Assembly (NCBI RefSeq): GCF_000377905.1
Contig: NZ_KB898883.1
Span: 1-32,424 of the forward strand
Direction: 5' to 3'
DNA from: Thioalkalivibrio sp. ALMg11
GTDB taxonomy: Bacteria > Pseudomonadota > Gammaproteobacteria > Ectothiorhodospirales > Ectothiorhodospiraceae
Length of the DNA: 32,424 nucleotides
The notes beneath the pieces are model-generated. The model worked only from the letters and a program-made list of their open reading frames with translations, made no database searches and was not told the origin of the DNA. Positions 1 to 32,424 of this stretch are shown piece by piece. Within the stretch, counting starts at the first letter, position 1. Every line of letters starts with the position of its first letter. Both the position numbers and the translations under genes were made by a program.

Positions 1-84
1 CGACCACGTTGAGCCATCACGCCCCCTCTTAAACGGAGATCAACCCATGGCCTATATTGTATAATGAACTATTGTTAAAGCACA
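1..84. other. Left edge, no complete gene; possible -10 box
   Basis: No complete gene is visible. One frame stays open from base 2 to a TAA at 62-64 and could be the last 20 codons of a gene entering from the left, but nothing in it is recognisable. A consensus TATAAT lies at 60-65 with no good -35 at the right distance. Since a higBA-type module follows, this may be what is left of the toxin-antitoxin promoter, now cut off by the element at 85-372. This is inference. Confidence 0.3.
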
Positions 85-372
85 CTAGGGAAACACTGAT
101 TAATGAACACGCTCGCGCTCGAGTCGCTTTCGCGTGCGAACAAGGCGCGGTGACTGCCGTGCAGTCATTCTGCACAAGGGAACCGCAACGCCGTGCGCAC
201 GCGAAAGCGGCCGAGCCCCTGCATTCATCGGCTTGTGGGGTTGGCACCCCAGGTTCCCCGATCCTGCGTTGCGCCGATTGCGGGTAGAACCACTACCCGC
301 TGCACGACGCGCCTTGTCTCGGAAAACCTGGGGTGCCAACGCGAGCGTGTTCATTAATCAGTGTTTCCCTAG
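85..372 (+). mobile_element. Non-coding palindromic element, copy A (MITE-like)
   Basis: The ends are a perfect 31-bp inverted repeat (87-117 and 340-370), beginning AGGGAAACACTGATTAATG. CTAG stands on both sides (85-88 and 369-372), as a 4-bp target duplication would. Inside are two further inverted repeats side by side: 125-138 with 196-209 (14 bp perfect, longer with mismatches) and 241-255 with 325-339 (15 bp perfect), the second enclosing a small hairpin 280-287/293-300. A single strand would fold as a three-way junction. No convincing protein is encoded; the short ORFs are by-products of the palindromes. A near-identical inverted copy lies at 32187-32424 and a decayed copy at 12213-12490. 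It probably moves by a transposase supplied elsewhere. It has landed in or beside a higB toxin gene. Confidence 0.85.
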
Positions 373-479
373 GACTCGATCCACCACGCTGGTCGATCAG
401 GGTCAGCGGCAACTGGCGATTGACGTTCGAGTTTCGTGATGGCCAAGCGTATCTGCTGGATTACGAGGACTACCACTGA
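372..479 (+). pseudogene. higB: higB-type toxin, C-terminal remnant
   Basis: The frame ending at the TGA 477-479 reads, from 390, WSIRVSGNWRLTFEF and ends DYEDYH. This is the conserved C-terminal third of RelE/HigB-family mRNA interferases (about 92 residues when whole). Some 35 codons survive. The N-terminal two thirds, with the start codon, are absent: the sequence runs directly into the right end of the mobile element, and the left flank of that element does not contain the missing part in any frame. Insertion was therefore accompanied or followed by a deletion. The stop overlaps the higA start (TGATG), the usual coupling in higBA operons. The toxin must be inactive. Confidence 0.85.
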
Positions 480-784
480 TGGAAAGCACCGCCCACATGC
501 ACAATCCGCCGCATCCCGGCGAGTTCATCCGCGAGGTGTATCTGGAGCCTTTCGACCTCAGCGCCCGTCGGCTGGCCGAGCGGCTCGACGTGGCCCCGTC
601 GACGCTTGGACGGATCCTGAAGGGGTCGAGCGGCATCACCCCGGAAATGGCCCTGCGACTATCGAAGGCGTTGGGACGAACGGCTGAAAGCTGGCTCGCG
701 ATGCAGGATGCGCACGATCTCTGGTGCGCTCGCAAGCGGGTCGATCTTGACCCGGTCCAACCCATCCGCTTCGACGCCGCCTGA
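479..784 (+). CDS. higA: HigA-type antitoxin, helix-turn-helix
   Basis: This 101-residue protein belongs to the HigA family of XRE-type antitoxins and autorepressors. The family signature NPPHPGEFIREVYLEP lies near residues 9-24, followed by the helix-turn-helix (about 28-62, with LSARRLAERLDVAPSTLGRI) and the typical tail RTAESWLAMQDAHDLW. The ATG at 479 overlaps the toxin stop and has a GAGGA at 465-469; a second ATG at 497 (MHNPPHPGE) is the other plausible start. The antitoxin is intact while its toxin is truncated, so it is an orphan: it may still repress its own or other operators, or protect against a related toxin elsewhere. Confidence 0.88.
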   Translation: MESTAHMHNPPHPGEFIREVYLEPFDLSARRLAERLDVAPSTLGRILKGSSGITPEMALRLSKALGRTAESWLAMQDAHDLWCARKRVDLDPVQPIRFDAA

Positions 785-872
785 CCTCGGGACCCTCGAC
801 ATGCGTTCGGTTCAGGGACAGTACAGCAGGCATCGCCGAGACTGACTGTCCGACCAACCGAGACCCCCGATC

Positions 873-1478
873 ATGCGCAACCTGCCTTCCCTTGCAGTCA
901 TCTTGCTGCCGCTTCTCTTGCTCATCGCCTGCAGCCCGCGGATCTACGGGGTGAGCGAGGAACAGTGGGACGCGATGGGCGAGACCGAGCGCGTGGAGGC
1001 CATCCGCGCCTGGGAATCGGTGCAGAAGGCGCGCGAGTCCCGCCTGCAGGCCGAGGCTGAACAGGAGGCGGCGCTGGCAGCCGAACGCGCGGCGCAGGTC
1101 GCCGCCATCCGCAGCGGCGAGGCCGGACTGCCCGGGGATCTGATCCGCGTGAGCCTGCACGGCGGCACCCTGCGCATCGGCGGGCGCGACCGGGCGCTGG
1201 AGCCGACGTCCTTTACCCTCGCCAGCGGCGAGGCCCGCACGATCGAGGTCCAAGCCGAACGTTATCGCGGCGAACTCGAGGTCGCCTTCGATGACGGCCT
1301 GCTGCTGATCGATCTTCCGCGCCATTCCCGCACCGGGGCCGCGCGCGTGGCCTGGGACGGTGCCTGGATGCAGGGGGCCGAGACCCGCATTCGTTCGGAC
1401 GGCCCCCACCGGCTGCGCGACGTGCGTGCCTATGTCCAGGTCACCCCGCCGCCGAGCCGTCCCGTCCGGCGCTACTGA
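873..1478 (+). CDS. Predicted lipoprotein, function unknown
   Basis: A 201-residue protein with a lipoprotein signal peptide: short basic start (MRN), hydrophobic stretch, and lipobox LLIAC with the lipidated cysteine at about residue 20. Residues 25-75 are highly charged and likely form a helix or coiled coil (EEQWDAMGETERVEAIRAW, then an Ala/Glu/Arg-rich segment). The rest looks like beta strands. It ends in a Pro/Arg-rich tail. I do not recognise the family. The position after Cys is Ser, which favours export to the outer membrane under the Lol +2 rule. The Shine-Dalgarno is weak. It stands alone between higA and the converging acylphosphatase gene. Confidence 0.6.
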   Translation: MRNLPSLAVILLPLLLLIACSPRIYGVSEEQWDAMGETERVEAIRAWESVQKARESRLQAEAEQEAALAAERAAQVAAIRSGEAGLPGDLIRVSLHGGTLRIGGRDRALEPTSFTLASGEARTIEVQAERYRGELEVAFDDGLLLIDLPRHSRTGAARVAWDGAWMQGAETRIRSDGPHRLRDVRAYVQVTPPPSRPVRRY

Positions 1479-1505
1479 CGCACCACCGATACAAGTGGCA
1501 CCGCA

Positions 1506-1796
1506 TCAACCCGTGCCGAATGCCCCGGGCGGGGGTTCGGGCGGCGCGACCTCCTCGGCCTCCACCGCGTCGACCCGCGCCTGGCGCGGCCCTTCGGCCA
1601 GCCACTCCTCCAACTCGTCCAGGGCGATGCGCGGCCCCACGGCCAGGACCTCGACACTGCCGTCCGGCTCGTTGCGGGCGTAGCCGGCCAGGCCCAGGCG
1701 CTGCGCCTCGTCGCGGGTGGACGCGCGGAAGAACACGCCCTGCACCTGGCCGCTCACACGCCAGCGGCGGGCATGGTTATCATTGGGTTCCGTCAC
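1506..1796 (-). CDS. acyP: Acylphosphatase
   Basis: This 96-residue enzyme hydrolyses acyl phosphates such as carbamoyl phosphate and 1,3-bisphosphoglycerate. The family's phosphate-binding loop is present as GQVQGVFFR (about residues 16-24, with the catalytic Arg at the end), and the catalytic Asn follows in GYARNEPDGSVEV. The start is GTG at 1796, giving MTEPNDNHARRW; it is preceded by GGAGGA at the right distance, and longer readings would run into arsC. The last 20 residues (acidic, then Pro-rich PPEPPPG) extend past the usual end of the fold. The gene is divergent from arsC with only 22 bp between the start codons. Confidence 0.9.
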   Translation of the reverse strand: MTEPNDNHARRWRVSGQVQGVFFRASTRDEAQRLGLAGYARNEPDGSVEVLAVGPRIALDELEEWLAEGPRQARVDAVEAEEVAPPEPPPGAFGTG

Positions 1797-1818
1797 CGTT
1801 GTCCTCCGGAGTGGATTC
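1797..1818. promoter_or_regulatory. Shared Shine-Dalgarno palindrome between acyP and arsC
   Basis: The 22 bp between the two divergent start codons contain TCCTCCGGAG. On the plus strand this gives GGAG for arsC (ATG 1819). On the minus strand it gives GGAGGA for acyP (GTG 1796). The two ribosome-binding sites therefore overlap on opposite strands, leaving no room for promoters between the genes. Each promoter must lie inside the other gene, or transcripts start at the start codons. Confidence 0.65.
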
Positions 1819-2175
1819 ATGTCCGATGCCCCTACGCTGTACCACAACCCGCGCTGCAGCAAGTCCCGCGCGACCCTGGAGCTGCTGCGCGAGCAGGGGG
1901 TGGAGCCGCAGATCGTCGAATACCTGAAGACCCCGCCGGACGCGGCCACCCTGCGCGCGATCGTGGACAAGCTCGGCATTGCGCCGCGCGACCTTCTGCG
2001 CACCGGCGAGGCCGAATACCGCGAACTGGGCCTGAAGGATGCCGAGATGGACGACGAGGCGCTGATCCAGACCATGGTCCAGCATCCGAAACTGATCGAG
2101 CGCCCAATCCTCGTTCACGGCGACCACGCCCGTATCGGGCGACCGCCGGAACAGGTACTGGAGATCCTGTCGTGA
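1819..2175 (+). CDS. arsC: ArsC-family reductase (YfgD-like)
   Basis: A 118-residue thioredoxin-fold protein of the glutaredoxin-dependent arsenate reductase family. The active-site motif HNPRCSKSR places the catalytic cysteine at residue 13. The basic residues that bind the oxyanion are represented by the ERPILV and ARIGRPPE segments near the C terminus. Length matches the YfgD subgroup. Linkage to wrbA and hda is the housekeeping context of YfgD in gammaproteobacteria, not an arsenic-resistance operon (no arsB or arsR here), so the true substrate is uncertain. It has a GGAG eight bases before the ATG and overlaps wrbA by four bases. Confidence 0.85.
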   Translation: MSDAPTLYHNPRCSKSRATLELLREQGVEPQIVEYLKTPPDAATLRAIVDKLGIAPRDLLRTGEAEYRELGLKDAEMDDEALIQTMVQHPKLIERPILVHGDHARIGRPPEQVLEILS

Positions 2176-2783
2176 GCGCGGCCCCCGAGATCCTGGTGCT
2201 GTACTACAGCCGCTACGGCGCAACCGCGGAACTGGCCCGGCACGTGGCCAGTGGCGTCGAGCGCGCCGGTGCGGTCGCCCGCGTGCGCACCGTACCGGCG
2301 GTGAGCACTAACATCACCGGCGACGCCCCGGCGGTGCCCGCCGACGGCCCGCCCTACGCGGAGAGCTGCGACCTCGAGGAATGCGCCGGGCTGGTGATGG
2401 GCTCGCCCACCCGCTTCGGCAACATGGCCGCGCCGCTGAAACACTTCCTCGATGGCACCAGCGGTCTCTGGGCCAGCGGCGGGCTGGTGGACCGTCCGTT
2501 CGGGCTGTTCACCAGCACCGCCACCCAGCACGGCGGGCAGGAGACCACCCTGCTGACCATGGCCCTTCCGCTCATCCACCAGGGGATGCTGTGGGTCGGC
2601 GTGCCCTACACCGTGCCGGAACTGAGCACCACCACGAGCGGCGGCTCGCCCTATGGCGCCAGCCACGTCGCGGGGGGCCAGGGCGAACACCCGGTCACGC
2701 GCGACGAACAGCGTATTGCCGGCGCGCTGGGCGAACGCGTCGGCCGCATTGCACTGCGACTCCAGGCCGGAGACGACGCATGA
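2172..2783 (+). CDS. wrbA: NAD(P)H:quinone oxidoreductase, WrbA family
   Basis: This 203-residue flavodoxin-like enzyme reduces quinones by two electrons using FMN and NAD(P)H. The FMN phosphate loop is YYSRYGATAE (about 11-20). The family-typical GSPTRFGNMAAPLKHFLDGTSGLW and FTSTATQHGGQETTL segments follow, and the C-terminal half has GVPYTVPE and GGSPYGASHVAG. The start is the GTG overlapping the arsC stop (GTGA); no ATG fits. It forms a tight operon with arsC upstream and DUF2069 downstream (ATGA overlap), indicating translational coupling. Cytosolic, tetrameric in known relatives. Confidence 0.92.
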   Translation: MSAAPEILVLYYSRYGATAELARHVASGVERAGAVARVRTVPAVSTNITGDAPAVPADGPPYAESCDLEECAGLVMGSPTRFGNMAAPLKHFLDGTSGLWASGGLVDRPFGLFTSTATQHGGQETTLLTMALPLIHQGMLWVGVPYTVPELSTTTSGGSPYGASHVAGGQGEHPVTRDEQRIAGALGERVGRIALRLQAGDDA

Positions 2784-3136
2784 TCCTCGCGGCCCGGGCG
2801 CTGGCGCTGATCGCCTACTTCGGCCTGCTGGGCGTGATCCTGGTCTGGACGACCTGGATCGACCCGCCGGAGATCGTGCCGATCTCGGTGGCACTGGTCG
2901 TGCTGGTCCTGCCGCTGATGTTCCCACTGCGCGGCATGCTGCACGGGCGGCGCTACACCCATGCCTGGTCCAGCCTGCTGGCGCTGGCCTACATCACCCT
3001 GGGCATCACGCTGGCCGCGGGCGCCGACGCCCGGATCTACGGCGCGCTAATGACTGCGACCAGCCTCGCCTGGTTCGCCGGCTGCCTGCTCTACGTCAAG
3101 CTGGACGCCCGCCGCGCCCGCCAGAAGGCTTCCTGA
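2780..3136 (+). CDS. DUF2069 membrane protein
   Basis: A 118-residue integral membrane protein with four hydrophobic segments (approximately 4-24, 30-50, 62-81 and 87-106) and short loops, one of them basic (RGMLHGRRYTHAW). Length, topology and position after arsC-wrbA match the uncharacterised DUF2069 family. The final residues are strongly basic (KLDARRARQKAS), placing the C terminus in the cytoplasm by the positive-inside rule. The ATG overlaps the wrbA stop. Function is unknown. Confidence 0.75.
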   Translation: MILAARALALIAYFGLLGVILVWTTWIDPPEIVPISVALVVLVLPLMFPLRGMLHGRRYTHAWSSLLALAYITLGITLAAGADARIYGALMTATSLAWFAGCLLYVKLDARRARQKAS

Positions 3137-3500
3137 CGTTGCTATCCACCACGAAGGCACGAAGGCGAGCCACGTCAAGGGCGTTTTTTGCTGAAAGGCA
3201 GGCATGACGGAAGAAAGGACTTATTGGTTGGCGTCGATCGCCCGGAACGCCGTCGCAGTGTGCAGTGACCCGCCCATTTCCGTCATCCCGGACACCGCGC
3301 AGCGGTGATCCGGGATCTCCCCACGGTGGTTTTCCTGCACCAGAGATCCCGGCTCTGCGCTGCGCTCCGGCCGGGATGACGGGCAACGGGGGTGGCGGCC
3401 CTGAAGGTCCTCGCGCCCACGGAACGCCATCCACAACCATTCTATTTCCTGTGACTCGCCCTGGCCCTTCTTCGTGCCTTCGTGCGCTTCGTGGTGAAAA
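3137..3500. repeat. Nested inverted repeats, no gene
   Basis: No credible gene lies in these 364 bases. The outer arms are CACCACGAAGGCACGAAGGC near 3147 and its imperfect complement at about 3470-3495 (CTTCGTGCCTTCGTGC...TTCGTGGTG). Inside lies a second palindrome, 3281-3381, bounded by CGTCATCCCGG and CCGGGATGACG with a further GATCCCGG-type inverted pair within it. Both motifs are of the kind found scattered in intergenic spaces of many bacteria. The region separates the converging DUF2069 and hda genes and may act as a bidirectional transcription stop or a REP-like repeat. Confidence 0.7.
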
Positions 3501-4235
3501 TCACAAACGCGCGAGTTGATCGCGGACGAAGGGGATCGTCAGGCGCCGCTGTTCGGCCAGGGCGGCCAGGTCCAGGCGGTCGAGCAGTTCCAGAAGGGCC
3601 ACCAGGTCGCGGCGGTAGTGGCGCAGCAGGTATTCGGCCACCGCCTCCGGCAACTCCAGCCCGCGCAGCACGGCGCGCTGGGCGAGGATGCGCTTGAGGT
3701 CCTCCTCCTCCGGTGCCTGCAGGCGGAACACCGGCCCCCAGGCGAGACGCGAAGTCAGATCCGGCAGGCGACTGCCCAGCCCGTCCGGCGCGTGCGCGGC
3801 CGCCAGCAGCACCCGGCAGCCACCATCGCGAAGTCGATTCAGCAGCCCGAACAGGGCCTCGTCCCAATCGCCCTGGCCGACCACCGCGTCGAGATCGTCC
3901 AGCGCAACCAGGCGGGCGCGCTCCAGCCCATCCAGTACCGCCAGCGGCGGCGCGGTCACCAGTTCGGCCAGCGGCAGATAGACCACGGGCTCACCGCGTT
4001 CGTGGCCCTGGTGGCAGGCGGCCTGCAGCAGATGGGTCTTGCCCAGGCCCGCCGGGCCGTGCAACAGGATCTGTGGCTCGGTCATCCCGGTCCCAATCGA
4101 GAGGGCCTCCACCGCGTCCCGTGCGAGGCGGTTGCCACCCGGATAGAAGCTGGAAAAGCGCGAGGCGTCGCGCAAGCGCAGATCCAGCGGGAGCTGGCGC
4201 TGCGGCGCGGCATTGTCCCCCTGCCCCGCCGTCAT
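3501..4235 (-). CDS. hda: DnaA inactivator Hda
   Basis: Hda works with the sliding clamp to trigger ATP hydrolysis by DnaA after initiation. This protein has 244 residues, close to the usual 233-250. The clamp-binding motif QLPLDL is at 14-19. The AAA+ core follows: Walker A GPAGLGKT (60-67), Walker B VALDDLDAV, sensor-like LAAAHAP, arginine-finger region LPDLTSRLAWG, and lid RRDLVALLELLDRLDLAAL. Unlike E. coli Hda, the P-loop is the canonical GKT form. Its ATG overlaps the stop of the upstream permease gene, so the two are co-translated. Cytosolic. Confidence 0.93.
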   Translation of the reverse strand: MTAGQGDNAAPQRQLPLDLRLRDASRFSSFYPGGNRLARDAVEALSIGTGMTEPQILLHGPAGLGKTHLLQAACHQGHERGEPVVYLPLAELVTAPPLAVLDGLERARLVALDDLDAVVGQGDWDEALFGLLNRLRDGGCRVLLAAAHAPDGLGSRLPDLTSRLAWGPVFRLQAPEEEDLKRILAQRAVLRGLELPEAVAEYLLRHYRRDLVALLELLDRLDLAALAEQRRLTIPFVRDQLARL

Positions 4236-5344
4236 GAGCCTCCGCCCCCCGTATCGCCTGCCGCATCCCCGGCATTCAGCCGCCGGTAGTGCGCCAGGGT
4301 ATGGCGCACACCCACGGCCAGGACCGCCGCCACCGGCAACGCCAGCAGCACGCCGAAGAACCCGAACAGCTGGCCGCCCGCCAGCACGGCAAAAATCACC
4401 GCGACCGGGTGCAGCCCGGTACGGTCCCCCACCAGCCAGGGCGTCAGGACCATGGACTCCAGCACCTGGGCAATGGCGAAGATCACCAGCACGATCAGTA
4501 GCAGGCTCCAGCCGTCGCCCTGCACCAGCGCCGCCGCGGTGGCCAACAGCACGCCAACGATCACGCCGACATAGGGAATGAAGCTCACCAGCCCCGCGAT
4601 CAGGCCGATCGCCAGTCCCATCTCGATTCCCACCACGGTCAGGGTGACGGCGTAGAACAGGCCGAGCGCCAGCATCACCAGCAACTGCCCGCGCAGGAAG
4701 GCACCCAGGGTCTCGTCCGACTCCGCGGCGAAGGTCAGCACCGCCGGGCGCCAGGCCTGCGGCAGTAGATCACGCAGGCCGTCCAGCAACCGCGGCCAGT
4801 CGCGCAGCAGGTAGAAGCTCACCACCGGGATCAGGACCACGTTGAGCACCCCCAGCACCAGCGCGCCGGTAGAGCTGCCGATCCATTGCAGCACGCCCCC
4901 GGCCAGCCCGCCGGCCTCGCGCCAGTGGTCGGCCACCAGCCCCTGCAGCGCGCTGGCGTCCAGCGGCGGCAGGGAATCCCCGGCCAGATCCTCCAGCCAC
5001 GGGCGCACCTGATCGTCGAACCAGCCGAGGATCTGCGGCATCGCCAGCGTAAGCCGCTCGAACTGGGCGATCGCCAGCGGGATCAGGATCAGGATCAGCG
5101 CCGCCAACCCCAGCATCACCAGTAGGAAGATCACGACGGTCGCCAGGGTGCGCGAACGCCCTGTGCGCGCAACCAGCCGGGTCACCAGCGGGTTGAACAG
5201 GTAGCCGATCAGAAGGGCTGCGACGAAGGGCGTGAGGATGGGCGCCAGCAGGTACAGCGCTCCGCCAAGGACCAACAGCCCAACCAGGGCAGCCAGCGGG
5301 GCGGCCGAAAGCGGCCAGACACGGTCACGGGTATCCGGATTCAT
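4232..5344 (-). CDS. AI-2E family transporter (PerM/YfgO-like)
   Basis: A 370-residue polytopic membrane protein. Hydrophobic pairs at the N terminus (about 12-60) are followed by a soluble loop (about 95-155), then five or six further segments. The family-typical VLNVVLIPVVSFYLLRDWPRL, GLVSFIPYVGVIVG and LTPWLVGDRTGLHPVAVIFAVLAGG are all present. The start at 5344 (MNPDTRD) has GGAGGA five bases upstream and overlaps the stop of the upstream phosphotransferase gene. Position beside hda matches YfgO/PerM of E. coli. The substrate is unknown; the autoinducer-2 name applies only to some relatives. A second paralogue lies at 25942-27051. Confidence 0.88.
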   Translation of the reverse strand: MNPDTRDRVWPLSAAPLAALVGLLVLGGALYLLAPILTPFVAALLIGYLFNPLVTRLVARTGRSRTLATVVIFLLVMLGLAALILILIPLAIAQFERLTLAMPQILGWFDDQVRPWLEDLAGDSLPPLDASALQGLVADHWREAGGLAGGVLQWIGSSTGALVLGVLNVVLIPVVSFYLLRDWPRLLDGLRDLLPQAWRPAVLTFAAESDETLGAFLRGQLLVMLALGLFYAVTLTVVGIEMGLAIGLIAGLVSFIPYVGVIVGVLLATAAALVQGDGWSLLLIVLVIFAIAQVLESMVLTPWLVGDRTGLHPVAVIFAVLAGGQLFGFFGVLLALPVAAVLAVGVRHTLAHYRRLNAGDAAGDTGGGGS

Positions 5345-5940
5345 GGCGTCCTCCCCGAGGTCCCTGCCGAGTTCGTGTGTCCGTGCAGGTGACGCCAGGC
5401 ATGAAACCCCCATTGCACGGTATAGGCCAGCCCACTGGCCACGGTGGTGAAGGCCACGACGATCACCAGCAGTTGCACCCAGATCGGATCCAGCGCCAGC
5501 AGACCGACCTTCACGATGGCCACCAGCACGAGCGTGATCTGAAGGAAGGTGTTCACCTTGCTGATCAGGAGCGGCCGGATCGCCAGCGGGCCGACGAACA
5601 CCCGGTACAGCGCGGAGCCCACGGTCAGCCAGACATCGCGCCCGACCACCAGCACCAGCAGCCACACCGGCAGCAGCCCGGACAGCGTCACCGCGACGTA
5701 GACCCCCAGCATCAGCAGCTTGTCCGCTGCCGGGTCCAGCCAGGCCCCGAGCCGCGTGTGCCAGCCGTAGCGCCGCACCAACCAGCCATCCAGGGCATCA
5801 CTCAGCCCGGCGATCGCCAGCAGCACCACCGCCACTACGTAGTGCTCCAGCGCCAGCAACCAGACGATCGGCGGAATCAGCGCGATCCGGCCAATGGTGA
5901 CGGCGTTGGGGATCTGGTGGCGAGGGAACATTCGATTCAA
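5341..5940 (-). CDS. CDP-alcohol phosphatidyltransferase (PgsA-like)
   Basis: A 199-residue membrane enzyme that transfers a phosphatidyl group from CDP-diacylglycerol to an alcohol, perhaps glycerol 3-phosphate. The family motif is seen at D48, D51-G52, R56, G65, D69 and D73 (DALDGWLVRR...GAWLDPAADK), with Val where Ala usually precedes the Arg. It has about six hydrophobic segments and the common start PNAVTIGRI. It heads the run CDP-alcohol enzyme, AI-2E, hda, each overlapping the next by four bases. Whether it is the essential PgsA or a paralogue with another acceptor cannot be decided from this window. Confidence 0.82.
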   Translation of the reverse strand: MNRMFPRHQIPNAVTIGRIALIPPIVWLLALEHYVVAVVLLAIAGLSDALDGWLVRRYGWHTRLGAWLDPAADKLLMLGVYVAVTLSGLLPVWLLVLVVGRDVWLTVGSALYRVFVGPLAIRPLLISKVNTFLQITLVLVAIVKVGLLALDPIWVQLLVIVVAFTTVASGLAYTVQWGFHAWRHLHGHTNSAGTSGRTP

Positions 5941-5967
5941 GGAGGCGCTAACGGAGGCCGGCGCGGA

Positions 5968-6999
5968 TTAGCGCCGGTCCAGCCAGGCATCGGCCCCGGC
6001 GGCGTCCTCGGGCGTCTCGGCCCGCGCGAAGCCGGAGCCACGCAGCAGATCGATCAGATCATCCTGCTCGAGTCCAGTACGGACCTGCAGCACCACGCTG
6101 TCGCCGGCCAGTGAATCCAGGCGCGCGGTCTCCACCGCCTGCAACCGCGTCAGTTCGGCGCGCAGGCGCTCGAAGGCCACATAGCCATGAACCCCGGCAA
6201 AGCCCAGACGCAGCCATTCCGGCTCGGCAGCCACACGCGCCAGGCGTTCGGCCACCTGATCCAGCCCTCGGGCCACCGCGTCGTGCGCCGCAGCACCGGG
6301 ATTCTCCCCGCTCGCCGAGCTGCGATATTCGCGGCCATCGTGCACGGCAATCGCCCGCGCCTCCGTCCCGCTCGCGGTCTCGCGCACATGCAGCAGCACG
6401 ACACCATCTGCGTTGTAGCGACGCGCCGCCTCCACCAGCGGCTCGGTCACGCCGCCGACGATGTCGGATGGCTGGGCCGCGCGGCGGTCCTGAAGGTCGC
6501 CCAGGGGGAACAACAGCGGCATGTCGCGCGCCGCGGCCAGCCCCCCCAGCGCGGAGAGAATGCCCGGACCGTCCACGGCATCCCCGAGCAGGTCGCGCTG
6601 CCCGCCCCGCTCGTGGACGGCCCAGACCAGCAGCCCCGGACGCTCCCCGAGCACGGATGGCACCCCGGCATCGCGCAGCGCGGTGCGCAGACGGAAGCGG
6701 TCGAACTCCAGGCGGTAGGAATCGCCCTCTACCTGCTGCCGGCGCTCCAGGGCCGCGATCCAGCCCGCGTCGTCACGGGCGTCCAGCAACGCCTCGACCA
6801 GTTCCAGCACCGGCTCCGAGCGCAGCCCGGCCAGGCGCACCAGCGCCTGTTCCAGGCCCTGCTCCAGGGCCGTGGACTCGTCCTCGGCCGTGACCGTCAC
6901 CACTACCGGGCCATCGGCCGCGGCCGCCGGGCCCAGCACGAGGAGGAAAAGACCCAGCAGCATAGCCAGGCGCGAATGCGTTCGGGGATGCATTGACAT
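5968..6999 (-). CDS. DUF2066 domain exported protein
   Basis: A 343-residue protein with a signal peptide (MLLGLFLLVLGPAAAADG, cleavage near AAA-ADG). The mature part alternates acidic helices and strands and contains LERRQQVEGDSYRLEFD and GLLVWAVHERGGQRDLLG. Size, signal peptide and location between purM and the AI-2E/hda cluster fit the DUF2066 family, found in the same place in Pseudomonas. Function is unknown. I start at the ATG at 6999; ATGs at 6993 and 6963 are also possible, and none has a strong Shine-Dalgarno. The gene is divergent from purM, and 27 bp separate it from the next gene. Confidence 0.75.
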   Translation of the reverse strand: MSMHPRTHSRLAMLLGLFLLVLGPAAAADGPVVVTVTAEDESTALEQGLEQALVRLAGLRSEPVLELVEALLDARDDAGWIAALERRQQVEGDSYRLEFDRFRLRTALRDAGVPSVLGERPGLLVWAVHERGGQRDLLGDAVDGPGILSALGGLAAARDMPLLFPLGDLQDRRAAQPSDIVGGVTEPLVEAARRYNADGVVLLHVRETASGTEARAIAVHDGREYRSSASGENPGAAAHDAVARGLDQVAERLARVAAEPEWLRLGFAGVHGYVAFERLRAELTRLQAVETARLDSLAGDSVVLQVRTGLEQDDLIDLLRGSGFARAETPEDAAGADAWLDRR

Positions 7000-7102
7000 G
7001 GTTGCGTTCAATTGTTCGACAAGCGCCACAAAATACCACAGCCCACCGCGCCGAAGCCCCTGAGGAAAGCGGCTAAATGCGGCCCGGACCGTACCGTCTT
7101 CT

Positions 7103-7131
7103 TTGCACGCCCGCACCCGGCTCGCTACCAT
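7103..7131 (+). promoter_or_regulatory. Probable purMN promoter
   Basis: TTGCAC (7103-7108) and TACCAT (7126-7131) are 17 bp apart, a good sigma-70 pair. Transcription would start near 7138, leaving a leader of about 47 bases before purM. I see no convincing PurR box. This is pattern matching only. Confidence 0.55.
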
Positions 7132-7184
7132 GCCGGGTTCTGTGAGACCGCCACGGCGCGCGGTCGTCAAACATCGGGGAACCC

Positions 7185-8243
7185 ATGTCCGAATCCCGTT
7201 CAGGCCTGACCTACCGCGAGGCCGGTGTCGACATCGAGGCCGGCGCCGAGCTGGTCGAACGCATCAAGCCGCACGCGGCGCGCACCCGGCGCCCCGGCGT
7301 CATGGCCGGACTGGGGGGCTTCGGCGCCCTGTTCGAGCTGCCGATGGATCGCTACAAGCAGCCGGTCCTGGTCTCCGGCACCGACGGCGTCGGCACCAAG
7401 CTGCGCCTGGCCCAGGAGACCGGTCGTCACGACAGCATCGGCATCGATCTGGTCGCGATGTGCGTGAACGACATCGTGGTCCAGGGCGCCGAGCCGCTGT
7501 TCTTCCTCGACTACTACGCCACCGGCCACCTGGACGTGGATATCGCCGCCGACGTGGTCACCGGCATCGCCGAGGGCTGCGAACAGGCCGGTTGTGCGCT
7601 GATCGGCGGCGAGACGGCCGAGATGCCCGGGATGTACCAGGGCGAGGATTACGACGTGGCCGGCTTCGCGGTCGGCATCGCCGAGAAGGCCGCCCTGATC
7701 GACGGCAGCCAGGTCACCGCGGGCGATGTGGTCCTGGGACTCGAGGCCAGCGGGCCGCACTCCAACGGGTATTCCCTGATCCGCCGCGTGCTGGAACACT
7801 CCGGCGCCGGCCTGGACGCCCCGTTGCCGGGCGCCGACGGGGTCACCCTCGGCGAGGCACTGATGGCCCCCACCCGGATCTACGTACGCCCGCTGCTGGA
7901 ACTGCTGCAGCAGTTCCCGGTGCACGCGATGGCGCATATCACCGGCGGTGGTCTGACCGAGAATATTCCGCGCGTGCTGCCGGATCACCTGGGGGCACGC
8001 ATCGACCCGGACAGCTGGGCCCGCCCGCCGGTGTTCCAGTGGCTGCAGCAGGCCGGCGACATCGCCGACGAGGAGATGCTGCGCACCTTCAACTGCGGCA
8101 TCGGCATGACCGTGATCCTCCCCGAGGACCGGGTCGAGGCCGCCAGCGCGCAGCTGGCTCGCGCCGGCATCCGCAGCTGGCCGATCGGCGTGATCCAGGA
8201 ACGCGACGACTACCAGCCAAGCGTCTCCTACGCCGCCGCATGA
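7185..8243 (+). CDS. purM: Phosphoribosylformylglycinamidine cyclo-ligase (AIR synthetase)
   Basis: PurM closes formylglycinamidine ribonucleotide to 5-aminoimidazole ribonucleotide with ATP, the fifth step of purine synthesis. The 352-residue protein matches the family length. Visible signatures are [13 protein letters not shown] at the start, [14 protein letters not shown] (about 64-77), [36 protein letters not shown] (ATP grasp loop), [13 protein letters not shown], and [16 protein letters not shown]. The ATG has only a weak GGGGAA ahead. It overlaps purN by four bases (ATGA), so the two pathway enzymes are made together. Confidence 0.97.
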
Positions 8244-8968
8244 GCGTCCCCGCCGGGCAATCGGCCGAGACCCCGAAGCGCCTGGTAGTACTGATCTCCG
8301 GGCGTGGCAGCAACCTCGGCGCACTGATCGAGGCCTGCGAGCAGGACCGCATCCCGGCGCAGATTGTCGGCGTCATCAGCAACCGCCCGGATGCCGCCGG
8401 GCTGGGCTTTGCCGAACAGCATCACATCCCGCACCGGGTACTGAACCACCGCGACTACCCCTCGCGCGAGGCCTTTGACGCCGACCTGGCCACCGCCATC
8501 GAGGACTATGCCCCCGACCTGGTCATCCTGGCCGGCTTCATGCGCATCCTGACCCCCGGTTTTGTGGACCGCTTCACCGGCCGGATGCTGAACATTCACC
8601 CGTCGCTGCTGCCGAAGTACCGTGGCCTGGATACCCATGCCCGCGCCCTGGCCGATGGCGAGCCCGAACACGGCGCCAGCGTGCACTTTGTTACCCCGGA
8701 ACTGGACGGCGGCCCGGTCATCATGCAGGCCCGCGTGCCGGTCGACCCCAACGACACCCCCGACACCCTGGCCGCCCGCGTGCAACGGGCCGAGCATCGG
8801 CTGTACCCCGAGGCCGTGCGCCGGGTGTGTTCAGGTGAAATTCAGTGGTCCGGGCGGATCCTGCAAGCCGACGGCTCGCCGCTTGAGGCGCCGCTGCAAC
8901 TCGACGAGGACACCCACGATGTTTCAGGCCCTGACGCCCGGAGCCGCCCACCGCACCCGGTCGGCTAG
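8240..8968 (+). CDS. purN: Phosphoribosylglycinamide formyltransferase
   Basis: PurN transfers a formyl group from 10-formyltetrahydrofolate to GAR, the third step of purine synthesis. The fold starts at [19 protein letters not shown]. The catalytic Asn and His are in [18 protein letters not shown], and the Asp in [12 protein letters not shown]. With 242 residues it is about 25 longer than usual. The extra length is a short N-terminal lead ([14 protein letters not shown]) and a C-terminal tail after the conserved GEIQWSG region, whose last part (SRPPHPVG) looks unstructured. Its ATG overlaps the purM stop. Confidence 0.96.
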
Positions 8969-8975
8969 AACCCCC

Positions 8976-9725
8976 ATGTTCCGACTCGCAATCGCCCTGC
9001 TGCTGGCACTGCTGGCCGCCCCCGCGGCCGCGGAGCGCGACCTGAGCCCAATCCCGCCCTACACCGCCAGTTACGAGGCCAACGCCATGGGCAACACGCT
9101 CAAGGCGCGCATCACGCTCAATCACGAAGACGTGCAGACCCGCATGGCGATGGACGCCCATGTCTCCGGTTTCCTGCGCATCCTCGGGCGTTTCGAGCTG
9201 AGCCGCGAGGCCCTGATGAACAGCCGAAACGGCGATTTGCAGCTGGTGCAATCGCGCAGCCAGCAGATCACCCCGCGCCGCGAGCGCAAGGTCGAGACCC
9301 GCTTCGACTGGGAGGCCAACCGCGCGATCGGCACCATCAACGGCGAACGCTTCGATCTCGAGGTGCCGCCGCAGACCCTGGACTTCCTCGGCTCGCTGTA
9401 TCTGATGATGCAGCGCCTGGAGAGTGGCGAGCTGTCCAGCGAAGGGGATCGCGAAACCATCCAGGCCCTGGAACGCGACCGCCTGCGCGAATACCGCTTC
9501 GAATACGCCGGGCGCGAGACCATGGACTCCCCGATCGGCCGGGTCGAGACCATCCGCATCGATCGCCGCACGGACGACAGCGATGTCGCCCTGTCCGCCT
9601 GGTTCGCCCGCGAGCTGCGCCATGTGCCGGTGCGCTTCGACTACGAGGCCGACGGCCGCGTGTTCGAACTGAATCTCACGCAACTGGAATGGCACGACCC
9701 GATCATTGATCTGACCGACGAGTAA
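8976..9725 (+). CDS. DUF3108 exported protein
   Basis: A 249-residue protein with a signal peptide (MFRLAIALLLALLAAPAAAERD, cleavage after AAA). The mature part has the alternating strands and the PPYTASYEANAMGN...KARITL opening, the TLDFLGSLYLMMQRL middle, and the late ELRHVPVRFDYEADGRVFELNLTQLEW typical of DUF3108 proteins, which commonly follow purN in gammaproteobacteria. Function is unknown. The chosen ATG begins the signal peptide; an upstream ATG at 8920 would place 19 unlikely residues ahead of it. It is seven bases after the purN stop. Confidence 0.8.
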   Translation: MFRLAIALLLALLAAPAAAERDLSPIPPYTASYEANAMGNTLKARITLNHEDVQTRMAMDAHVSGFLRILGRFELSREALMNSRNGDLQLVQSRSQQITPRRERKVETRFDWEANRAIGTINGERFDLEVPPQTLDFLGSLYLMMQRLESGELSSEGDRETIQALERDRLREYRFEYAGRETMDSPIGRVETIRIDRRTDDSDVALSAWFARELRHVPVRFDYEADGRVFELNLTQLEWHDPIIDLTDE

Positions 9726-9730
9726 CCACC

Positions 9731-11137
9731 ATGAGCGAAACCTTTGACCTGGCCATCATCGGCAGTGGCCCCGGGGGCTATCGTGCTGCCGTCCTGGGCG
9801 CCCTGCGCGGACTGAACGTCGTCATCATCGAAAAAGGCGACTGGGGCGGCTGCTGCCTCAACCGCGGCTGCGTGCCCAAGAAGGACTGGTACCACACCGC
9901 ACGCACGGTTGCCGCCCAGCGCCACTTCGAGGGCCGTGGCATCAGCGGCAGCCTCAGCGCCGACATGGGCAAGGCCTGGGAACACCAGAAGGACGTGGTC
10001 ACCGAGGTGCGCAACTCCTACCTCGGCTACATGAAGCATCTCAAAATCCAGTACCGCCACGGCAGCGCGAGCTTCCGCGACGCCGAGACCCTGGAGGTCG
10101 TCACAGACGACGGCACCGAGGTCGTGAGCGCCCGGCACACCATCATCGCCACCGGCGCCACCGCCAGCGTGCCGGAACCGTTCAAGACCGAGCCCGGCCG
10201 CGTCCTCACCACCGACATGCTATTCGACGACAAGCCCCCGGCCGGACAGCGCGTCGCCATCATCGGCTCCGGCGTGGTCGCCACCGAATTCGCCTGGATC
10301 TTCCACCACCTCGGCAAGGACGTCACCTGGCTGAGCCGTTCCAAACCGCTGTCCGGACAGAAGTTCAGCCCCCAGGCACTGGGCACGCTGAAGGAACGCC
10401 TGACCGAGGACGGCGTCGAGCCGGTCCGGGTGAAGGGCTACGAGAAGGTCGAGATGTCCGACGACGGCGTCACCATCACCGACAGCGAAGGCACCCGCTT
10501 CGAGGTCGACTGGGTCCTGCTCGGCACCGGGCGCACCCCGCATACCGAGGGTCTGAACCTAGACACGGTCGGCGTGAAGACCGACCGCCGCGGCTTCGTC
10601 CAGCGCCGCCCCACCCTCCAGACCGACGTCGACAACATCTACGCCATCGGCGACGTAGCCACCGACTGGATGACCGCCAACCATGCCCTGGCGGATGCGA
10701 CCATCGCGGTCGAGAACATCCAGAACGGCAACACCCGCGAGCAGGACGAGCGCTTCGTCCCGATCGCGATCTACTCCGCGGTGGAGATGGCCCGCCTGGG
10801 CATGGACGAGGACGACGCCGAGGACGAGGAACTGGAACCCGCGGTCGGCTTCGCCGCCTTCGAGACCTCCCCGCGCGCCCTGGGCCAGGACGAGCCGGAG
10901 GGCTTCGTGCGCCTGATCGGCGACATGGACACCGGGGCCCTGCTGGGTGGCGAAGTGATCGGTGCCGACGCCAGCGAGCTGATCCACATCCTGTCGCTGG
11001 CACCGGACCGTGATACCGCGCTCGCCTGGATCGCCAAGGGCCAGTGGAACCACCCCACTCGCGCCGAGGAGTTCCTCAACGCCACCGAGACCCTCGCCTC
11101 CAAGTGGAACCTCAAGGGCGAGATCTTCGGTCTCTGA
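9731..11137 (+). CDS. Dihydrolipoyl dehydrogenase-like flavoprotein disulfide reductase
   Basis: A 468-residue class I pyridine nucleotide-disulfide oxidoreductase. The FAD-binding loop is GSGPGG (11-16). The redox pair is C42 and C47 in GGCCLNRGCVPKK, with an extra Cys at 41 where relatives have Thr. The second nucleotide loop GSGVVATEFAWIF and the FAD motif IYAIGDV follow. The C-terminal catalytic pair is H441 and E446 (HPTRAE). Family knowledge: such enzymes reoxidise dihydrolipoamide, reduce glutathione-like disulfides, or act on other thiols. No E2, E1 or glycine-cleavage gene is near. An acidic segment (about 356-370, MDEDDAEDEELEP) is unusual. The start lies five bases after DUF3108, so it probably belongs to the purMN transcript. 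Confidence 0.82.
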   Translation: MSETFDLAIIGSGPGGYRAAVLGALRGLNVVIIEKGDWGGCCLNRGCVPKKDWYHTARTVAAQRHFEGRGISGSLSADMGKAWEHQKDVVTEVRNSYLGYMKHLKIQYRHGSASFRDAETLEVVTDDGTEVVSARHTIIATGATASVPEPFKTEPGRVLTTDMLFDDKPPAGQRVAIIGSGVVATEFAWIFHHLGKDVTWLSRSKPLSGQKFSPQALGTLKERLTEDGVEPVRVKGYEKVEMSDDGVTITDSEGTRFEVDWVLLGTGRTPHTEGLNLDTVGVKTDRRGFVQRRPTLQTDVDNIYAIGDVATDWMTANHALADATIAVENIQNGNTREQDERFVPIAIYSAVEMARLGMDEDDAEDEELEPAVGFAAFETSPRALGQDEPEGFVRLIGDMDTGALLGGEVIGADASELIHILSLAPDRDTALAWIAKGQWNHPTRAEEFLNATETLASKWNLKGEIFGL

Positions 11138-11169
11138 GGCAACCCGACCGTACGACCTCCTGATCAGAG

Positions 11170-11206
11170 GCCAGGGAGACGTTGATTCAATCAGCGTCTC
11201 CCTGGC
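11170..11206. repeat. 37-bp palindrome related to the copy A termini
   Basis: An almost perfect inverted repeat: GCCAGGGAGACG pairs with CGTCTCCCTGGC, and the inner bases pair nearly to the centre. Half of it, AGGGAGACGTTGATTCAAT, resembles the terminal repeat of the element at 85-372. It sits between the converging lipoamide-dehydrogenase-like and GGDEF genes, and its left part contains the stop codon of the GGDEF gene (11187). It has no T-run on either side, so it is not a classical terminator, though it could still stop or stabilise both transcripts. Confidence 0.7.
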
Positions 11207-12191
11207 GTTCAGCCCGGGTACGTTTGGCGGCCAGGAGTTCGGTGTCCGCACGCTGGACGAGGTGCTCGAGATGGGTGTCGTCGGCGAGAAAGCCGGCCGC
11301 GCCGACACTGATGGAGATGTCTACCTGTTCCTGCACCAGCGTCTGCAGGCGCTCGGCCATCCGCCGGGCGTCTGCCAGCAGGGTGTCCGGGAGCAGGACG
11401 ACGAATTCGTCCCCGCCATAGCGCCCGAGGAGGTCCGCGTCGCGCAGGGTTGCCTGCGTGGTCGCAGTGACCCGCTTCAGCATGGCGTCGCCGGCCGCGT
11501 GTCCCACTTCGTCGTTGACCCGCTTGAAGCCGTCGAGATCGAACATCAACAGCGAAAGGGGACTGCCGTGGCGGCGGGCGCGCTCCATCTCGCTTTCGAC
11601 CCGTGCCTGAAAGTGCCGGCGATTGCCGACCCCGGTGAGGGGGTCGCAGGACGCGAGTTTTTCCAGCCGCCGATTGGCCTCCTGGAGCTCGCGGTTGGCC
11701 TGGTTCAGGGCCTGCGTGCGCTCCTCGACCACGGCCTCCAGGTTGTGGCTGTAGCGCTCCAGGTCCTCACGCGCCAGGCGCAACTCGGTGACATCCTGGG
11801 AGATTCCGAACAAGTGCGTGATGGCGCCCTGCGTGTCATGCACGGGCAACAACAGGGTGAGCCAGCGCCCTTCCTTTTCGACTCCATCGCCGTCGCGAAA
11901 GGCCGCATGTTCCTCGTAACGCAGGGGCGCATCCTGGCGCAAGCAGTCGCGGTAGTGCGCGACCACCTGCTCCGCGACCGGCCACGGCAGGATGTCGTGC
12001 AGGCGATGGCCGATGCAGTCCTGCGCGAACAGCTGTTGCATCTTCGCGTTGGATGCCTCGACCACGAAATCCGGGCCTTCGACCCGAATCAGGAACATGT
12101 TCTCCGGGAAGTGCTGCCAGATCTCCTCGAGCACGTTCGTCTGCGCCAACTCGTGCAGAAATCCTTCCCTTGCCGTTCTATCGTCCGTCAT
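11187..12191 (-). CDS. PAS-GGDEF protein, probable diguanylate cyclase
   Basis: A 334-residue soluble signalling protein. A PAS-type sensor (about 25-140: FLIRVEGPDFVVEASNAK...HDTQGAITHLFGISQDVTE) leads through a coiled coil (LEAVVEERTQALNQANRELQEAN) to a complete GGDEF domain starting SCDPLTGVGNRRHF. The catalytic motif is intact (GRYGGDEFVVL), as is the magnesium-binding DLDGFKRVND. An allosteric I-site is present (RDAD, five residues before GGDEF), so an active, product-inhibited c-di-GMP synthase is likely. The start at 12191 has AAGGG about seven bases upstream. The stop lies inside the 11170-11206 palindrome, and the upstream region is a decayed copy of the mobile element. Confidence 0.9.
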   Translation of the reverse strand: MTDDRTAREGFLHELAQTNVLEEIWQHFPENMFLIRVEGPDFVVEASNAKMQQLFAQDCIGHRLHDILPWPVAEQVVAHYRDCLRQDAPLRYEEHAAFRDGDGVEKEGRWLTLLLPVHDTQGAITHLFGISQDVTELRLAREDLERYSHNLEAVVEERTQALNQANRELQEANRRLEKLASCDPLTGVGNRRHFQARVESEMERARRHGSPLSLLMFDLDGFKRVNDEVGHAAGDAMLKRVTATTQATLRDADLLGRYGGDEFVVLLPDTLLADARRMAERLQTLVQEQVDISISVGAAGFLADDTHLEHLVQRADTELLAAKRTRAERQGDAD

Positions 12192-12212
12192 CGAATGCCC
12201 TTTTGATGCGCC

Positions 12213-12490
12213 GGGGACGCACGGCCCCACATACACGTTCGCGCTCGAGTCGATTTTTCGTGCTGACACGGCGTGGTGCGCTCAGTGTAGCCGAGCTTTC
12301 TTCGCGAACCGCAACGCCGTCAGTGGGGAAATTGGCCGAACCCGGTCATTCAATGACTTGCGGGATTGATACCCCGCGTTCCCCGATCCAGCGTGGCGCA
12401 CCACGGGTGGAAACGGGCCAGCACAACCGCGTCCGGTCGCGCAAAACATGGGGCACCGACTCGAGCGGGTACAAGGGGCAGCGTCGCCCT
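12213..12490 (+). mobile_element. Decayed palindromic element, copy C
   Basis: This stretch aligns end to end with the element at 85-372 but is much diverged. Shared landmarks in the same order are ACACG(T/C)TCGCGCTCGAGTCG near 12232, AACCGCAACGCCGT near 12307, GTTCCCCGATCC near 12380, GCAAAACATGGGGCACC near 12441 and a terminal CCCT at 12490. The terminal repeats no longer match each other well, so it is an old, probably immobile copy. It fills the whole upstream region of the GGDEF gene and probably contains that gene's promoter. Its right end contains the stop codon of the DsrE-like reading frame. Confidence 0.75.
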
Positions 12491-12872
12491 AACGCATGTA
12501 CCCGTAGCCCTCCTGCTGTTGCAGGCGGACGATCTCGGCATCGGCCATCGGGACGACGCTCGCGAAGCCGTGGAAGTCCTCCGGGGCGTAGCCGCGACGC
12601 GCCGCGCCGGCCTGACAGATCCGATATTCGATCACGCCATTCAGGGTCAGCCCGCGGGCCAGCGTTATCGGCGTCTCGTGCCCGGAAAGGTGCTCGCGAG
12701 GGCGCCTCTTCGGCGTGCACAGTGGCCATCGGACCGGCCAGCCGAATCGGTCTTGCATCCACGCAGCGACCCCGCCTCGGAACACAACATCACCCCAACC
12801 GCCCCATGGAGTGATCGTAGGGCGCGCACGCCCAGGCCATTCTCCGCATCCACCGCGGTCCATGAATGCCAA
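12489..12872 (-). pseudogene. DsrE-like protein, probably truncated
   Basis: The C-terminal 65 residues (12489 to about 12689) look like the second half of a DsrE/DsrF-like small sulfur-relay protein: VIEYRICQAGAARRGYAPEDF, then FASVVPMADAEIVRLQQQEGYGYM, where family members have a Cys in the first segment and a VVP...EI..LQ..GY end. The first 60 residues (Trp/Arg/Gly-rich) do not look like the N-terminal half of this fold, and I could not find it in other frames. I therefore read it as a remnant, though a divergent intact gene cannot be excluded. The stop TAG overlaps the end of the decayed element. Confidence 0.5.
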
Positions 12873-12968
12873 CCAGGGCGCGGATTAATCGTAGAATGAT
12901 CGGCAATGCTGCGCGCGGTCCAGCATCCGAGCGCCCTCGTCCCTACCCTTCAAGCCGACGTTTACCGC

Positions 12969-13916
12969 ATGCGCCGATCTCCGGTCCTGGTCCTGATCCT
13001 GATACTTCTGCTCTGCGTGACGGCAAACGCCAGCGAGGACATCGGCACCGGGGAATCCAGTCATCAGTGGCTGCACCAGACACGCGAGGGCACGCGCGAC
13101 CTGACCTACTGGCTGGTCCGCAACGTGGATGGCTGGTTCGGCGACAAGCCGTTCGACGACAGCGGCGGCGAGGCGGGTGGTCGCATCCAGATCGGCGGGC
13201 TCCACCGCGAGGACAAGGGGTTCAAGGCCTCCACGCGGTTCCGGCTGGACGTGACCATGCCCAACGTGAACGAACGGGTCTATTTGTTCGTCGGCCGCGG
13301 CGCGGAGGACGAACTGGTGCAGGACCAGCCGGAGACTTTCTCGCGCGCGCAGCTCCTGCTGCCGGAGGACCGTGACGAGGACCAGACCTATTTCGGCGGG
13401 CTCGGCTATCACCTGCGCGAACATGTCGACCTGCGTCTCGGCATCCGCGGCGGCTACAAGCCGTATGCTCAGGCCCGTTATCGCCGGATCTTCTGGCCGA
13501 CCGACGCCACCACGCTGGATTTTCGCGAGACGCTGTTCGTGTCAACCGGCGACGGTATCGGGGCAACCAGCTCGCTCGACCTGGCCCATGCACTCACCGA
13601 GCGCCGCGCGTTTCGCTGGCGCAATTCCGCGACCGTCAGCTCGGAGACGCGCGGAGCGGCCTGGTCCACCGCCATGGGGGTGTTCCAGACCTTCGGACCG
13701 GAGCGGGAGATCTCGCTGGAGGCGCTAGCGAATGGCGAAACCGCCCGACCGGTGAAGGTGCGTGAATATGGCCTGCGCGGGATCTATCGCCAGCCCGTCT
13801 ACCGCGACTGGCTAATCGGCGAGGTCATACTCGGGCATTTCTGGCCTCGCGGCGATCGCGATCCGGACCGGCGCGAGGCCTGGGCCCTGGGCCTCGGGAT
13901 CGAGATGATCTTCTGA
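12969..13916 (+). CDS. Predicted outer-membrane beta-barrel protein
   Basis: A 315-residue exported protein with a signal peptide (MRRSPVLVLILILLLCVTANA, cleavage before SED). The mature sequence alternates polar and hydrophobic residues in strand-length runs, is rich in Tyr, Arg and Gly, and ends in Phe (GLGIEMIF), the usual sorting signal of outer-membrane barrels. Recurrent strands such as DLRLGIRGGYKPYAQARYRRIFW and EYGLRGIYRQPVYRDWLIGEVILGHFW fit this. I do not recognise a named family. The ATG at 12969 begins the signal peptide; an in-frame ATG at 12906 would add 21 residues and is less likely. Confidence 0.65.
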   Translation: MRRSPVLVLILILLLCVTANASEDIGTGESSHQWLHQTREGTRDLTYWLVRNVDGWFGDKPFDDSGGEAGGRIQIGGLHREDKGFKASTRFRLDVTMPNVNERVYLFVGRGAEDELVQDQPETFSRAQLLLPEDRDEDQTYFGGLGYHLREHVDLRLGIRGGYKPYAQARYRRIFWPTDATTLDFRETLFVSTGDGIGATSSLDLAHALTERRAFRWRNSATVSSETRGAAWSTAMGVFQTFGPEREISLEALANGETARPVKVREYGLRGIYRQPVYRDWLIGEVILGHFWPRGDRDPDRREAWALGLGIEMIF

Positions 13917-14062
13917 TCCGGGCGCCAACACGATCGCCTGCATTGATCGGCGTCTCAGAACCACGTCACGGGGGCTTTGTCACGCCAAACGGCGTATTAG
14001 GTGCACGCTCACTCGCGATTTGGCACCGCAGGGGACATCCCGCTCCGCGCGCCCTGATCGCA
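13917..14062. other. Intergenic, no gene seen
   Basis: This is the space between the barrel gene and the intron 3' end. It contains TTGATCGGCGTCTC near 13943, faintly like one end of the copy A termini, and no T-run terminator that I can identify. Confidence 0.4.
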
Positions 14063-14997
14063 ATCGAGTAGGAGGGGGAGTTGCCTCCCGCGTCCTCTCA
14101 CACCACCGGGCAAACGGATCCATACCTCGGCGGTTCTTGCCTCCCATTATTGGGCTGAGCTTCGTTCCACTGAATTCACCGCCTGTGTGCTGTGAGCGCC
14201 TCGACAGTCTTTGGGCTTCCGGCCCGCCATACCGTTATCGCGAGCCCTCCGGGGAGGCATCTGCTCATACGCATCAGAGATGCGATCAACTGTCCACTCG
14301 TGACAGGTTCAGCCCTTCAACTCTTGGTTAGAGAGCCTACTATGGCCTCTGCTGACTCCTGTTCGCCCATCCCGACACCTCACAGTGTCGGTAGCCTGCC
14401 GCAGGCGAGCAGGACTACCAGGGTAAGACGCGCGACCTTCCTCCCATCTACCCGCCGCATCTACTTCCACATCTCCTGGATAGCTATTGGGCTTCAACTT
14501 TCATGGCCCTCTCGCCCAGATGTGGCTGCCTCCTATGCGGTTCCTGTTCGTGGGGCCAGGAGTTTGCCTACAGCTTCCTTCAGATTCCGCCTCGCGGCGG
14601 ACACCCTTGCTGTTCAACTAGTGGGCCATGCGGTTAATAAGGTAACGCTCAGCCGTCGCACAAGCGTTGTGGGCAAGGCGCGCAAGCGCAGGACTGGCCT
14701 TCGCCCATTCAAGCGAGCGGAACGCAGCCCACGGCGCTTATGCGACGGCCCTTCGGGAGTCACTGTGCTGGCGCGACTCGGCGTTGCGTTTCTTGGCAAG
14801 GACGCTGCCATTCCCTGCGAAACGCGCCTTGATTCGCGCCAGCACAGTGGCTCTGAGCGTTACCTTATTAACCGCATGGCCCACTAGCGGTTCCCGCTAT
14901 CAGGGTCCATAGGGGACTCTCACCCCGAGTCATCCAGCCAGCCACCACGGCTAACCGGATAGCGTCTAAACGGCGCTACGCGCCATGCCTGGCGCAC
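14063..14997 (-). mobile_element. Group IIC intron without ORF, split by another element
   Basis: Read on the minus strand, it begins GTGCGCC-AGGCATGG at 14997. It continues with the conserved domain I blocks GGGGTGAGAGTCCCC, GCAAGGGTGTCCGCCGCGAG and GGAATCTGAAGGAAGC, then GGCAAAC, GAACAGGAACC and CAGGAGTCAGCAGAGGCCAT. It closes with a domain V candidate (14094-14136, ACCGCCG...CGGTGGTGTGAGAGG) and domain VI ending TACTCGAT at 14063. These match the published Oceanobacillus iheyensis group IIC intron by recall. Without the inserted element (14618-14887) about 670 bases remain, so the roughly 1.2-kb reverse transcriptase gene is missing. The domain V tip lacks an obvious GNRA loop, so splicing ability is doubtful. 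It lies just past the cold-shock gene terminator, the standard target of class C introns. Confidence 0.85.
14618..14887. mobile_element. Second palindromic element, inside the intron
   Basis: Perfect 31-bp inverted ends, TGGGCCATGCGGTTAATAAG onward (14622-14652) and 14853-14883, are flanked by CTAG on both sides (14618-14621 and 14884-14887). Removing the element and one CTAG rejoins the intron domain I sequence smoothly. Inside are two inverted repeats side by side: 14653-14674 with 14727-14748 (22-bp arms, a few mismatches) and 14761-14776 with 14834-14849 (16 bp perfect, extending further with mismatches). No protein is encoded. The sequence is unrelated to copy A, but length, repeat layout and CTAG flanks are the same. 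Confidence 0.88.
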
Positions 14998-15000
14998 CAC

Positions 15001-15027
15001 AAAAAAAGCCCCGCACTAGGCGGGGCT
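15001..15027 (-). terminator. Rho-independent terminator of the cold-shock gene
   Basis: On the minus strand AGCCCCGC pairs with GCGGGGCT around a five-base loop, and seven T follow (15007-15001). It lies 34 bases after the cold-shock stop codon. The group IIC intron begins three bases after the T-run. Confidence 0.92.
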
Positions 15028-15060
15028 CTCTCAACCTGGCGCTTGCGCGCCGGGGTTGTC

Positions 15061-15264
15061 TTACTGCGCTTCGACGTTCGCGGCGGCCGGGCCCTTCTGG
15101 CCCTGCTCGACGTCAAACGAGACGCTCTGGCCTTCGGCCAGCGACTTGAAGCCGCTACCCTGGATGGCGCTGTGATGGACGAAGACGTCCTTGGAGCCAT
15201 CAGACGGGGTAATAAAGCCAAAGCCTTTTTCGTCGCTAAACCACTTCACTGTACCTGTAGCCAT
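15061..15264 (-). CDS. Cold-shock protein (CspA family)
   Basis: A 67-residue single cold-shock domain that binds single-stranded RNA and DNA and melts RNA secondary structure. Both RNA-binding motifs are intact: RNP1 KGFGFI (about 13-18) and RNP2 VFVHH (about 27-31), with the MATGTVKWF start. The ending [12 protein letters not shown] is normal. An AGAGG about eight bases before the ATG serves as Shine-Dalgarno. It is monocistronic, with its own terminator and a long upstream region lower in GC than its surroundings, as expected for a gene regulated through its leader RNA. Confidence 0.96.
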
Positions 15265-15660
15265 TTCGGTTACCTCTGCTTGTTCATAATAGATTGGGTT
15301 TTCGAGGGGAGGAGAGACTGGAGGGCAACCGAACGACGATGGAACTTGATCGTGATTCTACGCGGCCCCAAACTAACCGGGACCGGAACTGCGAATCTTA
15401 ACGCCCCTTTCGGGGTGTCGCCTGGTGCTGCATGGAGCCTGTTACCGTTACCTCGAGGCTATTGTCCTCCCAAACCGCTCTCGATTGAAAGTGTTTTTTC
15501 GGATTTTCTTGATATGCGCCCGGAAAACCGTTTGTTATCCGCCGCTTGAATGGTCATTTAATTTGGGTTCAGGTGATTTTGGCCTGCCGAACACGGTCTC
15601 GACGCATCACCGACCGCGACCAAGGCGTTGCGCGGAGCCCCCACCCCACCCTTAATCGCA
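15265..15660 (-). promoter_or_regulatory. Long AT-richer leader/promoter region of the cold-shock gene
   Basis: About 390 bases without a gene, visibly lower in GC than the rest of the window. On the minus strand it holds a possible -10 (TAGAAT, 15360-15355) without a good -35, and a compact hairpin ACCCCGAAAGGGGC near 15401-15418 with a GAAA loop. CspA-type genes often carry long structured leaders that act as temperature sensors. I infer a similar role but cannot place the transcription start. Confidence 0.4.
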
Positions 15661-15669
15661 CGCGACCCG

Positions 15670-15858
15670 CTACTCCAGACTATCAAACAGCCCCTCCGGC
15701 GCCAGCGGTAGCGGGACATGCAGCGATGCCGCCATCACTCGCAGCAGCTCGACCTCGGCCGGCACCACCTGCCCGCCATGGCTGACGGTGGTCACCATCG
15801 CACGAATCAGCGGGTCCTTTCGCCACCGGGATACGACCGTATTGCGGAGGGCGGACGG
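15670..15858 (-). pseudogene. C-terminal fragment of a TerB-like / M48-peptidase-type protein
   Basis: The minus-strand frame ending at TAG 15672-15670 encodes about 62 codons: ALRNTVVSRWRKDPLIRA, then TTVSHGGQVVPAEVELLRV and MAASLHVPLPLAPEGLF. The pattern A-DG-V-P-E-ELLR followed by a short helix and a Pro-rich segment is that of TerB-like domains, such as those at the C terminus of some M48-family membrane metallopeptidases. No start codon or peptidase body (no HExxH) precedes it. The frame stays open upstream only to about 15930, with sequence that does not look coding. It is most likely a leftover of a deleted gene. Confidence 0.5.
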
Positions 15859-15923
15859 TCGCGAGTCACGGGGCCATGCAGCCCCGAGGCGAGAGTAGCA
15901 GGGCGGGTGATGCGGGGAAACGG

Positions 15924-15950
15924 CCGGTCATGCCCGTACAGGCAGACCGG
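15924..15950 (-). terminator. Hairpin after pmbA
   Basis: CCGGTC-GCC pairs with GGC-GACCGG, with one small bulge, 11 bases beyond the pmbA stop. It lacks a T-run, so termination by this hairpin alone is uncertain. It may instead protect the 3' end of the long minus-strand transcript. Confidence 0.35.
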
Positions 15951-15960
15951 AAAGAGCCGT

Positions 15961-17349
15961 TCAGTCGCCGGCCACCATCATGGATTCAACCAGGATGGAG
16001 CCGGTGTGGATGTTGCCGCGGCGGTCGACGTCGGTACCCACCGCCGCCATCCGCTGGAACATGTCCTTCAGGTTGCCGGCGATGGTGATCTCCTCCACCG
16101 GATACTGCAGCTCGCCGTTTTCCACCCAGAAGCCGGCGGCCCCGCGGGAATAGTCGCCGGTCACCGGGTTCACCCCCTGGCCGATCAGCTCGGTGACCAG
16201 GAAACCGGTCCCCATCTCGGCCAGCAGGGCGGCGAAGTCCTTGTCGCCCGGGGCCACGGTCACGTTGCGTGCGCCCCCGGCGTTGCCAGTGGCCTCGAGA
16301 CCCAGACGCCGACCGGCGTAGCTGTCGAGGGTATAGCTCTGCAGCACGCCGTCGGCAATCAACGGGCGATTGCGGGTGCGCACGCCCTCCCCGTCGAACG
16401 GGGCGCTACCCAGCGCGCGCGGGGTCTGCGGGCGTTCCTCGATCTGCATCCACCCGGGGAACACGTTCTCGCCGATGGCATTCAGCAGGAACGAGCTCTC
16501 GCGGTACTGGGACGGGCCGGCGATCGCACGGGTGAAACTGCCGATCAGGGTGCGCGCCATTTCCGGGGCAAACAGCACCGGGCAGTTGCGGGTCGACAGC
16601 TTGCGCCCGCCCAGCCGGCGCACGGTGCGCTCGGCGGCCTCGCGCCCGACCTGCTCGGCGGCGGTCAGGTCCTCCGCGTGGCGTGCGACGGTATAGGCGT
16701 AGTCGCGCTGCATGCCTGCTGCGTCGCGCGCCACCAGCGCGCAGGACAGGGAGTGCCGGGTGCTGCGATAGCCACCCATGAACCCCTGGCTGTCGCCGAG
16801 AAACGCAATGGCCCGCCGCGTGCTGACGCTGGCACCCTCGGAGTTCTCGATCCGTTCATCCGCCGCGAAGCCGGCGGCCTCGATGGTACGGGCCAGCTCG
16901 GTCGCCTCGGCGGCGCTGCAGCCCCAGGGGTGATCCAGGTCAAGGTCGTCCCACTCGCTCGCCTTGAACGCGGGATCGGGCATCCCGGCGTACGGGTCCG
17001 GCTCGGTGTAGCGGGCGATGCGGCAGGCCGCCTCGACGGTGTCGATCAGGGCCTGGTCACTGAAATCGGTGGTAGAGGCGGCCCCCTTGGACTGGCCGAA
17101 ATAGACGATCAGCGAGAGACTCTGGTCACGCTCGTGTTCCAGGGTTTCGATCTCGCCCTTGCGCACCCCCAACTCCAGCCCGACGCTGTGACTGACCACG
17201 GCCTGGACGTCCGAGGCACCGCGCTCGCGCGCGGCCTCCAGCGTGCGCTGAACCCTCGTCTGCAGGGAGTCCGGCGAATGGGACAGGGCCTGGACCCCGT
17301 CTTCCTGGGACACGGGTTCCGGGATGGCGCGTTCGGGAGATGTACTCAT
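15961..17349 (-). CDS. pmbA: Metalloprotease subunit PmbA (TldE)
   Basis: PmbA forms a heterodimer with TldD. The complex degrades unfolded peptides and CcdA antitoxin and processes some ribosomally made peptides. This protein has 462 residues (E. coli 450). The family blocks are LELGVRKGEIETLEHERDQSL, RNCPVLFAPEMARTLIGSF, ENVFPGWMQIEERPQTPRALG, and the C-terminal GAAGFWVENGELQYPVEEITIAGNL. As expected, it lacks the HExxxH zinc motif found in TldD. The start at 17349 (MSTSPERA) is chosen over an upstream ATG at 17397. It is the last gene of the long minus-strand run, two genes after tldD. Confidence 0.95.
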   Translation of the reverse strand: MSTSPERAIPEPVSQEDGVQALSHSPDSLQTRVQRTLEAARERGASDVQAVVSHSVGLELGVRKGEIETLEHERDQSLSLIVYFGQSKGAASTTDFSDQALIDTVEAACRIARYTEPDPYAGMPDPAFKASEWDDLDLDHPWGCSAAEATELARTIEAAGFAADERIENSEGASVSTRRAIAFLGDSQGFMGGYRSTRHSLSCALVARDAAGMQRDYAYTVARHAEDLTAAEQVGREAAERTVRRLGGRKLSTRNCPVLFAPEMARTLIGSFTRAIAGPSQYRESSFLLNAIGENVFPGWMQIEERPQTPRALGSAPFDGEGVRTRNRPLIADGVLQSYTLDSYAGRRLGLEATGNAGGARNVTVAPGDKDFAALLAEMGTGFLVTELIGQGVNPVTGDYSRGAAGFWVENGELQYPVEEITIAGNLKDMFQRMAAVGTDVDRRGNIHTGSILVESMMVAGD

Positions 17350-17427
17350 GCAGGGTTCCGCTACTCGATGACTGATCTGGGGGCGATACAAGGACACCCC
17401 GGGCCGGATGGCCCGGGGAAGGGATAA

Positions 17428-17691
17428 CTAGTCGACCCGGGCGCCGTGCTTGTGGACCGCGCCGGCGTTACCCCAGCGCTCCAGGTCGTCGACGTGCACA
17501 CCGACCCAGTAGAGCATGCCGACGCTGTCACGCGTCCAGCCGCCCACCAGGTCCTGGCCTTCGCTCAGCTCCACGTGGTGGGCGAACTGTTCGGCCTTGT
17601 CGCGCGCGCGAAAGACATGCCACTGGACGATCTTGTCGTGGCCATGCCCTTCCGGCAGGGAACGTTCCTGTTCGAGAAAATCGAGATTCAT
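17428..17691 (-). CDS. Small conserved-looking protein between tldD and pmbA
   Basis: An 87-residue soluble protein, rich in His and aromatic residues, with a mixed charge pattern (GHGHDKIVQWHVFRARDKAEQFAHHVEL, then GGWTRDSVGMLYWVGVHVDDL). There is no signal peptide or membrane segment. The Shine-Dalgarno GGAGG five bases before the ATG is one of the best in the window, which supports real translation. I do not recognise the family. Its location in the gap between the two halves of the TldD/PmbA protease suggests co-expression with it, but a functional link is only inference. Confidence 0.65.
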   Translation of the reverse strand: MNLDFLEQERSLPEGHGHDKIVQWHVFRARDKAEQFAHHVELSEGQDLVGGWTRDSVGMLYWVGVHVDDLERWGNAGAVHKHGARVD

Positions 17692-17726
17692 CTGTGCCTC
17701 CTTGGTTGCATCGGGCCCCGCGGCCC

Positions 17727-19169
17727 TCAGGCTGCCTGGGTACCGCCCACGGTCATGCCGTCAATACGCAGCGTGGGCTGACCCACGCCGACCGGCACGC
17801 CCTGGCCCTCCTTGCCGCAGGTGCCAACACCGGAATCGAGCTTCATGTCGTTCCCGATCATCGACACCCGCGTCAGGACATCCGGGCCATTGCCGATCAG
17901 AGTCGCACCCTTGACCGGGTACGTCACCTTGCCGTTCTCCACCCGGTAGGCCTCCGAGGCGGAGAACACGAACTTGCCGGAGGTGATATCCACCTGGCCA
18001 CCGCCGAAATTGACCGCGTACAGGCCGTCGTCCACCGAGGCCAGGATCTCTTCCGGATCGGCGTCGCCGCCCAGCATGTAGGTATTGGTCATGCGCGGCA
18101 TCGGCAGCCGGGCATAGGACTCGCGGCGGCCATTGCCGGTGGACTGCGTACCCATCAGGCGGGCATTCATCTCGTCCTGCATGTAGCCGCGCAGCACGCC
18201 GTCCTCGATCAGCACGGTCTGCTGGGTCGGATTGCCCTCGTCGTCCACGTTCAGCGAGCCGCGACGCCCCTCCAGGGTGCCGTCGTCGACGATGGTGATG
18301 CCCTTGGCCGCCACCTGCTCGCCGATGCGTCCGGAAAACGCCGAGGTCCCCTTGCGGTTGAAGTCGCCCTCCAGCCCATGACCGATCGCCTCGTGCAGTA
18401 GGATGCCCGGCCAGCCGGGCCCGAGCACCACCTTCATGCTGCCGGCCGGCGCGTCGCGCGCATCGAGGTTCACCAGGGCCTGGCGTACCGCCTCGCGGGC
18501 ATAACCGGCGGCGCGGCCGTCCTCGCGGAAGTACTGGTAGCCGTGACGGCCGCCGCCACCGGAGGTGCCGGACTCGCGGCGCCCGCCCTGCTCGACGATC
18601 ACCTGGACGTTCAGGCGCACCAGCGGGCGCACGTCGGTGGTCATCTCGCCGCGGGCATTCAGTACCAGCACCACCTCGTGCACCCCGGCCAGCGAACACA
18701 TCACCTGGGTCACGCGGGAATCCTCGGCGCGGGCGACGGCATCCACCTCCTTCAGGAGGTCGATCTTGGCCTGCTCGCCCAGCGAATCGAGCGGATTGTC
18801 GGGGGCGTACAGCGCCGGCCGCGAAGACGAACGCGAGGCCACCGCAATGCGCCCGCTCTGCCCGGCACTGGCAATGCTGCGGGCGGTCTTCGCGGCCTCC
18901 AGCATGGCCGGCATCGCGATGTCGTCGGAATAGGCGAACCCGGTCTGCTCGCCACGCACCACGCGGATACCGACACCGCGCTCGATGTTGAAGCTCGCGG
19001 ATTTCACGATGCCATCCTCCAGCGACCACCCCTCCTGGCTGGAGAACTGGAAGTAGCAGTCACCGCCATCGATACCGTGACCGAAGGTGGTGCCCAGAAG
19101 GGAGCTCAGCTCGCTTTCGCCAAGGCCGGCGGGGTCGAGCAGGGTCTGTTGCGCAAGGCGGTCGATCAT
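17727..19169 (-). CDS. tldD: Metalloprotease TldD
   Basis: TldD is the zinc-bearing, catalytic subunit of the TldD/PmbA protease. With the start at 19169 (MIDRLAQQTLL; GAGAGGA five bases upstream) the protein has 480 residues, like the 481 of E. coli. The zinc motif is in PGILLHEAIGHGLEGDFNRKGTSAF (H-E-x3-H), and the third ligand is expected in the C-terminal GVGTCGKEGQGVPVGVGQPTLRI region. The N-terminal GVGIRVVRGEQTGFAYSDD is typical. A longer reading from 19211 adds 14 unlikely residues. It lies downstream of yhdP and the nitrilase, as in related gammaproteobacteria. Confidence 0.96.
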   Translation of the reverse strand: MIDRLAQQTLLDPAGLGESELSSLLGTTFGHGIDGGDCYFQFSSQEGWSLEDGIVKSASFNIERGVGIRVVRGEQTGFAYSDDIAMPAMLEAAKTARSIASAGQSGRIAVASRSSSRPALYAPDNPLDSLGEQAKIDLLKEVDAVARAEDSRVTQVMCSLAGVHEVVLVLNARGEMTTDVRPLVRLNVQVIVEQGGRRESGTSGGGGRHGYQYFREDGRAAGYAREAVRQALVNLDARDAPAGSMKVVLGPGWPGILLHEAIGHGLEGDFNRKGTSAFSGRIGEQVAAKGITIVDDGTLEGRRGSLNVDDEGNPTQQTVLIEDGVLRGYMQDEMNARLMGTQSTGNGRRESYARLPMPRMTNTYMLGGDADPEEILASVDDGLYAVNFGGGQVDITSGKFVFSASEAYRVENGKVTYPVKGATLIGNGPDVLTRVSMIGNDMKLDSGVGTCGKEGQGVPVGVGQPTLRIDGMTVGGTQAA

Positions 19170-19343
19170 GAAGTCCTCTCGGGTTCCGTAGATCTGCTGT
19201 CCCGCATCCATCGAACAAGGAACAGCATGATGGATACCAGTATGGAGCTTGAAGCAGGCGGTCCGCTTTCAAGCGCGCGGGCGTTGCGGGTTTATCGCCG
19301 CCCCGGCCCGGAAAACGCGGTATTCAGGGGATACGTTTCCTGG

Positions 19344-20174
19344 TCAGATGGCCCCGGGGCACGGCAGGCGGCGGTGATCCACCGCCGGGAAGCTGCTGCG
19401 GATGCGCGCGGCCTGGGTCGGGTCCAGGTTCGCCAGCAGCACCCCGGGGTTGCGCTGCAACTGGCCCACGACCCGACCCCAGGGGTCCACCAGGGCGCTG
19501 TGGCCGTAGGTTTCGCGGCCGTTCACGTGGAAGCCGCCCTGGGCCGCCGAGAGCATGTAGTACTGGTTTTCGATTGCGCGCGCCCGCAACAGTACATCCC
19601 AGTGTGCCTGCCCGGTCTGCGCCGTAAAGGCCGCCGGCAGGGCGACCCATTCCGCCTTCTGGTCCAGCAGGGCCCGGAACAGCTCGGGGAAGCGCAGGTC
19701 GTAGCAGATCGCCAGGCCCATGCGCCCCACCGGCGTATCGACGACTACCACCTGGTCACCCCGCTCGAAGACCTTCGACTCGGTGTAGGCCTCGGTGCTG
19801 TCCGGCAGGCACACATCGAACAGGTGAATCTTGTCGTAGCGCGCCACCTGCTGCCCGCGGTCGTCAAATACCAGGCAGGCCGAGCGCACCCGCTCAGGGT
19901 CCTGGGTCTGCAGCGGGATGGTCCCGCCGACGATCCACAGCCCCAGGCGCCGGGCCTGCTCCGCAAGGAAGGCCTGCAGCGGGCCGGCACCATCGGCGAC
20001 CTCCGCGATCCCGAGGATGTCGGTGTCCTGCATCCCCATGAAGGCAAAGTTCTCCGGCAACACCGCCAGGCGGGCACCCTTGTCGGCGGCCTCCTGCAAC
20101 AGTCGCTTCGCCTCCAGAAGATTGGCCTGGGGCTGGGGTCCGGAGGCCATCTGGATGGCCGCTACCTGAGTCAT
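19344..20174 (-). CDS. Carbon-nitrogen hydrolase, Nit1-like (deaminated glutathione amidase)
   Basis: A 276-residue nitrilase-superfamily amidase. The catalytic triad is visible: E41 in VLPENFAFMG, K115 in RYDKIHLFDVCLP and C157 in LAICYDLRFPELFR. The second glutamate region is HWDVLLRARAIENQYY. The HLFD loop and overall layout fit the Nit1/YbeM group, which repairs deaminated glutathione; other omega-amidases remain possible. The gene sits between yhdP and tldD on the same strand, a common arrangement. A gap of about 170 bp without features separates it from tldD. Confidence 0.88.
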   Translation of the reverse strand: MTQVAAIQMASGPQPQANLLEAKRLLQEAADKGARLAVLPENFAFMGMQDTDILGIAEVADGAGPLQAFLAEQARRLGLWIVGGTIPLQTQDPERVRSACLVFDDRGQQVARYDKIHLFDVCLPDSTEAYTESKVFERGDQVVVVDTPVGRMGLAICYDLRFPELFRALLDQKAEWVALPAAFTAQTGQAHWDVLLRARAIENQYYMLSAAQGGFHVNGRETYGHSALVDPWGRVVGQLQRNPGVLLANLDPTQAARIRSSFPAVDHRRLPCPGAI

Positions 20175-20239
20175 GTTGCTCCGATCATCTGGTTACCGGG
20201 GCCGGTTATGGCGCCCGAAAACGCCGATCCCTACCGGCG

Positions 20240-23200
20240 TTAGTCGTTGTCAGTCCCTTCGGCATCCGCGGCCGGTTGCACCAGCACGCGCACCTGCGGG
20301 TCGTCCCAGGGGCCCGTCACCGCATATTCGACACGGGCCGCCTCTTCTATCTGATCCCCAATCCCCAGCACGCGTTCCGCAAGCAGCACCACGACCCCGG
20401 TAACCGGCCCGCCCACCAGTGCCCCGACAATCGGCAGCGCGGTACGCAGGCTGGGCACCACCACGATCTCGTGATCGTAGTCGCGCGCCACCAACCCGGT
20501 GCGACCACTCAGGCGCACGCGCGCCGAGGGGCCCTCCATGCGCAGGGCCGGCACGTAGAGATCACCATCGCGCAGTGTCGCATCCGCGGTCAGCTCGCTG
20601 AAGGTCAGGCCTTCGGTGAACACGTCGCGGAAATCCAGCCGCAGCCGCCGCGGCAACACGTCCAGGCTGACCAGGCCGAGCAGGCGTCCGGCGCCCGGCT
20701 CGACATCCGCCAGGCGGCCGTCCTCCAGGGTGAGTTCCATGGAGCCCGCCAGCTGCGCGAGGCGCGGGGCATAGAACGGCCCCGGCCAGGTCAGCGACAG
20801 CGAACCGTCACCGGCCCCCCCGACCATCGCACGAGACAACCCCGCCGACTCGAGCGCCCGGCCCCAGTCACCGCCGGAGAGGCTCACGTCCAGACGCGTC
20901 TCCGGCAGACCGCCGGAGGTCACCCGCCAGCCCCCTACGGCGTCTAGATGCAGGTCACCTTCCGGGGTCCGCAGCTCCAGGTCCCGGACGACCAGTCCGT
21001 TCGGCTGCGGCTCCAGCCCCAGCTCGATATCCGCGAAACGGTAATCCCCCAGCGCCAGGCTGTCGAGGGTCAAGTCCACGGCCGGCCACACGCGCGGGTC
21101 CTCGAAGCTCCCGACTGCGACAGGGTTCACCCCGGGATCGGGGTCCGCTTCGCCGCCCCACTCAAGATCCTCCAGGACCAGGTGGCGCACATGCGCCTCC
21201 AAGCGGTCGCGCCCGCCCGCTCCCATCGGGCGCCAGCGGGCCTCGCCCGCCAGCCAGTCGGAAGTGGCCTCCAGATCCCAGCCCGCATCCCCGCGTCGGC
21301 CGAGGAAGCGCACACCGGGCAGGTCCTGCTCGCCCCAGCGGATCCGGTCGCGGATATCCAGTTCCAGGCGGGTCAACGCGACCGCTCCCGAGGCTTCCCC
21401 GGCGAGATCGTTGGCCGCGCCCAGATCCACATCGCCACCCCAGGGGGCCTCGCTCAGGGCCTTGAGCCAAGGGTCGACCGCCAACTCCGGCAGGCGCGCC
21501 CGCACCGAGACCCCCGCCCCCGGCAGGGCCAGGGCACTGGCACGGGGCGCACCGATCTCCAGCGCCATGGCCTGCAACCCGATCCCGCGCGCAGCCGTAC
21601 GCGGCTCGGCACCCCGTGCGGCCGGATCCTCCGGCGCGGCCGCCGGTGACAGGCGCAAGTGCGCACGCAGGACCTGCCCCAGCGTCAGGTGGCCGATACC
21701 GGCGCCGTCATGCCCCAACGGCAGCGCCAGCTCCAGCTCGCGGGCCTCGTCCGCCGACTTGCCGATCGGCTCCGGCCAGTCGATCGCGACCCCGACCAGG
21801 TCCGAGCGCAACTCCAGACGAACCCCGTCCACCGCCGGGCCGAGGCGCAGCTGGGCATCCCAGTGCGCCGAGCCGTCGAGATAGGGCGCAAGCTCCGGGA
21901 AGTCCTCCAGCCACGGGGCCAGGGGCTGCGGACCGCGCGCCGTGAGCCGCGCCGTCTCGCCATCCAGCGGCCAATCCGCCCCCAGGGTCACGGTCTCGCC
22001 GTGAACCCGCGCGGTAACCCCGTCGGCCGTCACGCGATCCGCAGTATCGAAGCGGACCCGTCCCTCCACGGCCTCGAGAACGGTCGGCCAGCCTGAGACC
22101 TCGGCGCGGATACCCCGCAGGTCCAGATCGCCGGCGACGCGGGTCTCAGCCATTCGGCCCTCCTGCAGCGGGAGGGTCAGGGACAGATCCAGCCGGGTCG
22201 GCCCGTCCAGCCGCGCCTGATCACGGAGTTCGGCCGCCTCCTCCAGCAACTCGGCCTGGCGCAGGTAGGCCAGAAGATCCGCCGCATCGCCCTCGGCCGT
22301 GCCTTCCAGTTCAAGGACCGCATGCTTCATGTCCTCGATCCCGATCCGGGTGTCGCGCACATCGGTGTCCAGAATACGGCCGCGCGCACCCTCGGCGCGG
22401 AAGCTCGCATTGTGGAACAGGAGCCGGCCACTGAGGTTCTCGGCCCGCGGCCAGCCCTCCTGATAGTCGAGGATGCCGGAGTCACCATCTGCCCAGAGAT
22501 CGAACACGCCCTCGTCGCCGGCGAACGGGAAGTCTTTCCCACGCCCGCGATAGGCCATGCCGCCGCCGGAGGAACTCCCCGTGACGATACTGTCGACCAG
22601 CCACTGGTAGGTGTTATCCGGCAGGTGATAAAGCGGCAGGTAGCGCGCGGTGTAGTCACCGTCGGCGCGCAGGATATCCATCGCAATATCGACCCGGGGG
22701 CCGGCCTCGTGGCCGTCCAGCAGCATACGCAGCCGGCCACGAACCGCGGCGTGGGCATTGGCGACATTCAGGCCTTCGCCAGCCAGGCGCCAGTGCCCGG
22801 CGTCATCGCGCTCGGCGCGCAGCCGGCCGCGCGCGGCGTCCAGCACCACCGGGTCGGCCAGCACACGCGGCAGGTCGATCTGCATGTTGCGGCTGTCGAG
22901 CAGCAGCTCTACTCCGCCGCGGCGCCATTGCAGGTATCCCGCGGCGCCCTGCACGCCGAGCCCGTGATCGGCCGCGCGCCAACCGAGGTCACGCACATCG
23001 GCCTCCGCCCATACGGGCTGCAGACGGCCGTCCTCGCGGCGAGCCTCAAGCCGGGCGAAGTCCAGGTTGCCACGTGGATGCAGGTCGGCAATGCGCTCTG
23101 CCAGCTCGGGCGCGGCCTCCTGCAGAAGCGTGAGCAGCGGCGCGTAAGGTTCCACTTCGAGATCGCGCGCGGCCATTTCCACCGCGTCCACGACCAGCCC

Positions 23201-24163
23201 TTCCGGCTTGCCCTCCAGGCGGTAGGCGAGTCGCAGATCGCCGGACCCGGGCTGGGTCCCGCTCCAGGACGAGCGGTGGCGATCCTCCTGCACCCGCCAG
23301 TCAAAGCGATGGCCAATGGCCGGGCCGACCGGTTCTCCGGCCAGGTTGAGGGTGGTTTCATGCTCCCCGCGCAGCCAGGCCATGCGCCCGTCGTCGAGCC
23401 CGCCCCACAGACGCAGTGCCGCCGTGCCCTCGGGCGCGGGCCAGCCGAGGTAGGCCAGCCACGGCTGCCAGGTGGTCAGGTCGACCGCATCGGCCCGCAG
23501 GAAGAAGCGCGCATCACGCAAATCCGCCGCGGGGGCCTTCAGCCCCAATTCGAAGTGCCCGCCCGCGGCCTCGCCATCCAGCACCCCTTCGAGGTACATC
23601 CGCAGCGACCCGTCATGCGCCGTGCGCAGGGCTGCGCGGTCCAGCCACGCATCGGACTCCAGGCCGGCGCTGCGATCATCCCAGACCAACCGGATTGCCT
23701 CGGCCTCGACATCCGGCCACTGTTCCACGGGGAGCGTGAGCAAGCGGCCCTCGCCCATGCCAAGTTCGCGACCATGCAGGGAAAAACGTCCGTCGGCGTG
23801 ACGCACCAGGCGCAGCTCGACGCCCCGAACACGTACTGCGAAGGATGGATGGCGACTGCGCAGGCTGGCCCCGGCACTCAGCGCGACCCCGAGGTGGTCG
23901 ATGGCGACCGGTTCACCTTCCGGCATCGCCACGCGGACATCGCGCGCCACCAGCGCCGGTGACCAGCCGGCCCAACCGAGCTCGATACCCGCGGCCGTGA
24001 CCTCGCGCTCGAGCTGCTCGCTGGCGGTATCCTCCACCCAGGCGTGCAGGCCATCCCAGTGCGGAAGCGCCAGGCGCAGCACCACGATCACGATGACCAG
24101 GGCGAGCAACAGCGCCAGGAAGACGCCCAGCGTCACCCACAGGCTTTGTGACAGGCGTCTCAT
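20240..24163 (-). CDS. yhdP: YhdP family AsmA-like protein
   Basis: A very long protein (1307 residues; E. coli YhdP 1266) with one N-terminal membrane anchor (about 9-32, WVTLGVFLALLLALVIVIVVL). A periplasmic body follows, made almost wholly of repeating beta strands. Members of this AsmA-like group are thought to form bridge-like channels carrying phospholipid to the outer membrane. The central DUF3971-type part includes ARYLPLYHLPDNTYQWLVD, and the end has LVGGPVTGVVVLLAERVLG. The start at 24163 (MRRLSQS) has GGTGGAG upstream; an ATG at 24232 would place polar residues before the anchor. It is flanked by rng and the nitrilase, as in related bacteria. Confidence 0.93.
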   Translation of the reverse strand: MRRLSQSLWVTLGVFLALLLALVIVIVVLRLALPHWDGLHAWVEDTASEQLEREVTAAGIELGWAGWSPALVARDVRVAMPEGEPVAIDHLGVALSAGASLRSRHPSFAVRVRGVELRLVRHADGRFSLHGRELGMGEGRLLTLPVEQWPDVEAEAIRLVWDDRSAGLESDAWLDRAALRTAHDGSLRMYLEGVLDGEAAGGHFELGLKAPAADLRDARFFLRADAVDLTTWQPWLAYLGWPAPEGTAALRLWGGLDDGRMAWLRGEHETTLNLAGEPVGPAIGHRFDWRVQEDRHRSSWSGTQPGSGDLRLAYRLEGKPEGLVVDAVEMAARDLEVEPYAPLLTLLQEAAPELAERIADLHPRGNLDFARLEARREDGRLQPVWAEADVRDLGWRAADHGLGVQGAAGYLQWRRGGVELLLDSRNMQIDLPRVLADPVVLDAARGRLRAERDDAGHWRLAGEGLNVANAHAAVRGRLRMLLDGHEAGPRVDIAMDILRADGDYTARYLPLYHLPDNTYQWLVDSIVTGSSSGGGMAYRGRGKDFPFAGDEGVFDLWADGDSGILDYQEGWPRAENLSGRLLFHNASFRAEGARGRILDTDVRDTRIGIEDMKHAVLELEGTAEGDAADLLAYLRQAELLEEAAELRDQARLDGPTRLDLSLTLPLQEGRMAETRVAGDLDLRGIRAEVSGWPTVLEAVEGRVRFDTADRVTADGVTARVHGETVTLGADWPLDGETARLTARGPQPLAPWLEDFPELAPYLDGSAHWDAQLRLGPAVDGVRLELRSDLVGVAIDWPEPIGKSADEARELELALPLGHDGAGIGHLTLGQVLRAHLRLSPAAAPEDPAARGAEPRTAARGIGLQAMALEIGAPRASALALPGAGVSVRARLPELAVDPWLKALSEAPWGGDVDLGAANDLAGEASGAVALTRLELDIRDRIRWGEQDLPGVRFLGRRGDAGWDLEATSDWLAGEARWRPMGAGGRDRLEAHVRHLVLEDLEWGGEADPDPGVNPVAVGSFEDPRVWPAVDLTLDSLALGDYRFADIELGLEPQPNGLVVRDLELRTPEGDLHLDAVGGWRVTSGGLPETRLDVSLSGGDWGRALESAGLSRAMVGGAGDGSLSLTWPGPFYAPRLAQLAGSMELTLEDGRLADVEPGAGRLLGLVSLDVLPRRLRLDFRDVFTEGLTFSELTADATLRDGDLYVPALRMEGPSARVRLSGRTGLVARDYDHEIVVVPSLRTALPIVGALVGGPVTGVVVLLAERVLGIGDQIEEAARVEYAVTGPWDDPQVRVLVQPAADAEGTDND

Positions 24164-24307
24164 TTCTCCACCGGCAAGTCGCAATCCGGCCTGCCCGGCC
24201 AACCGGGACCCGTAGCCATGCTGGGTCCGCACTGGCGATTCATCTTCGCGCCTCTTCCTCCCTGACGGAGACGGGGACCGGGTGCCTGTCTACTTATTAC
24301 TTGTAGA

Positions 24308-25849
24308 TCAGACGAAGACCACGTCGAACTGTTCCTGGGTGTACAGCGTCTCCACCTGGAAGCGGATCGGGATGCCGACAAAGCTCTGCAGCTCGGCCAG
24401 GCTGGCGGATTCCTCGTCCAGCAGCAGGTCGATCACGTTCTGCGAGGCCAGCACGCGCAGCTCGCGCGCGTCGTACTGGCGCACCTCGCGCAGGATCTCG
24501 CGGAACAGCTCGTAGCACACCGTCTCGGCCGACTTCAGATAGCCACGCCCGCTACAGATCTGGCAGGGCTCGCACATCTGGTGCTCCAGGCTCTCGCGGG
24601 TGCGCTTGCGGGTCATCTCCACCAGGCCCAGCGGCGACACGTCGCAGGTCTGGGTCTTCACGTGATCGCGTTCCAGGGCCTTTTCCAGCGCGCGGATCAC
24701 CTGGCGCTTGTGCTCGTCGTCCTGCATGTCGATGAAATCAATAATGATGATCCCGCCGAGATTGCGCAGGCGCAGCTGGCGACCGATCGCCTGCGCGGCC
24801 TCCAGATTGGTCTTGAAAATGGTCTCTTCGAGCTTGCGATGGCCGACGAAACCGCCGGTGTTGATGTCCACCGTGGTCATCGCCTCGGTCTGGTCGAAGA
24901 TCAGGTAGCCGCCGGATTTCAGCTCCACCTTGCGCTCCAGAGCGCGGTGGATCTCTTCCTCGACGTTGAACAGATCAAAGATCGGCCGCTCGCCCGGATA
25001 GTGCTCGATCCGGCCGATCAGCTCCGGCAGATAGCGCTCGACGAAGCCGCAGACCTTCTGATAGGTCTCGCGCGAATCGATGCGGATACGCTCGATATCC
25101 CCCGAAACCATGTCGCGCAGGATGCGCTCCACCAGCGGCAAATCGGCGTAGACCTCGGTCCCCGGCGGGGCCCCGACAGCCTGCTCCTGCAGGGTATCCC
25201 AGACCTTCTTCAGGAACGCCGTGTCGTTATACATGGCCTCGTGGTCGGCCAGCTCCGCGGCGGTGCGCACGATAAAGCCATGTTGCGGCGCCAACTCGTC
25301 ACGCAACTGCTCGATGGACGCGCGCAGCCGTGCGCGCACGCCCTCGTCCTCGATGCGCGTACTCACACCGACATTGGACTGGTTCGGCATCAGCACCAGA
25401 TTGCGCGACGGCAGGGTGATGTAGGTGGTAAGCCGCGCGCCCTTGGAGCCCAGCGGGTCCTTGACTGCCTGCACCAGGACCTCCTGCCCCTCGCGCAGCA
25501 GCTCGCGGATGCCCTCGCGCACCACCGGCGCCGGCGTGCCGGTGCCATTGCCGCTGGCCACGGGCGCCGCAGCGGCGTCTCCGGCGGACAGGCCGTTGCC
25601 ATTGAGCTCCTCGCGCTCCACCGAAGCCACGTCGGAGGCATGCAGAAAGGCCGTGCGCTCCAGCCCGATGTCGACGAAGGCCGCATCCATACCTGGCAGC
25701 ACCCGCACCACCCGGCCCTTGTAAATGTTCCCCACGATCCCGCGGCGGCGGGCGCGCTCCAGGTGCAGCTCGGTCAGGACACCATTTTCCACCAGGGCCA
25801 CACGGCTCTCCTGGGGCGTCACGTTCATCAGGATCTCGGTACCGGTCAT
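24308..25849 (-). CDS. rng: Ribonuclease G
   Basis: RNase G trims the 5' end of 16S rRNA and degrades some mRNAs. The 513-residue protein has the family start TEILMNVTPQESRVALVENGVL, an S1 domain (GNIYKGRVVRVLPGMDAAFVDIGLERTAFLHASD), the 5'-sensor region DPLGSKGARLTTYITLPSRNLV, the magnesium-binding TTVDINTGGFVG and IIIIDFIDMQDDEHK, and a zinc-type pair CEPCQIC. A Gly/Ala/Pro-rich insert (about 83-110) lies inside the S1 domain. It lacks the long C-terminal tail of RNase E. The gene begins 92 bp after the AI-2E gene and precedes yhdP, the conserved rng-yhdP order; maf is not next to it here. Confidence 0.95.
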   Translation of the reverse strand: MTGTEILMNVTPQESRVALVENGVLTELHLERARRRGIVGNIYKGRVVRVLPGMDAAFVDIGLERTAFLHASDVASVEREELNGNGLSAGDAAAAPVASGNGTGTPAPVVREGIRELLREGQEVLVQAVKDPLGSKGARLTTYITLPSRNLVLMPNQSNVGVSTRIEDEGVRARLRASIEQLRDELAPQHGFIVRTAAELADHEAMYNDTAFLKKVWDTLQEQAVGAPPGTEVYADLPLVERILRDMVSGDIERIRIDSRETYQKVCGFVERYLPELIGRIEHYPGERPIFDLFNVEEEIHRALERKVELKSGGYLIFDQTEAMTTVDINTGGFVGHRKLEETIFKTNLEAAQAIGRQLRLRNLGGIIIIDFIDMQDDEHKRQVIRALEKALERDHVKTQTCDVSPLGLVEMTRKRTRESLEHQMCEPCQICSGRGYLKSAETVCYELFREILREVRQYDARELRVLASQNVIDLLLDEESASLAELQSFVGIPIRFQVETLYTQEQFDVVFV

Positions 25850-25941
25850 GCGTTCTTCTTGTTATCGGTGGAATGGGTCATTAGTGATGCGGGCAGGCCG
25901 CGAACCCGCATACACGGGGATTCGCAGCCCGGAATGTCGGG

Positions 25942-27051
25942 CTACTTCGTGACGGCTTCGGCCGTATTCGTCTCGGCCCCCGGAGGTGTCTCCGGCGGGG
26001 GCCGCTGGACGCGCGGCCAGGACTTGATCACCGCATGCACCAGCGTCGCCAGCGGGATGGCAAAGAATACCCCCCAAAGCCCCCAGATGCCGCCGAACAC
26101 GAACACCGCGGCAATGATGGCGACCGGGTGCAGGTTGACAACCTCGGAGAACAGGAGCGGCACCAGCACGTTGCCGTCGAAGAACTGGATCACCCCGTAG
26201 GCAATCAGTACCCAGGCGAATTCGGAGCTCAAGCCGAACTGGAAGTATGCGACCGCGGCCACCGGGATCGTCACCACGGCCGCCCCGATGTACGGGACGA
26301 TGACCGAGATGCCGACCATAAACGACAGCAGTACGGCGTATTCCAGACCGAACCAGTTGAAGGTAAGGAAGGTGACCGCCCAGACGATCACGATCTCGAT
26401 GAATTTGCCGCGCACGTAGCTGGCGATCTTCAGGTTGACCTCGCGCCAGACCTCGCTGGCCAGGTGGGTGTCCTGCGGCATGAAGCCACGGATCCAGTTC
26501 AGGATCAGGTCGCGGTCCTTCAGCATGAAGAACACCATCAGCGGGACCACGATCAGATAGATCACCACGTCCACCAGATGCCGCGCCGAGGACAGCGAGA
26601 ACGACACCACGCGCTGCCCCAGCAGGGTCGCCTCGGCGCGGATGGCGCCCATCAGCTCGAACACCTGATCGTCACTGATCAGTTGCGGGTAGCGCTCGGG
26701 CAGCTGCAACAGCAGGTTCTGGCCCTCGGAGATCATCCCCGGCAGCTCGCGCACCAGCTGGGTCACCTGGGCCGACATCAGCGGCACCACGCTAAATAGC
26801 GCCGCCACCGTCAGCGCCAGGAAGGCCAGCAGCACAATGGTGACCGCGAGGATGCGTGGTATGTGCAAAAAGACCAGCTTTCGCACCGCCCCCTCCAGCA
26901 GGTAGGCAATGATCAGCGAGGCCAGCAGCGGCGCCAGGATGCGCCCGGCAAAGATGATGATCAGGAATCCCGCAAGCAGCAGAAACGCCAGGATCACCAC
27001 CTGCGGGTCGGTGAAATGACGTTGGTACCACTGGCGCAGGATATCGATCAT
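25942..27051 (-). CDS. AI-2E family transporter, second paralogue
   Basis: A 369-residue polytopic membrane protein with the same plan as the one at 4232-5344: paired N-terminal hydrophobic segments (about 17-62), a soluble loop, then VVIYLIVVPLMVFFMLKDRDL, SFMVGISVIVPYIGAAVVTIPV, and FDGNVLVPLLFSEVVNLHPVAIIAAVFVFGGIWGLWGVFFAIP. The C terminus is a short Pro/Thr-rich tail. The substrate is unknown. Its ATG overlaps the stop of the upstream gene by four bases, so it is co-translated with the two accessory proteins before it. The two paralogues are clearly diverged and are not a recent duplication. Confidence 0.88.
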   Translation of the reverse strand: MIDILRQWYQRHFTDPQVVILAFLLLAGFLIIIFAGRILAPLLASLIIAYLLEGAVRKLVFLHIPRILAVTIVLLAFLALTVAALFSVVPLMSAQVTQLVRELPGMISEGQNLLLQLPERYPQLISDDQVFELMGAIRAEATLLGQRVVSFSLSSARHLVDVVIYLIVVPLMVFFMLKDRDLILNWIRGFMPQDTHLASEVWREVNLKIASYVRGKFIEIVIVWAVTFLTFNWFGLEYAVLLSFMVGISVIVPYIGAAVVTIPVAAVAYFQFGLSSEFAWVLIAYGVIQFFDGNVLVPLLFSEVVNLHPVAIIAAVFVFGGIWGLWGVFFAIPLATLVHAVIKSWPRVQRPPPETPPGAETNTAEAVTK

Positions 27052-27536
27052 CGCGAGGGTTCCCCCGACTCCCCTCCGTTATCGGGATTCGCCTGGCGGG
27101 TCGGATCCTGGGCGACGGCCTTCTCGTAGTGAGTCCGGAAGACCCCCTCCAGCTCGTCGATCACCTCCACCGCCGGGCGCCCCTGCATCACGTGCTGGCC
27201 CATCAGGGCCGAGGTCTCGTTCAGCAGTTTGGAGCGATCCAGCATGTGATAGGTCGCGGAGAGCCGGCGCATCGCCTTGATCACCGACTCGCTCTCCGGA
27301 CGCGGGATCGGCTCCGGCTCGGGGACCGGTTCCGGCGCGGGGGCCGGAGACTCCTGCTCCAGAAAGCGGGCGAATTTCAGCAGGCTGGCCTGATCCTCGG
27401 GCGACAGCCGCGCGGCGATCTCGGCGATCGCCTTGGCCGGGTCTTCCCGGCCTTTCTTGCGCGCACCGCCGAGCACCGACCCGAGATCGCCCCCGGACGG
27501 GCCACCCTCGTTGCCCATGCCCAGGGGTGGAATCAT
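27048..27536 (-). CDS. Uncharacterised protein linked to the AI-2E transporter
   Basis: A 162-residue soluble protein. A Gly-rich lead is followed by a basic/helical segment (KAIAEIAARLSPEDQASLLKFARFLEQ), a Pro-Glu linker (about 90-105, PAPEPVPEPEPIPRPE) and a second helical part (SVIKAMRRLSATYHMLDRSKLL...VEVIDELEGVFRTHYEKAV). I do not recognise the family. The start at 27536 has GAGGACGAGGG just upstream and overlaps the end of the amidotransferase-like gene. Four-base overlaps on both sides tie it to its neighbours, so the three products probably act together or in fixed ratio. Confidence 0.65.
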   Translation of the reverse strand: MIPPLGMGNEGGPSGGDLGSVLGGARKKGREDPAKAIAEIAARLSPEDQASLLKFARFLEQESPAPAPEPVPEPEPIPRPESESVIKAMRRLSATYHMLDRSKLLNETSALMGQHVMQGRPAVEVIDELEGVFRTHYEKAVAQDPTRQANPDNGGESGEPSR

Positions 27537-28279
27537 CCCTCGTCCTCGATCTTCAGGCTGAACACCGGCATCTTGCGGCGTTCCTGCATCAGGCCCAGCG
27601 TCTTCACCAGGGCCACCAGCACGTCCTCGGTCACCTTCTGCATCTCGCCCCATTCCATGCGCGCCTCGCCCAGGAGCTCGCCCATGTTCGGCGGCGGATT
27701 GTGCCGCGCCTCCATGATGATGTCCTCGAGCATCCCGGGCTTCACCTCGGGTCGGAACAGCATGCCATAGGTCAGCTCGTCCGGCCGGATCGCCAGCCAG
27801 TCGCCGTCGTCGTCCACCAGGATCGGCTGCACGTCATCCGGCAGGTCGACCCGGCCGTTGACCAGCTGCAGTACCCGCCGACCATCCAGGGCCTCGGCCA
27901 GTGCGTCGCCCTCCCCGGCTGCGGTCTTGTGCGCGGTCACGAAGCGGGCGCGGTACATCGGGTCCTCGTGGGCGGTGCCGCCGGCCTGTTCGGCCACCAG
28001 CAGCCCGCCCATGCCGACGCCCACCACCGGACGCTTCGAGCGGCGGAAGATGTCGATCAGCGACAGCTCGTCCGGGACCTGCGGGTTCTCCTCGTGATCC
28101 GCGGTCGGCCAGGCGCCGCCCAGCAGCCACAGCCCGTCGAACTGGGCCGCGGAGCCCGGCAGGTCCTGCCCCACGAACGGGCGATAGTAGGAGAAGCCGA
28201 TGTCACGCTTTTCCAGCTGCGACTCGATCAGGCCGAGAAACTCGGAATACGTATGCTGCACCACGCAGTAGTTCTTCAT
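27533..28279 (-). CDS. Class I glutamine amidotransferase fold, catalytic residues missing
   Basis: A 248-residue protein like class I glutamine amidotransferases such as GMP synthase-like YfeJ/GuaA domains. It keeps the fold landmarks: CVVQHTYSEFLGLIE opening, DGLWLLGGAW, KRPVVGVGMGGLLVAEQAGG at the nucleophile elbow, and YGMLFRPEVKPGMLEDI at the His-Glu site. At the elbow the expected Cys (G-x-C-x-G) is Gly89, and the expected His (FHPE) is Arg176, so it cannot release ammonia from glutamine. It is probably a binding or regulatory protein. It starts six bases after the LysR gene and overlaps the next gene, in an operon ending with the AI-2E transporter. Confidence 0.8.
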   Translation of the reverse strand: MKNYCVVQHTYSEFLGLIESQLEKRDIGFSYYRPFVGQDLPGSAAQFDGLWLLGGAWPTADHEENPQVPDELSLIDIFRRSKRPVVGVGMGGLLVAEQAGGTAHEDPMYRARFVTAHKTAAGEGDALAEALDGRRVLQLVNGRVDLPDDVQPILVDDDGDWLAIRPDELTYGMLFRPEVKPGMLEDIIMEARHNPPPNMGELLGEARMEWGEMQKVTEDVLVALVKTLGLMQERRKMPVFSLKIEDEG

Positions 28280-28285
28280 GTCGCG

Positions 28286-29218
28286 TCAATCCTGTTTGAG
28301 TTCTGATGCGGGGGCGAGCGGACGCTGACCGGTGCAGTACCCGCGCAGGAACTGCATCAGCACCTCCAGCGTGGGCACGCGAAACTTCTGCCGCGCATGC
28401 ACCAGCGAGATCGGCCGTTCCAGCGGCGGCGACAGTGGCAGCGCCACCAGTTCGCCGAGGGCCAGTTCCTTGGCCACCACCGCCTCGGACAGCACCGAGA
28501 CCCCCATGCCGGCCACCACCGCGCCCTTGATCGCCTCCGGGCTGCCGAGTTCCATGCAGCCGCGCAGACTGCTGCGGTCGTATCCGGCGCGCCCAAGGTA
28601 CTCCATGATGACCTCGCGGGTCCCGGAACCCTCCTCGCGGCATATGAATGGGCGCTCGATGAAATCGTCGACGGTCACCGTGTCGCGCCGGGCCAGTTCA
28701 TGCTCCGGCGGCACGATCAGCCGCAGCTGGTCCACCAGACAGGGCTGGACCTGCAGGCTGCGGTGGGTCACCGGGGCCTCGACGATGCCGAGATCCACAC
28801 TGCCCTCCTCGACCATCACCACAACATTCTCGGTATTGCCCACCCGCAGGCGAATGCCGATATCCGGATGCTCGCGGCGGAACGCACCCAGCAGGGCCGG
28901 CAGCATGTATTCCGCCACCGTGGTGCTGGCGCCGATCACCAGCGCCCCGCCGTCCGCGCCCTTCAGCTCGCGCAACGCGGCCTCCATCTCGCCATAGGTG
29001 TCAAAGATGCGTTCGGCATATCGTTGTACCAGCCGCCCGGCATCGGTCAGGGTGACTCGATTGTGGTTGCGGTCGAACAGTCGGGTATCCAGCTGTTCCT
29101 CCAGCTGGCGCACCTGAAAGGTAACCGCGGGCTGCGTCATGTGCAGCACCTCGGCGGCGCGGGTGAAGGACAACAACCGTGCCACCGTCAGAAAGACCTG
29201 CAAACGCCGATCGGCCAT
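28286..29218 (-). CDS. LysR family transcriptional regulator
   Basis: A 310-residue regulator. The N-terminal winged helix (about 1-60) contains FTRAAEVLHMTQPAVTFQVRQLEEQLDTRLFDR. The effector domain starts near residue 90 (GGALVIGASTTVAEYMLPALLGAF) and includes SVDLGIVEAPV and GSPEAIKGAVVAGMGVSVLS, a pattern seen in the CysL/CbbR-like branch. The ligand is not predictable here. It lies six bases upstream of the amidotransferase-like gene and so probably heads that operon. A GGAG precedes the ATG by about five bases. The palindrome at 29249-29266 just upstream could be its own binding site. Confidence 0.9.
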   Translation of the reverse strand: MADRRLQVFLTVARLLSFTRAAEVLHMTQPAVTFQVRQLEEQLDTRLFDRNHNRVTLTDAGRLVQRYAERIFDTYGEMEAALRELKGADGGALVIGASTTVAEYMLPALLGAFRREHPDIGIRLRVGNTENVVVMVEEGSVDLGIVEAPVTHRSLQVQPCLVDQLRLIVPPEHELARRDTVTVDDFIERPFICREEGSGTREVIMEYLGRAGYDRSSLRGCMELGSPEAIKGAVVAGMGVSVLSEAVVAKELALGELVALPLSPPLERPISLVHARQKFRVPTLEVLMQFLRGYCTGQRPLAPASELKQD

Positions 29219-29248
29219 GCCGCTCCGCCAAGTAGAAGGTTCCAGACA

Positions 29249-29266
29249 ATCAGGGGAACCCCTGAT
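29249..29266. promoter_or_regulatory. Palindrome upstream of lysR, possible operator
   Basis: ATCAGGGG and CCCCTGAT are perfect inverted arms separated by AA, 31 bases before the LysR start codon and in the divergent space shared with the EAL gene. Many LysR proteins bind interrupted dyads in such positions and control themselves. The short spacer is not the typical T-N11-A site, so binding is only a guess. Confidence 0.4.
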
Positions 29267-29406
29267 CGAGGAATGCTACCAAGCCCCCGCGACCGGCAAC
29301 AGCGACCACTTCTCCCAACGCGGCGATTCCGGACCGCACACACAAACCCGCCCGCAACGTCTATGACCTTGGCGGCATCCCAATGGCACAAACCGAAGGA
29401 ACCGGA

Positions 29407-31152
29407 ATGGCGCCGACCCCGTTTGACACCTGGTCACGTGCAAGCTCACAGGGGATTCGCGGAGGCTGGCGACTCGCCGGGGCCTCTGCCGTTCCGATCC
29501 TGATGGCGCTGGTAGCGCTGATCGTATATGAGACCGGCGGCACCTCAACTGCCTATCTCAACTTTATCCTCATCCCGGTGCTGCTGGGGGCCGCCCTGTT
29601 CGGGCTGTGGGGCGGCCTGGCCTTCGGGTTACTGGCGGGGCTGCTCCTGGGTCCGTTCATGCCTCTGGATACCGCCACCGGGGCGGCTCAACCCGCACTG
29701 AACTGGCTCACGCGCACGGGCATTTACATAGTCCTCGGGGGGTTCTCCGGCTGGCTGTTCGACAACCTGCGCCGCCACTCGGAACGGCTTTTGGAACAGG
29801 CCTACAACAATCCCGTTACCGGCCTGCCGAATCGCGAGTCACTGGAGCAATACGCCCGGCAACTGATGCTCCAGGCCGACGCCCCGCACGCCACCGCCAC
29901 CCGCGTGTTCGTCATCAGCCTGCAGATGGACAACTACCCGGACAGCATCGGCGCCCTGGGCTTTGCCGCCGAGCGCCCACTGCTGCGAGCGATTGCCGAA
30001 CGCCTGAAGGCGGTGGCCGAGCCCGTCGGGGCCACCGTGTTCCACATCCACGACGATCACTTCGCCCTGATCCTGCCGCACCGCAGCCGCAAGGAGACAC
30101 TCGCCGTCACACGCGCCGCGATCGAATGCCTGCAAACGCCTTTCGAGGTCTTCGAGATCCCAGTCTATCTCGGGGCCCACGCGGGCGTCTCGTCCTTTCC
30201 CTTTCATGAGCAGGACGACCCCACCCGGCTGTTGACCAAGGCCTGGATGGCGATGCACGAGGCCAGTTACTCGGGGCGCCGTTACTGCAGTTACAACCGC
30301 CGCAGCAACGAACACAGCCTGCACACCGTGGAACTCCTGGGCGAGCTGCAAAGCGCGCTGGACAACGGCCAGCTCAGCCTGCACTACCAGCCGAAGATCG
30401 AGCTTGCGAGCGACCAGGTGATGGGCCTGGAGGCCCTACTGCGCTGGGACCACCCCATTCGTGGACGCATCGCCCCCGACCAGTTCATCCCGCCGGCCGA
30501 GCGCACCGGCCTGATCCACAGCCTCACCGACCGGGTGCTCGATCTCGCACTGGCCGACATCGCCCGCCTGCGTGCCGAAGGCCTGGAAATGCCGGTCAGC
30601 GTGAACATCTCGGCGCGCAACTTCCTCGACTCCGGATTCGCCGACCGCCTGCTGGAGAAGGTCCGCGCCTCGGGCCTCCCACCCTGCGCCGTGGAACTTG
30701 AGTTCACCGAGACCGCCCTGATGGCGGACCCCGACGAGGTGATTCGCGCCCTGCGTCGCCTGACCGAGGCCGGACTGGAACTCGCCATCGACGACTTCGG
30801 CACTGGCTACTCGTCGCTGGCCTACCTCAAACGCATGCCGGTGACGACCCTCAAGATCGATCAGGCCTTCGTGCGGCAGATGCTGGAACACCCGATCGAC
30901 GAGCAGATCACCCGCGCCAGCATCAGCCTGGCCCGGGATCTGGGCCTCAAGGTGGTCGCCGAGGGGGCCGAGGACGCGGCCACCCTCGCACGGCTGCGCG
31001 ACTACGGATGCAACGCGGCCCAGGGCTACGGCATCGCCCGCCCGATGCCGCTGGAGGCGGTCATCGCCTGGGCCCACGATCGGGGCCTCGTTCCCGGCCT
31101 GTGCCCGGAGGCCGATGAGCGCGCGGCCCCCAAGCGAGCGAACAGCCGATAA
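29407..31152 (+). CDS. Membrane EAL-domain phosphodiesterase with degenerate GGDEF
   Basis: A 581-residue signalling protein. Three or four membrane segments (about 22-120, including ILMALVALIVYETGG and GAALFGLWGGLAFGLLAGLLLG) are followed by a GGDEF-type domain (PVTGLPNRESLEQ) whose active site reads HDDHF instead of GGDEF, so it cannot make c-di-GMP. The EAL domain keeps its key motifs: GLEALLRW (about 340-347), VNISARNF, EFTETALM, IDDFGTGYSSLAYL, LKIDQAFV and VAEGAED. It is therefore a likely active c-di-GMP phosphodiesterase. The start at 29407 (MAPTPFD) has AAGGA six bases upstream; the ATG at 29383 lacks one. It faces the LysR gene. Confidence 0.9.
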   Translation: MAPTPFDTWSRASSQGIRGGWRLAGASAVPILMALVALIVYETGGTSTAYLNFILIPVLLGAALFGLWGGLAFGLLAGLLLGPFMPLDTATGAAQPALNWLTRTGIYIVLGGFSGWLFDNLRRHSERLLEQAYNNPVTGLPNRESLEQYARQLMLQADAPHATATRVFVISLQMDNYPDSIGALGFAAERPLLRAIAERLKAVAEPVGATVFHIHDDHFALILPHRSRKETLAVTRAAIECLQTPFEVFEIPVYLGAHAGVSSFPFHEQDDPTRLLTKAWMAMHEASYSGRRYCSYNRRSNEHSLHTVELLGELQSALDNGQLSLHYQPKIELASDQVMGLEALLRWDHPIRGRIAPDQFIPPAERTGLIHSLTDRVLDLALADIARLRAEGLEMPVSVNISARNFLDSGFADRLLEKVRASGLPPCAVELEFTETALMADPDEVIRALRRLTEAGLELAIDDFGTGYSSLAYLKRMPVTTLKIDQAFVRQMLEHPIDEQITRASISLARDLGLKVVAEGAEDAATLARLRDYGCNAAQGYGIARPMPLEAVIAWAHDRGLVPGLCPEADERAAPKRANSR

Positions 31153-31186
31153 TCGATAGATCGGCTCGGTGGCGCTCGAGCCGATC

Positions 31187-31218
31187 GGCCTTGGGGCACG
31201 GCGTCGTGCCCCAAGGCC
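31187..31218 (+). terminator. Strong hairpin after the EAL gene
   Basis: A perfect 14-bp stem, GGCCTTGGGGCACG pairing with CGTGCCCCAAGGCC, with loop GCGT, 35 bases after the EAL stop. There is no T-run, so it may act as a transcription barrier with Rho or as 3'-end protection rather than as an intrinsic terminator. Confidence 0.5.
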
Positions 31219-31233
31219 GCCGCGGATGCTCCC

Positions 31234-31254
31234 GAATTGATCAGCGCCTCCCTT
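31234..31254 (-). repeat. Solo terminus of the copy A family
   Basis: Read on the minus strand, AAGGGAGGCGCTGATCAATT resembles the outer end of the palindromic element (AGGGAAACACTGATTAAT). Only one arm is clear. It abuts the -35 box of the rpmB promoter at 31253. Confidence 0.45.
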
Positions 31255-31281
31255 GCGCCCGACCCGGGGCTACGCTATAGT
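31253..31281 (+). promoter_or_regulatory. rpmB-rpmG promoter
   Basis: TTGCGC (31253-31258) and TATAGT (31276-31281) are separated by 17 bp. Transcription would begin near 31288, giving a leader of about 34 bases before rpmB. Confidence 0.7.
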
Positions 31282-31321
31282 CCGCCGTCTTTCTGGTAGA
31301 CCCAAATTCCGGAGTCCCCCG

Positions 31322-31558
31322 ATGGCCCGAGTATGTCAGGTGACCGGCAAACGCCCGGCGACCGGTAACAACGTTTCTCACGCTCACCGCAAGACGCGGC
31401 GGCGCTTCCTGCCCAATCTGCATTTCCACCGTTTCTGGGTGGAAAGCGAGAACCGCTTCGTACGCCTGCGCCTTAGCTGCAAGGGCATGCGGATTATCGA
31501 CAAGCGCGGCATCGACGCGGTCCTGGCGGACTGCCGTGCCCGCGGTGAAAAGGTCTAA
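31322..31558 (+). CDS. rpmB: Ribosomal protein bL28
   Basis: A 78-residue, very basic large-subunit protein. The family start [12 protein letters not shown] and the [26 protein letters not shown] segment are clear, with [13 protein letters not shown] near the end. The ATG at 31322 gives the usual length and has a GGAG eight bases upstream; longer readings are not credible. It is the first gene of the universally paired rpmB-rpmG operon. Confidence 0.98.
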
Positions 31559-31570
31559 GGAGGCTTCACG

Positions 31571-31741
31571 ATGGCTGCCAAGTCCGCACGCGACAAGATC
31601 CGCCTGGTGTCCTCCGCAGGCACCGGTCACTTCTACACCACGTCCAAGAACAAGCGGAACATGCCCGAGAAGATGGAGATCAAGAAGTTTGATCCCGTCG
31701 TCCGCAAGCACGTGATGTACAAGGAAGCCAAGATCAAGTAA
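31571..31741 (+). CDS. rpmG: Ribosomal protein bL33
   Basis: A 56-residue basic large-subunit protein: [20 protein letters not shown], then [20 protein letters not shown] and [16 protein letters not shown]. It has no cysteines, so it is the zinc-independent form usual in gammaproteobacteria. AAGGAGG lies seven bases before the ATG. It follows rpmB by 12 bases and ends at TAA 31739-31741. Confidence 0.97.
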
Positions 31742-31776
31742 TCGCGCCTCATGGCACGATTGCCTGAGAACAGGCG

Positions 31777-31818
31777 AAAAAAAGCCCGGCCCGCTCAAGC
31801 GCGGTGCCGGGCTTTTTT
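31777..31818 (+). terminator. Bidirectional rho-independent terminator after rpmG
   Basis: GCCCGGC (31784-31790) pairs with GCCGGGC (31806-31812), preceded by seven A and followed by six T. It can stop rpmBG on the plus strand and transcripts from the right on the minus strand. Confidence 0.92.
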
Positions 31819-31834
31819 GTGTCCGCATATAGTG

Positions 31835-31876
31835 AGGGAGACACTGACGAATGAATGCATTCACCGGTGTCTTCCC
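31835..31876. repeat. Short palindrome related to the copy A termini
   Basis: AGGGAGACACTGACGAATG on the left and an imperfect inverted partner (GGTGTCTTCCC) on the right meet at the perfect centre GAATGCATTC. The left arm is close to the terminal repeat of the element at 85-372. It looks like two element ends joined with the middle missing. It lies 12 bases from the stop of the small gene at 31889-32119. Confidence 0.65.
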
Positions 31877-31888
31877 ATGGACGTGCGC

Positions 31889-32119
31889 TCAGACCGGATC
31901 CGGCTGCCCACCTTCCTCCGGCGCCGCATCGCCCTCGGCGGCGGTTTCCGCCCAGCGCGTCATCACACGGCCCCAGCGGTGAGCCGTCGCCGGGTCCAGT
32001 TCGATCTTGGTATAACGCCCGCCATCGCGGATAATGACCCGCAGCAGCGGGACCCCCGAGTCGTGCAGGATCTGGCGCAACTCCACGACTTCTCCAAATG
32101 GCGCATCAATCGAATCCAT
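31889..32119 (-). CDS. Small protein, DUF6967-like
   Basis: A 76-residue soluble protein: MDSIDAPFGEVVELRQILHD, then SGVPLLRVIIRDGGRYTKIELDPATAHRWGRVMTRWA, then an acidic Pro-rich tail. The body matches, from memory, a small uncharacterised family (DUF6967) with the pattern PFGE..EL....DSG...LRVRIRE..RFT...DP.TA..WG. Function is unknown. GGGAGGA lies about 11 bases before the ATG. It sits between a palindromic repeat and copy B of the mobile element, and is transcribed toward the rpmG terminator. Confidence 0.6.
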   Translation of the reverse strand: MDSIDAPFGEVVELRQILHDSGVPLLRVIIRDGGRYTKIELDPATAHRWGRVMTRWAETAAEGDAAPEEGGQPDPV

Positions 32120-32186
32120 GGTGCGTATGTTCCTCCCGAGCCGGCCTGCCGCACGCAGTCGTGGCCGCCCATCCGTTTTTGATCAA

Positions 32187-32424
32187 GGGAAACACTGATT
32201 AATGTACACGCTCGCGTTGGCACCCCAGGTTTTCCGAGACCAGGCGCGTCGTGCAGCGGGTAGTGATTCTACCCGCAAGCGGCGCAACGCAGGATCGGGG
32301 AACCTGGGGTGCCAACCCCACAAGCTATTGAACGACGGGGCTCGGCCGCTTTGGCGTGCGCACGGCGTTGCGGCTCCCTTGTGCAGAATGACTGCACGGC
32401 AGTCACCGCGCCTTGTTCGCACGC
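32187..32424 (-). mobile_element. Palindromic element, copy B (runs off the window)
   Basis: This is the reverse complement of copy A (85-372), more than nine bases in ten identical by eye over about 238 bases, cut by the window end. The terminal repeat GGGAAACACTGATTAATG begins at 32187, followed by the internal arms TTGGCACCCCAGGTT and AACCTGGGGTGCCAA and the GCGGGTAG hairpin. Differences such as GTACACG for GAACACG show it is a separate copy. The left flank is CAAG rather than CTAG. It encodes nothing convincing. Confidence 0.88.

Follow-up and report, generated by a model that had tools for sequence, protein, structure and literature searches.

Short, non-autonomous mobile DNA elements with two inverted arms: a putative superfamily in Gammaproteobacteria

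How can two DNA elements that look unrelated in sequence be built on one plan, and why would that plan be kept? The question is raised by elements A and B in a 32,424-nucleotide stretch of Thioalkalivibrio sp. ALMg11 (contig NZ_KB898883.1), referred to as a whole as the window. In the original prediction they were taken for a case of convergent design, in which shape rather than sequence is recognised. Comparison of sequences is instead best explained if both belong to a single superfamily in Gammaproteobacteria, made up of short mobile DNA elements that are non-autonomous. Its members are marked by paired ends of about 30-35 nt, mostly CTAG or YTAR flanks, two inverted hairpin arms, each bearing an invariant internal-loop motif about 56 nt in from its end, commonly a CCCNNNGGG hairpin separating the arms, and variable stems that keep their pairing.

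The anatomy of both elements is as had been described, with perfect terminal repeats, two arms and CTAG at all four ends. Like MITEs, A and B are short and non-coding with terminal inverted repeats; the open frames that overlap them (101 and 231 aa) gave no Pfam match at E<=0.1. The repeat of B measures 31 bp when CTAG is left out. The features of the window, with matches to the covariance model R1, are as follows.

14618-14887: element B, whole, 270 bp
14618-14652 (+): left terminal repeat of B including CTAG, a perfect 35-bp inverted repeat of 14853-14887
14853-14887 (-): right terminal repeat of B including CTAG, pairing with 14618-14652
14657-14744 (+): arm 1 of B, R1 61.9 bits, E 2.7e-14
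14674-14680 and 14721-14725 (+): CAAGGCG and AACGC of B arm 1, letters checked
14749-14757 (no strand): junction of B, CCCTTCGGG, matching the form CCCNNN(N)GGG
14762-14848 (-): arm 2 of B, inverted, its motif strand matched by R1 at 83.2 bits, E 5.6e-20
14825-14831 (-): CAAGGCG of B arm 2, letters checked
85-372 (+): element A, 288 bp, its ends 85-117 and 340-372 forming a 33-bp perfect repeat including CTAG
124-210 (+) and 247-333 (-): arms 1 and 2 of A, R1 matches
141-147 (+) and 310-316 (-): motifs of A, letters checked
32186-32424 (-): second A copy, cut by the contig end, 95% identical to A over 239 bp
32223-32309 (+) and 32354-32424 (-): arms of the second copy, R1 matches
12233-12453 (+): decayed A copy, 76-83% identical to parts of A within 12233-12399
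12250-12335 (+): arm of the decayed copy, recognisable at R1 E 6.8e-7
12372-12453 (-): second arm of the decayed copy, at background level only (R1 E 0.14)

Folded as DNA, B forms a closing stem and two arms at -114.1 kcal/mol (z -15.3), and A reaches -116.3 kcal/mol (z -16.8); none of 200 shuffles of either was as good, in keeping with the folding that had been proposed. One arm of B is seen as an inner repeat (14757-14779/14831-14853, 91%) and the other is visible in the fold. The proposed three-way junction holds as far as the closing stem and two arms are concerned, but most elements (24 of the 27 two-arm elements defined below) have a CCCNNN(N)GGG hairpin at the junction, so that the shape is nearer to a four-way junction. 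The minimum-energy fold of B leaves this hairpin open.

Plain comparison of A with B confirmed the absence of visible identity, but CAAGGCG and AACGC stand at matching places in both. Each arm of A, of B, of a B cousin (B2) and of most inspected relatives contains CAAGGCG, followed after some 50 nt by AACGC(C/A)G, which gives an invariant internal-loop motif (CAAGGCG...AACGC.G) in both inverted hairpin arms; arm 2 deviates from the pattern in the relatives from genomes G043 and G044. In 128 of 132 full A copies on the 5' side and 124 of 132 on the 3' side, the motif starts at an offset of 56 nt from the end, and it does so in B. The 26 training arms of R1 were chosen by hand from 11 non-A elements and from a sampling of the A copies; arms that the motif pattern missed or doubled were excluded. 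The model finds all four arms of A and B at E 8e-22 to 3e-14, values of limited weight because these arms were among its training rows; its best E in the window outside the known copies is 0.006.

The search for further elements gave 38 two-arm candidates from 65 sources, and 27 were kept on requiring TA at both ends and at least 16 of 21 end matches. The motif offset is 55-57 nt in 24 of the 27 on the left and in 23 on the right, the two ends agree at 18-28 of 28 positions (median 27), and CTAG is found at both ends of 16. The CAAGGCG arm motif is absent from the inspected IS ends (IS630 ends, and IS5 ends by eye). Because motif, spacing and arm order are common to both, A and B are diverged homologues rather than products of convergence.

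Further analysis extended the family beyond the genus. In a sample drawn evenly from the class, with at most 16 candidates scored per genome and the search confined to the class, R1 matches at E<=1e-5 were found in 94 of 274 gammaproteobacterial genomes and 78 of 221 genera. Loci outside the genus that were absent from training reached E values down to 6e-19. When 29 of the class loci (L227-L255) were searched again, 25 had two inverted arms within 60 nt. Neither element has an Rfam match at gathering score or at E<=1, the best values being 1.3 for B and 3.8 for A, and no published description of this layout was found in literature search listings.

Evidence of movement is strongest for A. The genome of origin (3.04 Mb, 18 contigs) has at least 40 A-like places at E<=5e-45, 40 of 74 candidates having been scored, and a 22-base piece of the A arm has at least 109 matching stretches, all of them from Thioalkalivibrio among the matches listed. 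The collected loci hold 132 distinct full copies, 124 of them independent by their flanks. At 54 of the 70 independent insertions that have a TA at each end, the two 4-bp YTAR ends are identical (CTAG 39, TTAA 10, TTAG 3, CTAA 2); the other 16 have non-identical 4-mers and were taken as decayed. Duplication of TA was considered and dropped in favour of the 4-bp YTAR because of linkage between the inner and the outer end bases and the occurrence of the pairs TTAG..TTAG (3) and CTAA..CTAA (2).

A clean empty site is represented by locus L116, where a single CTAG stands opposite the filled site of L134, whose right flank reads CTAG and whose left flank reads CGTG. It is one of 17 cases in which the flanks of an element lie close together in another strain, five of them shown; one is clean by reading, but the others are divergent or contain remnants. 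In target-site duplication and an empty site A agrees with MITEs. In L134, opposite L158:2938-3241, the remnant is a short palindrome of both A tips, and in L170, opposite L022:1500-1817, it is a lone A end of about 20 bp; both resemble excision or deletion footprints. Lengths of A copies cluster near 272, 286, 301 and 316 bp, partly owing to inserts of about 15 nt, e.g. CCGTTTTCGTCAACAACGG, which could form a hairpin.

It had been proposed that a transposase acts in trans on YTAR targets of the IS5 type, and for A this fits. In congener G022 an IS5-family reading frame (PF01609, 3.8e-21; PF05598, 2.9e-20) belongs to an IS bounded by CTAG and GGAGACACTGATTTAA on one side and by TTAA and GGAAGCACTGATCAATG on the other; the gene sits between CTAG with GGAGACACTGATTTAATTCGC and TTAA with GGAAGCACTGATCAATGG, the end 4-mers being unlike. 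The ends of this IS, an autonomous partner with the same kind of ends, match those of an A copy at 15 and 17 of 21 positions. The IS was seen only in that one congener, where it adjoins an IS630 whose right end is CTAGTGTCCTTTAACATTAGTTCG. A second IS5-family IS, in G167, is flanked by CTAA on either side, and its ends read GGAA..CTGAT. From the end sequences and the target repeats of A we infer that an IS5-family DDE transposase acts in trans to move the A-type elements.

In congeners an IS630 of about 1.18 kb (PF13358, 4.3e-22) lies at CTAG and has GTGTCC-like tips; copies or fragments occur in G016, G022, G025, the genome of origin and a few others, the genome of origin having a 90-codon fragment only. 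PF13358 was matched in 7 of 21 searched element-bearing genomes, leaving 14 without it, and the genome of origin has no PF01609 match at E<=0.001, which implies that partners were lost, unassembled or different. To compare ends, 35 of the 38 two-arm candidates were tabulated (two at contig ends and one duplicate were dropped); ends in this set were chosen with a small bonus for the expected distance, those of the 27 elements without it. Against nine IS ends, six of the 35 score 13-18 of 21, a level reached by none of 500 shuffles: to IS5 ends an A copy in L004 (17) and L255 (16), to one IS630 group L234 (15), L238 (15) and L060 (13), and to another IS630 group L249 (18). Seven of the 35 have p 0.17-0.94 and many others are weak. 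B shares the CTAGTG tip with IS630, but L234, L238, L060 and L249 match IS630 better than B does, and the best score of a B end is 11 of 21, to the IS5 end (p 0.04, uncorrected for many tests). Its own partner is only weakly identified, and movement of the B group by IS630-group transposases, at TA or CTAG targets, is suggested less strongly than the IS5 assignment for A.

As a general partner IS630 was rejected, since PF13358 occurs in 7 of the 21 genomes only and the ends mostly disagree. One of 12 examined IS630 loci, L294, shares a CTAGTAC tip with the element of its genome; the others have other ends or none. A search of eight genomes for an autonomous element with the pattern CTAGTGTCCTGTC gave 54 matches in six genomes; the 30 fetched were further short elements, and tblastn of the IS630 protein found no match in these 30 loci. 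Recognition of shape and not sequence, as proposed, is not supported in view of the agreement of element ends with IS ends (A type and some others) and by the invariant core motif.

B has one full copy in its own genome and a DNA match in 9 of 47 genomes of the family. Its cousin B2, at about 187790-188060 of contig C2, is 71% identical to B in the interior only, with different ends, and adjoins an A copy with a CTAG common to both. Two-arm relatives of about 270 bp are found in G041, G043 and G044. The two-arm shape seen in most class loci seems not to be required, as five genomes (G021, G025, G029, G030 and G038, the last from a separate DNA search of congeners) hold 164-bp single-arm relatives with B-like ends. 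The CTAG at both ends of B is compatible with duplication of TA or of 4 bp, and a DNA search of the B region in 29 congeners found no empty site; it gave matches only to the cspA side and to B-like pieces, with none for the intron part. This part comprises group II intron domains D1-D4 at 14312-14601 on the - strand (Rfam, 136 and 71 bits), which stop 16 bases short of the left end of B, placing B near the 5' edge of a relic intron. At 15001-15382 on the - strand lies a cspA thermoregulator (Rfam, 82 bits).

The predicted co-variation of the arms was found. Of the 31 pairs predicted in the alignment of 26 arms of the A and B groups, 28 show double changes by which pairing is maintained. For a named structure of 29 pairs, 93.7% of cells pair, compared with 62.1% in shuffled alignments, and the covariation score is 0.795, compared with 0.207 shuffled and at most 0.158 with slid partners. 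Columns 16/73 form a conserved mismatch, paired in 6 of 26 arms. On a tree of the 132 A copies, both sides of terminal-repeat pairs change on 96 branches, as against 7-12 when partners are slid by 1-3 columns and a mean of 11.8 (maximum 37 in 1000) for random partners. Arm 2 of A has 30 double-change branches (10-15 slid) and arm 1 covaries weakly (14, slid 1-8); these are parsimony counts, and recombination between copies may distort the tree on which they were made. Of the 1819 cells in 63 de-duplicated arms, 1543 are Watson-Crick and 133 are G.T, in an alignment fitted to a covariance model that allows G.U.

Several explanations of these patterns were weighed. That ordinary IS5 and IS630 MITEs of separate origins merely converged on a similar shape is very improbable. 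In its favour, the types have unrelated ends, and hairpin cores are common among MITEs; against it stand the common motif letters, arm order, spacing and junction, the alignment of 26 arms of both groups with invariant columns, and the strong matches at untrained loci outside the genus, and it is further disfavoured by the two inverted arms in most class loci. An RNA-level function is a tentative alternative, in which the folded RNA would end or protect transcripts or bind an RNA protein, so that insertions become tolerable; a transcript of either strand would hold one arm in motif orientation. In that orientation the 63 arms have 133 G.T and 51 A.C cells, the A ends have 65 changes from Watson-Crick to G.T and 29 to A.C, and R1 favours the motif strand of B arm 2 (83 as against 18.0 bits), a difference that the motif letters alone would also give. 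However, columns 1-9 of the outer arm stem show no such bias (15 G.T, 19 A.C), A arm 2 has 56 G.T and 65 A.C events, part of the bias is confined to few columns of an alignment whose model itself allows G.U, and the best Rfam value of 1.3 is a chance match. The wobble bias being mixed, a role in RNA retains this modest probability.

Somewhat less likely again is neutral concerted evolution, in which template switching keeps the arms complementary and selection acts only on the two ends needed by the transposase. The A ends have 89 double changes beside 65 G.T, 29 A.C and 43 other single-sided or broken ones, as if the sides change together. Against this, internal loops and the 16/73 mismatch are conserved and uncorrected, motif spacing is constant across elements with unrelated ends, and pairing is kept in matches from many families of the class; the conserved mismatch in particular disfavours mere repair of inverted repeats. 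DNA that folds during transposition is the reading favoured by the extended end pairing and by the constant 56-nt spacing of the motif. The elements are probably MITE-like DNA mobilised in trans, with IS5-type or IS630-type ends and a common, structure-constrained core whose pairing is kept for folding.

Under this preferred explanation, an IS5-family DDE transposase would read the terminal 20 bp or so of A-type ends, while the ends (median 27 of 28 nt paired, exceeding the inspected ISs) and the arms would stay paired since the element must fold. The fold would most likely be a cruciform or single-stranded DNA during replication and would bring both ends together for synapsis; the fixed motif spacing suggests that a protein or a structure is read at each end. 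A bolder proposal, about as doubtful as the RNA function, makes the core a shape-plus-motif parasite module of several unrelated DDE transposases that swaps its ends for those of any available IS5 or IS630 group, keeps its architecture and motif spacing and has its folding read during transposition. The core tree needs at least four changes of end type (direction-adjusted alignment, weak tree). Repeated end exchange was not accepted as demonstrated by this tree, because IS5-type cores as one clade are compatible with it (p 0.55).

Known systems share parts of this organisation. REP-RAYT systems pair a Y1 transposase with short REP hairpins that bear a tetranucleotide tag, and in REPINs two inverted hairpins make one mobile unit, as the paired arms do here; unlike them, the present elements are far longer and have DDE-type target repeats and ends. 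With MITEs of the IS5 family (IS5 subgroup) A shares 4-bp YTAR repeats and ends like those of a congener IS5. However, the two ends of an element are complementary along some 30 nt (median 27 of 28, n=27), whereas those of the IS itself agree at 17 of 28 (15-22 in four ISs), the arm motif is absent from inspected IS ends, and the core is common to IS630-type elements. Correia elements, also derived from IS630, are TA-flanked. According to its description, RUP is probably moved by IS630-Spn1 and has TA targets (PMC2229807). Part of the B group shares with such MITEs the TA or CTAG target and IS630-like ends, but differs in its two inverted arms, the invariant 56-nt motif, the covarying stems and matches in 78 of the 221 genera sampled from the class. 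Coxiella QMITE1 and QMITE2 are described as long, strongly folding gammaproteobacterial MITEs, QMITE1 of about 400 bp and full-size QMITE2 with 7-9-bp direct repeats (PMC5896051). The present elements are likewise long and strongly folding and differ in size and repeats.

MITEs are usually viewed as IS remnants with arbitrary filling. In the present elements, matched in one third of the sampled class genomes, the interior is conserved and constrained by structure, and it is the ends that vary. It thereby becomes testable whether bacterial DDE transposition can depend on folded donor DNA. R1 provides a finding tool for such repeats, which tend to evade sequence searches because their stems change freely.

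Smaller observations concern the surroundings of the elements. The window also holds nested inverted repeats at 3150-3484 (3280-3319/3343-3382 and 3150-3179/3455-3484) with CACGAAGGCACGAAG, and a similar string flanks the A copy at L091. The right end of the contig falls inside an A copy and another A copy lies 84 bases from the left end; the ends of contigs C2, C8 and C9 are near A ends and C12 terminates in an IS630 fragment, which suggests that such repeats interrupt the assembly.
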